Position numbers and translations under genes: made by a program. Shown piece by piece: positions 1 to 64,000 of a DNA stretch of 64,000 nt (its first letter is position 1; each line of letters starts with the position of its first letter). The stretch is from Chloroflexota bacterium. GTDB taxonomy: Bacteria > Chloroflexota > Dehalococcoidia > Lucifugimonadales > JACPCL1. Below the pieces are notes generated by a model, which saw only the letters and a list, made by a program, of their open reading frames with translations, made no database searches and had not been told where the DNA came from. The stretch lies in NCBI GenBank assembly GCA_016179765.1, contig JACPCL010000032.1, positions 1 to 64,000 of the forward strand, written 5' to 3'.

Positions 1-324
1 GGGCAAGAAAACCGGATCGGAAGACACCAAAAGCCACCCTTCACCAAGAAAATATCCCATCTATCTGGTTACAACAGCCTTTTTCAACACCCTGTTAGGC
101 CAAAGGAGGTGGATTTCAAAGGCACTTTCAGGAATAAAGGCATTGTCGTTGGTGTTTTCGTGGGGGGATATTTGTCACTCGAGTCGCCCTTTTCCCCAGT
201 CCCTCCGCCCGGAGAGAAGGTTAGGTTTAGAATAGACCTTGATAATTCGTATGGTTATTCCGCGCCAAAGCAGTATGATACTCTGGAAGTGGTAGCACTT
301 GCATGGAACGGTTGTACCGAGTGA
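1..324 (+). CDS. C-terminal part of an unknown protein, cut by window start
   Basis: The frame is open from base 1 to a TGA at 322-324, so about 107 residues of a longer protein may be visible. A GTG at 109 lies inside the only purine-rich stretch (AAAGGAGG), so it cannot be a well-spaced start; an upstream start outside the window is more likely. The visible end is rich in Gly and aromatic residues (FVGGYLSLESPFSPVPPPGE) with no motif I recognise. Base composition is lower in GC than the dapL body. It could be a fragment of an acquired gene or a chance open frame. Confidence 0.35.
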   Translation, partial: GQENRIGRHQKPPFTKKISHLSGYNSLFQHPVRPKEVDFKGTFRNKGIVVGVFVGGYLSLESPFSPVPPPGEKVRFRIDLDNSYGYSAPKQYDTLEVVALAWNGCTE

Positions 325-463
325 GAGATTCGCGTACGAATAACAAACACACAGACCAAGGTAAGCTTGCCGGCCCCAACTAAAATCTTTGAGAGTATCA
401 AGGCCATGAGTAGGCTGATGGCAATCCACGTCAGTCAGTGGCAGAGCGAGTACCCTGGCAGCC

Positions 464-513
464 CAGATTCTTCGCGATGTTCGCCCTTCGGGACTCACTC
501 GCTCAGAATGACA
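464..513. repeat. Dispersed repeat, AGATTCTTCG/CAGAATGACA family, copy 1
   Basis: A 50-base sequence running from CAGATTCTTCGCGATGTTCG to CTCAGAATGACA. Close copies lie at 2120-2168 and, inverted or shortened, at 2048-2085 and 45931-45957. This copy ends only about 15 bases before the dapL start codon, so it occupies the promoter or leader region. Confidence 0.75.
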
Positions 514-527
514 AAAAAGGAACACGC

Positions 528-1976
528 ATGAAGCTCGCCAACCGCATCAGCAAGCTACAACCCTACTTGTTCATGGAGATCTCCCGCAAGATCGTCGCCA
601 AGCGCGCCGCGGGCGCAGACGTCATCTCCTTCGGCATCGGCGACCCGGACCTGCCAACGCCGCCCCACATCATTAACCGCCTCATCGGCGCGTCCCTGGA
701 CCCGCCGAACCACCGCTACCCGGAGTCCGACGGCCTGCACCAGTTCAGGAAGTCTATCGCCAACTGGTACCAGCGCAGGTTTGGGCTTTCCCTCAACCCA
801 GATAAAGAGGTCGTGCCCCTCATCGGGGCCAAGGAGGGCATCGGCCACATGGCCCTGTGCCTGCTGGACCCCGGCGACATCGCCCTGGTGCCTGACCCCG
901 GCTACCCCGTGTACTCCGTCGGGACCATGTTCGCGGGCGGCGAGTCCTACTGGATGCCCCTGAAAGAGGAGAACGGCTGGCTGCCCGACCTGGACGCCAT
1001 CCCGCCGGACGTGGCGCGGGTGGCCAGGGTCATGTGGCTGTGCTATCCGAACAACCCGACGGGGGCCGTCGCCGACCTGGGCTTCTTCCAGAAGGCGGTG
1101 GACTTCGCCAAGCGGTACGACATCGTGGTATGCCACGACGCCTGCTACACCGAGATCGCCTACGACGGCTACAAGCCCGTCAGCTTCCTCCAGGCAAAGG
1201 GCGCTCTGGACGTGGGCCTGGAGTTCCACTCCCTGTCCAAGAGCTACAACATGACCGGCTGGCGGGTAGGCATGGCCGTGGGCAACGCCGACCTGGTCAA
1301 CGCCCTGACGCGTGTGAAGTCCAACCTGGACTCCGGCATCCCCCAGGCCATCCAATACGCAGCAATGGAGGCCCTGGACGGCTCGCAGCAGTCCATCCAG
1401 GACAACATCGCCGTGTACACGCGGCGGCGGGACAAAGTGGTGGAAGCTTTACATAACGCTGGACTGGAGATTGTGCCGCCCAAGGCCGGCCTGTACATCT
1501 GGGTCCGCGTGCCTCACGGGTACACCTCCGCTGAGTTTGCGACGCTGCTCCTGGACCAGCAGGACCTGGTGGTGACGCCGGGCAACGGCTACGGCCCCCA
1601 GGGCGAGGGGTACATCCGCTTCTCGCTCACCATCAACGACGCCGACCTGGACCGCGGTGTAGCCCGCCTGGCAAAGCTTAGGGTCTCCGCGAAGGGACCA
1701 AAGGCCATAGATAACAGGCCAACCCGGTTCGTTGATCTAATACGCGACCATGTGGTCGCCAAGTATGTTCGGCCAGCCAAGCCCGGCGACACTATTACTA
1801 TTACTGCTAAGGACATTTCTGGCGCCTTGCAAAGAGGCAATATTTATCGCCAGATTTGCAACGCCATAGACCTGGAACGATTCCAAAAAGAAAATGGCTT
1901 GAGGTTGATAGACCGTCAGGGGCCACCAAGTGGTTACGGAAACGTAACCTGGCAGTTCCACTTGCTCAAGTCCTAA
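528..1976 (+). CDS. dapL: LL-diaminopimelate aminotransferase with extra C-terminal domain
   Basis: A class I/II PLP-dependent aminotransferase that would make LL-diaminopimelate from tetrahydrodipicolinate for lysine and peptidoglycan. Start ATG 528 follows AAGGA; the frame is open further upstream, but there it only translates the repeat. Visible motifs are ISFGIGDPDLPTP near residue 34, YPNNPTGA near 173 and the PLP-lysine motif HSLSKSYNMTGWRVG with Lys238. The catalytic body ends near residue 390, the usual family length. About 92 further residues (ITITAKDISGALQRGNIYRQ and onward) are not part of the family, and their DNA is visibly more AT-rich. The extension looks like a small helix-turn-helix-like module, by eye only. 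Closely related aminotransferases with other substrates cannot be excluded. Confidence 0.85.
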   Translation: MKLANRISKLQPYLFMEISRKIVAKRAAGADVISFGIGDPDLPTPPHIINRLIGASLDPPNHRYPESDGLHQFRKSIANWYQRRFGLSLNPDKEVVPLIGAKEGIGHMALCLLDPGDIALVPDPGYPVYSVGTMFAGGESYWMPLKEENGWLPDLDAIPPDVARVARVMWLCYPNNPTGAVADLGFFQKAVDFAKRYDIVVCHDACYTEIAYDGYKPVSFLQAKGALDVGLEFHSLSKSYNMTGWRVGMAVGNADLVNALTRVKSNLDSGIPQAIQYAAMEALDGSQQSIQDNIAVYTRRRDKVVEALHNAGLEIVPPKAGLYIWVRVPHGYTSAEFATLLLDQQDLVVTPGNGYGPQGEGYIRFSLTINDADLDRGVARLAKLRVSAKGPKAIDNRPTRFVDLIRDHVVAKYVRPAKPGDTITITAKDISGALQRGNIYRQICNAIDLERFQKENGLRLIDRQGPPSGYGNVTWQFHLLKS

Positions 1977-2047
1977 ACTGGGGCCACGGCATGGGTTTGG
2001 CGGTTATTGTTCCACAGGTTTGTCCATACCCGCTGCCATGTGCTATT

Positions 2048-2168
2048 GTCATTCTGAGCCGAGCGGAGCATCGGCGAAGAATCTTGTTTGCCGTCTACTC
2101 ACGCTACTCCTAGGCTGACAAGATTCTTCGTGATGTTCGCCCTCCGGGGCTCACTCGCTCAGAATGAC
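2048..2168. repeat. Inverted pair of the AGATTCTTCG/CAGAATGACA repeat
   Basis: GTCATTCTGAG to AGAATCTT (2048-2085) faces CAAGATTCTTCGTGATGTTC to CAGAATGACA (2119-2168). Together they form a large imperfect inverted repeat between dapL and hflX. The right arm ends about 10 bases before the hflX ribosome binding site, so the pair could fold in the hflX leader or act as a terminator for dapL. Confidence 0.7.
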
Positions 2169-2192
2169 ACGAGAACCAAGGAGTGATCCACC

Positions 2193-3365
2193 ATCCCCAA
2201 GACAAGCACAGTTAACACGACCCCCGCCCCCGAGCGCGCCTACCTGGTAGGCGTTGCCTACAAGGGCCGCCGCGACCTGTGGCCCATTGAGGACTCGGTG
2301 GCGGAGCTGGCCCAGCTTGCCGGCACCGCCGGCGCCCAAGTCGTGGGGCGTATCACGCAGCGCCTGGAGCGTCCCACCCACACGTACCTCGGCACAGGCA
2401 AGCTGGAGGATCTGAAGGCCCTGCGGGAGGGGTACGACACGGTCATCCTGGACGACGAGCTGAGGCCCACCCAGCAGCAGAACCTGGAGGCCGCCTTGGG
2501 CGAGAGCGTGAAGGTCATTGACCGCACGGCCCTGATCCTGGACATCTTCGCCAGGCGCGCCCTGACGCGGGAGGGCCGCATGCAGGTGGAGTTAGCCCAG
2601 CACCAGTACCTGCTCCCCAGATTGGCGGGCCAGTGGTCGCACCTGGAGCGCCTGGGCGGCGGCATTGGAACCCGCGGCCCCGGCGAGTCCCAGCTTGAGA
2701 CGGACCGCCGCCTCATCAACCTGCGTATCCAGCGCCTGAAGCGAGAACTGAACGAGGTGCGTGCCCACCGCGGCCGGTATCGCAGCCGGCGGCGGGAGCA
2801 AGAGACGCCGGTGGTGGCCCTGGTCGGCTACACCAACGCCGGCAAGAGCACGCTATTCAATACACTGACCTCCGCCGGCGTCCTGTCGTCGCCGCGGCTT
2901 TTCGCTACCCTGGACCCCGTGACCCGCCGCATCCGGCTGCCCAGCTCCCAGCAAACCCTCCTGACCGATACCGTGGGCTTCATCCACAAGCTGCCGCCGA
3001 TGGTAGTGGCCGCCTTCCGCGCCACCTTGGAGGAGTTGGACGAGGCGACGCTGCTGCTGCACGTGGTGGACATCAGCCATCCCAACGCAGCGGAGCAGGT
3101 CAAGGTCGTGAACAGCACCCTGGCCGACTTGGGGCTAAGCGAGAAGCCGGCCCTCCTGGTGCTGAACAAGGTGGACCTCCTCATGGGCAAGGACGGTATC
3201 GGTGGGGTCCAGAAGCTGGAGGAAGCAGCAGGGGCGGCGGTAGAGGCGTCCGGCGGCCTGGTGGCGGTCCGCGTGTCAGCGGCGACGCGCTACGGCGTTG
3301 ATGCGCTGCTGCGGCGCATAGACCAGCGGCTGGCCCAGGTGGCAGTGGTCACTGCGCGAGAGTAA
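2193..3365 (+). CDS. hflX: GTPase HflX, probable AUC start
   Basis: Ribosome-associated GTPase that splits or rescues stalled 70S ribosomes. G motifs are clear: GYTNAGKST (about residues 212-220), DTVGF, and NKVD. The Gly-rich linker LGGGIGTRGPGESQLETDRR is typical of HflX. The first ATG/GTG/TTG in frame is GTG 2298, but the conserved N-terminal strand ERAYLVGVAYKG is encoded upstream of it. The frame is closed by a TGA at 2184. AAGGAG at 2178-2183 is followed about 9 bases later by ATC (2193), so AUC initiation fits best and gives 390 residues. It converges on the MFS gene with a 9-base gap. Confidence 0.85.
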   Translation: MPKTSTVNTTPAPERAYLVGVAYKGRRDLWPIEDSVAELAQLAGTAGAQVVGRITQRLERPTHTYLGTGKLEDLKALREGYDTVILDDELRPTQQQNLEAALGESVKVIDRTALILDIFARRALTREGRMQVELAQHQYLLPRLAGQWSHLERLGGGIGTRGPGESQLETDRRLINLRIQRLKRELNEVRAHRGRYRSRRREQETPVVALVGYTNAGKSTLFNTLTSAGVLSSPRLFATLDPVTRRIRLPSSQQTLLTDTVGFIHKLPPMVVAAFRATLEELDEATLLLHVVDISHPNAAEQVKVVNSTLADLGLSEKPALLVLNKVDLLMGKDGIGGVQKLEEAAGAAVEASGGLVAVRVSAATRYGVDALLRRIDQRLAQVAVVTARE

Positions 3366-3374
3366 CCCATGCTC

Positions 3375-4604
3375 CTACTGCCCTTTGCTTGAGGGCTTCG
3401 GGCTGATGTCGCGCACGAGCAAGAAGAACCCCAGGGTTGCCATGGCCATCACCGCGGCGACCAGGGCGAAGGGCAGTGCATAGGCATTCCCCGAAGCTGC
3501 AAAAGCTCCAATCAAAGCCCCCGCCACAATAGGCCCAAGGGCCTCTCCCACGTCCCAGATAGTGCCGAACACCCCTAGAGCCGCGCCGTACCCTCCCGCC
3601 TTGCTTAAGTCCGTGACCAGAGCCGTTGTTGATGGCGTCACAATGGCCATGCCCAGCCCGAACAGCGCGCCTTCGGCGGTGAGGAGGGCAAGAGTCCGGG
3701 TGAGGGGAATGACCGGCAACAAGGCGGTGCAGAGCAGCAGCCCCGCCAGGATCATCGGCTTTCGGCCTAGACGGTCGGAGAGACGTCCGGTAAGGGGCTT
3801 GCTCCCCATGGCGACGATAAGCTGAGCGCCAAGGATAACGCCGACCTGGGAGTTGTTGAGGCCCGCCTCTTGCGTGGCATACAGAGGCAGGAACCCCACC
3901 AGGGTGCCCACGCCGAAAAACATGGCCGACTCCGCTCCGGAGGCCGCCAGAATAGACCTGTTGGAGAGGACTTCGGCGATTCCCTGCGTAAACTGCCGCC
4001 AGCGCTGTCCTTGGAGCGGCGTTGCCTGCGCCACCGTTGGTTTTCCTACGGGCAACAGAAGCGCCAGCAGCAAGGTCACTACCCCTATGGCCCCTATGAT
4101 AAAGTAGATGACCTGGTAATCGTTGTGGGTTGCCGTCAGAAGCAACCCGCCGACGATCGGGGCAATGGCGGACCCCAGCTCGTTAAAAGAGGCGAACCAT
4201 CCCAGGCGTTCGCCCCGGTTGCGTTCAAACAGGTCTGCGACGGCGGCGCTGGCTACGGGACTGAAAACGGCGGTGGCGAAGCCGTGGAGGAAACGTAGGG
4301 AGAGGAGAAGGTAGGGGTTGCTGATGGCGAGATAGAGGAAGGGCGGGACCGCAAAGAATAACCCGCCAAGGAGTAGCATCCGGCGACGCCCAAGGACGTC
4401 TGAAAGGGCCCCAGCAGGCAGCTTGATAAAGACCCCGGTTATGGTAGAAGCGCCCAGGATGAGGCCGATGAGCTCTGGTGCGGCGCCCAAGTCCTTTGCA
4501 AACTGGGGAAGGACCGGGCTTCGCGCTATCTGGTAGCCCAGCCGGGCAGTAAGCCCGGTCAGGCACAGCATCAGAAAGGGCGTCAGGATATGGCGCACAG
4601 CCAC
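3375..4604 (-). CDS. Major facilitator superfamily transporter
   Basis: A 409-residue integral membrane protein with about 12 hydrophobic segments. It has the MFS loop 2-3 motif GALSDVLGRRRMLLLGG and a related repeat in the second half (GRLSDRLGRKPMILAG), typical of drug:proton antiporter families. Substrate cannot be read from sequence. The start is GTG 4604 or, with better spacing from GGAAGG, GTG 4598. It sits 6 bases downstream of the DUF2148 gene on the same strand, so the two are probably co-transcribed. Confidence 0.85.
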   Translation of the reverse strand: MAVRHILTPFLMLCLTGLTARLGYQIARSPVLPQFAKDLGAAPELIGLILGASTITGVFIKLPAGALSDVLGRRRMLLLGGLFFAVPPFLYLAISNPYLLLSLRFLHGFATAVFSPVASAAVADLFERNRGERLGWFASFNELGSAIAPIVGGLLLTATHNDYQVIYFIIGAIGVVTLLLALLLPVGKPTVAQATPLQGQRWRQFTQGIAEVLSNRSILAASGAESAMFFGVGTLVGFLPLYATQEAGLNNSQVGVILGAQLIVAMGSKPLTGRLSDRLGRKPMILAGLLLCTALLPVIPLTRTLALLTAEGALFGLGMAIVTPSTTALVTDLSKAGGYGAALGVFGTIWDVGEALGPIVAGALIGAFAASGNAYALPFALVAAVMAMATLGFFLLVRDISPKPSSKGQ

Positions 4605-4610
4605 CCTTCC

Positions 4611-5369
4611 TTACGCTGGAGTCCGGCCGCGTCGTGGCCTCGTCACCGGCTGCTGGCGGTGCCGGCCGCCGGCGTGCTGGCCTCCTTCAGACGCGCGCGG
4701 CAGGGTGTTTGTGGAGGACAGGGACTTCACCTCTGGCGCTTCAAAATCAATCTGGGGCATCGTACGGTCAAATCCGAGGTTCTTGTGGGTCAGGCTGAGG
4801 GAAAGGGCGACGGCGATATCAGCTTTGATGATGCCCAGTTTTCTGGCGGCGACCGCGATGCGCGTCTGTGTGCGGCAGTCAATGTTGTGCAGCGACGCGG
4901 TCTTTGCTGCGGAACCCACGGCGATCCCCAGGTCAATGTCCCGGAGGTTGCACTGAGGCCCTGTAAACTCAAAGGGTTCGCTCTGGGCCCGTAGGGCTTG
5001 GGTTGCCTGCATGAACTCAGCGCAGGTGGCATACCCGCAAGCACCGCAGTCGTAGACCGGCGGATACCAGTCCTTCAGGCCAACAAACAGGACACCGTCC
5101 AGCTTTTCGGCTACTTCGGCGTCCCTGAACCAGATCGGCTCTTTGCGATCGTTGCCACGCCGACGCATCCATTCGGCTAGCCGGGACAGCGTTTCGCGGT
5201 CCTGAACGATCACGGTCTCAATAAACAGCGCCGCGCCCCTGAGAAATAACTGTCCGCCGGACTTTGGTGCGGTCACGGCGGATGCGGCCATCAGCTTGGC
5301 GACCTGAAGCACAGCGTCCAGCCGAATATCGTCATAGCCGAGCGGTGGAGTAGAGCGGGAAGAGGTCAT
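4611..5369 (-). CDS. DUF2148 ferredoxin-like iron-sulfur protein
   Basis: A 252-residue protein; ATG 5369 follows GAGGG. The cysteine cluster CGACGYATCAEF with a further Cys in GPQCNLRDIDLG matches the 4Fe-4S domain of the DUF2148 family, known mainly in anaerobic bacteria and archaea and of undefined function. The first 110 residues carry the FIETVIVQDRETL region and the end is a low-complexity basic tail (VTRPRRGRTPA). A role in electron transfer or cluster-dependent sensing is inference. It is followed directly by the MFS gene. Confidence 0.75.
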   Translation of the reverse strand: MTSSRSTPPLGYDDIRLDAVLQVAKLMAASAVTAPKSGGQLFLRGAALFIETVIVQDRETLSRLAEWMRRRGNDRKEPIWFRDAEVAEKLDGVLFVGLKDWYPPVYDCGACGYATCAEFMQATQALRAQSEPFEFTGPQCNLRDIDLGIAVGSAAKTASLHNIDCRTQTRIAVAARKLGIIKADIAVALSLSLTHKNLGFDRTMPQIDFEAPEVKSLSSTNTLPRASEGGQHAGGRHRQQPVTRPRRGRTPA

Positions 5370-5556
5370 GAATACACCCTCTGTAACTGCAATAGACAAT
5401 GGTGGGTCATAGGAGGGAAGGGGGTTAGTATACGCTACGCAAAAGAAAAACAACAGGGGATGGAAGGGAGAGCAATTCCGAACTCAATGATTCGCACTAG
5501 GTACGTTATGTCAATAAGTCCGAGGCAGCTTCTCTACTAACATGCCATAACGTACA

Positions 5557-6090
5557 TCACCCTCTGGGGCGCTCTGCGGCCTGCCGGGGCGTGAAGGACT
5601 GTGACCGACCCAGAAGCTGGTCAATGTGCATGCGGTCGTGGCGATAGATGGCGCGCAGGCACTGCAAGACGTTCATCTCGCCAAAGGTGCGGTGTGTGCC
5701 CTTCCGCGCTAGCGCCTCCTCCGAGGCCAGGTTGATTTCCTCTTGCATGCGCCGCAAGTTTTCGGCTCGGGCCGCCTGGAACCGCTCCAGCCACCAGGCC
5801 AAGGGCCTGGCGTCGGCGTCCGCCACATCCCTAAGGAAGATCTGGCCCTCTGCAGGCGTCTGGCCCACCTCTGCCCCTGGCGACTGCTGCACCGTCTTGG
5901 CCCACCCCAACCACGCAGGTTCGGCGTCCACCAGGTGGGCGATCTGCTGTTTGGCGGACCACTCGCCGCCGGGATGCGCCGAGGCCGCGTCATCGGTCAT
6001 CCTGCCCAGGATGCCCATGAGCTCCTGGCGATGAGCGTCCAGCTTTCCCATGAGGTCGGCTACCGTGGGCAGCGCCCCTTCTCCTTGCAT
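5557..6090 (-). CDS. DinB/YfiT-family four-helix protein
   Basis: A 177-residue protein of the DinB superfamily, many members of which are metal-dependent thiol S-transferases (bacillithiol or mycothiol). Metal-ligand-like histidines are present in IAHLVDAEPAW (His52) and in YRHDRMHIDQLLGR near residue 160. ATG 6090 lies 2 bases after the stop of the nucleotidyltransferase gene, so it appears to be the third gene of the HEPN-MNT operon. The substrate is unknown. Confidence 0.75.
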   Translation of the reverse strand: MQGEGALPTVADLMGKLDAHRQELMGILGRMTDDAASAHPGGEWSAKQQIAHLVDAEPAWLGWAKTVQQSPGAEVGQTPAEGQIFLRDVADADARPLAWWLERFQAARAENLRRMQEEINLASEEALARKGTHRTFGEMNVLQCLRAIYRHDRMHIDQLLGRSQSFTPRQAAERPRG

Positions 6091-6092
6091 CC

Positions 6093-6428
6093 TCACGTGG
6101 CATCGTTCCTTTCGTACACCCACACCGCTTCCCGCTTCACCGTTTCCTTGAAACGGCCTTGCAGCTGCTCCCACTCATCTGCCGTGTACACCAGTAAGTC
6201 AGCAGACACCGGCAGCGACAGCGTGTCCCACTGCACGGGCCGCCGTTCAAAAGGTAGGTCAGCCTGCTCAATGATGACGATCAAGTCTACGTCGCTGCCG
6301 ACGCCCCAGTCACCCCGGGCGTAGGAGCCGAAGTAGCCGATGCGCCGGACGCCTTTGTGGTGCTGGGCCATGGCCTTCGCCCAGGCGTGGACCGCCTCAT
6401 GGACGGTCTTTGCGCTGGGCCACCGCAT
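6093..6428 (-). CDS. MNT-type nucleotidyltransferase, antitoxin-like
   Basis: A 111-residue minimal nucleotidyltransferase with the motif GSYARGDWGVGSDVD (Gly34-Ser35 and Asp46/Asp48). In HepT/MntA systems such proteins AMPylate and silence the partner HEPN toxin. I chose ATG 6428, which overlaps the end of the HEPN gene by 32 bases; the open frame extends further upstream but would overlap the HEPN gene much more. The paired arrangement supports a toxin-antitoxin role. Confidence 0.8.
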   Translation of the reverse strand: MRWPSAKTVHEAVHAWAKAMAQHHKGVRRIGYFGSYARGDWGVGSDVDLIVIIEQADLPFERRPVQWDTLSLPVSADLLVYTADEWEQLQGRFKETVKREAVWVYERNDAT

Positions 6429-6804
6429 GACGGACGAACTCAATAACCTCACCGGCATACTGCACCGCCTCTCTACTTTGAAGGCTGCCGTACCTTTCAA
6501 AGGGCGCGCCCTCAGCATGGGCGTTAGGATACCTCGTGGGCGCATAGTAGGTGTCCAGTACACGTGCCTTTTCAATCAGCTCCTGAGGGATAAGCACCTC
6601 TTGTGGAAGCTCGGACAACAAGCGGGCCAGCACGTGCCCCCACGTCTCTTGGCCCAAGCGTAGGTGCAGGGCTTTCACGGCTTTCTCGGCGGCTTGGTGC
6701 GCCGCGAAGCAAGCCCATTCGTGGCGGCCTGCGGTGCGGGAGTCCTCAGCCTGCTCTAGGTCCCGTTCTGCCTGCCTGAACCAGTCTAAATAGCGCGTTG
6801 CCAT
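6397..6804 (-). CDS. HEPN-domain protein, toxin-like
   Basis: A 135-residue helical protein with the HEPN core ACFAAHQAAEKAVKALHLRLG and a short helix-rich C-terminus, of the type paired with MNT nucleotidyltransferases. I do not see a clear R-x4-6-H ribonuclease motif, so this may be the substrate-binding rather than RNase class of HEPN. ATG 6804 gives a methionine just before RYLDWFRQAERDL; another ATG lies upstream at 6825. It is first gene of a HEPN-MNT-DinB operon. Confidence 0.8.
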   Translation of the reverse strand: MATRYLDWFRQAERDLEQAEDSRTAGRHEWACFAAHQAAEKAVKALHLRLGQETWGHVLARLLSELPQEVLIPQELIEKARVLDTYYAPTRYPNAHAEGAPFERYGSLQSREAVQYAGEVIEFVRHAVAQRKDRP

Positions 6805-6908
6805 CTTACAGGCACTATAACCCATCTGCTCTTTACGCAACAGGGGCCAGGGAGAAGACTCCCCAGCCCCTTTTGCGCGTAGGTCTCTATGTCCGTATGT
6901 CCGCCGCT

Positions 6909-8057
6909 CTATCTCCTTTGGCTGATGGGGACGTATTCCAGGTCCATGGGGCCGTTGTAGTCCGTCAACGGGCGGATGAGGATGTTGCTGCGGTACTGCT
7001 CCGCCACGTTCAGTGTCCAGCCCGGAATGCGGCCCAAGGCGAAGATGGAGATGAAGATGTCCTCCGGGATACCCATGAGATAGTAGACGGAGCCCGCAAA
7101 GAAGTCTACGTTGACAAAGATGCCCCTGGCCTGGTAGGGCTTCATCACCTCTTGCAGCTTGGTAAGGATCTCAAACCACTGGGGCTGCCCCTTGGCGATG
7201 CCCAGGGTATGGGAGCGTTCCCGCATGTGGCGCGCCCGGGGGTCCTCCGCCTTGTAGACGCGGTGGCCAAAGCCCATGACCCTGCCGCCATGGTCAAGGA
7301 TGTTGCGGGCGTAGCCGTCGGCCTTCTCCGGCTGGCCAATCTCCTCGGCCATCTTCATGACCTCTTCCGCTGCGCCCCCATGGGCTGGCCCTTTGAGAGT
7401 AGCGATGCCAGCGACGACGGCGGAGTGGAGGTCGGTCTGGGTGGAGGCGGCGACGCGTGCGGCGAAGGCGGAGGCGTTGGCGCCATGTTCGGCGTGGAGG
7501 ATGAAGTCCACGTCCATGATGTGCATCTCATCTTCTGATGGCTCTTTACCGAAGAGCATGTACAGGAAGTTGCCGGCGTGGTTCAGATTGGCGTTGGGCT
7601 TCACCGGCTTCAGTCCCTTGCGAATGCGGTCGTGGGCCGCCACGATGGTGGGAGCCTTCGCTGTCAGGCGCAGGCCCTTGCGGATGATGGCGGCTTCCGA
7701 GTTGTCCTTGACCTCTGGGTCATAGGCCGAAAGGGCGGAGACGGCCGTGCGCAGGACATCCATAGGATGGCCGTCTTTGACCTTGTTAATTATGTCAAGT
7801 ACATCGTCGGGGATGTCCCGGTCGGCGCGGAGCTGCCTGTCAAAGCCGTCCAGCTCCCTGCGAGTGGGCAGCTTGCCGTTGAGGAGGAGGTAGATCACCT
7901 CCTCAAAGGTTGATTTCTCCGCCAGCTCGTGGATGTCATACCCACGGTACAGCAGCTTGCCGATGGTGCCGTCTATGAAACAGGAATCGGTCCTGTCAAA
8001 GTAGACGCCCATTAGCCCTCGGCGTATCTCAACCTTGTTCGTAGCCGTCGTCGTCAT
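6909..8057 (-). CDS. gltA: Citrate synthase
   Basis: A 382-residue citrate/2-methylcitrate synthase condensing acetyl-CoA with oxaloacetate. Conserved active-site segments are ILHAEHGANASAF, KGPAHGGAAEEVM and MGFGHRVYKAEDPRA, with the final Asp in the VDFFAGSVYYLMGIP region. AGGAGGT precedes ATG 8057. The length is that of short Gram-positive/archaeal-type citrate synthases. A 2-methylcitrate role cannot be excluded. It stands alone, with a 400-base upstream region. Confidence 0.93.
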   Translation of the reverse strand: MTTTATNKVEIRRGLMGVYFDRTDSCFIDGTIGKLLYRGYDIHELAEKSTFEEVIYLLLNGKLPTRRELDGFDRQLRADRDIPDDVLDIINKVKDGHPMDVLRTAVSALSAYDPEVKDNSEAAIIRKGLRLTAKAPTIVAAHDRIRKGLKPVKPNANLNHAGNFLYMLFGKEPSEDEMHIMDVDFILHAEHGANASAFAARVAASTQTDLHSAVVAGIATLKGPAHGGAAEEVMKMAEEIGQPEKADGYARNILDHGGRVMGFGHRVYKAEDPRARHMRERSHTLGIAKGQPQWFEILTKLQEVMKPYQARGIFVNVDFFAGSVYYLMGIPEDIFISIFALGRIPGWTLNVAEQYRSNILIRPLTDYNGPMDLEYVPISQRR

Positions 8058-8466
8058 AGCAACCTCCTACGTATAATCGCCAGCGTTGGTGCCATGCCTA
8101 GCACTTTGTTAGCAATGGAATGAAAACGGCCCGGAGGGTTGTCCCTGCCGAGCCGTGCAACGACCGTGTCATAGGAAAAAGGGGATATACGTAGCTTACT
8201 TTCGCAAAAAGAGCAGAAATACTCTTTAGCGAAGAGGGTTTGCCCTTCCCAACGTTCGCCTTGCGCAACCCATTTTCCCTTTTGAGGATGAATACCGCAA
8301 TCGGTTGACCTCTATGACTTTATGCTATCAATGCGCAGGCTGGCTGTCAATGCAACGCGGGGTATGGGGCGGAATTTGCTTCTTGCGAGCTGGGCCTTTG
8401 GGTCTCCGAGGAGTTTCGCGAAGCACCCATGGGGATAAACAGGTGGCCTGACGTGTTCCTAATCGC
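8058..8466. other. Non-coding region upstream of gltA with one hairpin
   Basis: I see no convincing gene here. An imperfect hairpin lies at 8202-8232 (arms TCGCAAAAAGAG and CTCTTTAGCGA, loop of 8). It could end transcription of the small membrane-protein gene to the right or sit in a long gltA leader. Composition is lower in GC than the coding flanks. Confidence 0.5.
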
Positions 8467-8775
8467 TCACCTCCCTCGGCGGGAGCGGGCGGCCTTGGGA
8501 CGGGGGGTCGCCTTGGCTCTTCTCGTCCGACCTGCTCCTTCGCCGCTGCTTCTGCTCCGCCTCCCCCCCTTGCGCACCGCCACGACGCCACCAACCACAG
8601 AACCCAACGCGCCACCCCCCACCATCCCCAGAAGGGCGAAGGCCAGCGTAAAAACGGCCCCCCATCCGGTGGGATTGGTTTTGTCCTGGTACCATCCCCA
8701 TGCCCCTAGAAGAAGGCCTCCTAGCACGGCCCCAAGGAGGCCGCCGGCTGCTCCATAGCCTAACACCTTCAGCAC
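8467..8775 (-). CDS. Small glycine-rich two-helix membrane protein
   Basis: A 102-residue ORF starting at GTG 8775. Two hydrophobic segments with small-residue spacing (GAAGGLLGAVLGGLLLGAW and LGMVGGGALGSVVGGVVAV) are followed by a basic, Arg/Lys-rich cytoplasmic tail. The arrangement resembles glycine-zipper membrane proteins, but no family is recognised. The hydrophobic periodicity argues for a real gene; the weak ribosome binding site and lack of a known homologue lower certainty. Confidence 0.5.
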   Translation of the reverse strand: MLKVLGYGAAGGLLGAVLGGLLLGAWGWYQDKTNPTGWGAVFTLAFALLGMVGGGALGSVVGGVVAVRKGGRRSRSSGEGAGRTRRAKATPRPKAARSRRGR

Positions 8776-8964
8776 CGCTTCCGTCCTTTTAGTCCTGCCC
8801 TGGCAGGCCGCACAGGCCCTGGGCTTGCCTCGGCAGGCTCACGCTCTATCAGGCACTATTGTGGCCCGACGTTCACGGTAAAGCAAGGGTTCTCTTTGCC
8901 AAAAAGAAGGGAAGCAGCAGGGCCTCCCCTGCCGCTTCCCTAAAGGCTGCATCTGTCAGTGAGC

Positions 8965-10497
8965 CTAGATTCTGCGGTTCTTACCCACAACGGCCTCCGC
9001 AACCAGGCGGCGCTGCACCTTGCCCGTGGCCGTCCTGGGGATCTGGCTCATGATGTAGATAGTTCTAGGGACTTTGAAGTCCGCCAGGTGTTGCCGGCAG
9101 TGCTTGATCAGCTCCGCCTCGGTGGCCTTGCCGCTGAGGACCACGGCAGCCGCGGCCTCTTCGCCGTGAGTAGCATGGGGCACGCCAAAGGCCACCGCCT
9201 CCGCCACTGCGGGGTGGGAAAGCAACGCCTCGTCTATCTCCAGAGGGGCAATCTTCTCGCCGCTACGGTTAATCAGCTCCTTGATTCGCCCTACCAGGGA
9301 GAGATAGCCGCCAGCGCCGATTACCCCCTCGTCCCCCGTGCGGAACCAGCCGCTGACAAAGGAGGAGGCGTTGGCCGCCGGGTTATCCTCGTAGGCCGAG
9401 ATGACGTTGGGGCCCTTGATCACCACCTCGCCCTCGGCGCCCTCCGGCAGCAGATTGCCCATGGCGTCCATAATGGCGATCTCCACCCCCGTGGCCTGGC
9501 CCACGCTACCGGGTACCCGCCGCCCTGGAGGAAGCGGGTTGGAGGCCATCTGGTGGGCCGCCTCGGTCATGCCATAGGCCTCCAGCACCGGCACCTCAAA
9601 GCGAGCCTCCATCTCATGCATCAGCCCGGCCGGGAGGGAGGAGCTACAGGAGCGGATGAAGCGTACGCTCGGCCGCAGGGCAGGTTCCTGGTGGCCGCTC
9701 CTGGCCCGGGCCACCAGGGCCTGGTGCATGGAGGGCACGGCGGTGTACCAGGTGGCCCGGTACTGTTTGACCACGGGCCAGAAGTTCAGCGGATTGAAGC
9801 GCGCCGGTACAACCACCGTGCCACCCGAGGCGAAGGTGGCCAGAGTGGAGGCCACCAGGCCGTGGACGTGAAACAGGGGCATGACGCACAAAGAGACGTC
9901 ATCCGGCGTCAGGTTGTAACTGTGGACGATGTTGCCCACGGAGGTCACAATGTTGTGGTGCCGCAGGGGGACGCGCTTTGGGCGGCTGGTGGTGCCGCTG
10001 GTGTGCAGCACCAGGGCAACGTCCTCGTAACCCGGGATGCTCCCCTCCCCAGGAGTCTTGCCGTTCTTGCCCGCCCACTGAAAGGCCACGCTCCCCTGCC
10101 CGTCCAGGGTCGCAACGATGCGCAACACGCCAGGCGCCGCGACGCTCAGGGCCGTCTCCGCCCCCTCGGGCGGCGTGATGATAATCCGGGGTTTCGTATC
10201 CTCCAGATAAAACTGGAACTCGTCCGCCTTATAGGCGGGGTTCAAGGGGGCGGCGGTGCCCGCAGTAGCCGCCGCCAGGAAGGCGACAATGCACTCGGGG
10301 CCGTTTGGCAGCACGGTGGCTACCCGGTCGCCAGGGCGGATGCCCATGGCCCGAAGCTCGGCAGCCAGGCGTTGCACCTGCTGTTTCAGAGAGCCGTAGG
10401 TGATGGTGGGGCCATCAGGGACCTGGATGGCTGGATGGGCCGGCGCCCCCTTTTCCAGCAGCTCAAGGAGCGTGGTGGCCTGGATGCTCGTTGTCAT
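8965..10497 (-). CDS. Oxalate-CoA ligase-like acyl-CoA synthetase (AAE3/Pcs60 type)
   Basis: A 510-residue adenylate-forming enzyme. Motifs are LVLHTSGTTSRPKRVPL, MPLFHVHGL, the stretch ATWYTAVPSMHQAL, FIRSCSSSLPAG, YGMTEAAHQMASNPLPP, WFRTGDEG and the C-terminal lysine motif PRTATGKVQRR. The run from TSGTTSRPK through AYGMTEAxHxMxSNPLP is very like the plant AAE3 and yeast Pcs60 oxalyl-CoA synthetases from memory. AAGGAG precedes ATG 10497. It is divergent from a GntR regulator, beyond which lies an oxalate-oxidoreductase-like operon; this context supports oxalate as substrate. A medium-chain acyl substrate remains possible. Confidence 0.75.
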   Translation of the reverse strand: MTTSIQATTLLELLEKGAPAHPAIQVPDGPTITYGSLKQQVQRLAAELRAMGIRPGDRVATVLPNGPECIVAFLAAATAGTAAPLNPAYKADEFQFYLEDTKPRIIITPPEGAETALSVAAPGVLRIVATLDGQGSVAFQWAGKNGKTPGEGSIPGYEDVALVLHTSGTTSRPKRVPLRHHNIVTSVGNIVHSYNLTPDDVSLCVMPLFHVHGLVASTLATFASGGTVVVPARFNPLNFWPVVKQYRATWYTAVPSMHQALVARARSGHQEPALRPSVRFIRSCSSSLPAGLMHEMEARFEVPVLEAYGMTEAAHQMASNPLPPGRRVPGSVGQATGVEIAIMDAMGNLLPEGAEGEVVIKGPNVISAYEDNPAANASSFVSGWFRTGDEGVIGAGGYLSLVGRIKELINRSGEKIAPLEIDEALLSHPAVAEAVAFGVPHATHGEEAAAAVVLSGKATEAELIKHCRQHLADFKVPRTIYIMSQIPRTATGKVQRRLVAEAVVGKNRRI

Positions 10498-10560
10498 GCC
10501 TGCGAGTCTCCTTCGTTCGCACTGGCCCTGGTGCAGGGAGGTATAGATGAAACTCAAGGT

Positions 10561-10580
10561 TTAGTCTATACCTTAGACCA
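10561..10580. promoter_or_regulatory. Candidate GntR operator upstream of the ligase gene
   Basis: GTCTATACCTTAGAC at 10564-10578 is a perfect dyad (arms GTCTA/TAGAC, 5-base centre) about 65 bases upstream of the ligase start, in the intergenic region shared with a GntR/FCD regulator. FCD regulators bind short dyads of this kind; the assignment is inference. Confidence 0.4.
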
Positions 10581-10731
10581 ATAACTGTAAGTAAAAACTA
10601 TAGCAGGCCTGCCCCGCCTCGTCAACGGGCGATAGGATTGGCCGTCCAACCGTTGCGCCCAGCATGGCATCATCATGCGGGGAAACTGCTCCAGGGTATT
10701 GTTCCTGTTCTATAGGTAAGGGTATCCCCCA

Positions 10732-10779
10732 GTCATTGCACCCATTCATGGTTTCAATGACGTGCGCCCAGGGTCATTG
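10732..10779. promoter_or_regulatory. Candidate operator upstream of the GntR gene
   Basis: GTCATTG (10732-10738) and CAATGAC (10755-10761) form an inverted repeat, and GTCATTG recurs at 10773-10779. The three half-sites lie 40-90 bases before the GntR start and could serve autoregulation. The rest of the 10498-10820 gap holds no gene that I can see. Confidence 0.35.
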
Positions 10780-10820
10780 AGGGCATTGACACCTCCCCAT
10801 AAGGAGAAGAGAATGGGCAT

Positions 10821-11573
10821 ATGGTCAGACCAGCAGGCCATCAGGCCACATCCCAGGAACCCCCATTCACCTCCGTCCGCAGGACACGGCTCTTTGAAGG
10901 AGTCGTGGCGCAGCTTCGCACCCTCATCAAGGAGGGGCGACTGCAGCCCGGCCAGCGCCTGCTCCCTGAGCGGGAGTTGGCGGAGCGGTTCCAGGTGAGC
11001 CGCGCCTCCCTTCGGGAGGCCATCCGCGCCCTGGAGCGGGATGGGCTGGTGGTGATCCGTCCCGGCGCGGGCACCTTTGTCAGCGAGGAGGGGTTTGACG
11101 CCGCGGTGGAGGCGCTCGCCCAACGCCTCTTGGAGGAGCGCCAGGCCCTGGCGGACATCACCGAGTTGCGCCTTATCCTGGAGCCACAGATCGCCGCCCT
11201 GGCCGCTCAGCGGGCCACCAGAGAGGACAGAAACCATCTTCTGGCCATGCTCAAGGAGCAACAGCGCCAGATTGCAGCGGGGGAAACGGGCGCCGCCGCC
11301 GATACCGCCTTCCACTCCGCCGTGGCCGCCGCTTCCCACAACCAGGCCTTGGAGCGCCTGAGCGCCATCCTGGTAGACCTGCTGGCCCCCATCCGGGATG
11401 AGGGTCTCCAGACGCCGGACCGCTCCCTGCGCTCCCTGGCCACTCACCGCGCCATTCTGGAGGCGGTTCAGCGTGGCGACACCGAGGCGTCACGCCAGGC
11501 GATGCAAGAGCACATCCTTGGCGTACAGCAGGGACTGGCCCAGGGGTCAGAGGAGGCTGTGCAGCACAGGTAG
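10821..11573 (+). CDS. GntR-family regulator, FadR/FCD subfamily
   Basis: A 250-residue transcription factor. The winged helix-turn-helix is at about residues 20-85 (ERELAERFQVSRASLREAIR and GLVVIRPGAGTFV), followed by an all-helical FCD ligand-binding domain with the metal-ligand-like TAFHSAVAAASHN and LATHRAILEAVQRGD. ATG 10821 lies 14 bases after AAGGAG, a long spacing. FCD regulators sense small carboxylates, which suits control of the adjoining ligase and oxidoreductase genes; the effector itself is unknown. Confidence 0.88.
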   Translation: MVRPAGHQATSQEPPFTSVRRTRLFEGVVAQLRTLIKEGRLQPGQRLLPERELAERFQVSRASLREAIRALERDGLVVIRPGAGTFVSEEGFDAAVEALAQRLLEERQALADITELRLILEPQIAALAAQRATREDRNHLLAMLKEQQRQIAAGETGAAADTAFHSAVAAASHNQALERLSAILVDLLAPIRDEGLQTPDRSLRSLATHRAILEAVQRGDTEASRQAMQEHILGVQQGLAQGSEEAVQHR

Positions 11574-11644
11574 AGTGAACATCATCAGCTTTCCAGTAGT
11601 CAACTGCCAATTGAAGGTGATAGGAGAAAGGAGGGCAGGCGCCC

Positions 11645-12817
11645 ATGACCACGTATGCCGTAGAGGTGGTGTACCGGGGCATCTTCCAACGGACCCTCTC
11701 CCGGAACATCTGCCGTGGCATTGTCCTGGCAGCCCACAAGGGCGGCAAGATCGGCACCGCCTTTGGCCGCTATGGCGACTCCCCTGAGCGAAACGGCATC
11801 CCCGCCAAGTACTTTGCCGTGGTGGCCGACGACCAGCTTGAGCTGGAGGAGAGCTTGGCCAAATACGAACCCAAGGAGGTGGACGTTACCATCTGCGTGG
11901 ACGACACCCTGTGCAAGGGCGTTGAGTCCTGGGCCTGGTACGGCCTTCAACCCATCAATGCCCTGACCAAGGAGGGTGGCGCCCTGCTCGTGACCTCCAA
12001 GCAGGCCGCCGATGCCCTGCTGGAGGACATCCACCGGAAGGGCATGCCCTACCGCCTGGCCATCGTTAGCGGCCCCGCCAGCTTCTCCGGCCTGTGGGTC
12101 TACAAAGACGACCACACCGACGTGCGCATCCTGGGCGCCCTCGCTCGGGTGTGCCCCGGCCTCGTATCCATGGAGGCGTACGAGCAGGTCATCCAGGAGA
12201 TATGGAGCAACGAGGCGAAGGTCCGCTCTGCACGCCGCTCTTACGACCAGACCCGTGTGCGGCCCGTGGAGCCGGCGGAGGGCAACACCTCGGTTCCCTT
12301 CTCCTTCACCAAGCCCGGCTGGACCCAGATGCGGGAAGCCCTCACCATCGTGGGTGTTCCCCAGGGAGCCGGCTTTCGGGGCGGCCAGGGCGGCTTTCAG
12401 CCGGCGCGCAGCGAGGTGTTCAAGAAGTTCAGCACCCGCACCATGCGCCCGATCGTCAACTTCCAGACCTGCACTAAGTGCACCCTGTGCTGGCTTCAGT
12501 GCCCCGACTCCTGCTTTGACGTAACCCCCGATGGCCGCTACGACGCCAACCTAGAGGCCTGCTGCGGCTGCGGCGTCTGCGCCGACGTGTGCCCAGTGGC
12601 CGACTGCGTCACTATGGTCAACGAGGCCCACTTCAACGACAACTCAAGCCAGTACGACTGGTTCCAACGGGACAAGGACGGCTATCTGCGCTGGCTTACC
12701 GAGACGGTAGCCCAGCAAAAAGGGGAGCAACGCTCTCATGGCTTCCACCACTGGGGCCAGTATAAAGAGGAGATCGCTGCGGCCGCCGCAGCGTCGGAGG
12801 CAGGCCATGACAACTAG
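11645..12817 (+). CDS. 2-oxoacid:ferredoxin oxidoreductase, fused gamma-delta subunit (oxalate oxidoreductase-like)
   Basis: A 390-residue protein fusing a PorG-type gamma domain (about residues 1-230) to a PorD-type ferredoxin domain. The latter has two 4Fe-4S motifs, CTKCTLCWLQCPDSC and CCGCGVCADVCP (near residues 278-322), which carry electrons from the ThDP site to ferredoxin. The gene order gamma/delta, alpha, beta and the fusion match Moorella oxalate oxidoreductase. AGGAGG lies upstream of ATG 11645. It overlaps the alpha gene by 11 bases. Confidence 0.85.
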   Translation: MTTYAVEVVYRGIFQRTLSRNICRGIVLAAHKGGKIGTAFGRYGDSPERNGIPAKYFAVVADDQLELEESLAKYEPKEVDVTICVDDTLCKGVESWAWYGLQPINALTKEGGALLVTSKQAADALLEDIHRKGMPYRLAIVSGPASFSGLWVYKDDHTDVRILGALARVCPGLVSMEAYEQVIQEIWSNEAKVRSARRSYDQTRVRPVEPAEGNTSVPFSFTKPGWTQMREALTIVGVPQGAGFRGGQGGFQPARSEVFKKFSTRTMRPIVNFQTCTKCTLCWLQCPDSCFDVTPDGRYDANLEACCGCGVCADVCPVADCVTMVNEAHFNDNSSQYDWFQRDKDGYLRWLTETVAQQKGEQRSHGFHHWGQYKEEIAAAAAASEAGHDN

Positions 12818-14039
12818 AACCGCGGAAGAGGCCCCCGTTGCCGGGCGGGAGGAGCTCATTAGCGGCAGCGAGGCCATCGCCCAGGCCTGCGCCCTGGCAG
12901 ACATAGATGTGGTCACCGCGTACCCCATCCGCCCCTACGATACGGTCATGCAGTTCCTCTCTAGGCTCATCGCCGATGGCGCACTGAAGTGCGAGTTCAT
13001 CGTGGCGGAGAGCGAGCACTCCCAGTTTGAAATCGTGAAGCACGCCTCCGCCGTGGGCGCTCGCACCTTCGTCGGCTCCAGCGGCGTCGGCTGGTTCTAC
13101 GCCCTAGAGGCCATTGCTGTCACCGCCGGCCTGCGCCTCCCCGTCGTCGCCTTGGTGGGCAACCGCGCCCTGGACGACCCGGGCGCCTTCGGCTGCGAGC
13201 ACAACGACGCCCTGGCTGTGCGGGACCTGGGCTGGCTCATGAACTGGGTGTCCACCGGCCAGGAGGCTTTGGACACCGCCCTCATCGCCTGGCGCGTTGC
13301 GGAGGACCCCCGGGTCTTCCTTCCTTGCGCCATCAGCGCCGACGGCGCCTTCCTCACCCACTCCCAGCAGATCGTGCGGGTGCCGGACAAGCGTCTAGTG
13401 GACCGCTTCCTGCCCCCTTACAACCGCGGCGACCTGCAGCTTCACCCCGATAATCCCATCACCATCGCCCCTCAGGTGAATGAGGACTGGCTCATGGAGA
13501 TGCGCAAGCAGACCGACGCCGCCATGCGTCGCAGCAGGGACGTCATCATTGAAGCCTACCTGGACTTCAACCGTATCTTCCACCGTGACCTGACACCCTT
13601 CACCGAGGAGTACATGACGGAGGATGCAGAGGTGATTCTTGTAGGCGTGGGCACGTTGGCCTTGCCCATCAAGGTGGCGGTGCGCCGGCTGCGGGAGCAA
13701 GGCCAGAAGGTAGGCTTCCTGCGCCTCAAGTGGTTCCGGCCCTTCCCGATGCCGGAGGTGCAGAAAGCGTTGTCCAAAGCCAAGGCTGTAGGCGTCATAG
13801 ACCGGGACTACTCCTTTGGCTCGCCCATGCATGGCGGCGTGCTGGCCCACGAGGTCCGCTCCGCCCTGTACGACGTGGAACCACGGGTCCCCGTGGTCAA
13901 CTTTGTGGCGGGCCTAGGCGGGCGGGAGATCACCCAGCCCTTCGCACGCGAGATGTTCGCCATCACCCAGCAGGCCGCCCAATCAGGCGCGTCGGATACT
14001 CAAACCCACTGGATTGGAGTAAGGGAGAACCAGGAATGA
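12807..14039 (+). CDS. Oxalate oxidoreductase-like alpha subunit
   Basis: A 410-residue alpha subunit of the pyruvate:ferredoxin oxidoreductase superfamily. Where pyruvate enzymes have YPITP, this protein has YPIRP, with Arg42. Further on, GNRALDDPGAFG places Arg120, Asp123 and Phe128. Subtracting an 11-residue N-terminal difference gives 31, 109, 112 and 117, the positions I recall for the substrate-binding and switch-loop residues of Moorella oxalate oxidoreductase. I therefore infer oxalate (to 2 CO2 plus reduced ferredoxin) as substrate. GGAGG precedes ATG 12807; the stop overlaps the beta start as ATGA. A different, still anionic 2-oxoacid is the main alternative. Confidence 0.82.
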   Translation: MTTRTAEEAPVAGREELISGSEAIAQACALADIDVVTAYPIRPYDTVMQFLSRLIADGALKCEFIVAESEHSQFEIVKHASAVGARTFVGSSGVGWFYALEAIAVTAGLRLPVVALVGNRALDDPGAFGCEHNDALAVRDLGWLMNWVSTGQEALDTALIAWRVAEDPRVFLPCAISADGAFLTHSQQIVRVPDKRLVDRFLPPYNRGDLQLHPDNPITIAPQVNEDWLMEMRKQTDAAMRRSRDVIIEAYLDFNRIFHRDLTPFTEEYMTEDAEVILVGVGTLALPIKVAVRRLREQGQKVGFLRLKWFRPFPMPEVQKALSKAKAVGVIDRDYSFGSPMHGGVLAHEVRSALYDVEPRVPVVNFVAGLGGREITQPFAREMFAITQQAAQSGASDTQTHWIGVRENQE

Positions 14040-15037
14040 CTACGACACAGAAGCTCCCGGCCATCCGGGGCGTCCACAACGCCCCCCTGGAAGAGTTCTA
14101 CACCTCTGGCCATCGCACCTGCCAGGGATGCGAGTCAGCCTTGGTCATGAAGCTCATGATAAAGGCGGCGGGCCCCAGGACGGTGGTCCTGGGCAGCACC
14201 GGATGCATGTACGTGGCCAACACCACCTACTACAGCACCCCTTGGGTAGTGCCCTGGATGCACACTCAGCTTGGCTCCTCTGGCTCTGCGGCCACCGGCG
14301 CCGCTGCCGGCCTGAAAGCCCTGATGAAGAAGGGCAAGATGAAGGAGGAACCCATCAACGTCATCTCCTTCTGTGGCGATGGCGGCGGCGCCGACATGGG
14401 CCTCTCGGCCATCTCCGCCTCCTTGACCCACCCGGAGTACAACCATCTGGTGCTGATGTACGATAACGAGTCCTACGCCAACACCGACATCCAGGTCTCC
14501 GGTTCCTCCCCCTGGGGGGCACACACCTCCTTCAGCCCGCCGGGCAAGGCGCGACGCATCATGCACGACCGGTGGAAGAAGAACACGGCGGCCATGTTGG
14601 CCCATGGCCACCCCAAGTCCCGCTACATCGCCACGGGATGCGCCTCCTACGCCGTAGACCTGCTCAACAAGGTACGCCGCGCCCTGACACTGGGCGGCCC
14701 GACCTTCATCCACAGCTTTGACCCCTGCCCCAAGGGGTGGGACTACGACCCCAGGTACTCTCACGAGCTGGGGATGCTGGCCGTAGAGACGGGACTGTGG
14801 GTGCAGTGGGAGATTGAAGACGGCGTGCTGCGCTACAGCGGCCCCTCCCGCATGATCGCCATAGGCCGGCGCAAGAGAAAGCCCATCGTGGAGTACCTGA
14901 AGCGCCAGGGCCGCTTCGCCCACTTCACCGAGGAGGACATCGCCTACTTCCAGTCCCAGGTGGACGAGATTTGGGAGAAGTGGGGGACGCCTGGCGTTTC
15001 CTCGGTGAAGCTGGACCTGAAGGGCGATAGAGCTTAA
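14036..15037 (+). CDS. Oxalate oxidoreductase-like beta subunit (ThDP and 4Fe-4S)
   Basis: A 333-residue ThDP-binding subunit. The ThDP/Mg motif is CGDGGGADMG (residues 112-121) with the downstream YDNESYANTD. Cys29, Cys32, Cys57 and Cys230 are placed like the four ligands of the proximal 4Fe-4S cluster in pyruvate:ferredoxin oxidoreductase beta subunits. Start ATG 14036 overlaps the alpha stop (ATGA), indicating translational coupling. A strong hairpin follows the stop codon. Confidence 0.87.
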   Translation: MTTTQKLPAIRGVHNAPLEEFYTSGHRTCQGCESALVMKLMIKAAGPRTVVLGSTGCMYVANTTYYSTPWVVPWMHTQLGSSGSAATGAAAGLKALMKKGKMKEEPINVISFCGDGGGADMGLSAISASLTHPEYNHLVLMYDNESYANTDIQVSGSSPWGAHTSFSPPGKARRIMHDRWKKNTAAMLAHGHPKSRYIATGCASYAVDLLNKVRRALTLGGPTFIHSFDPCPKGWDYDPRYSHELGMLAVETGLWVQWEIEDGVLRYSGPSRMIAIGRRKRKPIVEYLKRQGRFAHFTEEDIAYFQSQVDEIWEKWGTPGVSSVKLDLKGDRA

Positions 15038-15053
15038 GCAGAGGAGAGAATTT

Positions 15054-15096
15054 GTAAAGGATTCTGCTGCGGCTTTGCCGCAGCAGAATCCTTTAC
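15054..15096. terminator. Long perfect hairpin between the oxidoreductase operon and the ThDP gene
   Basis: Arms of 20 bases (15054-15073 and 15077-15096) starting GTAAAGGATTCTG are perfectly complementary around a TTT loop. The hairpin lies between two converging genes and can serve as a bidirectional terminator. There is no clean U-tract. Confidence 0.7.
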
Positions 15097-15117
15097 ACGT
15101 AGTTTCTTCCCCCTTCC

Positions 15118-16782
15118 TTATCCCCCACCGCCGCCACGGGGCATATCGTTCGGGTCAACGGGCACCTCAATAACGCTGGAGACCTCATTACTCATGGCAA
15201 TCTTCACGACCTCGGCCAACTGCTCAACCCGGTCCACGTAGTACCCTTTAGCCCCGTACAGCTCCGCCAGCTTGTCAAAGCGCGGGTTGGTGAGGTCTGC
15301 GCCGACGAACCTGTCCCCAAACTGGGCCTGCTGGAGGGCCTTCTCCGACCCGTAGATGTTGTTGTTCATCACCAGGGTGATGGTAGGGACCTTCTCCCGC
15401 ACCGCCGTCTCCAACTCTTGAGCGTTGAACAAGAAGCCGCCATCGCCGTTGATGGCGATGACCGGCGAGTGGGGCCGGGCCAGCTTGGCTCCAATAGCCT
15501 CGGGTATGGCATAGCCCAGGCCACCCGTAGGCGGAGAGATGAACGTGTGAGGCGTCTGGAAGTCCAGCCGGTCGTAGCCATAGGCGGCGCAGGCGCCGGC
15601 GTCAAGGATCATGACCGTCTCGGGTGTGATGACTTTGCGGAGCTCCGCGTAGACGCGGCGCGGGCTGATCATGGTTCCGCTGATGCGGCCTTCGGCGTTT
15701 AGGCGCTGTCGGCGCTTGGCCTTTAGCTCCTCGGCTTCTCTCCTCCAGGCCGGGTCGCCGCCTTCGGCCCCTTCCGCGCGCAGCGCCTCCAGGATGCTCA
15801 GGAGCACCGACTTGGCGTCTCCCAGGATGCCCACGTGCACGGGGCAGTTGCGGCCAATCTCCTTCTCATCTATCTCAACCTGGATGATGCGGGCATCCCT
15901 GGACACGGCCCCGCTTTGCAGGTAGTTGGCGAACCCCTGAAGGCGCGTCCCCACCGCCAGGATGACATCGGCCCTGGCGGAGAGGGTGGCGGTCTCGGCG
16001 GCGCCTCGCGGCCCGTATGGGCCAACGTAGAGGCCGTGGGCGTTGGGCAGGGCGTCGTTGCGCCGGTAGCTGGTGACCATGGGGATGGAGAGCAGCTCCG
16101 CCAGCTCCACGGCCTCCTGAGTCGCACCGCTCTCGGTGACGCCACCCCCCGCAATCAGCAGCGGATGGCGCGCCTGCCGGAGGAGCTGGGCGGCCTTACG
16201 CACCAGCGCCGGGTCCCCTGCCGGGCGCTGATGCGCGCGGTAGACCTCCGGAGGCAGGATATCCGCATCTATCGTTCGCTTCTGCATCAGGTCCGTGGGA
16301 AAGTCTATGAAGACTGGCCCCTTCTTACCTGCCATGGCCACGCGGAAGGCGTGGCGCATCAGCTCCGGAATGCGCTCCGCCCGGGGTATAGACATGGCCA
16401 GCTTGGTGATAGGACGGAACAGCGGGACGTGGTCCAGCTCCTGGCCCGCCTCCCGGTAGGTGCTGCCCTGGCCGGCGGCGCCCGAAATGGCAATGACGGG
16501 GGCTTGGGCCATGAAGGCGTTGTACAGGCCACCGACCAGGTTGGCGGCGCCAGGCCCGCCGGTGGCCAGGCATACCCCCGGCTCGCCCGATATCCGTGCG
16601 TAGGCGCTGGCCATGCAGGCAGCGCCCTGCTCGTGGCGGGTGGTGATGAACCGGATGTCATTGCGACCGTAAAAGCCATCAGCGATGTCCAGGAACGAGA
16701 CTCCCACAATGCCGAAGGCGTATTTGCATCCTTCGTTCACCAGGGACTCTACCACGGCGTGGCCTGCCGTCATGTTGGGCAT
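15118..16782 (-). CDS. ThDP-dependent acetolactate-synthase-like enzyme, paralogue A
   Basis: A 554-residue enzyme of the acetolactate synthase/oxalyl-CoA decarboxylase/sulfoacetaldehyde acetyltransferase superfamily. The catalytic Glu lies in TTRHEQGAACMASAYAR (Glu51). The ThDP motif is INGDGGFLFNAQELETAV with MNNNIYGS. The central-domain stretch SYRRNDALPNAHGLYVGPYG recalls sulfoacetaldehyde acetyltransferases. AGGGAGG precedes ATG 16782. A close paralogue lies directly upstream. With an oxalate-CoA-ligase-like gene nearby, an oxalyl-CoA-type decarboxylase is attractive, but the substrate cannot be fixed from the sequence. The C-terminus is a glycine run. Confidence 0.8.
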   Translation of the reverse strand: MPNMTAGHAVVESLVNEGCKYAFGIVGVSFLDIADGFYGRNDIRFITTRHEQGAACMASAYARISGEPGVCLATGGPGAANLVGGLYNAFMAQAPVIAISGAAGQGSTYREAGQELDHVPLFRPITKLAMSIPRAERIPELMRHAFRVAMAGKKGPVFIDFPTDLMQKRTIDADILPPEVYRAHQRPAGDPALVRKAAQLLRQARHPLLIAGGGVTESGATQEAVELAELLSIPMVTSYRRNDALPNAHGLYVGPYGPRGAAETATLSARADVILAVGTRLQGFANYLQSGAVSRDARIIQVEIDEKEIGRNCPVHVGILGDAKSVLLSILEALRAEGAEGGDPAWRREAEELKAKRRQRLNAEGRISGTMISPRRVYAELRKVITPETVMILDAGACAAYGYDRLDFQTPHTFISPPTGGLGYAIPEAIGAKLARPHSPVIAINGDGGFLFNAQELETAVREKVPTITLVMNNNIYGSEKALQQAQFGDRFVGADLTNPRFDKLAELYGAKGYYVDRVEQLAEVVKIAMSNEVSSVIEVPVDPNDMPRGGGGG

Positions 16783-16820
16783 TCCTCACCTCCCTAGGCT
16801 GACTGAATGTAGCTTTTATG

Positions 16821-16861
16821 GTGAGCATCGGGAAACTGCTTTGCAGTTTCCCGATGCTCAC
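16821..16861. terminator. Perfect hairpin between the two ThDP paralogues
   Basis: Arms of 19 bases (GTGAGCATCGGGAAACTGC and its complement) flank a TTT loop. It has the same loop and arm length as the hairpin at 15054-15096 but a different arm sequence. It probably separates transcription of the two paralogues. Confidence 0.65.
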
Positions 16862-16909
16862 AGAAGATTCTTCCCCCTTGTAGGGAAGGGGGACCGAGCG
16901 GTTAGGTTC

Positions 16910-18592
16910 TTACCTCCTCTCCGCCTCCAACACGCGGGCGGGTACGGGCAGCTCCTTGGGGTCTACGGGCATCTCTATGACGCTCGGTAGGTCGGAAGCC
17001 ATCGCCTGCTTCAACGCGTCGCCCACGTCCTCCACGCGGTCCACGTAGAAGCCGTTAGCCCCAAAGAGCTGGGCCAGCTTGTCAAAGCGGGGGTTGGTAA
17101 TGTCGGAGCCGACGGGGCGGTCGCCAAACATGGCCGCCTGATAGGCCTTCTCAGACCCCCAGACGCCGTTGTTCATGACCAGGGTGATGGTGGCGATCTT
17201 CTCCCGCACCGCCGTCTCCAGCTCCTGGACGTTGAACAGGAAGCCGCCGTCGCCGTGGATGGCGATGACGGGGGCATCGGGCCGGCCCAGCTTGGCGCCC
17301 AGGGCCTCGGGGAAGGCGAAGCCCAGGCCACCCAGATCCAGGGGGGTGATGAAGGTGCGAGGGCGATGGAACTCCAGGCGGTCGTAGCCGTAAGCGGGGC
17401 AGGCTCCAGCGTCCAGCACCATGATGGTCTCGGGCGTGATGACCTTGCGCATCTCTGCGTAGACGCGCTGCGGCTTGATCAAGGGGCCGGTGAGCCGCCC
17501 TTCGGCGGCCATACGCTGCTGGCGCTTGGCTTTCAGGCCTTCCGCCTCCCGGCGCCATGGCGGCTCCCCGCCTTCAGCCCCTTGCGCACGCAGGCCCTCT
17601 AACAGCTCCCGAAGAACCGTGCGAGCGTCTCCCTGGATGCCCAGGGTAACGGGATAATTGCGCCCAATCTCCTTCTCGTCAATCTCAATCTGGATTATCC
17701 TGGCGTCCTTGGAGATATACCGGTTGTCATAGTAAGTGGTGAAGTTGGACAGACGGGTGCCGGCGGCCAGGATAACGTCGGCCTTGGCGCAGAGCTCGCC
17801 TGCCTCCGGGGAGCCGCCGCGTCCCAGGGGGCCAACGTACAGGGGGTGCTCGTTGGGCACAGCGTCGTTACGTCCGTAGCTGGTGATCATGGGGATGGAG
17901 AGCAGGTCCGCCAGCTCCACCACCTGCTGCGTGGCGCCGCTCTCGGTGACGCCGCCGCCGGCAATGATGACGGGCCGCCGGGCGCTCCGGAGGGCCTGGG
18001 CGGCCTGGCGGACCAGGGCTGGGTCGCCGGGCAGGCGCTGGTGGGTGCGATAGCTGGTGGGCGGCTGCAACTCCGCATCAATGGAGACGCGGTCCAGGAG
18101 GTCCCTGGGGAAGTCTACAAAGACCGGCCCCTTCTTGCCGGACATGGCCACGCGGAAGGCGTGGCGCATCATCTCCGGCACGCGGTCCGATTTGTTCAGC
18201 GACATCGCCAGCTTGGTGATAGGCCGAAACAGAGAGATGTGGTCAATCTCCTGGAAGGCGTCCCGGTACATGACCTCCCGTGCCGGCGCGCCGGAGATGG
18301 CGAGGACGGGGGAGTGGCCCACGTAGGCAGCGTACACACCGGTGATGAGGTTGGTGGCTCCAGGGCCGTTGGTGGACATGCACACCCCGGGGATGCCGGA
18401 GGCGCGGGCGAAGCCATCGGCCATGAAGGCGGCGCCCTGCTCGTGGCGGACGCTGATGAACTTGATGTCCTTCTGGTCGTAGAAGGCGTCCAGAATCTCC
18501 AGAAAGGTCCCTCCCACGATGCCGAAGGCGTACTTGCATCCTTCGGCCCGCAGGGACTCCACCACGGCCTGGCCGGCGGTTATCTTGGGCAC
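16910..18592 (-). CDS. ThDP-dependent acetolactate-synthase-like enzyme, paralogue B
   Basis: A 560-residue paralogue of the downstream gene, collinear over its full length. It has VRHEQGAAFMADGFAR with the catalytic Glu, IHGDGGFLFNVQELETAV for ThDP/Mg binding, and SYGRNDAVPNEHPLYVGPLG. The best start is GTG 18592, six bases after GGGAGG; a TTG two codons earlier is less likely. The pair may form a hetero-oligomer or act on related acyl substrates. Context is the oxalate-like island to the left. Confidence 0.8.
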   Translation of the reverse strand: MPKITAGQAVVESLRAEGCKYAFGIVGGTFLEILDAFYDQKDIKFISVRHEQGAAFMADGFARASGIPGVCMSTNGPGATNLITGVYAAYVGHSPVLAISGAPAREVMYRDAFQEIDHISLFRPITKLAMSLNKSDRVPEMMRHAFRVAMSGKKGPVFVDFPRDLLDRVSIDAELQPPTSYRTHQRLPGDPALVRQAAQALRSARRPVIIAGGGVTESGATQQVVELADLLSIPMITSYGRNDAVPNEHPLYVGPLGRGGSPEAGELCAKADVILAAGTRLSNFTTYYDNRYISKDARIIQIEIDEKEIGRNYPVTLGIQGDARTVLRELLEGLRAQGAEGGEPPWRREAEGLKAKRQQRMAAEGRLTGPLIKPQRVYAEMRKVITPETIMVLDAGACPAYGYDRLEFHRPRTFITPLDLGGLGFAFPEALGAKLGRPDAPVIAIHGDGGFLFNVQELETAVREKIATITLVMNNGVWGSEKAYQAAMFGDRPVGSDITNPRFDKLAQLFGANGFYVDRVEDVGDALKQAMASDLPSVIEMPVDPKELPVPARVLEAERR

Positions 18593-18777
18593 GGGCAACC
18601 TCCCAGCAGCGCTTCAAGTTATCCAAGAAATCTTATCAGCACCGCCTCCTGATGGCAGCGGCATGATGCCTCTGACTTCAGGCTGGGGTGAAGAAACTTA
18701 TTTGGGGGACCGCTTCTTGAACAGCAACGGGCGGAGGTAGTTTAACACAAGTAGGGTGTATCGGCGGAGGTAGCCTT

Positions 18778-19341
18778 TCAGGGATTAGCCCATCCCACCA
18801 GCCAGCCGGTCAACCAGCGCCACCAGCTTGCCACCACATCCACGGCCACATAGTTGTCCAGCCACTTGGCCCAGTGGAGGGCGTACTCCTGCCCCTCTTT
18901 CAGCGCCAGCAGCGGCAGCAGCCACCAGGCTGCCCGCAGTGTGGTGATGGAATAGCCAGGCCAGAAGCGCTTCACGACCGCCACAAAGAGGAACCAGAAC
19001 TCAAAGACGTTGGGAAAGAAGAGGAGAACGCCTCGCCAGGAGGTGGCTTCAAAGACCGCCACGCCCAGAATACGGTAAGCGAAAAGGCCGGCGGCCACGT
19101 TGCGGGGCGTTCCAGGCCAGCGCCAGGCGGCGATGATGAAGGTGACCATATAGGAGAGGTCCAGCCACTTGTCCAGGCCCTGGTAGTCTCGCACGCCGCC
19201 AAGCTCCAGCAGGTTCATCATAAACAGGTCCGAGAAGTCCACCAGAATGGCGATGACCGACCCGGCCAGGGGCCAGCGCAACACTGGCAACGCCCCCAGG
19301 ATACGCACGACGGCAATGGCCAGCTCCTCTCCCGTAAGCAT
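18778..19341 (-). CDS. Unknown integral membrane protein
   Basis: A 187-residue protein with about five hydrophobic segments rich in Trp (ILGALPVLRWPLAGSVIAIL, YMVTFIIAAWRW, LRAAWWLLPLLAL, WWRWLTGWLVGW). GGAGGGCT precedes ATG 19341. I recognise no family and no catalytic motif. It is divergent from the DUF3179 lipoprotein gene with under 50 bases between the two starts, so they may share regulation. Confidence 0.65.
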   Translation of the reverse strand: MLTGEELAIAVVRILGALPVLRWPLAGSVIAILVDFSDLFMMNLLELGGVRDYQGLDKWLDLSYMVTFIIAAWRWPGTPRNVAAGLFAYRILGVAVFEATSWRGVLLFFPNVFEFWFLFVAVVKRFWPGYSITTLRAAWWLLPLLALKEGQEYALHWAKWLDNYVAVDVVASWWRWLTGWLVGWANP

Positions 19342-19387
19342 AGCCCTCCTCCGGTCTGCTCTTCCTTGCCAGCCTTTGCCTTATACT

Positions 19388-20491
19388 GTGCCTGTGCGAC
19401 TCTGCCCACCCCTACCCTTCCTCCTGCTGGCCGCAGTCGTGGCGTGCGAGCCAGGGTTCCCTACCCTATTGCCCTCTTCTCCCCTGTCATCCACTGTCAC
19501 GACGACGCCTGTTGTCGCCCTGCCCTCGCCAGTGTCTACGGCCTCGTCAGCCCCGGACGAAGACCTGAGCTACAGCCAGCGTACGCCCTTCGTCGCCCTG
19601 GACAACCCCCGGTTCATCAATGCCTCCCAGGCCGGCTCCCTGGCCTCCGATGACCTGGTGCTGGGCCTGGAATGGGAGGGCCAAACCCGGGCCTATCCCC
19701 TCTCCATGATGACCTACCACCACATTGCCAACGACGCCATAGGGGGCAAGCCCTTTTTGGCCACCTATTGAATCAAGTGTAGCTCAGGGGTCGGCTACGA
19801 CCCCCTGGTGGATGGACGTACCCTCACCTTTGACGTCTTTGGCCTGCTACAGGGGGTGCTTACCATGCGGGACCGGCAGACTGGCAGCGTATGGACGCAC
19901 CTTGACGGCAAGGCCATCAGCGGGCCGCTGCAAGGTGTACGCCTGAGGATGGTGCCCATGCCTCAGATGTCCTGGGGGGAGTGGAAGGCCCTGCACCCCA
20001 AGACGGTGGTGCTTTCGTCCGATACACTCTTTCAAGACCGGTACCGCCCCGTGCGCATCGGCGTCTTTAACCGGCAAGAGGCCCAGTTCGGCGACGCCCG
20101 CCTGCCCGCCAACACCCTGGTAGTGGGAGTGGAAGTGGAGGGGCAGTTCAAGGCGTATCCCCTAGCGGAGCTCCAGAGAGCCGGCGGCGTGGTCAACGAT
20201 ACCCTAGCGGGCCGGCCCATTGTGGCACTGTATGATCCCGAGGCCAACTCCGGCCTGGCCTACTCCCGCCAGCTTGACGGCGCCACGCTGGACTTCTCCA
20301 ACGCCTCAGCAGAGGGATTTCTCCCCCAGGACAAGCAGACGGGCTCCACCTGGGACCGCCAGGGGCGCGGTACCACTGGCCCTCTTGCAGGTAAGGCCCT
20401 GGCCTTTGTGCCCTCCTTCATCTCCGAGTGGTACGGCTGGTCGGGGTACCACCCACAAACGACCATCTTCTACGCTCCACCAGCCCCGTAG
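19388..20491 (+). CDS. DUF3179 lipoprotein with in-frame UGA at the CxxC cysteine (candidate selenoprotein)
   Basis: Two collinear open frames in the same phase, 19388-19768 and 19772-20491, are joined by a single TGA (19769-19771). DUF3179 proteins have the motif TYCPLCG. Here the reading is TY, TGA, then IKCSSGVGYDP, so the TGA replaces the first Cys of CxxC while the second Cys stays. Reading through gives 367 residues. It starts at GTG 19388 with the lipobox LLLAAVVAC and two DUF3179 halves (LEWEGQTRAYPLSMMTYH; VEVEGQFKAYPLAELQ). Selenocysteine insertion is inferred; a nonsense mutation is the alternative. DUF3179 has no established function and is usually exported. Confidence 0.7.
19785..19807 (+). 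promoter_or_regulatory. SECIS-like hairpin downstream of the in-frame UGA
   Basis: CAGGGGTCG pairs with CGACCCC-CTG (one bulged C) around a GCTA loop, starting 13 bases after the UGA and placing the loop 22 bases after it. Bacterial SECIS elements sit directly downstream of UGA at this kind of distance with a GC-rich upper stem and a G in the loop. The stem also encodes conserved protein sequence, so it could be incidental. Confidence 0.45.
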
Positions 20492-20542
20492 TGGCGAGGT
20501 GTATTGTAGCACCCTGCGTCGCCATGCTATCGTGGAGGTAAC

Positions 20543-21268
20543 ATGCCGCCGCCCCTCATCGCTGTCACCGCCTCATCACCTGCCGGAGCCCTGCCCTACA
20601 TTCACTCCCTGGAAAAACGGGGCGCCTCCGTGCGCCTCTTCTTGCCCGGCGAGGCCCTCTCCTCTGACGACCCCCTCCAGGGGGCAACGGCTCTCATGCT
20701 CACCGGCGGGCCGGATGTTGACCCCGCCCTGTACGGCGAAATCCCTGACCCAAAGGCTCATGTAGAACTAAACAAACCCAGGGACGATACGGAGATGCAG
20801 CTCCTGAAATATGCCCTGGCCCAAGACTTGCCCGTCTTCGGCATCTGCCGCGGGATGCAGCTCATGAACGTGGCCTTCGGCGGCAGGCTTATCCAGAACC
20901 TTCCTGGCCACAGGGTGGTGGAAGGCCAGGATGGCGACGGGGCCTCGGCACACCACACGGTGTACCTCTCCATCGGCTCAAAACTGGCGGCTATCATGGG
21001 CAGCGGCGGCTTCATGCGCCTGAACAGCCGCCACCACCAGGGTCTGCGCGAGGCCCACAAGGCCCCACACCTCCTGGCGGCGGCCTACTCTCTGGGCGAC
21101 GGCCTCATTGAGGCGCTGGAAAGCCCGGCCCACGACTGGGTCATCGGCGTGCAGTGCCACCCGGAGCGGGAGGCCGAAGTGCCCAGCGCCTTCCGCCGGG
21201 TATTCCAGGCCTTTGTGGAGCGAGCGGAGCTAGCCCAGGAACGCCTGAAGGCCGCGGGCCTGGCATGA
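20543..21268 (+). CDS. Class I glutamine amidotransferase-like hydrolase (gamma-glutamyl-GABA hydrolase family)
   Basis: A 241-residue peptidase C26-type enzyme. The nucleophile is in VFGICRGMQLMNVAFGG (Cys102), and the His/Glu pair is in GVQCHPEREAE near residue 213. LTGGPDVDPALYGE and NSRHHQGL are characteristic of PuuD-like gamma-glutamyl-gamma-aminobutyrate hydrolases. GGAGG precedes ATG 20543. No puu genes are nearby, so the natural gamma-glutamyl substrate is open. Confidence 0.85.
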   Translation: MPPPLIAVTASSPAGALPYIHSLEKRGASVRLFLPGEALSSDDPLQGATALMLTGGPDVDPALYGEIPDPKAHVELNKPRDDTEMQLLKYALAQDLPVFGICRGMQLMNVAFGGRLIQNLPGHRVVEGQDGDGASAHHTVYLSIGSKLAAIMGSGGFMRLNSRHHQGLREAHKAPHLLAAAYSLGDGLIEALESPAHDWVIGVQCHPEREAEVPSAFRRVFQAFVERAELAQERLKAAGLA

Positions 21269-21327
21269 AGCCCTCCTGGTGTGTGATACGATAGCTGAGA
21301 CCCCCACTCCCATTTCAGGAGGGTAGC

Positions 21328-22476
21328 TTGAAGGCCTCCTTTCGCCTGGTCACCATCGCCGGCATTGAGATAGGCATTCACTATACCTGGCTGCTGGCCT
21401 TTGCCTTGATCACCTGGACCCTGGCGGAGGGGTTCTTCCCAGACGCCTTCCCCGGCTGGAGCACGGCCACCTACTGGGTCACCGGCGTCATCGCGGCGCT
21501 GCTGCTCTTCCTCTCCGTCCTGGTACACGAGCTGGCCCACTCCCTGGTGGCCCGCAGCCGTGGTCTACCTGTGCAAGGCATCACCCTGTTCATCTTCGGC
21601 GGCGTCAGCTCCCTGGGCGCCGAGGCCCGCTCCGCCTGGGAGGAGTTCGCCATCGCCGTGGTCGGCCCGGCCACCAGCCTGCTGCTGGCCGCGGCCTTCG
21701 GCGTTGGGTATTGGGCAACCGCACACCAGGACTCGCCGCCCACCGCCATCCTGGCGTATCTGGCCCTCATCAATGCCATGCTTGGCCTCTTCAACCTGCT
21801 GCCGGGCTTCCCTCTGGATGGCGGCCGTGTCCTGCGGGCGGCCATCTGGGGAGCTACCGGAAGCTTTTACAGGGCCACGCGCATCGCCGCAGGCGTCGGG
21901 CAAGGGCTCGCCTTCCTGTTTATTGGCTGGGGCGTCTTTCAGGTCCTGACGGGCAACGTCCTGGGCGGGCTGTGGATTGCCTTCATAGGCTGGTTCTTGA
22001 ACAGCGCCGCAGAGGCCAGCCGGCAGGAGACGGTGGTGCAGGAGACGCTGCGCGGCGTCCGCGTCTCCGAGGTCATGGAACGCAATCCGGAAGTCATCTC
22101 GCCCGGCTTTGCCGTGGACGTGCTGGTGCGGGACTTCTTCCTGCAACGGGGCAAGCGGGCGCTCCCCGTCCACGAGGACGGCCAGCTTGTGGGCATCGTC
22201 AGCATTACCGACGTCAAAGGGGTGGCGCCGGACAAATGGGCGAGCACGCGGGTAGCCCAGGTCATGACCACGACTCCCCTGTGGTCGGTGTCCCCCGACT
22301 CTGATGTGGCGGAGGCCTTGCGGCTGCTGGCGGAGCGCGGGCTGAACCAGCTCCTGGTGGTGGCCGGCGGCGCCGCCGTGGGGGTGGTCAGCCGGGAAAA
22401 CATCCTGCGCTACGTACAGCTCATGTCAGACCTGGGGGTGTCCCGGCGGCCGGGGGCGCTGGGCAGAAGGGGATAG
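21328..22476 (+). CDS. Site-2 protease family zinc metalloprotease with two CBS domains
   Basis: A 382-residue M50 intramembrane protease. Zinc ligands are in LVHELAHSLVAR (His67, His71) and NLLPGFPLDGGRVLR (Asp164). Four to six membrane segments fill residues 15-225. Two CBS domains (about 245-370: VSEVMERNPEVISPG and VAQVMTTTPLWSVSP) would bind adenine nucleotides and gate cleavage. The start is TTG 21328 after AGGAGGGTAGC. Members cleave membrane-bound regulators; the substrate is not evident. Confidence 0.9.
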   Translation: MKASFRLVTIAGIEIGIHYTWLLAFALITWTLAEGFFPDAFPGWSTATYWVTGVIAALLLFLSVLVHELAHSLVARSRGLPVQGITLFIFGGVSSLGAEARSAWEEFAIAVVGPATSLLLAAAFGVGYWATAHQDSPPTAILAYLALINAMLGLFNLLPGFPLDGGRVLRAAIWGATGSFYRATRIAAGVGQGLAFLFIGWGVFQVLTGNVLGGLWIAFIGWFLNSAAEASRQETVVQETLRGVRVSEVMERNPEVISPGFAVDVLVRDFFLQRGKRALPVHEDGQLVGIVSITDVKGVAPDKWASTRVAQVMTTTPLWSVSPDSDVAEALRLLAERGLNQLLVVAGGAAVGVVSRENILRYVQLMSDLGVSRRPGALGRRG

Positions 22477-22491
22477 ACCTTGGCGGGCTAC

Positions 22492-22590
22492 GGAAGAAAG
22501 AGGAGTCCAGAAGGGCGAAGCCCCGGAGCCTGCCCTGAGCGGTAGCGAAGGGACGGGAGTCTGAAGGTGTCCCTCAGATACAAATTCTTC
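22492..22590. repeat. Truncated copy of the GGGGCGAAGCCCC repeat element
   Basis: GTCCAGAAGGGCGAAGCCCC, then GGAGCCTGCCCTGAGCGGTA, then GTGTCCCTCAGATACAAAT matches the elements at 36478-36599 and 53615-53838. The tail-end terminal repeat is missing. The rest of the 22477-22783 gap shows no gene and is AT-richer. Confidence 0.65.
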
Positions 22591-22783
22591 TCCTTTCCTG
22601 GCGAAGAAGGGGGCAAGGAGGACGGTGCAAAGAGTTCTTCAGCACCCTGCTTATGCCTTGCGTTTTCAACTGATGTGTACTACGGTTATCGCGCAATGGG
22701 CGATATGGAGGCGGTTGCCGTACAACACTCCGTTTGGAGCGTTATACGGCAAAAGTGCGGCCTAATCAATAGTTAGAAGACAT

Positions 22784-23515
22784 ATGTCTAAGCGCGAAGC
22801 AATCCACAAAGAACTCGACGCCTTGTATAAGGAAGGCGCTGAGTTGGGTGTTGCCTTCCAAAAGAAGGAAGAAGAGCAGTTTCAGTACGACTATCAGCGT
22901 TGGTACACGAAGGCGCTGAAGGCTATGGCATCGCTTGCTGCAGATCGGCACGCTGAATTCCGTAGTTACTATGAGGTCGACCCAAAGCGAAAGTCCCTTG
23001 CCTACGGCACTTACGTCATCCAGGACTACCTCAAAGGCGTTGCACCGAGCAAACTTCAGTACCCGGGCTTCGACCCACGGGCACAGGTACTTACTTGCTT
23101 CTTTAACCAACTCACAATCCTCAACTCCATCGGGGAACGCGTAGATTCTGTGCTCGCAAACATAGAGGGGGAATTGTATACGGAGCTCCAAGATAGCGAG
23201 GTCGCTGTAGCTCGGCAGTTGGCAAAGGTCAGCTTGCGAGCTGCAGGAGCGCTATTAGGCGTAGTGATTGAGGGCCATCTACAAAAGGTTGCGCAGGCAC
23301 ACGGGGTAAAAGTTGCCAAAAACAACCCCACAATCGCCGACCTAAATGACCCACTAAAGGCTGCGTCGGTCATCGACACGTCAGAGTGGCGGAAGATCAG
23401 CTACCTGGCCGATCTACGCAACCTGTGCTCGCACAAGAAGGATGTAGAGCCGACAAAGGAACAGGTTGAAGACCTGATACAGGGAGCCGAGTGGCTCACG
23501 AAGAATGTCTTCTAA
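22784..23515 (+). CDS. HEPN-like protein of unknown function
   Basis: A 243-residue, mostly helical and charged protein. Near the C-terminus YLADLRNLCSHKKDVEPT contains R-x4-H (RNLCSH), the ribonuclease motif of many HEPN proteins. It is preceded by GALLGVVIEGHLQKVAQAHG, which resembles the core helix of DUF4145-like/abortive-infection HEPN proteins. Base composition is clearly more AT-rich than its neighbours, suggesting transfer. No antitoxin partner is adjacent. ATG 22784 has no strong Shine-Dalgarno. Defence function is inference. Confidence 0.65.
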   Translation: MSKREAIHKELDALYKEGAELGVAFQKKEEEQFQYDYQRWYTKALKAMASLAADRHAEFRSYYEVDPKRKSLAYGTYVIQDYLKGVAPSKLQYPGFDPRAQVLTCFFNQLTILNSIGERVDSVLANIEGELYTELQDSEVAVARQLAKVSLRAAGALLGVVIEGHLQKVAQAHGVKVAKNNPTIADLNDPLKAASVIDTSEWRKISYLADLRNLCSHKKDVEPTKEQVEDLIQGAEWLTKNVF

Positions 23516-23530
23516 GAAATCGTTCCAGCG

Positions 23531-23548
23531 GACGGGCTACCGCCCGTC
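23531..23548. terminator. Hairpin after the HEPN-like gene
   Basis: GACGGGC, TACC loop, GCCCGTC, starting 16 bases after the stop codon. It has no U-tract. Between it and 23696 I see no gene. Confidence 0.5.
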
Positions 23549-23696
23549 GCTGAGCTTTCGCATTATGTCATCGTAAGTTACTGGCATGAGCGGTTCGGAA
23601 TTCGCCCTGGATCTGTCCGCGAGGCTCTGCCAGCGGGTATCACGCATCCCCGACAATTATGCCCTAGTTGCAGGTTTCGTCCGGCTTAAGGAAGGA

Positions 23697-23855
23697 CAAG
23701 CGGGCGTGGGTCCCGCGGGCGCCCGTTGGAGAACCTGGGCAAACGCTGGCGGCCAGCCCCATAGCCGCCACGCTGCCCCGCGACTCGGTCGCGGGGCAGC
23801 GTGGCGGACCCGTATGGCCTCCCTATCCGGTCTCCCCTTCCTCCTCCGTCTCCTC
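23697..23855. repeat. 159-base hairpin element at the 3' end of cdsA
   Basis: It runs from CAAGCGGGCGTGGGTCCCGC to TCCTCCTCCGTCTCCTC and matches 47253-47413 at the gyrA 3' end. It contains a perfect 20-base-arm hairpin (23765-23784 and 23788-23807, loop TCG) with the core CTGCCCCGCGAC. It lies just after the cdsA stop and probably acts as its terminator. Confidence 0.8.
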
Positions 23856-23866
23856 GCCCTCACCCT

Positions 23867-24832
23867 TCAGCCCCCCGACAGCCCGCCAACCTTCGCCAGA
23901 TAGTACGCCAGAGGCACGGCGATGATCAGGCTGTCTATCCGGTCCAGCAGCCCGCCGAAGCCCGGCAGCCAGTCGCCGGCGTCTTTCACCTGAAACCCTC
24001 GCTTGAGGGCGGACTCTAGCAGGTCCCCCCACGCACAGGCCAGGCCGATGGTCACCGCCAGCAGCGGCCCGAAATGCCAAGGAAGGGCCTCTGGCAGGGC
24101 GAAACCCATCAGGAAAACACCGAGTGCAGCGCCCATGAAGTTGCCGGCCACCCCCTCCCACGTCTTGTTGGGGCTGAGCCTGGGAGCCAGCCTGTGCCTC
24201 CCCAGGGCCTTCCCCGCAACAAACGCCGCTACATCGCTCAGACCAACGGCCAGGCCCAGGGCCAGCAGCAGCCCATCGCCGCCAGGCACGTACAGCCGCA
24301 TCAGCATGAAGTGCCCCAGGAGCCAGGGAAGGTAGCCCCAGCCAAAGACGGCGAAGGCCAGGTGGCGCACTCCGACCTTCGGGTCCTGGGCCAGAACTGG
24401 CTGGAGCGTGGCCCCCAGCAGCAGCAGCGCCGGCAGCCCATAGAAGGCGAAGGTGGAGTGCAGAGCGGCAGGGGCCGCCAGCAGACCCGCACACAGCAGC
24501 ACCCACCGGTACAGCTTTGGCAGGCCAGCCAGGCTTGCGTACTCCCGCAGGCCCTGAAAGACGATGACCGATACGAAGAGCAGGGTGGGCAGCCATCCGC
24601 TCAACACCGACATGGTGTACAGCGGCGCGATCCATCCCCAGGTCAGGAGCCGCTGGAACAGCTCGTTGCGACGCCACTCTTTCAGGGAGAGGGAGGCCCC
24701 TCTGGGGCCTCCTTGAAAGACAGCGTGGTGCTCCTTGACCAGGAGGCCCAAGAGCGCTGCTCCCATGACACAGCCGACTATGACAGCGGTGGGCCACAAG
24801 AGGGGGCTGGCCATAGGGTTGGCGAGCCACAT
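23867..24832 (-). CDS. Phosphatidate cytidylyltransferase (CdsA family, YnbB-like)
   Basis: A 321-residue membrane protein with about eight hydrophobic segments, making a CDP-activated lipid from phosphatidate and CTP. The CdsA signature is visible near the C-terminus: LSPNKTWEGVAGN and GDLLESALKRGFQVKDAGDW, then LPGFGGLLDRIDS (Phe where His is common). AAAGGAGG precedes ATG 24832. It is the last gene of a lipid operon after a CDP-alcohol phosphotransferase, as in E. coli ynbAB. Residues about 38-53 (VFQGGPRGASLSLKEW) are encoded by a dispersed palindromic repeat inserted in frame. Confidence 0.88.
   Translation of the reverse strand: MWLANPMASPLLWPTAVIVGCVMGAALLGLLVKEHHAVFQGGPRGASLSLKEWRRNELFQRLLTWGWIAPLYTMSVLSGWLPTLLFVSVIVFQGLREYASLAGLPKLYRWVLLCAGLLAAPAALHSTFAFYGLPALLLLGATLQPVLAQDPKVGVRHLAFAVFGWGYLPWLLGHFMLMRLYVPGGDGLLLALGLAVGLSDVAAFVAGKALGRHRLAPRLSPNKTWEGVAGNFMGAALGVFLMGFALPEALPWHFGPLLAVTIGLACAWGDLLESALKRGFQVKDAGDWLPGFGGLLDRIDSLIIAVPLAYYLAKVGGLSGG
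24679..24719. repeat. Dispersed palindrome inside the cdsA coding region
   Basis: GGAGGCCCC, TCT loop, GGGGCCTCC (24692-24712) with outer arms CTTTCA/TGAAAG. The same core recurs at 52479-52499, and with paired base changes at 53781-53801. Confidence 0.75.
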
Positions 24833-24886
24833 CGGGCGCCTCCTTTCCTCTCTCCCTTACGAGCGAGTGGAGGTCAGGGCTGACCT

Positions 24887-25498
24887 TTACCTGAGACGCA
24901 GACCCTTCAGGTCAGCGTGTGTCTTCCCCAGGCGCAGGGCCAGGGTCGCCAGCAGACCCGCGGCCATGACCATCAAGGCGTAGTCCATCACCCACGGGCC
25001 TACAATAAAGGCCACCACTGAGGCCGCTGCCAGCAGCAGCATCCGGTCTGCCTTGCCCATGACACCACCATACTGTCTAGGGCCGCCCGCTGCTTTGGAC
25101 AGGATGCCGGCGTAGCTGGACAGCAGCATCAGCGCAATGGCTGCCGTCGCCACGGGCAGCTCCACCTTCGGCACAAAAGCCAGCCCGCCAAACAGTGCCA
25201 CGTCGGAGAGGCGGTCGGAGAACTCATTCAACACCTCACCCCAGGGCCGCGCCACGCCCAGGTCCTTGGCCACCATGCCGTCCAGGGCGTTCAGCGCCAG
25301 GCGCAGGAGCACGATGACGGGTATGACCAGGAGCAGCCCTGGCTGCCAGCGGGAGGCGGCCAAGGCCACACCGCCCAGGATGCTGATGCCCAGGGCGCTG
25401 AGGGTCAGCACGTCCGGGTGCACCCGGCGGCGCACCAGGGGCCGCTCCACGGCGCGCAGGGCCTGCTGGAAACGGGGCTTGATGGAGTACAGGTTCAT
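24887..25498 (-). CDS. CDP-alcohol phosphatidyltransferase family protein (YnbA-like)
   Basis: A 203-residue membrane enzyme that would transfer a phosphatidyl group from a CDP-lipid to an alcohol. The usual D-x2-DG-x2-AR-x8-G-x3-D-x3-D motif is altered to NALDGMVAK then GEVLNEFSD: first Asp to Asn, Arg to Lys, third Asp to Asn. I recall the NALDG and LNE forms as typical of the YnbA subgroup rather than a loss of function. It overlaps the upstream ligase-acyltransferase gene by 4 bases (ATGA). The acceptor alcohol is unknown. Confidence 0.82.
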   Translation of the reverse strand: MNLYSIKPRFQQALRAVERPLVRRRVHPDVLTLSALGISILGGVALAASRWQPGLLLVIPVIVLLRLALNALDGMVAKDLGVARPWGEVLNEFSDRLSDVALFGGLAFVPKVELPVATAAIALMLLSSYAGILSKAAGGPRQYGGVMGKADRMLLLAAASVVAFIVGPWVMDYALMVMAAGLLATLALRLGKTHADLKGLRLR

Positions 25499-28023
25499 CT
25501 TCCCACGCCTGTCGTCATGCTTGCCTCGTGAAGGGCGAATCCGCTGAGGGCTGTTACCGCCGCTTCTATGGTGCGGGTCGCTTCCAGATAGGACACGCCG
25601 CTGGGGAACGCAATGGGTTTGCCGAACTTGACGCGAACCTTCCCACGCCTCGGCGATGCCCCGTCCCTGGGCAGCACCGCATAGGTCCCCTCCACACGCA
25701 CCGGGACCACCGGCGCGCCCAGCTCCACGGCCATGAGGCCCGTACCCGACTTGAAGGGCCCCATTCTACCATCCGGAGAACGCGTCCCTTCAGGATAGAT
25801 AAGCACCGACCAGCCTCTGTCCAGAAGCTGGCTGCACCGCTCAAGGCTGGGCCGGATGGAGTCGGTGCGGGAGAAGGGGAAGGCGTTGAACATGAAGGCA
25901 GCGACACCTCCAGCGAGCCGTCCCTTGGCAAACCAGTGGTCTGCAGCAGCGGCCACCGCAACTCGCCTGCGCCATCGCCTCGGGAGGCTCGCCAGAATGA
26001 CGGGCGTGTCGGCGTGGCTCTGGTGATTGGAGGCAAACAGGACTGGCCCCTTCAGGCCCTTCAGACGCTCAAGGCCCTGGACATCGCGCGGGGCGAACCA
26101 CCGGACGATGGTTCCAAAAAGCACGGCCTGAGCTGCGGCGCGCAGAATGCGCACTAGCGGGTGCAGCGGCCACTGGGCGTATCCGGTCGGCTGCCGGCCT
26201 CCATCGCGGGCCGCCAGGGTCTCCAACTCTTCCAGCGTCGTCTCGCCGGAGACGTGGGCCTCGTCCAGATAGACGCCCAGCTCCGACTCCACCGCCGCCA
26301 GCAGCTCAACGCGGCCCAGGGAGTCAAGGCCCATGTCCGGCCCCAGGCGCGCCGTAGGCGTTGCCTGCGCTACAGGCAGCCTCGCGATCTGCGCCGCCAG
26401 GCTGCACAAGGGCGAGGCCTGAGGCGGAGCGAGGTCTGGCTTGGTGGCAGGCATGTTACCCGCCCTTAACAGGGCCAAGCGCTGAAGGACCTCGTGCTTT
26501 TTGACCTTCAGCGTATGGGTACGTGGAAAGTCTTCCTCCGGCCAGGGGGTACAGCCCCGCACCTTCTGATGGTCGGCCAGCGCCTCGTTCACCTCCTCCA
26601 GGATGGCCTTTGGCGACGCCGCCTTGTCCTTCAGCAGCAATGCGGCGTGTACCTCCACCTCCTGCCCATTCCTGGGCAGGCCTACCACCGCAGCGTCGGC
26701 TACCGCCGGGTGGCGGCGGAGCAGCGCCTCAATGTCCTCCGGGTACACGTTCATGCCGCTGGCCAGCACGATGACATCCTTCTTCCGGCCCCGGAAGTAG
26801 AGGAAGCCGTCCCTGTCCAACGCCCCCAGGTCGCCGGTCCTGTACCAGCCATCAGCAAAGGCGGCCTCCGTCGCTTCTGCGTTGTGCCAGTAGCCAGGGG
26901 TCACGTTCGGCCCGCGCACCAGGACCTCGCCATCCTCGGCGAGCTTGACCTGCACCCCCGGGATGGGCTTCCCCAGGGAGTCCAGCCTGCGTTGGCCAAA
27001 GGAGTTGCAGCTTATGATGGGCGACGTCTCCGTCGTGCCGTAGCCTTGCAGCACGTATACACCAAGGGCCTCCCATTGTTGGGCCAAAGCGGGGTCCAGG
27101 TACGCGCCACCGCACATGACGAAACGCAGCTTGCCCCCAAGCTGGCGGTGCACACTGCGGAAGAGGATGCGACGCGCCCATATCGGCAGTGCCCCGGCAG
27201 CCCGAAGCAACGTCTTCCACAGGCGCTCCTTGCCCTGCTCCCGGGCCTTCGCCGCCATGGCGTTCATGAAAAGCTGGAGCGCCTGGGGCACCAGCACCAA
27301 GGAGGTGATGTGGTGCTCCTTAAAGGCGCGAAAGATGACGCCAGGCTGGCGGCCGTGGGGATAGATGATAGCTGCGCCCCCGCTCAGAGGCGCCAGCAGC
27401 CCCACCGTCTGCTCCAGCATGTGGCTCAGCGGCAGCAGGGAGAGGAGCCGGTAGCTGGGCTTCACGGGCACCACCTTCCCAGCGGATAGCACGTTAGAGA
27501 CGATGTTGCCGTGGGTCAGGAGCACCCCTTTGGGGTCGCCGGTGGTGCCAGAGGTGAAGATGATTTCTGCGATGTCACCGGCTGCCAAGGGCGGCGCCTC
27601 CGGCAGAGACAGCGCCTCCGCCACAAAAGACTCCAGCTCCTCCAGGGCAACCAGCGGCAACCCCAGGCCCTGGGCCTGTGGCCTGGTCCCTGACGACACG
27701 AAGGCGAGCCTGGACCCGGTGCTCTTAGCCACCTTCACCGCGAACTCTCCCGTGCTGCGAACGTCCAGTGGCACCAGAACGGCTCCTGCCCGCAAGCAAC
27801 CCAAGAAGGCCGTCACCCACTGGGGCGAGTTTTGCGCCCAGATGATCACCCGGTCGCCCTTCTGGGTGCCCTCTTGCTGAAGACGAGCCGCCACCATACC
27901 GGAGCTATTCCATAGCTGACGATAGCTCCACCGCTGAGTGCGATAGCCTCGACGCATGGCCAGGGCGGGGCGGTCTCTAAAGCGCTCCTGGGCCTCTTCC
28001 AGCAAACGGATGATAGTGCTCAT
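25495..28023 (-). CDS. Trifunctional acyl ligase - ACP - PlsC acyltransferase, copy 1
   Basis: An 842-residue fusion. Residues 1-500 are an AMP-forming acyl ligase (IIFTSGTTGDPKGVLLTHGN, YGTTETSP, WYRTGDLG). Residues about 550-620 form an acyl carrier domain (GLDSLGRVELL, the attachment Ser near 566). Residues 640-830 form a PlsC-type acyltransferase (NHQSHADT near 664, YPEGTRSP near 742). The order differs from E. coli Aas, which is PlsC then ligase and has no ACP. It could activate a free fatty acid, load it on its own ACP and pass it to a glycerol-phosphate-like acceptor. ATGA overlaps join it to genes on both sides. Confidence 0.88.
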   Translation of the reverse strand: MSTIIRLLEEAQERFRDRPALAMRRGYRTQRWSYRQLWNSSGMVAARLQQEGTQKGDRVIIWAQNSPQWVTAFLGCLRAGAVLVPLDVRSTGEFAVKVAKSTGSRLAFVSSGTRPQAQGLGLPLVALEELESFVAEALSLPEAPPLAAGDIAEIIFTSGTTGDPKGVLLTHGNIVSNVLSAGKVVPVKPSYRLLSLLPLSHMLEQTVGLLAPLSGGAAIIYPHGRQPGVIFRAFKEHHITSLVLVPQALQLFMNAMAAKAREQGKERLWKTLLRAAGALPIWARRILFRSVHRQLGGKLRFVMCGGAYLDPALAQQWEALGVYVLQGYGTTETSPIISCNSFGQRRLDSLGKPIPGVQVKLAEDGEVLVRGPNVTPGYWHNAEATEAAFADGWYRTGDLGALDRDGFLYFRGRKKDVIVLASGMNVYPEDIEALLRRHPAVADAAVVGLPRNGQEVEVHAALLLKDKAASPKAILEEVNEALADHQKVRGCTPWPEEDFPRTHTLKVKKHEVLQRLALLRAGNMPATKPDLAPPQASPLCSLAAQIARLPVAQATPTARLGPDMGLDSLGRVELLAAVESELGVYLDEAHVSGETTLEELETLAARDGGRQPTGYAQWPLHPLVRILRAAAQAVLFGTIVRWFAPRDVQGLERLKGLKGPVLFASNHQSHADTPVILASLPRRWRRRVAVAAAADHWFAKGRLAGGVAAFMFNAFPFSRTDSIRPSLERCSQLLDRGWSVLIYPEGTRSPDGRMGPFKSGTGLMAVELGAPVVPVRVEGTYAVLPRDGASPRRGKVRVKFGKPIAFPSGVSYLEATRTIEAAVTALSGFALHEASMTTGVGR

Positions 28024-28901
28024 GACCTGCCTCCCCGCTGCCTAGGCGGCGACGCAGCGTTGTGTTGCGGGACGCCTGCCTCAATTCCGCGGACCGTAGT
28101 TACAGCAAAAAGGCCGTCCGATTCAAGCTGGGTGCTGCGCACCGCAAAGCCCGCAGCCCTAGCCCAGCCCTCCATGGTAGTGGCTTCCCGGCATTGCATC
28201 ACCCAAGGCTTGCCCTCTCGGTTTACCAGCACGTTGGCGATCAACTCAAGCTGCGGATGCCGCACCTGAGTGGTGAAGACGAGGGTTCCACCGGGATTGA
28301 GGATGGCGTGGATGCCCAGCAAAGAGCGGCGAATGGGCGCTGGGTCCGTGAACAGCTCGTACAGGCCCGATACAACCACAATGTCTGGCCTGGGCTGCAC
28401 CTCGGCCAATGACGCGGGGTCACAGGCGTCCCCCGGCTCGTAGCGTATGTTCGTCAGGGCGCGCCCTTCGGCGCGGCGGCGGCCCCAGCTCAGGCCCTGA
28501 GCGTCCATGTCCCTGCAGATGATGGTAACGTCGTTGAGAGGCCTGCCCTGAACTTGCAGCTCCAAACATAGGTCCTGGAGGTAGCGGCCTGGCCCAGCGG
28601 CAACGTCCAGGATGACCACCGGCCTGCCCTGCCCTGCCCTGGCGATGACCTCCCCCAGCAGCACCCTCTTCAGCAGCTCCTTGCGCCCCCGTATGGCTCG
28701 CCAGCCGATGGCGTTGAGGTAGATGCGGTCCAGAGCCCTTCCTACCAGCAGCCGGCCCTTGGCTTTGTTCTCATAGACGTAATCCAGCATCTCCCCGGAG
28801 TCAAAGCCGTACCGAAAGCCAAGGGCAATGCCATCGCTTGCCCGTCCTACGGTGCGAAAGAGAGAGCGGATGACCGCCCACCTTGCTTGCGAAACCCCCA
28901 T
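28020..28901 (-). CDS. SAM-dependent methyltransferase, YnbC C-terminal-domain type
   Basis: A 293-residue class I methyltransferase: VVILDVAAGPGRYLQDL is the SAM-binding loop (about residues 105-120). The N-terminal segment FRYGFDSGEMLDYVYENKAKG and YLNAIGWRAIRGRKELL are those of the methyltransferase half of bifunctional alpha/beta hydrolase-methyltransferases such as YnbC. Here the hydrolase half is absent. GGAGG precedes ATG 28901 and the stop overlaps the ligase fusion start (ATGA). A lipid substrate is inferred from context. Confidence 0.82.
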   Translation of the reverse strand: MGVSQARWAVIRSLFRTVGRASDGIALGFRYGFDSGEMLDYVYENKAKGRLLVGRALDRIYLNAIGWRAIRGRKELLKRVLLGEVIARAGQGRPVVILDVAAGPGRYLQDLCLELQVQGRPLNDVTIICRDMDAQGLSWGRRRAEGRALTNIRYEPGDACDPASLAEVQPRPDIVVVSGLYELFTDPAPIRRSLLGIHAILNPGGTLVFTTQVRHPQLELIANVLVNREGKPWVMQCREATTMEGWARAAGFAVRSTQLESDGLFAVTTVRGIEAGVPQHNAASPPRQRGGRS

Positions 28902-29257
28902 GGTCCACCTCCGCTACAAGGAAGAAAGTCTGGCCTGCCTGCCATCTGTCTCCATGCTAGCGGAGTCAAGACGCGGGCATGAGGTACATCCATACTAATT
29001 TCCCCTGGTAGGTGTACCATTGAGGGCAACACTTTCTCATGATTGCCGCGAAAATAGCTTCCTCCCCCCATCAAGGGAGGAGGAACTAGAACCAGCCGAT
29101 TTCACTCTTGAGGTTATCCTTCAACAGCGGGACATGCATGATGTTAGGGGGTCTTTCCCCAGGAAGTGCATGACCATAACGAGGCGGCGTCATGCCACAG
29201 CCTTCCGGCTGGGGCGCCGGCAACACCAGGCAAACGAAATCGCCAGTGACACAACAC
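28902..29257. other. Intergenic region between the methyltransferase and acpS genes
   Basis: I see no convincing gene. A short hairpin with arms TCCTCCC/GGGAGGA lies near 29060-29082, and a GGTGTACC palindrome lies near 29011. The region should hold divergent promoters for the methyltransferase (left) and acpS (right). Confidence 0.4.
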
Positions 29258-29614
29258 ATGGACAGGCTAGAGGTCAGAACCGGTATTGACCTGGTACGCC
29301 TGGCAGAGTTCCAGCACTCCCTCCAGGACGGAGGCGAGGCCCTCCTGCGGAGGCTCTTCCACCCCTCAGAGGTCCAGGGAGCCAGCGTGGAGCGCCTGGC
29401 GGGCATCTTTGCCGCAAAGGAAGCGGCCTACAAGGCCCTTTCCCTGCCTAAGGGCGACTGGCACGTCATAGAGATCCGCTACACCCCGGACGGCAAGCCC
29501 TCCCTGGCCTTCGGCCCGGAGTACGATGCTTCGCGTGTGGTGAGCTGCGATCTGAGCATCAGCCACCACGGGGAGTACGTGGTAGCCAGCGTGGTGGCGC
29601 TGCTCCGCGCCTAG
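29258..29614 (+). CDS. acpS: Holo-[acyl-carrier-protein] synthase
   Basis: A 118-residue 4'-phosphopantetheinyl transferase of AcpS type. The metal-binding motifs TGIDLVRLAEF (Asp11) and GIFAAKEAAYKAL (Glu55) and the terminal LSISHHGEYVVASVVAL are present. An in-frame upstream ATG (29192) is unlikely because the family starts just before the GIDL motif. It is the only + strand gene in the lipid cluster and shares its last bases with the opposing hydrolase stop. It is a natural partner for the ACP domains of the two flanking ligase fusions. Confidence 0.9.
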   Translation: MDRLEVRTGIDLVRLAEFQHSLQDGGEALLRRLFHPSEVQGASVERLAGIFAAKEAAYKALSLPKGDWHVIEIRYTPDGKPSLAFGPEYDASRVVSCDLSISHHGEYVVASVVALLRA

Positions 29615-30759
29615 CTTCTCCCCACATCCCCCAGGAACGTCCGCACCGCCGCCTCATAAGCCGCCGGGTCCCGGTTCCAGGAGCCAACGTGCAGCGCGCC
29701 GGGCACTCTCACGTACCGCACAATGTCCTGCCGCGCCTTTGCCAGGGCGTCGCTGGTCGCCACGGGCACCGTCTCATCGGCGTCCCCGTGGAACAGCAGG
29801 ACCGGCGCTTTCAGACGTTCCGCATCCTTCAAGTAATCCAGCTTGCGCCATTGCACGCCGAATCGGAACTGGGACATGCCTTTGGCGATGCCCGCCACAA
29901 TGACCGGATAGCCCCGCCGCTCCACCCCTAGGTCAATGGTGGAGTTGAAGTTCACCATCGGCGCATCCAGGATGACGCCCCGCACGCTGGCAGCCTGGTC
30001 AGACTGGTACAGGAAGTTGGCCACGATGGCCCCACCCATGCTGATGCCCACCAGCACCACATCCTGCGCCCCCTCCTGGAGGGCATACCTCACCGCCCCC
30101 TCCAAGTCCTGCCACTCCGTCTGGCCATACCGCAGAAGTCCGTCCGGATTCGACGGCGCACCCTCGTCGTTCCGGTAGGTGATGAGAAGGGTAGGATACC
30201 CCATGTCCACCAGGGTGGGTAGGATACGCAGCCCCTCCCGGAGCTCTGCATTGCGCCCGTGCACAAAGATGACCCACGTGCTGCCCTTACCCTCCACGTA
30301 CCAGGCGGTGAACTCCCCAAGGGACAAGGTGTACTGCACCTCCCGGAAGGGGATGCCGAAGGTGGTCATAGGCTCACCAGGAAAGGCGTAACCCTCCAGA
30401 CGGGCCATGACACCAGGGCGCAGCTCGCCGTTGAAGGTTTTGAACTCCCGCACCACCTGGCCCTCGTTGAGCTGGCTAATCGCCCCCACCTGCCCATAGC
30501 CGCCGTCCCATCGCACACCCCAGACGCCCTCGTGATTCCAGGGCGCAGTCTCACCAGTGGCAGGCGTCACCCTCAGGGTGACTTGCCCATCGGACACCCT
30601 CACCACCTGCATGTCCAGGTCGGAGGGCTTATGGTCAGGCATCAGGGCATCTCTCTTCAGGATGTCAGAGAGGTACCAGCCCCCCGCTCCAACACCGGCA
30701 ACCGCGCCTATGACCACGAGGGCCACGATAGCAATGAGGATGCGGCGAACCAGGCGCAT
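29611..30759 (-). CDS. Membrane-anchored alpha/beta hydrolase
   Basis: A 382-residue serine hydrolase. Residues 5-30 form one membrane helix (ILIAIVALVVIGAVAGVGAG), leaving the catalytic part outside or at the membrane. The nucleophile is in VLVGISMGGAIVANF (Ser near 238), with LLFHGDADETVPVATSD for the Asp and VPGALHVGSW for the His. AGGAAG precedes ATG 30759; the frame is open upstream. It lies 28 bases after the second ligase fusion, so it is probably in that operon. An esterase, lipase or thioesterase role is inferred. Confidence 0.85.
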   Translation of the reverse strand: MRLVRRILIAIVALVVIGAVAGVGAGGWYLSDILKRDALMPDHKPSDLDMQVVRVSDGQVTLRVTPATGETAPWNHEGVWGVRWDGGYGQVGAISQLNEGQVVREFKTFNGELRPGVMARLEGYAFPGEPMTTFGIPFREVQYTLSLGEFTAWYVEGKGSTWVIFVHGRNAELREGLRILPTLVDMGYPTLLITYRNDEGAPSNPDGLLRYGQTEWQDLEGAVRYALQEGAQDVVLVGISMGGAIVANFLYQSDQAASVRGVILDAPMVNFNSTIDLGVERRGYPVIVAGIAKGMSQFRFGVQWRKLDYLKDAERLKAPVLLFHGDADETVPVATSDALAKARQDIVRYVRVPGALHVGSWNRDPAAYEAAVRTFLGDVGRS

Positions 30760-30787
30760 AGACAACTTCCTGCTTTCAGGTTTTCTG

Positions 30788-33265
30788 TTACAAATCGCGC
30801 ACCGCGCCCTCAATGGCGGCGGTTGCCTCCAAGTACGACGCCCCGTTGCTAAAGACGATAGGCTTGCCGAAGCGTATCTCTACCTGCCCTCGCCGCAGAA
30901 AGGGCGCCAGCGCTGGCCTGCCAGGATGCTCAACGTGCAGCCGCAACGGCACTACCGGAACTGCCCCCTCCACGGCGATGAGGCCCGCGCCGCTCATGAA
31001 GGGCTGGATGGGGCCGCCGATGGTCAGCTTGCCCTCCGGGTAGAGCAGGACGGACCAACCGCCGTCGATGATCTTGCCCAGGTTGTCCAGGCTGGCGCGG
31101 ACGGGGCCCTCCTTAGCGAAGGGGAAGCCGTTGCCCAGCAGCGGGTTCACCACGGCCCACAGGGGGTTGCGCCACAGCTCTGCCGCTGCAGCAATGCCCA
31201 ACCGTCGTCTTACGTGAGAGGGCACCGCCTTCAGGATGAGGCCGTTGTCCAGCCCCAGGTTGTGATTAGCGGCGATGAGCACCGGCCCCTTTAGGCCATT
31301 CAGGTGCTCTCGTCCCGTCACCCGTAGCCGGTACAGCCAGAAGCCTAGAGGAAAGATCACTGCACGCTGGATGGCCCCCCGGAGGGGCCGGCACCACCAA
31401 CTCATCCCCCAACTTGGGAAGCGTTGGGACTCGTGCGGACCGCCATGCTCCCCCACCATGGCCTGGAGCTGGCGTACCGTGGTGTCCGCGGTGACCTGCG
31501 TCTCGTCCAGGTAAACCCCCAGCTCCTCCTCAATGATAGAAAGCAACTCCACCCTGTTCAGGGAGTCCAGGCCCAGCTCAACGCCCAGGGTCTTATCATC
31601 GCTGACCCCGGCCTCGGGCAGGCCCGCGACCTCGGCAATGATGTGGCGCAGGCCCTTGCCGGCGCTAGCCGGCCCGCTGCCAGCCCCCGGAATGGCTGCG
31701 GGGCTAGCAGGCGCGACGCCCCGCAAGATTTCCAACACCACACCCTTCTTCACTTTAAGAGTATGGGTACGGGGAAAGTCCTCCTCTGGCCAAATGGACC
31801 ACCCTCGGATATGCTGGCGTTCCGCCAACTGGCCGTTGACCCAGGCGACGATGCGGGGAGCCTCTTCCGGGTCCTTGAGGATGAAAACGCCGTGCACCTC
31901 CGTATCGGCCCCCTTGGGGAGGCCGACGACAATTGCGTCAGTAATGGCCGGGTGTTTCAGCAGGACTGCCTCTACATCCTCGGGGAAGACGTTCTGGCCG
32001 TCGGCTAGGACGATCATATCCTTCTTGCGGCCCTGGATGTGCAAGAAGCCCTCCTGGTCAAAGTAGCCCAGGTCTCCGGTTTTGTACCATCCGCCGGAGA
32101 AGGCGGCGCGGGTCTGCTCCGGGGCCTCCCAGTATCCCCGGGTAATGTTCGGCCCGCGCACCAGGATCTCGCCATCGGCCTCAATCTTCACGTCAACCCC
32201 GGGCAAGGGCAACCCGACCGAATCACACCTCGGCCGGCTTACCCTGTGGCAGCTTATGACCGGGGAGGCCTCCGTTGTCCCGTAGCCCTGGGTCACGTTG
32301 ATCCCCAGAAGCTGCCACTTGGCCCCCAGTTCTGGGTCCAGGGCCGCGCCGCCAGAGATGATGAGGTCCAGCTTGCCGCCAAACTGCTGGTGGACAGGGC
32401 GGAAGAGGATGCGCCGCAAGGGGAAAGGGATGCGCTTTGCCACCTTCAGAAGGGTGCTCCACACCCGCTCCCTGCCCTGGCGCTTCACCTCCCGCTCTAT
32501 GCCCTTCATGAACAGGTCCAGGGCCAGGGGCACCAGGAGAATCGTGGTGATGCGGCGCTCCCGCATGGTGCGGAACAGGACGGAAGGCTGGCGGCTGGCG
32601 GGATAGGTAACGTTGGCGCCGCACTGCAGAGCCATGAGCAGGCAACCCATCTGTTCAAACATGTGGCTCAGGGGCAGGATGGACAGCAACCGATAGGAGG
32701 CCTTGCCAGGGATGTACTGGCTGGTGGCCTGCAGGTTGGCGAGCAGGTTCCCGTGGCTGATCATGACCCCCTTGGGGTCACCGGTGGTACCAGAGGTGAA
32801 CATGATCTCCGCCAGGTCGTCCCTGGCCACCGACTCTTCCTGAGGGGCTGGTAGGGAGGCGGACAACCCCTCCAGCTCCTCAACGCTGATGCGTTGCATA
32901 TCCAGAGACGGGGGCATAGGCGGTGTCAGGCAGGAGACGAAGGCCAGGCTGGGGCGGGTCTTGGCGGCCACCTTCGCCACAAAGTCAGGCGTGCTGCGCA
33001 GGTCTATGGGCACAACGATAACGCCGGCCCGCAAACAACCAAAGAAGGCCACCACCCACTGGGGGCAGTTGTAGGCCCACAGGATGGCCCGGTCCCCCTT
33101 GCGCAGCCCCCTCTGCTGAAGGAGCGCCGCCACCTTGCCGGAGCCATCCCATAGCTGCTGGTAGTTCCACTGCCGGTAGCGGAACCCCGGCTTCATTAGC
33201 AGGGCGGGCCGGAGGCCAAACCGTTTGGAGGAATCTTGAAGAAACTGCACCAGGGTCTCTGCCAT
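30788..33265 (-). CDS. Trifunctional acyl ligase - ACP - PlsC acyltransferase, copy 2
   Basis: An 825-residue paralogue of the 25495-28023 protein with the same domain order: ligase (IMFTSGTTGDPKGVMISHGN, YGTTEASPV, WYKTGDLGYF), ACP (GLDSLNRVELL, Ser near 566) and acyltransferase (NHNLGLDN near 667, YPEGKLTIGG). The acyltransferase EGxxR-type motif is weaker (EGK) than in copy 1, so acceptor or activity may differ. AGGAGG precedes ATG 33265. Two copies suggest acylation of two positions or with two chain types. Confidence 0.88.
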   Translation of the reverse strand: MAETLVQFLQDSSKRFGLRPALLMKPGFRYRQWNYQQLWDGSGKVAALLQQRGLRKGDRAILWAYNCPQWVVAFFGCLRAGVIVVPIDLRSTPDFVAKVAAKTRPSLAFVSCLTPPMPPSLDMQRISVEELEGLSASLPAPQEESVARDDLAEIMFTSGTTGDPKGVMISHGNLLANLQATSQYIPGKASYRLLSILPLSHMFEQMGCLLMALQCGANVTYPASRQPSVLFRTMRERRITTILLVPLALDLFMKGIEREVKRQGRERVWSTLLKVAKRIPFPLRRILFRPVHQQFGGKLDLIISGGAALDPELGAKWQLLGINVTQGYGTTEASPVISCHRVSRPRCDSVGLPLPGVDVKIEADGEILVRGPNITRGYWEAPEQTRAAFSGGWYKTGDLGYFDQEGFLHIQGRKKDMIVLADGQNVFPEDVEAVLLKHPAITDAIVVGLPKGADTEVHGVFILKDPEEAPRIVAWVNGQLAERQHIRGWSIWPEEDFPRTHTLKVKKGVVLEILRGVAPASPAAIPGAGSGPASAGKGLRHIIAEVAGLPEAGVSDDKTLGVELGLDSLNRVELLSIIEEELGVYLDETQVTADTTVRQLQAMVGEHGGPHESQRFPSWGMSWWCRPLRGAIQRAVIFPLGFWLYRLRVTGREHLNGLKGPVLIAANHNLGLDNGLILKAVPSHVRRRLGIAAAAELWRNPLWAVVNPLLGNGFPFAKEGPVRASLDNLGKIIDGGWSVLLYPEGKLTIGGPIQPFMSGAGLIAVEGAVPVVPLRLHVEHPGRPALAPFLRRGQVEIRFGKPIVFSNGASYLEATAAIEGAVRDL

Positions 33266-33291
33266 GGCCCACCTCCTGGGAAGCTAGTCGT

Positions 33292-34002
33292 TCACGCCTC
33301 CAGAAAACGACGGCGCAGGGTCTCCCGCGCGTCGCTGCGAAGGGGCGGAAAATGGCTGAAGCAGATCGCTTCAAAGTCTAAGGCCATCAACTTGCGCACC
33401 GATTGTCTCGCCTGATCCTGGTCCTGGGTCACCCCCGCCGCGGGCGGCCCTATCTTCCCAAACCGGTACTGCAAGGCATCCCCTACAATAAGCACCCGTT
33501 GGGGCAATACGTACAGAGAGATGCTCCCCGGCGTGTGCCCCGGCGTGTGCACCACTCGCACGCTGATCTGGCTATCCAGTTGTAGCTCATCGCCGTCCGA
33601 AAGCAGCAGGTCGGCCTGGGGGGGATAGTCGTACATCCGCCGCACGACTGGCTCCGTCAGGCCCGCCAGGACCTGATTGCGGAACGGGTTAGGGGTGGGG
33701 TACTCGCCCGAAAGGAGGGGCCACTCCTCCTTGTGCATCGCTACTTTCGCACCCGTCTCTAAGGCCAGCCGGCCCAGGCTGCCGGAGTGGTCTGGGTGAT
33801 AGTGCGTCAGGAATATCCAGCGCACCGCCTCCAGGGGCAGACCCAGGTTCTTCAGCCCGGAGGCGATGGCGCCAAAGCTGCCCGGACCGCCACTGTCCAC
33901 CAGCGCGGCGCCATCGCCGCCAACGATGACGCTGACCCGCGCCCCAACGGCCCGGAACTGGTAAATGCCAGAAGTCACGTAGATGGGTTTGCCAAAGTTC
34001 AT
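33292..34002 (-). CDS. MBL-fold metallo-hydrolase
   Basis: A 236-residue metallo-beta-lactamase-fold protein. Dinuclear metal motifs are LTHYHPDHSGSLG, HTPGHTPGSISL, IVGDALQYR and FSHFPPL. ATG 34002 overlaps the YihY stop as ATGA; the open frame extends further, but that part reads inside yihY. It resembles glyoxalase-II-like or lactonase-like hydrolases; the substrate is unknown. It precedes the second ligase fusion by 26 bases, so it is probably in the same transcript. Confidence 0.87.
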   Translation of the reverse strand: MNFGKPIYVTSGIYQFRAVGARVSVIVGGDGAALVDSGGPGSFGAIASGLKNLGLPLEAVRWIFLTHYHPDHSGSLGRLALETGAKVAMHKEEWPLLSGEYPTPNPFRNQVLAGLTEPVVRRMYDYPPQADLLLSDGDELQLDSQISVRVVHTPGHTPGSISLYVLPQRVLIVGDALQYRFGKIGPPAAGVTQDQDQARQSVRKLMALDFEAICFSHFPPLRSDARETLRRRFLEA

Positions 34003-34955
34003 GGCTGCCTCTTCCTGGGCGGCAGCAGCCATCCCACCACCGTGAGCAATGGCCCTGCAAGGCCCTTCGTCTCCCGCGAAGGAGCGGCCTCCGGGGCGTC
34101 CAGCAGGTCCTGTGGGACGCCGAGCGCCTCCCGGCTGCCGTAGAGCCGGCTGTAGGTAAAGCACACCTGCGCGCCCCACATCAGGGCCATTGACGCCAGG
34201 TATGACCAGATCAGGACCGCCATGAGCGAACCCAGCACCCCGTAGACGAGATTGAGCCTACCGAAACTCAGAACAAACCAGGTGAAGCCGAGCCTCACGG
34301 CCTGGAAGAACGCGGCCCCCATCGCCGCGCCAAGCCACACGTCCCGCCATGCCACCTTGGTGTTGGGGACGAACCGGTACAGGAGCGAGAATACGCCGAA
34401 GGTCGCCAGCAGTGCGCCCAGCTCAAGGACCGCTTTGCCTGCCAGCCCACCCCCGATCCATTCCGGGGTCCGCGCCACCGATGAGAGGCCCAGGAGGTTG
34501 GTCGTGAAGGCTACCATGATCAGGGCCAGGACGCCGACACCGAGGAGCATGACCAGGTCTGTGGCCCTCTCTAGTAGGAAATAGGGCGGCTTGCCCATGT
34601 GCCAGGCGTGGTTGATACCCTTGCGCACGGCGGAGAACACGGCCGTGCCGGTGAACAGCAGCCCCGCTGCAGCCAACAGGCCCAGCGTGCCCCTGGACGC
34701 CACGAGGTCCTGGATGACCGCGACAACGTACTCGCGGGAGACAGGGATGACCTTGATGATCCCCTGAAGAACCCAGAGATGCTCATCGGGACTCGGGTTG
34801 AGGTAGGCGATGATAGACATGGTGGCAAGGGCCAGCGGAAAGAGCGAGAACAGCGCCCAGTAGGCAATGGCCGCAGCCATGTACGGGCAGTTGTTACGGG
34901 AAAAGTCCACCAGCGCCAGCCGCAAGAGTGTTAACCCCTTCCCTGCCATGCTCAT
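33999..34955 (-). CDS. YihY/BrkB-family inner-membrane protein
   Basis: A 318-residue protein with six hydrophobic segments. Family features are the N-terminal DFSRNNCPYMAAAIAYWALFS, AVRKGINHAWHM, and LYRFVPNTKVAWRDVWLGA followed by LVYGVLGSLMAVLIWSYLAS. Members have been called ribonuclease BN or BrkB, but a transport or lipid-related membrane role is now favoured. It heads a chain yihY, MBL hydrolase, ligase fusion 2. Confidence 0.88.
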   Translation of the reverse strand: MSMAGKGLTLLRLALVDFSRNNCPYMAAAIAYWALFSLFPLALATMSIIAYLNPSPDEHLWVLQGIIKVIPVSREYVVAVIQDLVASRGTLGLLAAAGLLFTGTAVFSAVRKGINHAWHMGKPPYFLLERATDLVMLLGVGVLALIMVAFTTNLLGLSSVARTPEWIGGGLAGKAVLELGALLATFGVFSLLYRFVPNTKVAWRDVWLGAAMGAAFFQAVRLGFTWFVLSFGRLNLVYGVLGSLMAVLIWSYLASMALMWGAQVCFTYSRLYGSREALGVPQDLLDAPEAAPSRETKGLAGPLLTVVGWLLPPRKRQP

Positions 34956-35010
34956 GCTCCCATCCTTTGGCCCGCATTATGCCAGGTGCCTACTAGCTAG
35001 GCAACTGGCC

Positions 35011-35616
35011 CTATGTCGCCATTCCTACAGCCGACGCCAGGTACATACCTGCCACGGCCACCGCCATCGTTTGGGCAAGCTTGCCAAGGAAGGTCCCCAC
35101 TGCGAACTTCCATAGCGGCATCCGAATAGCCCCCGCCCACAGGCCCGCGAAGTCAAAGAAGGGGTTGGGCACAGCCGCCAGAAGGAAGGCAGCCCACACG
35201 CCGTACCGCCGAAACCAGCCCTGCACCTTTCCTACCACTGCGCACGCCATGCCACCTTGGCGGGACGTCATCTTCTGCACCAAGGGGGAGCCTGAGAGAC
35301 CCAACAAATAGCAGCCCATCATCCCCAAAGCCATGCCCGCCGTAGCCACCATAGCCACCACTACCGGGTGCAGCACGCTGCCGCCAGCAAAGACCACCGC
35401 CAGCCCCGGCATCGGCAAGAACAGAGTTATGCTGCCAATGACGTTGGCCAGGAACACCGCTGGATAGCCCAGGGTAGCAACCACCGCGGGATCAATATGG
35501 GCAAACCGCTGGAACAGGAGAGGCACGGCGCCAATGCACACCGCCGAGGCAACCGCCGCCGCCAGCTTTCCAGCCCCTGGGTTCCAAGACCGCCGTGCAG
35601 CTATGACTCGTTCCAT
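35011..35616 (-). CDS. VTT-domain (DedA/TVP38-like) membrane protein
   Basis: A 201-residue protein with about five membrane segments. PNPFFDFAGLWAGAIRMPLW followed by FAVGTFLGKLAQTM is the conserved VTT re-entrant motif (Phe-Asp and Gly-rich loops), found in proteins thought to move lipids between leaflets. AGGAGG precedes ATG 35616. A putative -10 TACTAT (35647-35652) lies 23 bases from a GGTGCAAATGTACC dyad also found near the giant gene. Confidence 0.83.
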   Translation of the reverse strand: MERVIAARRSWNPGAGKLAAAVASAVCIGAVPLLFQRFAHIDPAVVATLGYPAVFLANVIGSITLFLPMPGLAVVFAGGSVLHPVVVAMVATAGMALGMMGCYLLGLSGSPLVQKMTSRQGGMACAVVGKVQGWFRRYGVWAAFLLAAVPNPFFDFAGLWAGAIRMPLWKFAVGTFLGKLAQTMAVAVAGMYLASAVGMAT

Positions 35617-35646
35617 GGCCCCCTCCTGTCACCCTTGACTGAGGCC

Positions 35647-35689
35647 ATAGTAGAGCCGTGGCGAGGCCCCCCTCAGGTGCAAATGTACC
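35647..35689 (-). promoter_or_regulatory. Putative activator site and -10 for the VTT gene
   Basis: On the minus strand, GGTACATTTGCACC (35676-35689) is followed after exactly 23 bases by TACTAT (35647-35652). Related dyads occur at 38387-38400 and 44776-44789. No good -35 exists, which fits an activator-dependent promoter. Confidence 0.5.
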
Positions 35690-35780
35690 CAACGCGGCTA
35701 GTTGGGCGGTACTGTTTTTCGTGGTACGGAGGCCGTGGTGAACAAGTCGGGGCGAGCTAACCTCGCCCCGACGAACTGCC

Positions 35781-36440
35781 CTATGATCGCTCCTTCTTCA
35801 GCAGGCCACGTTCAGCGGCAAAGGCAGCCGCCTCGCTGCGGCGGGCCAGACCCAGCTTCTCCAGCAGCCGACTCACGTGGTTGCGGGCGGTATTCTCGCT
35901 GATGACCAGCCTGGCGGCGATCTCCTTGTTCGTCAGGCCCTGGCCCACCAGCACCAGCACCTCTCGCTCCCGTTCGGATACACCCTGGAGGGACTGCTCC
36001 TGCTCTCTGGCGGAGAGGCGAGCAAGGCGCTCCATTACCCGTTTAGTGACGGCGGGGTCCAGGAGGTTCTGGCCTTGGGCCACAGAGCGGATAGCTCGCA
36101 GCAGGTCGCCCCGTCCCACGTTTTTCAACAGGTAGCCGGACGCCCCCGCCATGATGGACGACATCACCGCCTCTTCATCCCCAAAGGAGGTCAACATGAG
36201 CACCTGCGCCTCAGGGCGCTCGCTCTTGATGGCGCGACAGGCCTCAATGCCACTGCCCTCTGCCAGGCGCACATCCATGAGAATGACGTCCGGGGCAAAG
36301 ACCGATGCCTTGTGCGCCGCCTCCCTCACCGTGCCGGCTTCCGCCACCACCTCCAGGTCCTCCTCAGCCCCCAGGATGGCCCGCAGGCCGCTACGGACCA
36401 CCTCATGGTCGTCCACCACCATCACCCGTGTTCGCGCCAT
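35781..36440 (-). CDS. NarL/FixJ-type response regulator
   Basis: A 219-residue two-domain regulator. The receiver domain (residues 1-120) has Asp11-12, phosphoacceptor Asp56 in VILMDVRL, and LMLTSF and YLLKN for the switch Thr and Lys. The LuxR-type helix-turn-helix is near 150-210 (LTNKEIAARLVISENTARNH). It resembles DevR/LiaR-type regulators. GAGGAGG precedes ATG 36440. It lies downstream of a sensor kinase on the same strand, separated by a small mobile element. Confidence 0.92.
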   Translation of the reverse strand: MARTRVMVVDDHEVVRSGLRAILGAEEDLEVVAEAGTVREAAHKASVFAPDVILMDVRLAEGSGIEACRAIKSERPEAQVLMLTSFGDEEAVMSSIMAGASGYLLKNVGRGDLLRAIRSVAQGQNLLDPAVTKRVMERLARLSAREQEQSLQGVSEREREVLVLVGQGLTNKEIAARLVISENTARNHVSRLLEKLGLARRSEAAAFAAERGLLKKERS

Positions 36441-36477
36441 GGCTGCCTCCTCTCGCTCATTGTACAGGCCTATAGCA

Positions 36478-36599
36478 GGGTGCTGAAAAAGCGGTGTTCA
36501 GAGGGGCCAAGCCCCGGAGCCTGCCCTGGTGAGCCGAAGCCCTGAACGTAGTGAAGGGGGTAGCGAAGGGGCAGGGGTTTGGGGTGTTTTTCAGCAGCC
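36478..36599. mobile_element. 122-base MITE-like element between kinase and regulator genes
   Basis: Terminal inverted repeats GGGTGCTGAAAAA (36478-36490) and TTTTTCAGCAGCC (36587-36599) match at 12 of 13 positions. The interior has GAGGGGCCAAGCCCC and GGAGCCTGCCCTGGTGAGCC, as in the 53615-53838 copy. No transposase is encoded, so it would move only in trans. Confidence 0.65.
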
Positions 36600-36635
36600 A
36601 TAGGGAGGGGCACGGCGTGCCGTGCCCCTCCCTAT
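36600..36635. terminator. Perfect hairpin after the histidine kinase gene
   Basis: Arms ATAGGGAGGGGCACGG (36600-36615) and its complement (36620-36635) flank a CGTG loop, just downstream of the kinase stop. The AGGGGCACG core recurs in the hairpin at 63023-63062. Confidence 0.65.
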
Positions 36636-36638
36636 GTG

Positions 36639-38309
36639 TTAGCACGGCAGAGCAATGCTCACCTCCGTCCCGTGGCCGGGAGAGCTACGCAGGCGAAAGG
36701 AACCTCCCAGCTCCTGGGCGCGGTGCTGCATGTTGTCCAGTCCATTGCCGCCATCCACTTGGGCAGGGTCAAACCCCATGCCATTGTCAGCCACGTCCAG
36801 GCGAGCTTCGGAAGGCAAGAACTCCAGGGTCACTTGCACCCCAGAGGCCTGGGCATGGCGGAAGACGTTGGCAAGGGCCTCCTGTGTCACTCTATAGAGG
36901 CACGTGGCCGCCGAGACGGAGAGAGGTCGCTGCTCTCCTTGCACATCAAAGGAGGCGGACACGCCAGAGACCTTGGCAAACTCGCTCACCTGGCTGGACA
37001 CCATGGCGGCGGCGCTCTGTTCGCCTGCCAGATATGGCTTCAGGTCAAAGATGTAGTGGCGCACCTCAAGGAGCGCCTGCTTGGAGAGGCCCACCAGCTC
37101 GCCCAGGCGCTGGGGCAGGTCTTGCCGGCCCTGGGCCGCCAGCTCCGCACACGTCTCCAAATGCAGGCTGAGCATGTAAATGGCCTGGGCAATACCATCA
37201 TGGATTTCCCGCGCGATGCGACTTCGCTCCTCCTGAGCAGCCAGGTCCGCCTTTTGCACGGCCAGCAGGGCATTCTGGAGTCCAATGGCTATCTGGCCCG
37301 CCACCGCCTCGGCCAGGGGCCACACCTTCTCCCCCGCTCCTTTCGCGCTGCTGCCAGCTACCATCACGCCAAGGCTCTCTTCCCCTATCTTGAGGGGCAC
37401 AGCGACCTGCCAGCCCTCTTTAACCGACCCTGAGCGGGCAAGGGTGCGCCCCGCCCTTAGAGCCTCTTCCGCCAGGCCTGCGTCTATCTCCTCAACGCCA
37501 ACCGTTGAGGAGGTCATCTCCAGCCTGCCGTTGGGCCGCTTCAGCAGCAGCGCCCACTGGTCAAAGGCCCCAGCGCCGCGCATCACCTGGGTCAGCCGCG
37601 TAAACAGGGGTTGAAGCTCTGTACCCCCGCGGACCAGGTCCTGGGTAAGGGAGAAGAGCATGGCCGTTTCGTCCAGCGCCTCTTTGGTGCGACGCCTTTC
37701 CGCTTGGAGGGAGCGAAAGAGCTGGCCCAGGTACACCACCGCGGCGGCAATGAAGAACATGGAGGCCACGTCACGGGTGGCCTGGCCCCGAAATCCTCCC
37801 TGCCCCAGACCAACGGCGCCTTCCAGGAGCTCACCCGCCATAGCGGCTGCCCCCACGTACCCCGCTCCAAAGAGGGCAGCTAGAGCCAGGCCCCACCTGT
37901 TGGGATATAAAAAGCAGGGCATAAGGACACTGGTCACCACGTAGTGGTAGAGGGGCGTGCCCAGACCGCCGCTCCAGAACAGTACCGCCAGACTGCCCGC
38001 CATGTCAGCCACGCTCAGGGCTAAGAGGTCCGGTTGCGGACGCTCCAGGTCCAGCTCTTGCCACGTCCGGTCCAGCCTAGGGCGCAAGACCGCCGTATAC
38101 AGGAGGCCCAGGAAGAGCTGGAGGGCGGCGTACATCAGCAACCCGGGCTGAAAATGAAGGTTGGCGAGGGGAGTCGTTTTGGTGTAGACCAGGGCTGCCG
38201 CCAGGAGCCAGGTCAGCCAGCGAAAGAGGTAAAAGAAGACGATAGGGTTTGCAATGACGACCCTTGCGGCGCCCAAAGGGAAACGCTGGCCCTGTTCGCT
38301 GGCGCCCAT
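36639..38309 (-). CDS. Membrane sensor histidine kinase with GAF domain
   Basis: A 556-residue kinase. Residues about 10-195 hold five or six membrane helices without a large extracytoplasmic loop. A GAF-like domain (about 205-350) follows, then a HisKA_3 dimerisation helix EERSRIAREIHDGIAQAIY with the phosphorylated His near residue 370. The ATPase domain has RVTQEALANVFRHAQ, VADNGMGFDP and GNGLDNMQHRAQELGG. This is a NarX/LiaS-type kinase and pairs with the downstream NarL-type regulator. The signal is unknown. It is divergent from the giant membrane-protein gene. Confidence 0.92.
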   Translation of the reverse strand: MGASEQGQRFPLGAARVVIANPIVFFYLFRWLTWLLAAALVYTKTTPLANLHFQPGLLMYAALQLFLGLLYTAVLRPRLDRTWQELDLERPQPDLLALSVADMAGSLAVLFWSGGLGTPLYHYVVTSVLMPCFLYPNRWGLALAALFGAGYVGAAAMAGELLEGAVGLGQGGFRGQATRDVASMFFIAAAVVYLGQLFRSLQAERRRTKEALDETAMLFSLTQDLVRGGTELQPLFTRLTQVMRGAGAFDQWALLLKRPNGRLEMTSSTVGVEEIDAGLAEEALRAGRTLARSGSVKEGWQVAVPLKIGEESLGVMVAGSSAKGAGEKVWPLAEAVAGQIAIGLQNALLAVQKADLAAQEERSRIAREIHDGIAQAIYMLSLHLETCAELAAQGRQDLPQRLGELVGLSKQALLEVRHYIFDLKPYLAGEQSAAAMVSSQVSEFAKVSGVSASFDVQGEQRPLSVSAATCLYRVTQEALANVFRHAQASGVQVTLEFLPSEARLDVADNGMGFDPAQVDGGNGLDNMQHRAQELGGSFRLRSSPGHGTEVSIALPC

Positions 38310-38386
38310 GTTGACTGGCGCACCGCCCCTCGTGGATGTACCACCAGCATTATAGGTGCACCGTCAATCCCCTACTAAGGGAAAAT

Positions 38387-38429
38387 GGTTCCTTTGTACC
38401 TCCCTTCCCATCATTGACTGCCCTATCAT
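38387..38429 (+). promoter_or_regulatory. Putative activator site and -10 for the giant gene
   Basis: GGTTCCTTTGTACC (38387-38400) is followed after exactly 23 bases by TATCAT (38424-38429), about 70 bases before ATG 38499. The geometry is identical to that upstream of the VTT gene. The site lies in the intergenic region shared with the histidine kinase. Confidence 0.5.
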
Positions 38430-38498
38430 CCCCAGGTGAGGCGCTGAGCCCCACCATCACACCTGCCACCCTCTCCGGTTAAGCACGAGGAGGTGCCT

Positions 38499-41400
38499 AT
38501 GCTGTGCCCAGCCTGCGGCCACGAGAATACCTCCCCAGGGCGCTTTTGCATCCGCTGCGGAAACCCACTCACAAGGGTCACGTCCGGCTCCAATCCCCCC
38601 TCACCCCCCTCCGGTGACGAAATCCTCCGGTTGGAAGAGGAGTTAGAGCGTATCGCCTTTGCCCAGCAAGAGATTGCCGCCGCCCAGAGGCGGCAGGCCG
38701 GCTCACCCTTTGCCCTTGACGCCGTCAACGAGGCCCTGGCGGTCCGCCAGCGGGAGGCGGAGAGGCGCATCGTGCAGGCCCTGGCCTTCCTGCCGGCTTC
38801 CGCCTCTGTAGACGGGCTGAAGGAGCACCTGTCCCACCATCCCAGGGATGCCTTCGCCCGTATAGAGCTGGGCCGCCAGTATCAGCAGCAGGGCGGCTAC
38901 GCCGCCGCCGTGGAGCAGTACTGGCTCGCCGCCACCATAGATCCCACCCTTCCGGAACCTCACCACCGCCTGGCCCAGGTGTGGGACCTCCTAGAACAAA
39001 AGGCCCAGGCCTATTACGAGTACCAGGCTTACACCCGTTTGGCGCCGGGCCCGGCCCGCCGCCAGGATGTCCAGGCAAGATTGCAGTTCCTGGAGGCCGA
39101 GCTTCTTCCCTTAAGAAACGCCGCACCACGGGCGGCCCTGCCACAGACTTCTGCGAGCATGGAGTACCTGATCGCCCTGGTCACGCGACTTGCTCAACAA
39201 AGTCAACGCGAGGGCAGTCAGCGGTCAGCTCTCCAGTCGCTGGCTTCAGGCTACGTAAGCCGGCTGGCGGCTCTGCGTACACCATCGTCGTCCCCTCCAT
39301 TTGCAGCGGCCACCACTGTGCCAGCGTCCACCATCGCCCTTCCGTCGGCGGCGACGCCCCGCATCACCGCCCAGGCTGCGCCGCCACCCCGGCAGCCCAC
39401 AGCCCCACCGGTACAACGCCAGCCCTTTGAATGGGGCGCCTTTTGGTCCGCCCTCTTCTCCGAGCGGACCCTGACGGCTCTCTTGGGCTTTGGTGTGCTC
39501 CTCATTACAGTGTCCTCCCTTGCCCTCCTGGTAAGCCTCTGGCAGGACTACACCTGGGAACGGGTGTGGCCCGTAGTCCAGGCCATTCTGGCTGGCCAGT
39601 GTGTGATGTTCTTGCTCTCTGGATACATCATCAAAGAGCGGCTCAAGCTCCACCTCTCTGGCCTCGCGGTGATCACCGTCGCAGCCTTGTGGGTACCCCT
39701 CAATTTGGGGGCATGGATGTTCAAGCTCTTCGGCCCCCAGATCGGCGAGGCCCGAGCCGCCACGGGCGGCTCCTTCCCAGTGGTCCCAGGGATAGGGGTA
39801 CCCCTGGACCTTCCCCTATACGCCTGGCTGATGGTGACGGCTATCTCCGCGCCAGTCTGGGGACTCCTGACCTATCGCTTCAGAGGACACCTGCTCGCTC
39901 ATGGGACCGTCGCCCTCCTGGGGGCCAGCGTGGCCCTCGCCATAGCCCTGCTGGGGATACTGTGGCAGTGGCCCGTGGCCTTTGGTTGGGAGTGGCCCGT
40001 GGCTTCCCTGGCGGCGATGACCATCCCCCTCCTGGTGGCGTGGAAGCGGCTCCACAACTCCTCCCTGGGGGCCATCGCGGAGCCGATGCTCTGGACATCC
40101 CAGGGCGTCCTTGCTGGGGTGGTCGTAACCCTGGCAACCATGTTCGCGACGGGGGCCGGCTCCGGCTACGCTCTGGCCTTTGCCCTGGCCTCTGGCAGCG
40201 GCCTCTACCTTCTCGCCCAGAGGTATGCTCCCCTCCCCGCCTACGCGTATGGGGCAACGTTCACCTCCGTTGCGGCGCTCCTGGCGGTTGCCCTGGAGCA
40301 GGGCTTGTGGCGGCAGCCCTATTTTGACGCCGCCCTCATGGCGGCAGGCGCCGTCTACGTACTGGCCAGCCGCCTGCTCATCAAGGCGCAATCCCTTGAG
40401 CAGGCGAGGCGTTGGGCAGGCTCGCCCCTGTTGCCCACTTATCTGGCCGGATATGCCATGACCGTAGCTGCGGTAGCCTGGCCAGCATATGAGGAAGCAT
40501 CCCATGCCTTTGTCCTGTACGCCGCCGCCAGCCTGGCGGCCCTCTCTGCCCACTGGTGGGCACGGCCCCATTGGACCTACGTGGCCAACGGGCTGCTGGC
40601 CGGCGCTGTGGTAGCCACCCTTGCCCAAATTGACCCTGTGGCGCTTCCCGTGTCCTTCTGGAGCATCGCCCTGGGCGTGCTGGGATGGGTCTATCTAGTG
40701 GAGGCGGTGAGCCTGCGGCGGTGGCCGGAGCACGCCAAGCCCGCCCTTGTTGGCGCCATGGCGGCATCCCTGGTCAGCCTCCTGTGGCTCCTGGCCAACC
40801 CGGACAGCGCGGCGGCCCTGGCTACTCTACCGGTCACGGCAGGCCTGTACGCCGGCCTGGCAGTCCTAGCCCACCGCGGCAAAGACACCGCCCTGGTGGG
40901 AATGGCCGACAACCTCGTTGCGGCCATGGAAGCCCCTCTCGGAAACCTCAGGCCGTCAGCCCTCGCCGCAATGGCCTTCATGGCCCTCGCCGCGGCCCTG
41001 GCCCCTATCTGGACGGCCATTCTCGTTGAGACTCTACCCCTGCCGGCTGTGGCCCACCCCTACGCCCTTCTCGCCTGGGCCTTCGCCTTTGCCCTGGCTG
41101 GCGAGTCCCTGTTGGGCAAAGTGGACAGGCTGTATCGGGTCCCTTTATTGACCCTTGGCGTCCTCCTGGGCCTCGCTTCCGTAGTGGTCGCCATCACCCT
41201 GCCTACCGTCAACCAGACCGTAACCCCTATCCAGATGCTTCCCGCTCTGTACGGTGCTGTGGCCCTTGCGTTACTCTACCGTTTCCTCACCCATACTCAA
41301 ACGCCCGCCTACGCGGCCGCAGCTTACCTTGCCTATCCCCTCGCGGTCACGGCAGACCTCTTCAGCGTTCCCCCGCTGTGGTGGGGCACCCCCTTGATGG

Positions 41401-44400
41401 CCCTGGCCTTGGTCTACTTTACCCTGGGCCTGGTTCGGCAGCTACAACTCCCCTCTGCCGACGCCCTGGCTCTCTTCAGAGTGGCAGCCATTCTTTCCTT
41501 CCTCGCCCTGGCATGGACGGGCGTATGGGTCCTATCAAACTGGATAGATGGCATCCCTGACACGGCGAAGATGGGCGAGCGGCTCGTGGTCAGCCTTGCC
41601 CCTCTTATGGCGGCCCTGGGGTACGCCGCCACGGCCTATCAACGGAGAAGTTCAGCCTGGGGCTATGGAGCCGTCGGGGCCCTGGCCGCCGCCTTCGCCA
41701 TCGTAGTTGACGGCCTGCCCCTGGAGATCAGGGCGACGCCCCTGGCGACCCTGCTCGGCGGCGCTGGCTACCTGGGCGCGGCCTGGATACTGGGTCGGGC
41801 CAGGAAGACAAAGGCCGAGGCCGACGTCTTCTTCTGGCCCTGCGCGGTGGCAGGGTATGGCCTGGCGGCAGGCTCATTGGCAATGGCAACCCTGGACCTC
41901 GTGAACAACTGGCAGAGGGACGCCGCTCTCCCCGCCCTGACCTACTTGGGCAACGTAGCTCTGTTGGGGGCTTCAGCGTACGCCTTCCAGAGGCCAGCCT
42001 TTGCTCACGCAGCTTTGGCCCTGCTGGTTGCTCCCGCTACCCTTTTCGCGGGCTCCCTGGCTGGCCAGGCGCCCGGGGGCTTCACCCTGCCTGGCAGTCT
42101 GCTGGCCTATACCTGGGCAGCCGTAGCCATGACCTACCTGACCGCGGGACTCGTGGCGGAGCGCAAGTGGCCTCGGTACACTACGGCGGCCCCGCTCATC
42201 GCCTACGCCCTGCTCACAGCGGCGGCTGTTGCCAGCCTGGGTGACGCCGGGCGGCAGAGCATCATCTTCGGGGCCATCTTGCTAGCGGCGACCGCCTCAG
42301 CCTGGTTCACTGTGGCCAAGGCCACCACCCTGGTGCCGGAGTTCGTGGCGCGCCTGGGCGACATAAAGGTGCAGGATTCCCAGAGATACGTGGCCTTCGC
42401 GCACATTGGTGTGGCCAGCCTGCTCTTCCCTCTCTGGGGCCTAGAGACCCTGGCCTACGCCCATCCGTTGTTCTACCGCAACCTGCCGGTACAGGGCCTA
42501 GCCCTGGCGCTCGCCTCCCTGCCGTACGTGGCTCTTGCGAGGTGGCTGGCCCGCCGGACCGAACCCCTCCTGGCGGTGCCCCTCTTTGGGGCAAGCGCCG
42601 GTATGGTACTCCTTTCGGTGGCTTTCGCCTTCCCCAGGTACGGGCTGAGCGTCACAACCCTGGCCCTGGCCTCCCTATACTGCGCCCTATGCGCCTACGT
42701 GTTGCGTCGCACTGTTTGGTCGTATCTTGCCCTGGGGGGCCTGGCCAGCCTGGCCACTGCCACCGTCGCGAGAGCCTTCTCCGCCCTTGAGCTAACGGAT
42801 GAAGGGTACGGATTGGCCCTGGCGGTGCTGGCGTTGGTCTATCTAGTGGGTACCACTGCATGGGAGCGCTGGACCGGCAGAGGAGGGGTTGGAATCCCTG
42901 CCGTCTCCCGCCTCCTGACCCCTAGCTTCGGACGATATGCCGATGCTTTCGCCAGAGCAACTACCCCCTTTTATGTCGTAAGCCTTGCGCTAAGTTTGGA
43001 GGCGGCGTTGCTCGCCAGCCCTGAGTTTGGCGATTCGCCGTGGCCCTTCAGCATCGCCGCTCTGGCGGTGGTTGCTCTCTACTACGGAGCCGCCGCCTTG
43101 CGATGGCGCATTCCCCATCTCTTGTATCCCGCCGTGGCCTTCGCCTCGGCAAGCTATGGCTTAGCACTGGACTTTCTTGAGCCAGAGCGGGTGGGGCTAT
43201 CCATCCTGCCCGGCTCGGCGGCCTCCCTCCTCATAGGTTTGCTTGTGTACTGGAGGTTAGCAAAGGGGCGGAAGTCCACGGTGACGACTCTGCGGGATTA
43301 CCTCTTCGCCACGTCCGGCCCTCTCGCCTGGGCAGCGCCTCTGCTCACGGCGGGTTACCTTGGGGCGCTGGCCTCAGTGCTCCTGTCCCTACCCGAGGAG
43401 GGGCCACGCCTGGCGAGCCTGCTGTTCTCCGCAGGCGCCAGCGCCATCTCCCTGGTGCTCTTCCGGGGGAGGCTCTGGCTCTACCCGCTCCTGGCCTCGT
43501 CCCATGGTGCCTACGCCTCGGTGCTAGCCCTCCGGGGCCTGGGCCTGGAAACCTACCAGATAGGGGCGCTCTTTGTCCCGGCCACCATCGCCATGGGCGC
43601 CGGGCTGGCTATGACCCTGCGAAAGAGCAAGGGAAGCGCCAGCCTTAAGGCGGTGCTTGGGCCTTGGCCCTTGCCTTTCGCCATGGCAGGTACCGCCGAT
43701 GCGGCCGTCAGCCTCCTCCTGGGCGCCCAGTCAGACCTCACTGGCCTGCTGGTGACCGTCACCTACGCCCTCATGACCACGTTGGCCGCGCACTTGACCC
43801 AGGTTCGCCTCTTGTCCTACGTGTCCACGGGGTTGGTAACGGCGGCGGTCATCTTCACCTCTCGTTTGCTGGGACTGGCCTGGTCCCAAAGCGCCATCGT
43901 ATGGTCGGTGCAGGGGCTGCTGATGTGGTGCGGAGGCCAGGCTGTGAGGACCGCAACCACGCAAAGAGAGGCGTCCAGAGGACCTGTAGACCGGCTGGCC
44001 ATCTGGGAGGCGCCGCTACGCAGGGCCGGGGTCAGACTGTCATGGTTTGCCGTAGCCTTTGTCCTGGGAGTTGTGATGCTCACCCTTTTGGATCCCACCT
44101 CTCTGGACGGGGCACGGCTCCTCCTCGGCGCGCCGCTGCTGACGGGAGCGCCGTTGCAAAACGGCACAGCAGTGCTAGCGTTCCTGGGCTTGCTCTACCT
44201 GGGAATGGCTATCGTGGAGCGCCGCCCTCTCTTTGCCTACCTTGCACTGGGCTTGCTCCTAGCAAGCTGGAGCACCCAGCTCCTGGTATTCCGGGTATCT
44301 CATTTCCAGGCCTACGCCATCCCCACAGGGCTGTACCTGCTCACCATCGCCTTCTTTGAGCGGCGACGCTCCCCTGGCAATCTGCCGGCACTGATAGAGG

Positions 44401-44741
44401 GAAGCGCCGTTGCCCTCCTCCTCCTCTCCGCCTTCTGGCAATCGGTGGTAGACCAGCCATCCTGGGCCTACGCCCTGTTGCTGGCTGCAGAGAGCATCCT
44501 GCTTGTGCTCTGGGGCGCTGGCAGCCGTTCACGGCTCCCCTTCCTGGGAGGCATCACAGCCTTTGTCGTAGACGTCCTGTGGCAGACCGGCGGGCTGCTC
44601 TCCGGGCTACCGAACGCGGCCATAGCCCTGATCGTCGGCATCTTGATCGTATCCGCGGTGGCGATGATTGAGTGGAAACGCGCCCAGATCATCGACGCCG
44701 GCAAGGAGTGGACTCGCCGCCTCAGCCGGTGGCAATGGTAG
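38499..44741 (+). CDS. Giant zinc-ribbon/TPR multi-pass membrane protein
   Basis: A protein of about 2,080 residues. AGGAGG is six bases before ATG 38499; a GTG two codons upstream is less well spaced. A zinc ribbon opens it (CPACGHENTSPGRFCIRCG), then a coiled-coil-like segment (EELERIAFAQQEIAAAQRRQ), then a TPR-like region (ARIELGRQYQQQGGYAAAVE, residues ~110-170). From about residue 310 to the end is an unbroken succession of hydrophobic helices, several dozen. A DUF2157/DUF2339-like repeated membrane architecture is my best comparison. Function is unknown. The domain order suggests a cytoplasmic N-terminus. Confidence 0.85.
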   Translation: MLCPACGHENTSPGRFCIRCGNPLTRVTSGSNPPSPPSGDEILRLEEELERIAFAQQEIAAAQRRQAGSPFALDAVNEALAVRQREAERRIVQALAFLPASASVDGLKEHLSHHPRDAFARIELGRQYQQQGGYAAAVEQYWLAATIDPTLPEPHHRLAQVWDLLEQKAQAYYEYQAYTRLAPGPARRQDVQARLQFLEAELLPLRNAAPRAALPQTSASMEYLIALVTRLAQQSQREGSQRSALQSLASGYVSRLAALRTPSSSPPFAAATTVPASTIALPSAATPRITAQAAPPPRQPTAPPVQRQPFEWGAFWSALFSERTLTALLGFGVLLITVSSLALLVSLWQDYTWERVWPVVQAILAGQCVMFLLSGYIIKERLKLHLSGLAVITVAALWVPLNLGAWMFKLFGPQIGEARAATGGSFPVVPGIGVPLDLPLYAWLMVTAISAPVWGLLTYRFRGHLLAHGTVALLGASVALAIALLGILWQWPVAFGWEWPVASLAAMTIPLLVAWKRLHNSSLGAIAEPMLWTSQGVLAGVVVTLATMFATGAGSGYALAFALASGSGLYLLAQRYAPLPAYAYGATFTSVAALLAVALEQGLWRQPYFDAALMAAGAVYVLASRLLIKAQSLEQARRWAGSPLLPTYLAGYAMTVAAVAWPAYEEASHAFVLYAAASLAALSAHWWARPHWTYVANGLLAGAVVATLAQIDPVALPVSFWSIALGVLGWVYLVEAVSLRRWPEHAKPALVGAMAASLVSLLWLLANPDSAAALATLPVTAGLYAGLAVLAHRGKDTALVGMADNLVAAMEAPLGNLRPSALAAMAFMALAAALAPIWTAILVETLPLPAVAHPYALLAWAFAFALAGESLLGKVDRLYRVPLLTLGVLLGLASVVVAITLPTVNQTVTPIQMLPALYGAVALALLYRFLTHTQTPAYAAAAYLAYPLAVTADLFSVPPLWWGTPLMALALVYFTLGLVRQLQLPSADALALFRVAAILSFLALAWTGVWVLSNWIDGIPDTAKMGERLVVSLAPLMAALGYAATAYQRRSSAWGYGAVGALAAAFAIVVDGLPLEIRATPLATLLGGAGYLGAAWILGRARKTKAEADVFFWPCAVAGYGLAAGSLAMATLDLVNNWQRDAALPALTYLGNVALLGASAYAFQRPAFAHAALALLVAPATLFAGSLAGQAPGGFTLPGSLLAYTWAAVAMTYLTAGLVAERKWPRYTTAAPLIAYALLTAAAVASLGDAGRQSIIFGAILLAATASAWFTVAKATTLVPEFVARLGDIKVQDSQRYVAFAHIGVASLLFPLWGLETLAYAHPLFYRNLPVQGLALALASLPYVALARWLARRTEPLLAVPLFGASAGMVLLSVAFAFPRYGLSVTTLALASLYCALCAYVLRRTVWSYLALGGLASLATATVARAFSALELTDEGYGLALAVLALVYLVGTTAWERWTGRGGVGIPAVSRLLTPSFGRYADAFARATTPFYVVSLALSLEAALLASPEFGDSPWPFSIAALAVVALYYGAAALRWRIPHLLYPAVAFASASYGLALDFLEPERVGLSILPGSAASLLIGLLVYWRLAKGRKSTVTTLRDYLFATSGPLAWAAPLLTAGYLGALASVLLSLPEEGPRLASLLFSAGASAISLVLFRGRLWLYPLLASSHGAYASVLALRGLGLETYQIGALFVPATIAMGAGLAMTLRKSKGSASLKAVLGPWPLPFAMAGTADAAVSLLLGAQSDLTGLLVTVTYALMTTLAAHLTQVRLLSYVSTGLVTAAVIFTSRLLGLAWSQSAIVWSVQGLLMWCGGQAVRTATTQREASRGPVDRLAIWEAPLRRAGVRLSWFAVAFVLGVVMLTLLDPTSLDGARLLLGAPLLTGAPLQNGTAVLAFLGLLYLGMAIVERRPLFAYLALGLLLASWSTQLLVFRVSHFQAYAIPTGLYLLTIAFFERRRSPGNLPALIEGSAVALLLLSAFWQSVVDQPSWAYALLLAAESILLVLWGAGSRSRLPFLGGITAFVVDVLWQTGGLLSGLPNAAIALIVGILIVSAVAMIEWKRAQIIDAGKEWTRRLSRWQW

Positions 44742-44775
44742 CCGGTTGTCCCCCTTATCTCTCAGAACCCCAGAA

Positions 44776-44789
44776 GGTACATTTGTACG
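44776..44789. promoter_or_regulatory. Third copy of the GGTACATTTGTACC-like dyad
   Basis: GGTACATTTGTACG lies 91 bases before the lipase-like gene. A putative -10 (TATGAT, 44836-44841) is 46 bases downstream, twice the 23-base spacing at the other two sites. Confidence 0.4.
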
Positions 44790-44879
44790 AGCAAGGATGG
44801 TAGGAATGTCACCCAGCCCTCCTCTTGCGGCTGGGTATGATGTGGGTGCCACGGGCAAATAGGCTCCGGAAGGAGAGAA

Positions 44880-45794
44880 ATGCTAGAGCTATCCATAGAA
44901 GAGCGTACCTTCCACTCCTGGGATGGGGCTCCCATCTTCTACCGGGCGTGGCGCCCAGAAGCACCCCAGAAACGGGCCGTGGTCCTCTTCCACGGGGGTC
45001 ACGAGCACTCAGGACGTTTCACGACCGTCGTCCAGGAGCTTAACCTGCCAGGCGTCTCCTTCTTTGGATGGGACGCCAGGGGCCACGGACGTTCCCCCGG
45101 CCCCAGGGGATATGCCAGCTCCTTCCAGGACCTGGTGCGGGACGCCTGGGCCTTCCTCCAGGAGGTCCGCTCCCGCTACAGGGTGCGCCTGGAGGATATG
45201 GCGCTCATGGGCCACAGCGAGGGCAGCGTCATCGCTTCCGCCCTGGTGCTGGCCCACCAGCCGCCGGTCCGGGCGATGGTGCTGGGCTCCCCCGCTCTCG
45301 CCATCCGGCTGTACGCCCCCTTCGCCCTTCCCCTGCTGAAGGGGTGGGCCAGGGTAAGGCCCCACGCCTCTATCAGCAGCTTCGTGATCGCCCGCATGCT
45401 CACCCACGATGCCCAGGAGCGCGCCCTGCGCAACAGCGACCCGCTCATCGCGCGACCCATAGGGATTCGGGTGCTGGTGGACCTGCTGGAGGCGGGCCGA
45501 GGCGTCATCGCCAACGCCGGGCGCATCCACACGCCAACACTGGTCCTGTCCGCGGGGACCGACTGGGTGGTGAAGCTTTCCGCCCAAAAGGCCTTTTTTG
45601 CCAACCTTGGCTCACCCAGGAAGGAGCACATCGTGTTCCCCGGGTTCTACCACGAGGTCTTTCACGAAACAGACCGCCACCTGCCTATCCGCCGGGCCAG
45701 AGACTTCCTGGCCGGCTGCCTCGCCGTGCCCACGCTGCCGGAGCCAGCACCCCATCTCATCCCTCTCAGCGCCCACACCCCCACTATCCCTTGA
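44880..45794 (+). CDS. Monoacylglycerol-lipase-like alpha/beta hydrolase
   Basis: A 304-residue serine hydrolase. Motifs are VVLFHGGHEHSGRF (oxyanion region), FGWDARGHGRSPGPRGY, MALMGHSEGSVIASALV (nucleophile Ser near residue 111; GHSEGS where GHSMGG is usual), LVLSAGTDWVV for the Asp and FPGFYHEVFHE for the His. These are the landmarks of monoglyceride lipase and lysophospholipase-L2-like enzymes. GGAGAG precedes ATG 44880. It may belong with the lipid genes at 24-34 kb and carries an upstream dyad shared with the giant gene. Confidence 0.87.
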   Translation: MLELSIEERTFHSWDGAPIFYRAWRPEAPQKRAVVLFHGGHEHSGRFTTVVQELNLPGVSFFGWDARGHGRSPGPRGYASSFQDLVRDAWAFLQEVRSRYRVRLEDMALMGHSEGSVIASALVLAHQPPVRAMVLGSPALAIRLYAPFALPLLKGWARVRPHASISSFVIARMLTHDAQERALRNSDPLIARPIGIRVLVDLLEAGRGVIANAGRIHTPTLVLSAGTDWVVKLSAQKAFFANLGSPRKEHIVFPGFYHEVFHETDRHLPIRRARDFLAGCLAVPTLPEPAPHLIPLSAHTPTIP

Positions 45795-45930
45795 CCCTGG
45801 CCAGCGCTAGGCCAATCGCCGGCCAGAGCCGCTGGCCCCCCTTCCTGCGAAGCCTGGCGACAGATGCACAGAGAACAGGAAGCCCCCGCGTGGTGAGCCT
45901 GGAGAAGGTCAAGCCCAGCACTACCTGTGG

Positions 45931-45957
45931 TGTCATTCTAAGCGAAGCGAAGAATCT
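45931..45957. repeat. Short copy of the TCATTCTGAG/AGAATCT repeat
   Basis: TGTCATTCTAAGCGAAGCG then AAGAATCT matches the inverted family at 464-513 and 2048-2168. It is the only recognisable feature in the 45795-46164 gap; the remainder shows no gene. Confidence 0.65.
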
Positions 45958-46164
45958 GGGCGCGGTAGCAGAGATTGGACGGGTTAAAGGGGGGATAAGC
46001 TAGGCAATACCTGCATTTGTTCGGGCCAAAAGGACGTTGTAAAGGTGAAAGGATAGCGAGAGGACTGGGGGAGACTGACACATCCTTGTTGGCTACATAA
46101 CACGGGTGTATGATTGCGGTGTCAACTCTTCGTATCAGTGTATTGATAGAAAAAGGGGGCAGGA

Positions 46165-47076
46165 ATGACTACAGAGCCAGCTAAATTGTGCCCTGTCTGT
46201 GGCCAGGCCATTCGGGTCGACCAAACGAGACAAGTGCAAGAGAACTTGGAGCGCCTAAGGAGGGAAGTGGAAGCTCGCGCTGACGAAGAAGCTAGGCGCC
46301 GTTTGGATGAGCAGCAAGTTCAAAGAACGAAGGACCTAGAGGAGTCGGTTAAGCAACGTGACAACACGATCTTTCAGCTTTCTGAGAGCCTTGAGCGTTT
46401 CAGAAAGACCAGCGAGGATCTTCAGCGCCAACTCGTGGAGCAAAAAGATGCCCAGACACTCGGCAGGCTTGGAGAGAGAGAACTTGAGAGCACGCTTAAG
46501 AGTGAGTGCCCAGCAGATAGGATAACGCGAATCCGCGTAGGTGCAGAAGGGGCTGACTACCTCCACGAAGTCTTCGACGGGGATCGCCGCTGCGGAGCGA
46601 TCTTATGGGAGATGAAAAACACGAACAGGTTCCTCGATGCCTGGATCGGCAAGTTGAAGGAGGACAAGCAAAAAGGCAACGCGGAGTTTGGAGTGCTGGT
46701 ATCTCGTGCTGTGAGACAGAGGGATGGCGACTTTTCCAAGCATGGCGAAGTCCTGATAGCTAAGGCACAAGAAAACATAGTGCGAGCCCTTGCTTCAGTT
46801 CTGCGGAATGGCCTGATCCAATTGGCGCAACGAGGGCTATCCACCGGCGACACGGAATTGAAGGTTGGCCAGATCATGGATTACCTTACTGGGCCCAAGT
46901 TTATGGGGCATTTGCAAAACGTCAAAGCCAGTTTACTAAAGCTCGAGGGCATACAGCGATTGGAGAGAGATTACATGGAAGACCATGTCTGGAGACCGCA
47001 ACAAAAAGAGTTCGCTGCTATTACAGCTGCTGCCGGAACCTTAAACAAGGATGTGTCTGAGATCATCCAATCGTAG
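46165..47076 (+). CDS. DUF2130 protein, PD-(D/E)xK nuclease-like
   Basis: A 303-residue protein. A single CxxC knuckle (CPVCGQ, residues 9-14) is followed by a long coiled coil (about 25-110). A globular part then has GRLGERELESTLK, VGAEGADYLHEV and GAILWEMKNTNRFLDAW. The Asp and E-x-K spacing there suits a restriction-endonuclease-like (PD-(D/E)xK) active site. DUF2130 proteins are found in phages and genomes, with function undefined. Composition is more AT-rich than its neighbours, consistent with transfer. Confidence 0.8.
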   Translation: MTTEPAKLCPVCGQAIRVDQTRQVQENLERLRREVEARADEEARRRLDEQQVQRTKDLEESVKQRDNTIFQLSESLERFRKTSEDLQRQLVEQKDAQTLGRLGERELESTLKSECPADRITRIRVGAEGADYLHEVFDGDRRCGAILWEMKNTNRFLDAWIGKLKEDKQKGNAEFGVLVSRAVRQRDGDFSKHGEVLIAKAQENIVRALASVLRNGLIQLAQRGLSTGDTELKVGQIMDYLTGPKFMGHLQNVKASLLKLEGIQRLERDYMEDHVWRPQQKEFAAITAAAGTLNKDVSEIIQS

Positions 47077-47378
47077 TACAGCCCCCGCCGAGCATGTCCT
47101 GTCATTCTCAGAGTTTGTGAATTTATCGGGTTTTGGCCTCTTGACCGACCCGAAATCGTATCTGGCGGACACCACCAAGAGTCCAGAAAAGGTATTTCTT
47201 CACAAGCTCTCAGGGTTCCAAAGGCGGATCACGTACCGAGCTCCCCCAACCCCAAGCAGGCGTGGGTCCCGCAGGCGTTAGTGTGAGGACCTGGGCAAAC
47301 GCCGACGGCCTACCCCATAGCCATCACGCTGCCCCGCGACTCCGTCGCGGGGCAGCGTCATTGAGCCGTATGGCGTCC

Positions 47379-49970
<2,592 letters not shown>

Positions 49971-50533
49971 GGCTCCTCCAGCAGGATAAAGACTGGGGAA
50001 GGATGAAAGGACAAATAGAGAAACAGTAAGATTCCGCAGATTATCTTACCAGAAGAACGCCGCTAGAGCAAGAATATGGGGACGAGTGCGGCATCAAGAG
50101 TTGGATTGCAACCGCGCCGTCTTTCCTCGCGGGAGCTTTGCACCAAAAGTCAGGAAGGTTCAGAAAACCTTGGGCTTCCTGCCGGGGTCTGGGGTGTCCC
50201 CAGATTCGAATTCCCCCTCTCCTGCAGAGCCTGTCTTGAACGGAGTGAAAGAAGAGGGGACACAGGGGGTAAGGTCAAAGGAGTTTTGGAACAAGGCCCG
50301 CTTACTGAAAGCCGCCCTCTAAAGGGGTCCAGACCATCGGATTGAACCGCCTAGGCCGCTGGCGGCACCTATATGTATCTCCATCTGGTGTGTCACAGCG
50401 GGCATTCGTTGACAACCTTCACCCCAGGCATTACATTACCGCTGTACTCCAACGGACGGTGGCTGCGAGGCGTCTCCCCTCAGCATATTCCTTGAAGGGA
50501 TGTCTCCAAAGCCTTAGCAAGGAGGAACATGCG
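49971..50533. other. Intergenic region with repeat remnants upstream of the secreted-protein gene
   Basis: Around 50150-50330, AAACCTTGGGCTTCCTG, TCTGGGGTGTCCCCAGATTC and GAACGGAGTGAAAGAAGAG recall the GGGGCGAAGCCCC element family in degraded form. Open frames here read only the repeat and I do not accept them as genes. A promoter for the next gene should lie in 50400-50515. Confidence 0.45.
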
Positions 50534-51274
50534 ATGAAAGCCAGAGCTAGATGGGGCGTTCTTCTGCTGCTGGTGATGGTTGCCAGTCTTACGTTTGGCC
50601 AGGGGGCTGCCCTGGCTAGCCCCGTGCACTCCGGATACGACAACTTCCAGACCGTTGCCCCAACGCAGCAGAACTTTAGCCTTCTTCCTATTCCGGCAGA
50701 CTTCTTTGACCCTGGGTCTGAGCCTTTCCAAGGTGTCATCCAATTCCTGGGAGAACCCCTGGGCCCCGATTCCACAGCTGACACCATCGTGGCAAGGCAG
50801 GACACAGCAAAAACGACGGGGAGGCCGCCAGTCACCGTGACCATCCCCATTGAAATTGTTGCCCTTTCCCTGGTAAGCGTCAACCCGATAACCGTGACCT
50901 ATCCGGACCTGCACACCGAGCAGTGGGACGTAAAAGTTACGCTTTCTCCAACGCAGATACCCCAGCCGACGGGGCAAATGACCGTTACCCACCTGGATAG
51001 AAGCGGCGGCACTTTTAGTTCCACCTTACCTGTGGTACCCCTTTTCACCTTCGTCCGCCCCTCTGACGGAGCAGTGCGAGAACTGGATCTCGGACTCGAA
51101 CACCTGCCGCCGATTGAGTTTGGTGCGCAGGACATACCCTGGTCCCATGATACCCCGCGTGACGCAGACACCAAGGGGCGGTTCTGTCCCGGTTGTGTCA
51201 ACGGTCAGCCCCTGCCCTTCAGTCACCAAGCATTCATCGCCATACACAGCGTTATTCTGGCCTCCAAGCGGTAG
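50534..51274 (+). CDS. Secreted protein of unknown function
   Basis: A 246-residue protein. The start is ATG 50534, eight bases after AAGGAGG; the open frame upstream is discarded. A signal peptide is clear (positive MKARARWG, hydrophobic core VLLLLVMVASLTFG, cleavage near ALA-SP). The mature part is rich in Pro, Thr and beta-strand-like repeats (PVTVTIPIEIVALSLVSVNP; ITVTYPDLHTEQWDVKV), with two late Cys in FCPGCVNGQ. I recognise no family; it could be an adhesin-like or surface beta-sandwich protein. Confidence 0.7.
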   Translation: MKARARWGVLLLLVMVASLTFGQGAALASPVHSGYDNFQTVAPTQQNFSLLPIPADFFDPGSEPFQGVIQFLGEPLGPDSTADTIVARQDTAKTTGRPPVTVTIPIEIVALSLVSVNPITVTYPDLHTEQWDVKVTLSPTQIPQPTGQMTVTHLDRSGGTFSSTLPVVPLFTFVRPSDGAVRELDLGLEHLPPIEFGAQDIPWSHDTPRDADTKGRFCPGCVNGQPLPFSHQAFIAIHSVILASKR

Positions 51275-51473
51275 CGCCATTGGCTCTGGCGAGGTCTGTG
51301 GGCAGCCGTAGGCGGGTCCGCTGGCCCAAGTGCAAGAGCGGGCTGCTTCTGTTTTGGGAGGCTGTTGGCAAGAGATGTAATGGACGGCCGTCCCACGGCA
51401 GAAGGCAGCCCGAGCCTCCACAAGGGCAGGCAGGCTGATGGGCATGATTTGCCGGGCCTATCTCCGCCTTCCC

Positions 51474-52217
51474 TCACATATACATGCCGCCGTTGACGTT
51501 GAACTGCTGCCCCGTGATGTAGTCCCCCTCGGCCACCAGGAAGCGCACCAGGCGTGCCACCTCCTCAGGCGTCCCAAACCGCCCAAGCGGGATGCGGGCC
51601 AGCAGGCCCTCCCGAAACTGCGGGGCAAGGCCCGCCATCATGTCCGTCTCTATGTAGCCGGGGCAGACGGCGTTCACCAGGATGTTGTAGTGGGCCACCT
51701 CCAGGGCCAGCCCCTTGGTAAAGGCGATGACGCCCCCTTTGCTGGCCGAGTAGTTCACCTGGCCCACGTTCCCCATCTGCCCCAGCACCGAAGCGATATT
51801 GACGATGCGCCCTCCGCCGCGGCTCATCAGGTGAGGTAAGGCGGCGTTGGCACAGTAGAAGACGCTGTCCAGGTTGGTGCGCACCACGTAGCCCCACTCC
51901 TCGGCGCTCATGCGCCGGACCGTGCGGTCGCTGTTGACGCCGGCGTTGTTCACCAGAACGTCCAGCCCGCCGAAGCGCTCCACGGCCTGTTGCACCAGGG
52001 CTTTGGCCTCCGCCTGCACCGACACGTCGGCACCAAAGACCGCCGCCCTGCCACCGGCGGCCTCCACCTCTTGGGCCGTCGCCTCCGCGGCCTCCCTGTT
52101 CTTCAGGTAGTTGATGGCCACTGCGGCATGGCCCTTGCCCAACTCTATGGCAATGGCCCTTCCGATGCCACGAGAAGCGCCCGTCACCAGGGCTATCTTC
52201 CCTTCCAAGATTGTCAT
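51474..52217 (-). CDS. fabG: 3-oxoacyl-ACP reductase (SDR family)
   Basis: A 247-residue short-chain dehydrogenase. It has the NAD(P) motif TGASRGIGRAIA (residues 13-24), NNAGVNSD, and catalytic Ser-Tyr-x3-Lys in IASVLGQMGNVGQVNYSASK. The C-terminal NVNGGMYM is typical of FabG. GGGAGG precedes ATG 52217. It stands alone, divergent from a LysR gene, so another SDR substrate (for example acetoacetyl-CoA) is possible. Confidence 0.85.
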   Translation of the reverse strand: MTILEGKIALVTGASRGIGRAIAIELGKGHAAVAINYLKNREAAEATAQEVEAAGGRAAVFGADVSVQAEAKALVQQAVERFGGLDVLVNNAGVNSDRTVRRMSAEEWGYVVRTNLDSVFYCANAALPHLMSRGGGRIVNIASVLGQMGNVGQVNYSASKGGVIAFTKGLALEVAHYNILVNAVCPGYIETDMMAGLAPQFREGLLARIPLGRFGTPEEVARLVRFLVAEGDYITGQQFNVNGGMYM

Positions 52218-52236
52218 GTCGCCCTCCCTCCTTGGA

Positions 52237-52400
52237 GTGCACCTGGTGACTGTTACAGACCGGGTTGTTGAAATCCGCCTGCGGCGGATTACCCCTCATC
52301 CCAACCTTCTCCCACAAGGGGAGAAGGGGAAATCCCCCTCTCCCTTGATGGGAGAGGGCGAGGGTGAGACCAACCAAGTCTGTAACAGTCATGTGCACCT
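52237..52400. repeat. Inverted-repeat-bounded element between fabG and lysR
   Basis: GACTGTTACAGAC (52248-52260) and GTCTGTAACAGTC (52378-52390) are perfect inverted repeats, extended outward by GTGCACCT-like sequence. Inside are two hairpins: CCTTCTCCC/GGGAGAAGG (52305-52327) and CCCTCTCCC/GGGAGAGGG (52336-52358). It could be a small mobile element or an operator region for the LysR regulator. Confidence 0.55.
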
Positions 52401-52478
52401 GCTTGGTCTATGTATTATGGCGGCTGTGGTCTATAATGCGCATAGGGCAATTCTATACCTCCGAGAGGCGATGGAGAG

Positions 52479-52499
52479 GGAGGCCCCTCTGGGGCCTCC
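52479..52499. repeat. Dispersed GGAGGCCCC palindrome upstream of lysR
   Basis: GGAGGCCCC, TCT, GGGGCCTCC, followed by TTGAAAG. It is identical in core to 24692-24712 inside cdsA. It ends only 12 bases before the lysR ATG and so replaces the normal ribosome-binding region. Confidence 0.75.
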
Positions 52500-52511
52500 T
52501 TGAAAGAAGAT

Positions 52512-53456
52512 ATGGAGATAGGGCAACTGGAAGCCTTCCTGCAGGTGGTGCAGCACCACAGCTTTAGCCGGGCGGCGGAGGCCCTGGAGCTGACCCAGCC
52601 TTCCCTGAGCGCGCGCATCCTGGCCCTGGAACGGGAGATGGGCGAGCCGCTCTTCCAGCGCATGGGCCGGGGCGTCCGGCTCACCGAGGCGGGCCGCGCC
52701 TTCCTCCCCTACGTGGAGAGGGCCCTGGAGGCGTTGCGTGACGCTACCGACGCCGTGGATGCTACCCATCGCGCATCCACGGGCAAGCTGCGCATCGGCT
52801 CCGCCCGCGCCATCTGCGCCTACGTCCTGCCACGCATCGTGGAGACCTTCCACCGGACACACCCAGGCGTGGACGTAGCCATCAAGACGGGACGCTCCTC
52901 AGACGTGCTAGAGATGGTGCTGTCCGAGGAGGTCCAGGTTGGCCTGACGCGCACGATGGTCCACCAGGATACTGAGAGCCGCCACCTGTACGATGAGCAC
53001 GTGGTGCTGGTGACCCATCCCTCCCATCCCTTTGTCAGGGCGGGAGTGGCCAGCATCTACGACGTAGCCCACGAGCCCCTTATCCTGTACGACAAGGAGT
53101 CCAGCTACTTTGTGCTCATCAACAGGGTGGTGCGCGAGGCGGGCATCGTCCCCAACGTACAGATGGACCTGGACAGCATAGAGGCCACCAAGCGCATGAT
53201 TGAGCGGGGTCTGGGCATCTCCTTTCTGCCGTACAACTCCATCCTGAAGGAGGTGGAGCAGGAGACCCTGGCCACCGTCCCTCTCAAGGAGGGGTACAAC
53301 GTGGTGCTGCCCACATCGGTCATGGTACGCAAGGCTGCCAACCACGGCGCCGTGGTGGACGCCTTCCTGGACCTCCTCTACTCCCTGTACCCGGAGGGCC
53401 TGCCCGGCGTCACCAAAGACCCCTTGGCCGAAAGAAAGCGGGCGATTGTGGGGTAG
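52512..53456 (+). CDS. LysR-family transcriptional regulator
   Basis: A 314-residue regulator. The N-terminal helix-turn-helix is MEIGQLEAFLQVVQHHSFSR to AEALELTQPSLSARILALER (residues 1-60), followed by a two-lobed effector domain (STGKLRIGSARAICAYVLPR onward). ATG 52512 is chosen because LysR proteins begin at this point; the upstream TTG (52500) lies at the palindrome edge. There is no clear Shine-Dalgarno. It may control the divergent fabG gene; the effector is unknown. Confidence 0.87.
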   Translation: MEIGQLEAFLQVVQHHSFSRAAEALELTQPSLSARILALEREMGEPLFQRMGRGVRLTEAGRAFLPYVERALEALRDATDAVDATHRASTGKLRIGSARAICAYVLPRIVETFHRTHPGVDVAIKTGRSSDVLEMVLSEEVQVGLTRTMVHQDTESRHLYDEHVVLVTHPSHPFVRAGVASIYDVAHEPLILYDKESSYFVLINRVVREAGIVPNVQMDLDSIEATKRMIERGLGISFLPYNSILKEVEQETLATVPLKEGYNVVLPTSVMVRKAANHGAVVDAFLDLLYSLYPEGLPGVTKDPLAERKRAIVG

Positions 53457-53614
53457 AGTGACCCGGGAGGTAGCATCTCCCTTCAGCCCGGGACGTTGGA
53501 GCATCCTGTCACCAGGAGGCCGTGACGGATACGAAAGGGATTACCTCTGTTGTTGCGGTGTACTTAGACATCGTGTTCCTCACCCACTCCTGGCTCAACA
53601 CTACCGCACTAACA

Positions 53615-53838
53615 CGCTGCGGAAAAAGGGTAGTCCAGAGGGGCGAAGCCCCGGAGCCTGCCCTGGTGAGCCGAAGCCCTGAACGCAGTGAAGGGGGTAG
53701 CGAAGGGACGGGGGTCTGGGAGTGTCCCCCAGATACAAATCCATCCGCCGCAGGCGGATACCTTGAACCTCCTTGGAGAGGGAAGCCCCTCTGGGGCTTC
53801 CTTGAAGGACGAGGGGATTGGGGGGTGTTTTTCAGCAG
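53615..53838. mobile_element. Longer MITE-like element, GGGGCGAAGCCCC family
   Basis: The left end CGCTGCGGAAAAA and right end TTTTTCAGCAGCC (53826-53838) are related terminal repeats. The interior shares GGGCGAAGCCCCGGAGCC and CCTGAACGCAGTGAAGG with 36478-36599, and adds CATCCGCCGCAGGCGGAT and the palindrome GGAAGCCCC, TCT, GGGGCTTCC (53781-53801). It ends 5 bases before the DUF2283 stop codon. The remainder of 53457-53614 shows no gene. Confidence 0.6.
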
Positions 53839-53842
53839 CCTG

Positions 53843-54082
53843 CTAGGAACGCACTATCAACTTGAGGTCGGCAGTAATAGGCAACTGAAAGAGGTTATTC
53901 CGCAAGAGGCGAGAGGAAAAGAAAAGCACTTCCAGGTTCTCCACATCGCCGGTATTAGGATTGACCCGGGCAATCACCTCGTCTCCCAAATCCTCAGATT
54001 CCTGCTCTGCGTAGGGCGGACAGGTATCTATATAGAGGATATCGCCCTCGCGGTCATATCTGAAGGTCAGGTTCTTTCCCAT
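53843..54082 (-). CDS. DUF2283 protein, possible antitoxin
   Basis: A 79-residue protein with the DUF2283 core LTFRYDREGDILYIDT and EDLGDEVIARVNPNTGDVEN. ATG 54082 overlaps the end of the preceding nuclease-like gene by 16 bases. DUF2283 genes often lie beside small toxin-like genes; antitoxin function is inferred from that arrangement. The gene ends at the edge of a MITE-like element. Confidence 0.75.
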   Translation of the reverse strand: MGKNLTFRYDREGDILYIDTCPPYAEQESEDLGDEVIARVNPNTGDVENLEVLFFSSRLLRNNLFQLPITADLKLIVRS

Positions 54083-54390
54083 TCCAGCACTCCAGAGACA
54101 AGGTTTCTGACAATGTAGGCGGTAATAATCCAATGCCTGCTGGGAGAGATGTCGCTTACTACAACCACCACCACATACTTGCCGCCTGAGAGTTCATTAT
54201 ACCAGCAGGCGAATAGTCGGGCGTTGGCAAACCGTCCACTTATCCAAACGGAATCGGGGTGAGCAAGGGTTTCATCCAGCAGCCGTCTATGAGCGGGTAA
54301 GAGATCGGGATGACGGTCAACGATATGGTGTTCCCGCTCTTCAGTCAACTCCACATCGCCACGCAAATAAAAGCACCGAGAGATAGACAT
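54067..54390 (-). CDS. Small nuclease-like protein (BECR/PBECR-type), possible toxin
   Basis: A 107-residue protein. ELTEEREHHIVDRHPDLLP, then SGRFANARLFACWY, then GGKYVVVVVVSDI and RHWIITAYIV is the pattern I associate with phage Barnase-EndoU-ColicinE5/D-RelE-like nuclease domains, with His and Arg candidates in the ERxHHIxxRHP helix and the final HWIxTAY strand. ATG 54390 shares one base with the uvrA stop (TGATG), so it is translationally coupled to uvrA. The following DUF2283 gene may be its antitoxin. Confidence 0.6.
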   Translation of the reverse strand: MSISRCFYLRGDVELTEEREHHIVDRHPDLLPAHRRLLDETLAHPDSVWISGRFANARLFACWYNELSGGKYVVVVVVSDISPSRHWIITAYIVRNLVSGVLEWERT

Positions 54391-57326
54391 CACCGGTCCC
54401 CAGGAAGGGGCGCCCTTCCTCTTTTTCCTTTGCTCCTTGTCACGGGGACAATTGCTCCCTCCCCTACCCGCCCTCGCAAATACTGCCCCGTCAGGGAGCG
54501 CTTCACCCGTGCAATCTCCTCTGGCGTCCCCTCGGCGATAACGTAGCCGCCCTTTTCCCCCGCGCCAGGCCCAAGGTCTATGACCCAGTCGGCGCTCTTA
54601 ATCAGGTCCAGGTGGTGCTCAATGAGCAGCACGGTGTTGCCGGCGTCGGCCAGGCGCTGGAGCACGCCCAGAAGGGCATGGGCGTCGGCGAAGGAGAGGC
54701 CGGTGGTCGGCTCGTCCAGGATATACAGGGTGCGGCCCGTGGCCCGGCGGGAGAGCTCGGTGGAGAGCTTGACGCGCTGGGCCTCGCCGCCGGAGAGGGT
54801 GGTGGCCGGCTGCCCCAGGCGGATGTATCCCAGGCCCACGTCCCGCATGGTCTCCAGCTTGGAGCGCACCTTCGGGATGTTGGCGAAGAAGTCCAGAGCC
54901 TCCTCCACCGTCATGTTCAGCACGTCGGAGATGCTTTTGCCCTTGAACAGCACCTCCAGGGCCTCCCGGTTGTAGCGCGCCCCCTTGCAGACGTCGCAAG
55001 CCACCGTGACGTTGGGCAAGAACTGCATCTCAATCTGAATGTAGCCGTCGCCCGCACAGGCCTCGCACCGTCCGCCCTTCACGTTGAAGGAGAAGCGGCC
55101 CGGGCCGTAGCCCCGCACCCGGGCCTCGGGCATTGTGGAAAACAGCTCTCGCATGGGGGTGAAGGCTCCGACATAGGTGGCCGGGTTACTGCGGGGTGTG
55201 CGTCCAATGGGCGATTGGTCTATGTCTACCACCTTGTCCACGTGCTCGTACCCTTCCACGGCGTCGTGGTCGCCGGGGCGCTCCTTGGCCTTATAGAGAA
55301 GCTGGGCCAGACGCTTGTACAGCACCTCGTTGATGAGGGTGGACTTGCCGGAGCCGGAGACGCCGGTGATGCACACCAGCATCCCCAGGGGGATGCGCAC
55401 GTCCACGTTCTTCAGGTTGTTTTCCCGCGCGCCCCGGATGAGGATGGCTTTGCCATTGCCGGGTCGCCGCTTCTCCGGCAAGGGGATGGTCCTCCGCCCG
55501 CTGAGGTAAGCGCCGGTGACGGACTCCGGGCAGGCGCATATCTCCTGCACCGTGCCGGTGGCGACGACGCGCCCTCCGTGCTCGCCCGCGCCGGGCCCCA
55601 GGTCCACGATGTGGTCGGCGGCGCGCATGATGGCTTCGTCGTGCTCCACGATGATGACGGTGTTGCCCAGGTCGCGCAGGCCCTTCAAGGTGTTGATGAG
55701 GCGAGCATCATCGGCGGCGTGCAGCCCCACGGAAGGCTCATCGCACACGTACAGCACCCCCATGAGGCCGGAGCCGATCTGAGTGGCAAGCCGGATGCGC
55801 TGGGCCTCGCCGCCGGAGAGGGTAGAGGCCGTGCGGTCCAGGGTGACGTAGTCCAGGCCAATGTCCGTGAGGAACTTGAGTCTGGCCTGGATCTCCTTCA
55901 GGATCTGCCGGGCGATGGTCTTTTCCCGATCAGTCAGGCGGTCCCTGGCAGGCGGGGTCGCCCCTTCCTCTTCGCCGATGGAGCGCGTCCAGTCAAAGGC
56001 CGCGCCAATATCCTTGGCGGTGGCCTCCATGATGCTCAGGCCGCCAATGGTCACGGCCAGGGACTCCGGCTTCAGTCGCTTGCCGTTGCAGGAGCCGCAG
56101 GGCCGGCTGGCCATGTACCGCTCAATCTCGCCCCGCATGTAGTCGGAGGAGGTACCCCGGTAGCGGCGCATGAGGTTGGGGATAACCCCTTCAAAGGTGG
56201 TGTCCCAGCTATACTCCCTGCCGCTGTGGGTCATGTGGCGCATCTCTACCGTGCGGCCATTGTTGCCGTACAGCACCACATCCAGCACCTCCTTGGGGAG
56301 CGCGCGCACCGGCTCCTGGGTGGAGAAGCCCGCCGAGCGCGCCAGCGAGTTCAGCAGGCTGTAGTACCAGGGCGTGGAGGTGCCGGCCCGCGCCCAGGGC
56401 TGGACGGCCCCCTGAGCCAGGCTCAGCTCTTTGTTGGGGATCACAAGGTCGGGGTCAATCTCAAGACGGAAGCCCAGGCCGGTGCACTCGGCGCAGGCGC
56501 CGTGGGGCGAGTTGAAGCTGAAGGTGCGGGGCTCTATCTCCCCTAGGCTGATGCCGCAATGGACGCAGGCGAACTGCTCGGAGAAGACCTGCTCCTCGCT
56601 GGACTCGGCGTCCAGCACCTTCACCACGCCACCCCCCTGCTTGAGGGCAGTCTCCACGGAGTCGGCGATCCGGGCCGACTCCGCACCGTCGCCCGCCACC
56701 AGGCGGTCCACGACGATATCTATGTCGTGCCACTTCTGCCGGTCCAGGTTAAAGGACTCGGACAGCTCGTGGACGCCACCGTCCACCCGCACGCGGACAA
56801 AGCCGTCTTTGCGGGCCGCCTCAAAGATCTCCTTATGCTCCCCTTTCTTGTGCACCGTCTTGGGGCCAAGGACCATCAGCCGCTTACCCGCGGGCATGGA
56901 CAGCACCGCGTCCACAATCTGCTGCACGGTCTGGCGCTGGATGGGGCGGCCGCAGTTGTAACAGTGGGGCCGGCCGACGCGGGCGAACAAGAGGCGCAAG
57001 TAGTCATAGACCTCGGTGACGGTGCCCACGGTGGAACGCGGGTTATGGGAGACGCCCTTCTGGTCAATAGATATAGCGGGCGAGAGGCCGTCAATGTACT
57101 CCACGTCCGGCTTGTCCATGCGGCCCAGGAACTGGCGGGCGTAGGCGGAGAGGGACTCCACGTAGCGGCGTTGGCCCTCGGCGTAGATGGTGTCAAAGGC
57201 CAGGGTGGACTTGCCAGAGCCAGAGACGCCGGTGATGACCACCAGCTTGTTGCGCGGGATGGTCACGTCTATGTTCTTGAGGTTGTGCTCTCGCGCGCCT
57301 TTGACGACGATGTTCTCAAGGGGCAT
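54390..57326 (-). CDS. uvrA: Excinuclease ABC subunit A
   Basis: A 978-residue DNA-damage recognition ATPase. Two ABC modules have Walker [10 protein letters not shown] (near residues 30 and 650) and signature [18 protein letters not shown]. Zinc modules are [37 protein letters not shown] and [15 protein letters not shown]. The start is ATG 57326 ([20 protein letters not shown]); the longer frame upstream is not conserved. The C-terminal tail (about 20 residues, [13 protein letters not shown]) is non-conserved and ends in a TGATG coupling to a toxin-like gene. Its 5' end is repeated twice upstream. Confidence 0.95.
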
Positions 57327-57406
57327 GGCGGGGAAGGCTCCTGGGAAGGAAGGATGGCACCCGTATTGTACCAGGGCTACGAAAGGACACAAAGGGACTC
57401 ACGATG

Positions 57407-57451
57407 TTGACAGTTGACAAAGCAGCGATTATTCTACACCCATAGGGTGTA
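57407..57451 (+). promoter_or_regulatory. higBA promoter with operator dyad
   Basis: TTGACA (57407-57412), 17-base spacer, TATTCT (57430-57435). TACACCCATAGGGTGTA (57435-57451) is a perfect 7-base-arm dyad lying between the -10 and the higB start, where a HigA repressor would block transcription. Confidence 0.65.
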
Positions 57452-57454
57452 TGA

Positions 57455-57751
57455 ATGGAAGTAGAGTTCGCTTCAAACCGCTTGGCCATCGCCAGTGCGA
57501 GTCTGTCTGAAGCCACCCGTCTCTTCGGCACGGCCATTGGCCGGAAGTATATCCAGCGAGTTGCCGTGATACGGGCTGTGGGAAAATTCTCGGACCTCTA
57601 TGGACACCAGTCTTTACGCTTGCATCCACTCAAAGGCAACCGGGAAGGCCAGTTCGCCATAACCCTCACTGCTAATTACAGGCTCATCTTGATGCAGGTA
57701 AACGAGGATGCCGTTCGCATCTTGAATGTGGAGGACTATCATGGCAATTAA
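57455..57751 (+). CDS. higB: HigB/RelE-family toxin
   Basis: A 98-residue mRNA interferase-type toxin. The C-terminal half LHPLKGNREGQFAITLTANYRLI and [10 protein letters not shown] is the HigB signature. It overlaps higA by 11 bases in the usual toxin-first HigBA order. It is divergent from uvrA and lies between two copies of the uvrA 5' end. Composition is lower in GC than uvrA. Confidence 0.88.
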   Translation: MEVEFASNRLAIASASLSEATRLFGTAIGRKYIQRVAVIRAVGKFSDLYGHQSLRLHPLKGNREGQFAITLTANYRLILMQVNEDAVRILNVEDYHGN

Positions 57752-58028
57752 GACTACTGTCTACCCTGACATTGCGATTCCCCCTGGGGAATATCTTGCC
57801 GAGGAGCTTAGAGTGCGTGGCATCTCTCAGAAGGAGCTGGCTAAACGCATGGGCAGGCCTGTGAACGCCATCAATGAGATCGCCAATGGCAAGAAGGCCA
57901 TCACCGCTGAAACCGCTTTGCAGCTTGAGGCGGCCCTACCCGGAATCACCGCCCGTTTCTGGTTGAACTTGGAGACTGACTATCAGCTTACCAAAGCTCT
58001 GATAAGGCTCCGTCATAAAGCTCAGTAA
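57741..58028 (+). CDS. higA: HigA-family antitoxin
   Basis: A 95-residue helix-turn-helix antitoxin. [20 protein letters not shown] and [20 protein letters not shown] form the XRE/HigA domain; [22 protein letters not shown] is the characteristic C-terminal segment. GGAGG precedes ATG 57741, which lies inside the higB end. It should repress its own promoter at the upstream dyad. Confidence 0.9.
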
Positions 58029-58048
58029 TCTGCTGAGGGAGTGCACGA

Positions 58049-58078
58049 AAGGCCGAAGGGGTCACATCCTTCGGCCTT
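58049..58078 (+). terminator. Rho-independent terminator of higBA
   Basis: AAGGCCGAAGG (58049-58059) pairs with CCTTCGGCCTT (58068-58078), followed by CTTATTTC, 20 bases after the higA stop. Confidence 0.75.
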
Positions 58079-58118
58079 CTTATTTCCTCGGGGCAGACGC
58101 TACTGGTTCCCTCTGTCT

Positions 58119-58297
58119 GGCGCTGGCCCTCGGCGTAGATGGTGTCAAAGGCCAGTGTGGACTTGCCGGAGTCCCGAAACATCGGGATGATGACCACCAG
58201 CTTGTTGCGCGGGATGGTCACGTCTATGTTCTTGAGGTTGTGCTCTCTGGCACCTTTGACGACGATGTTCTCAAGGGGCATGATGGGGAAGGCTCCT
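58119..58297 (-). pseudogene. Duplicated uvrA 5' end, relic 1
   Basis: About 175 bases matching the first 54 uvrA codons and about 16 bases upstream of its ATG. It encodes [20 protein letters not shown] and onward to [13 protein letters not shown]. The P-loop TGVSGSGKS is replaced by [10 protein letters not shown], where a TCCCGAAACATCGGGA palindrome has been substituted. The frame then runs into unrelated sequence. It cannot encode a functional UvrA. Confidence 0.85.
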
Positions 58298-58358
58298 GCG
58301 GCGGGATGAAGGCAAACGCACAGCTATTGAAGCAGGGGAGAGGAGGATAGAGAAGTGC

Positions 58359-58414
58359 TTGACACCTACATAAACTGGCAGTATACTACGACTGACAGAC
58401 GCTCACAGTATACT
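58359..58414 (+). promoter_or_regulatory. Strong promoter with paired AGTATACT palindromes
   Basis: TTGACA (58359-58364), 17-base spacer, TATACT (58382-58387): a near-consensus sigma70-type promoter. The palindrome AGTATACT occurs at 58380-58387, over the -10, and again 27 bases downstream at 58407-58414, suggesting a cooperative operator. Confidence 0.65.
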
Positions 58415-58438
58415 CCGAATCCAATCTGAGAGGGCATC

Positions 58439-58960
58439 ATGAGTAATGAGGAACTCGTTCGTCGCACTATAGCCACATTGTCCCATGAGGCTCAGCAACA
58501 GGCGGTCATTGAGCTTCTCCATGATTCGGCGATTCCATTGCAGGTTGTAGCTAAAAGCCTACAACCAAGCTCCAGGCTAGACCTGTGTGTGCAACTGGTC
58601 CTTGCCAAGATGGGTACTTCACAAGATACAGTTGTAAAGCCCGATTCTCCTGTGCCGTCACCTCTTGTCATTGGTCAACTCCCGAAGGCGCGCATTCCCC
58701 TAGATACCGCAGGGACTGCCTCAGGGATGATTTCGGGGCATTCTGTGGTTGTGCGGCAGTTCTCAGGCCGGCGATTTAGGACCACCATCGATGGAGAGGA
58801 CTATGCCAGACTGACTATGGACGTGGTAGAGGGTATGCTGGGCCTACAAGTCCACCGTAAGAAGGCGGGGGGCAATTCCGAGACGCTAGCAAGAGCACTT
58901 TGGCGCGAACTGGTGGGCAGATACGTGAAAGGAGATGCCACGGTGAAGGTAGTGCTCTAG
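58439..58960 (+). CDS. Unknown 173-residue protein between uvrA 5'-end copies
   Basis: ATG 58439 follows GAGAGGG and a near-consensus promoter, so it is likely expressed. The N-terminal 60 residues are helical (LVRRTIATLSHEAQQQAVIE) and include a C-terminal-half motif VVVRQFSGRRFRTTIDGEDYARL. I recognise no family. Its last codons (GTGCTCTAG) lie exactly at the beginning of the third uvrA-5'-end copy, so the gene end is fused to that repeat. It may be a regulator or toxin-antitoxin component carried as cargo; this is inference. Confidence 0.65.
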   Translation: MSNEELVRRTIATLSHEAQQQAVIELLHDSAIPLQVVAKSLQPSSRLDLCVQLVLAKMGTSQDTVVKPDSPVPSPLVIGQLPKARIPLDTAGTASGMISGHSVVVRQFSGRRFRTTIDGEDYARLTMDVVEGMLGLQVHRKKAGGNSETLARALWRELVGRYVKGDATVKVVL

Positions 58961-59010
58961 TGCGCCTTTGACGACGATGTTCTTAAGGGGCATTGCGGGG
59001 AAGGTTCCTG
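58951..59010 (-). pseudogene. Duplicated uvrA 5' end, relic 2
   Basis: About 58 bases carrying the first codons of uvrA (GCGCCTTTGACGACGATGTT region) and the GGGGCATTGCGGGGAAGG start context, ending at TTCCTG as in copies 1 and 2. It is the shortest copy, and is next to the amidase gene. Confidence 0.8.
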
Positions 59011-59040
59011 TAACTGACTCTCCCAGCATACCACGGACGT

Positions 59041-60453
59041 TTACAACGCCTCCCCCGGGCGCCTCGTATGCCAGTCGGTCAACGATTGGTACGCCCGGGC
59101 GGCGGCCAGCACCTGGTTCTCCTCAAAGGCGCGCCCCATAAACTGGACGCCCGTAGGCATGCCGCCCTCGCCAAAGCCGTTGGGCACCGATATCGCCGGC
59201 AAGCCGGCGCCGTTGCCCACCGCGCCCATGAGGTCCCGCGCGCCGCCTCCCAGCACGCTGCGAAACTCCCGGTCAAGGGGCGGCGCGACGGTAGGCCGCG
59301 TGGGAGCAACCAGGGCGTCGTAGCGGGCCATCACCTCGTCCACGGCCCGGGCCATCAGCCCGCGGATGCGCAGCGCCCGCAGATAGTCCTTGGCCAGCAC
59401 CGCCGTCCGCGCGTACCCTCCGTATCGGTCCTCCGGCGCGGTGAGTCCCACCGTGCCTCCCGACTCAATGAACTCGTCAAAGGCCGCCGCCGACTCCGCC
59501 ATCAGAATAATGCGCGTCGTTGCCTCATAGGGCATGTCGGGAAGCGTCACCTCCTCTATGTCCGCCATCTGGCCCAGGACGTGCAGCGCCTCCTGGAAGT
59601 TCTTCACCACCGCCTCCTGCGCTCCATCGGTCACGCCCCTGAGCACCCCCAGCCTGAACCTTCGCCCTGGCGCATCCCGACCCGTCGGGACATCGTACCG
59701 GAAGGGCCGCTGGGCCGTGGACGGGTCCTTGGCGTCATAGCCAGCGATGGCCTCCAGCACCAGGCCACAGTCATCCGCCGTCAGGCCCAGGGGGCCTAGC
59801 TTGTCCAGCGTCCAGGAGAGGGCCATAGCCCCATGCCGGCTGACGCGTCCGTAGGTGGGACGAAGCCCCGCGACGCCGCAGTTGTTGGCAGGCGACAGGA
59901 TGGACCCCCACGTCTCCGAGCCGATGGCGAAGGGGACCAGCCCCGCGGCCACGGAGGCGCCAGAGCCGCTGGAGGAGCCGCCGCTCCAGGCGTTAGCGCC
60001 CCAGGGGGTGATGCCTGGGCCTGTGAAGGAGGCGTTGGGCTGGCGATAGCCCATGCCGCCAGCCAGCTCCACCATGGACAGCTTGGCGGCCAGGACGGCG
60101 CCCGCCTCCTCCAGCCTGCGCACCACGGTGGCATCCTCCTCAAAGGTCTGCTGACGGAAGGGAGCCGCGCCCCAGGTGGTGGGTATCCCTTCCGAGGTGG
60201 CCAGCAGGTCCTTGGCCCCATAGGGGATGCCGTGCAGGGGGCCGCGGTACACCCCCGCGCGGATCTCCGCCTCGGCGTGACGCGCCTGGCGCATCGCCCG
60301 CTCCCGCGTCACCGTGACCACGGCGTTGTAGCGGGGGCCTAGCTCCTCCAGCCGCGACAGGAACCCCTCCGCCAGCTCCACCGGCGAGACCTGACGGGTG
60401 CGCACCAGCTCGCTAAGCTGGCGCACGGGCAGGAACACAAGCCGCTTGTCCAT
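59041..60453 (-). CDS. Amidase-signature-family hydrolase
   Basis: A 470-residue Ser-cisSer-Lys amidase. Motifs are GIPYGAKDLLATSEGIPTTW (catalytic Lys), WSGGSSSGSGASVAAG and GSETWGSILSPANNCGVAGL. LRPTYGRVSRHG follows. ATG 60453 is one base after the stop of a small GatC-like gene; the open frame upstream would overlap that gene. The arrangement resembles AtzG-AtzE or GatC-GatA pairs, but no gatB is present here, so a small-molecule amidase is more likely than tRNA amidation. Confidence 0.85.
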   Translation of the reverse strand: MDKRLVFLPVRQLSELVRTRQVSPVELAEGFLSRLEELGPRYNAVVTVTRERAMRQARHAEAEIRAGVYRGPLHGIPYGAKDLLATSEGIPTTWGAAPFRQQTFEEDATVVRRLEEAGAVLAAKLSMVELAGGMGYRQPNASFTGPGITPWGANAWSGGSSSGSGASVAAGLVPFAIGSETWGSILSPANNCGVAGLRPTYGRVSRHGAMALSWTLDKLGPLGLTADDCGLVLEAIAGYDAKDPSTAQRPFRYDVPTGRDAPGRRFRLGVLRGVTDGAQEAVVKNFQEALHVLGQMADIEEVTLPDMPYEATTRIILMAESAAAFDEFIESGGTVGLTAPEDRYGGYARTAVLAKDYLRALRIRGLMARAVDEVMARYDALVAPTRPTVAPPLDREFRSVLGGGARDLMGAVGNGAGLPAISVPNGFGEGGMPTGVQFMGRAFEENQVLAAARAYQSLTDWHTRRPGEAL

Positions 60454-60454
60454 G

Positions 60455-60649
60455 CTACGCCTCTTCCGATCGGTAGGGACGAAACTGGTGCATCGGCTCA
60501 TCCCTGGCGTCCAGCTTAAAGGCACGCAGCGCCTGCACCATCTCCGTGATGCGTTCCACCCCACTCTTCACCTCCGCCAGCTCCTCCGCGGTCAGCCTGG
60601 CCCCGTACCGGCTTCTCACCAGCTCAAACAGCTCCTCGGCCTCTGCCAT
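60455..60649 (-). CDS. Small GatC/AtzG-like amidase partner
   Basis: A 64-residue, helix-rich acidic protein (ELFELVRSRYGARLTAEELA, then VKSGVERITEMVQALRAFKL and PMHQFRPYRSEEA). The size, position directly before an amidase and the C-terminal Pro-x-x-x-F segment match GatC-like or AtzG-like accessory subunits that stabilise the amidase. GGAGG precedes ATG 60649. Confidence 0.7.
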   Translation of the reverse strand: MAEAEELFELVRSRYGARLTAEELAEVKSGVERITEMVQALRAFKLDARDEPMHQFRPYRSEEA

Positions 60650-60761
60650 GGGTGGCCTCCTGCGCCAAAGATACGGTAGAAGGGTAGTCACGCGGCCCAC
60701 ATCCGTCAATGGGTGGTATCATACGCAGGGCGCATCATCCCGAAGGGCCTTGGAGCACCCT

Positions 60762-61832
60762 ATGAAGACCTACCACATCGTCACCATCCCTGGCGACGGC
60801 ATCGGCCCCGAAATCCTGGACTCGGCCCTGCAGGTGCTGGCGAAGGTCCAAGAGCTTTCCGGCCAGTTCCGGCTTGAGTACGAGGAGCGTGAGGGAGGGG
60901 CGGCCTGCTACCAGAGACATGGCGTCAACCTCTCCAAGGAGTCCATGGAGGCGTGCCACAAGGCGGATGGCGTGCTGAAAGCCCCCGTTGGCCTGCCCTC
61001 GGTGCGCTACCCAGACGGCACCGAGGCGGGACTGCTGGGCGGCGTGCTGCGCAACGGCCTTGACCTGTACGCCAACGTGCGCCCCATCAGGCTGTGGCCA
61101 GGGGTGGACGCGCCGCTCAAAGCCAAGCCCGGCGAGATTGACTACGTTATCGTTCGGGAGAACACCGAAGGGCTGTACCTCTCCCGCGGCCTGGGCGTGG
61201 GTAACGACGAAGCCTTCGCCGACATGCTCCTCATGACCCGCAAAGGGGTGGAGCGTGTCTGTCGCTTCGCCTTTGAGCTGGCCCGCAAACGGAGCGGCAG
61301 CCCCTCTGATGGAAAACGCCGGGTGACCTGCGTGGACAAGAGCAACGTGCTGCGCAGCTTCTGGTTCTTCCGCCGCATCTTTCAGGAGATGGGAGAGCAG
61401 TACCCCGACGTGGAGAAGGACCTTCTCTATTCGGACGCCGCGGGCCAGGATCTGGTGCGCCGCCCCTGGCGCTACGATGTGATGGTGATGGAGAATTTCC
61501 TGGGCGACCTGCTCAGCGACCTGGGCGGCGGCACCGTGGGAGGGCTGGGGATGTGCCCCAGCGCCAACATCGGCGTTAGGGCCAGCTACTTTGAGCCGGT
61601 GCACGGCTCCGCGCCGGACATCGCCGGCAAGGGCGTGGCCAACCCACTGTCCCAAATCCTGGCGGCAGCCATGATGCTGGAGCATTTGGGTGAGGCCTCC
61701 GCAGCCAAGGTGATTCGTGACGCCGTGTGGGAGGCCCTGGTGTCTGAAGACCTGGTTATTCAGGCCAGCGGCCAGCCAAAGGGCGGCTCCCAGAGGGCTA
61801 CCCAGGCCATCCTGCGGCATTTGCGCAAGTGA
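60762..61832 (+). CDS. Isocitrate/isopropylmalate dehydrogenase family protein
   Basis: A 356-residue beta-decarboxylating dehydrogenase. It has IPGDGIGPEIL (residues 8-18), RENTEGLY, the metal-binding Asp in DLLSDLGGGTVGGLGMCPSA, and YFEPVHGSAPDIAGKGVANP. LRNGLDLYANVRPIR fits isocitrate or homoisocitrate-type enzymes as well as 3-isopropylmalate or tartrate dehydrogenases. ATG 60762 follows GGAG. No leuA/C/D is adjacent, so the substrate is open. A threonine-synthase-like gene follows after 6 bases. Confidence 0.85.
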   Translation: MKTYHIVTIPGDGIGPEILDSALQVLAKVQELSGQFRLEYEEREGGAACYQRHGVNLSKESMEACHKADGVLKAPVGLPSVRYPDGTEAGLLGGVLRNGLDLYANVRPIRLWPGVDAPLKAKPGEIDYVIVRENTEGLYLSRGLGVGNDEAFADMLLMTRKGVERVCRFAFELARKRSGSPSDGKRRVTCVDKSNVLRSFWFFRRIFQEMGEQYPDVEKDLLYSDAAGQDLVRRPWRYDVMVMENFLGDLLSDLGGGTVGGLGMCPSANIGVRASYFEPVHGSAPDIAGKGVANPLSQILAAAMMLEHLGEASAAKVIRDAVWEALVSEDLVIQASGQPKGGSQRATQAILRHLRK

Positions 61833-61838
61833 AAAGCC

Positions 61839-62966
61839 ATGTCCCACACACAGCTCCGCTGCATTGAATGCGGCGCGCCCCACCAGGCCGACGTCCATAC
61901 CCTCTTCTGCCGCCAGTGCGGCTCTCCTCTGGCGGTGGAGTACCTTGGGGTAAACTTGCTGCCCAGGGTTGGCCTCGGCGGCCTTTGGGGCCTGGGCGCA
62001 CCTTCGCCGGTGCATCACCCCAACAGCGTGGTCTCCCTGGGCGAGGGCGCAACGCCGGTGGCGCCCCTGGCAACGTTGGGGAAGCGCCTGGGGCTTGACG
62101 CCCTCTTCGGCAAGCTGGAGTACCAGTCGCCAACGGGCTCGTTCAAAGACCGAGGCTCCACCGTCCTGATGTCGGTCCTACGTGAGATGGGCGTCGCCGA
62201 GATAGCAGAGGACTCCTCCGGCAATGCGGGGGCGTCCATCGCGGCGTATGCGACGAGGGCAGGTATCCCTGCCCACGTCTTTGCGCCGGCCTCGGCCCCC
62301 CTCGCCAAGCTCCAGCAGATACACTTGTATGGGGCGCATGTGCACCTGATAGAAGGCCCGCGAGAGGTCGCTACCCAGGCGGCCGTGGACTATGTGGCGC
62401 AGCGGGGCCTGGTGTACGCCTCCCACAACCTCAGCCCCTACTTCCTGGAAGGCACCAAGACCTTTGCCTATGAGGTGGCGGGCCAGTGCCGGCCTCTGCC
62501 CCAGCATATCGTCATACCCGTTGGTAATGGCTCCTTGCTCATCGGCGTATGGAGGGGATTTCTGGAGCTACGGGCGCAAGGCAGGATTGGAGAGGTCCCG
62601 CGTTTGCACGCCATCCAGGCGGAGGCGGTGCGGCCCATCGCTAGCGCCTACGAGGGGAAAGCATGGCGTCCACAGCCGGGGGCCAGGACGGTCGCGGGCG
62701 GCATCTCCGTGGCCCAGCCGCCGCGCCTTCGCCAGGCCCTCCACGCCATCCGCGAAACCGGGGGGACCTCAGTAGCAGTCCCCGATGAGGCCATCGTGCG
62801 CTGGCAGATGGCTCTGGCCCGGGAGGAGGGCATCTACGCCGAGCCAACCTCCGCCGCGGCCTTCGCAGGCGTGGAGATGCTGGTGCAACAGGGTGTGATT
62901 GCGGTGGATGAGCCGGTCCTGGCGCCCATCACCGGCATGGGCCTGAAGGACTCACCCCCTCCCTGA
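61839..62966 (+). CDS. Threonine synthase-like PLP enzyme
   Basis: A 375-residue fold-type II PLP enzyme. An N-terminal zinc ribbon (CIECGAPH and CRQCGSPL) precedes the PLP-lysine motif YQSPTGSFKDRGSTV (Lys near residue 106), SSGNAGASIAAYATRAG, and the Gly loop IPVGNGSLLIGV. Zinc-ribbon threonine synthases have this layout; the LEYQSPTGSFKDR variant also occurs in other members acting on related substrates. It is coupled to the preceding dehydrogenase gene by a 6-base gap. Confidence 0.82.
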   Translation: MSHTQLRCIECGAPHQADVHTLFCRQCGSPLAVEYLGVNLLPRVGLGGLWGLGAPSPVHHPNSVVSLGEGATPVAPLATLGKRLGLDALFGKLEYQSPTGSFKDRGSTVLMSVLREMGVAEIAEDSSGNAGASIAAYATRAGIPAHVFAPASAPLAKLQQIHLYGAHVHLIEGPREVATQAAVDYVAQRGLVYASHNLSPYFLEGTKTFAYEVAGQCRPLPQHIVIPVGNGSLLIGVWRGFLELRAQGRIGEVPRLHAIQAEAVRPIASAYEGKAWRPQPGARTVAGGISVAQPPRLRQALHAIRETGGTSVAVPDEAIVRWQMALAREEGIYAEPTSAAAFAGVEMLVQQGVIAVDEPVLAPITGMGLKDSPPP

Positions 62967-63022
62967 GCTCCCCAGAGAACGCTCAAGTCCCTTATTTGTA
63001 CATGTTGTCGAAAAGGGGTGAG

Positions 63023-63062
63023 GGTGATGTAGGGGCACGATACATCGTGCCCCTACATCACC
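63023..63062. terminator. Perfect 18-base-arm hairpin
   Basis: Arms GGTGATGTAGGGGCACGA (63023-63040) and its complement (63045-63062) flank TACA. It follows the threonine-synthase-like gene and shares the AGGGGCACG core with 36600-36635. Confidence 0.65.
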
Positions 63063-63077
63063 TCTTCTTCCCCCCTC

Positions 63078-63108
63078 TTGACCTTCCAGTTGCTGGAAGG
63101 TCTAAAGT
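63078..63108 (+). promoter_or_regulatory. MerR-type promoter and operator
   Basis: TTGACC (63078-63083), a 19-base spacer and TAAAGT (63103-63108). A perfect dyad with arms ACCTTCCAG and CTGGAAGGT around TTG fills the spacer. The over-long spacer with a central dyad is the hallmark of MerR-family activated promoters; these arms are those of CueR/HmrR-like sites. A TTGCAACGTTGCAA palindrome follows near 63113-63126. Confidence 0.8.
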
Positions 63109-63153
63109 TATCTTGCAACGTTGCAAAAGAGCCTAGCGAAAGGAGTGCCAGCC

Positions 63154-63198
63154 ATGACTAGCGGCAGCAAGAAGAAGTGCCCTCTGTGCTACGGATAG
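63154..63198 (+). CDS. 14-residue Cys-x2-Cys micropeptide
   Basis: AAAGGAG precedes ATG 63154, and the reading frame is MTSGSKKKCPLCYG then TAG. It is the first ORF downstream of the MerR-type promoter. CPLC could bind a soft metal, or this may be the relic of a longer metal-binding gene. It is followed by a perfect palindrome. Confidence 0.4.
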   Translation: MTSGSKKKCPLCYG

Positions 63199-63221
63199 TG
63201 GAGCATCCTTGATGTCTCCGA

Positions 63222-63259
63222 TGTCTCCACTCTGCCGCGGCCGCGGCAGAGTGGAGACA
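63222..63259. terminator. 38-base perfect palindrome before the MerR-type gene
   Basis: TGTCTCCACTCTGCCGCGG (63222-63240) is directly followed by its exact complement (63241-63259) with no spacer. GATGTCTCC is also directly repeated just upstream. It could attenuate transcription between the micropeptide and the MerR-type gene. Confidence 0.6.
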
Positions 63260-63291
63260 CACCTCGGACATTTCCTGGAAGGGGTAAGAAG

Positions 63292-63729
63292 ATGAAGATC
63301 AGCGAACTGGCTAGCCTTACTAGCATACCGTCAAAGACCATCCGCTTTTATGAGGCGGAGGGCCTGTTGCCCCATCCCAAGCGGACGCAAGCCGGCTACC
63401 GGGACTATGAGGGGGCCGCTGTGGAACGGCTGACGTTTATCAAGAAGGCAAGGATTTTGGGCTTGCCCCTGAAGGAGGTGGAGGGTGTTCTCCAACTCCA
63501 TGAGCGGCAGCAGCCCACCTGTGTGCACGTCCGAGCCTTGCTGGAAGACAAGCTGGCCCAAGCGGAGCGGGCCATTCAGGATCTGTTGGCCTTCCGTGAG
63601 GAGCTGGTGCGGCTACGGGATCGGGCGGGCACACTAGCGGATTGTTGCCCCACAAGAGGAAGCGTGTGCGGGATCATTCAAGAGTCGGAGATAGTGCAAG
63701 GAGTCAATGCAGGAGGGCCACATGGGTAG
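63292..63729 (+). CDS. MerR-family metal-responsive regulator
   Basis: A 145-residue regulator. The winged helix (MKISELASLTSIPSKTIRFY, residues 1-20) and a dimerisation helix lead to Cys77 (QQPTCVHV), Cys118-Cys119 and Cys126 (ADCCPTRGSVCGII). The CC pair and the third Cys resemble ZntR/CadR/PbrR-type metal loops; classic MerR has three separate cysteines. GGAAGGGG lies upstream of ATG 63292. The gene end overlaps a mercuric-reductase-like start, and a matching operator lies at 63078-63108. Confidence 0.88.
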   Translation: MKISELASLTSIPSKTIRFYEAEGLLPHPKRTQAGYRDYEGAAVERLTFIKKARILGLPLKEVEGVLQLHERQQPTCVHVRALLEDKLAQAERAIQDLLAFREELVRLRDRAGTLADCCPTRGSVCGIIQESEIVQGVNAGGPHG

Positions 63730-64000
63730 TTATGACCTCATCATAGTCGGCGGGGGGGGGCCGCAGCCTTTGCGGCAGCAACAAAGGCGACTGATCTGGG
63801 TAAGACTGTCCTCATCATAAATAGCGGCCTCCCCATTGGCGGCACATGTGTCAACGTTGGGTGTATGCCCAGCAAGCATCTGCTACCGTGGGTGACAAAG
63901 TGTTCTACCCCCAGCGGCCCAGGTTTGAGGCGCTGGGGGCTGGGTGCAAGCCCCCCTTTGACTTTCACGCGGCCATCCAGGGCAAGAATCAACTGATAAA
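63722..64000 (+). pseudogene. merA: Mercuric-reductase-like flavoprotein start, two frameshifts, cut by window end
   Basis: ATG 63722 overlaps the end of the MerR-type gene. In pieces the translation reads [10 protein letters not shown], then [20 protein letters not shown] with [16 protein letters not shown] (redox-active Cys pair), then [19 protein letters not shown]. These are the FAD-binding and active-site blocks of MerA-type pyridine nucleotide-disulfide oxidoreductases. Nine Gs at 63752-63760 put the second block out of frame (seven would restore it), and one base is missing after CATCTGCTA near 63883. It is either a broken gene or sequencing error near a contig end. Confidence 0.7.

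Follow-up and report, generated by a model that had tools for sequence, protein, structure and literature searches.

The DUF3179 gene at 19388-20491 of the window (the whole stretch of 64,000 nucleotides of Chloroflexota DNA analysed here) very probably encodes a selenoprotein: we are all but certain that its in-frame UGA at 19769 is decoded as selenocysteine via SelB, tRNA-Sec and a hairpin downstream. From the sequence comparisons below, the gene appears to be a well-supported further case in a known selenoprotein family. The sequence-only reading had it that no selenocysteine form of DUF3179 had been described, which was wrong; the family (PF11376, UxxC/T) is listed as a selenoprotein family in two reviews (PMC9312934, PMC13188914), so that the claim of novelty fails. 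The DUF3179 selenoprotein is credited to Zhang & Gladyshev 2007, from the deltaproteobacterial symbiont of Olavius algarvensis (PMC9312934). What is new is a clade of SAR202-type Chloroflexota with Sec in every sampled member, together with a weak structural lead.

The gene and its in-frame TGA

The features of the gene are as follows.
19388-20491, plus strand: predicted DUF3179 selenoprotein gene, 367 codons and TAG; the start is GTG 19388 or GTG 19394
19394-19447, plus strand: putative lipoprotein signal peptide, MRLCPPLPFLLLAAVVA-C, from the translation; codon of the lipid-anchored Cys at 19445-19447
19718-19720, plus strand: codon of invariant His111, 17 residues ahead of Sec (invariant column H55 of alignment A3)
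19769-19771, plus strand: UGA predicted to encode selenocysteine 128 (72 homologous loci have TGA in this column and 32 have TGC or TGT)
19778-19780, plus strand: codon of Cys131, second member of U-x2-C (invariant column C75 of alignment A3)
19787-19804, plus strand: SECIS-like hairpin, 7-bp stem, loop GCUA at 19794-19797 (inverted repeat I6; compensatory changes in the clade)

Translation of 19388-20491 gave a single internal stop, TGA at 19769-19771, ahead of the terminal TAG at 20489. The TGA is located at the first position of the DUF3179 CxxC, where the motif reads TY-U-IKC with the second Cys (19778) retained. Thus the description of a 367-codon gene with this TGA as its sole interruption and with the second Cys preserved was accurate. 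The read-through protein scored 223.5 bits against PF11376 over profile positions 6-292 of 292, well above the gathering score of Pfam of 27 bits, which served as the cut-off for membership.

The window, with a GC content of 63%, has 16 places where a TGA is flanked on either side by an open stretch of 90 codons or more. Because such flanking frames are common and the energy of the hairpin is ordinary (see below), the weight of evidence rests on comparison. No conserved gene neighbours surrounded the orthologous loci that were examined (Y-family polymerase, SRAP, TGT gene, YceI, multicopper oxidase), so that the context gave no clue to function. Upstream of the DUF3179 gene, on the minus strand of the window at 15118-18598, lie two adjoining genes for similar thiamine-pyrophosphate enzymes with an acetolactate-synthase-like three-domain architecture.

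The codon at the selenocysteine column in homologues

At 104 homologous loci, which include a few genes fetched twice with the window's own gene among them, the codon at the Sec column was TGA in 72, TGC in 25 and TGT in 7, and never TAA or TAG. The residue homologous to Sec128 in the loci without TGA was always Cys. A column with TGA, TGC or TGT and with neither TAA nor TAG is the signature of selenocysteine and rules out nonsense mutation by chance. The TGA is shared by each of the 28 orthologues of the order that are closest to the window's gene (44-62% identity), two of which have a further stop, and by the nearest relatives beyond the order (41-45% identity). DUF3179 was found in 165 of 250 genomes of the order, with exactly one TGA in many of the copies.

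Exactly one TGA was also present in each of the three DUF3179 copies of the window genome and in both copies found in its congeners. The two further copies of the window genome, L022 (G000:C16:17533-18471) and L025 (G000:C13:36419-37345), have their single TGA at the same column, and on this ground the genome would encode three predicted DUF3179 selenoproteins. A tree of 130 rows requires only 3 changes between Sec and Cys as compared with 37.9 in shuffles; the tree is unrooted, and duplicate and near-identical rows inflate such counts. The clade of 41 rows that contains the window's gene had Sec throughout. Those orthologue records that carry names belong to Chloroflexi, Dehalococcoidia and SAR202 cluster genomes, and it is from these relatives that we infer the SAR202-type placement of the window genome.

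Might the gene be a pseudogene, or the TGA a sequencing error, with a nonsense change from TGC or TGT truncating the protein? Decay does occur among DUF3179 copies of the order, since internal stops were seen in L110 and L111 (both G214, TAG) and in L112 (G151, TAA). L111 and L112 have TGC at the Sec column, and wherever the column was readable the internal stop was elsewhere, so that the three are apparently decaying Cys copies. At the window's gene the reading is opposed by the recurrence of TGA at 72 homologous loci spread over many genera, by the conserved and covarying hairpin described below and by selection past the TGA: compared with five orthologues, dN/dS was about 0.14-0.24 after the TGA and about 0.31-0.42 before it, values that are rough because dS is near saturation. 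These ratios indicate that the codons following the TGA are under purifying selection. We give truncation next to no credence, as it is in effect already refuted by the orthologues.

The SECIS-like hairpin

The arms of the perfect stem span 19787-19793 and 19798-19804, with a distance of 22 nt from the UGA to the loop, and an extended, bulged stem begins about 13 nt past the UGA. Both distances agree with those given in the sequence-only reading. The bacterial SECIS model asks for a loop 16-37 nt from the UGA and a G within the first two loop bases (PMC13188914), and the window hairpin with its 22 nt and loop GCUA fits. These rules held for 61 of 69 TGA copies as compared with 14 of 32 Cys copies. 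Stability alone was discarded as evidence, the z-score of -0.93 for the window hairpin being unremarkable. With codon-preserving shuffles the mean z-score was -1.64 for the window clade vs. -0.54 for Cys copies, which is supportive and on its own not decisive.

The loop begins 22 nt past the UGA in almost all sequences of the window clade, with G as its first base. The stem was paired in 99% of cells, and two pairs had changed on both sides, from G-C to A-U and from C-G to U-A. In a second Sec clade, mostly with the motif TWUPLC, the hairpin stands at 20-21 nt; its stem has four covarying pairs, is paired to 99.5% and greatly exceeds the clade's own slid and shuffled controls. In the Cys copies no conserved hairpin was found downstream of the motif.

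Selenocysteine machinery

If the window genome decodes selenocysteine the machinery should be encoded there. A search for selA, selB, selC and selD, proposed as a check in the sequence-only reading, was successful for the first three, with SelA (537 bits), SelB (633 aa) and a tRNA-Sec with the anticodon TCA, and left selD without a match over the cut-off in the window genome G000, a 94.8%-complete draft. The best match below the cut-off looks by its sequence like thiamine-monophosphate kinase. selD was present in two of three congeners (G002 and G003, not found in G001); across the order, 214 of 250 genomes had a match at E <= 1e-25. Its occurrence in two of three congeners suggests that the missing selD is probably a gap in a 94.8%-complete genome, and draft incompleteness is the likely explanation.

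SelD itself has one in-frame TGA in the best matches listed for the order (L057-L062 and others). In several genomes selD has a DUF3179 gene with a TGA as a neighbour at a distance of about 3-4 kb, namely at L129 (G121:C68), L125 (G118:C21), L195 (G071:C8), L196 (G072:C14) and L194 (G163:C99). The interval holds mazG and Lit genes in L125 and L129 and is arranged otherwise in L194; the proximity may come from shared synteny, without a functional link.

Another residue at the UGA, by a reassigned code (e.g. Trp) or by near-cognate read-through, has no point in its favor other than the in-frame UGA itself and is extremely improbable, because TGA terminates 10 of the 34 long non-overlapping ORFs within the window and hence is still a stop, because the homologous residue is always Cys, and because tRNA-Sec, SelA and SelB are present in the genome. 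Selenocysteine thus remains the preferred reading, in which SelB and tRNA-Sec would decode the UGA under the direction of the SECIS-like hairpin that follows it. The proposal of a candidate selenoprotein has gained strong support from selA, selB and selC, from TGA in all of the closest orthologues, as had been suggested as a check, with a hairpin that is kept and covaries, and from the low dN/dS past the TGA.

The protein and its predicted site

The putative lipobox at the N-terminus, VVA-C in the window's gene and a similar LSG-C in the orthologue L133 (both from translations), suggests export and a probable lipid anchor. The product would thus be a secreted DUF3179 protein, probably lipid-anchored, that carries the pair Sec128-x2-Cys131 and the invariant His111 on an extracytoplasmic beta domain. 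These three residues most likely form the reactive site. Of the redox or metal function proposed in the sequence-only reading, a selenol/thiol redox centre is the most likely form, with about even chances, judged by the motif and the predicted structure; a selenolate/thiolate metal site appears less likely.

AlphaFold predicted a confident, mostly beta structure with a pLDDT of 93.9 for the domain region and of 96.1 for the N-terminal part alone. By sequence no PDB homologue of DUF3179 was found (best E 0.5), and NCBIfam held no informative model for the family. When the Sec-bearing domain was compared with the PDB by Foldseek, there was no match below E 0.001 (E >= 0.008); the top matches were mostly Rieske ferredoxins and Rieske oxygenases, with a probability of up to 1.00 and a TM-score by target of about 0.5.

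The domain might accordingly be viewed as a divergent Rieske-type fold. The trio His111, Sec128 and Cys131 would then serve as ligands of a metal or an iron-sulfur cluster and not as a thiol/selenol redox pair. Apart from the nature of the top fold matches and the pLDDT of 94-96 of the models, the spacing of the His and the C-x2 motif is alike: H-x16-U-x2-C resembles the Rieske pattern C-x-H-x(15-17)-C-x2-H, a likeness by spacing without residue alignment. On the other hand, none of the fold matches is below E 0.001 and the TM-score is only about 0.5. Moreover, Rieske proteins (PF00355) possess the full C-x-H...C-x2-H set, whereas DUF3179 conserves only H...U/C-x2-C, the first Rieske Cys being missing and the second His replaced by Cys. 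Homology by sequence profile was pursued with hhalign against 31 Rieske domains and failed, with 9 columns aligned at a probability under 1%, no profile similarity and no match to PF00355. We consider a metal-binding Rieske-type site unlikely, and the Rieske-like fold as modelled is a weak lead only. Still more doubtful is the extended proposal that the cluster loops of a divergent Rieske-type fold turned into H-x16-U-x2-C with Sec in place of a cluster-ligating Cys, so that the Sec forms would be cell-surface selenolate-ligated metal or iron-sulfur proteins of SAR202-type Chloroflexota. Some relatives have many Rieske-domain genes, with 59 in G050, 55 in G161 and 37 in G145 vs. one in the window genome.

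By eye, the consensus of alignment A3 shows that both halves of DUF3179 repeat GxE-G...AYP...NDxxGG...W...G...L. This suggests an internal duplication, after which the U/C-x2-C site would have been left in the first half alone.

Discussion

The window's gene shares the Pfam family and the position of Sec in U-x2-C with the known DUF3179 selenoproteins. Unlike these, it belongs to SAR202/Dehalococcoidia-type Chloroflexota with several copies per genome, and its clade has the motif TYUIKCSSG with Sec in all sampled members. The Cys-type DUF3179 proteins (TYCPLC) share the family and the fold region with the window protein, yet have Cys at the Sec column and are without the conserved downstream hairpin. 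No literature naming SAR202 and selenoproteins together was found in a limited library, and the wider literature may differ.

Taken together, the comparisons show the little-known selenoprotein family DUF3179 to be widely distributed and stable over evolution in SAR202-type Chloroflexota, frequently with several copies; standard gene calling splits its genes in two there. The Rieske-like domain offers a structural lead for a family of unknown function. Finally, a clade without Cys members among those sampled is useful for asking why selenocysteine has been retained.
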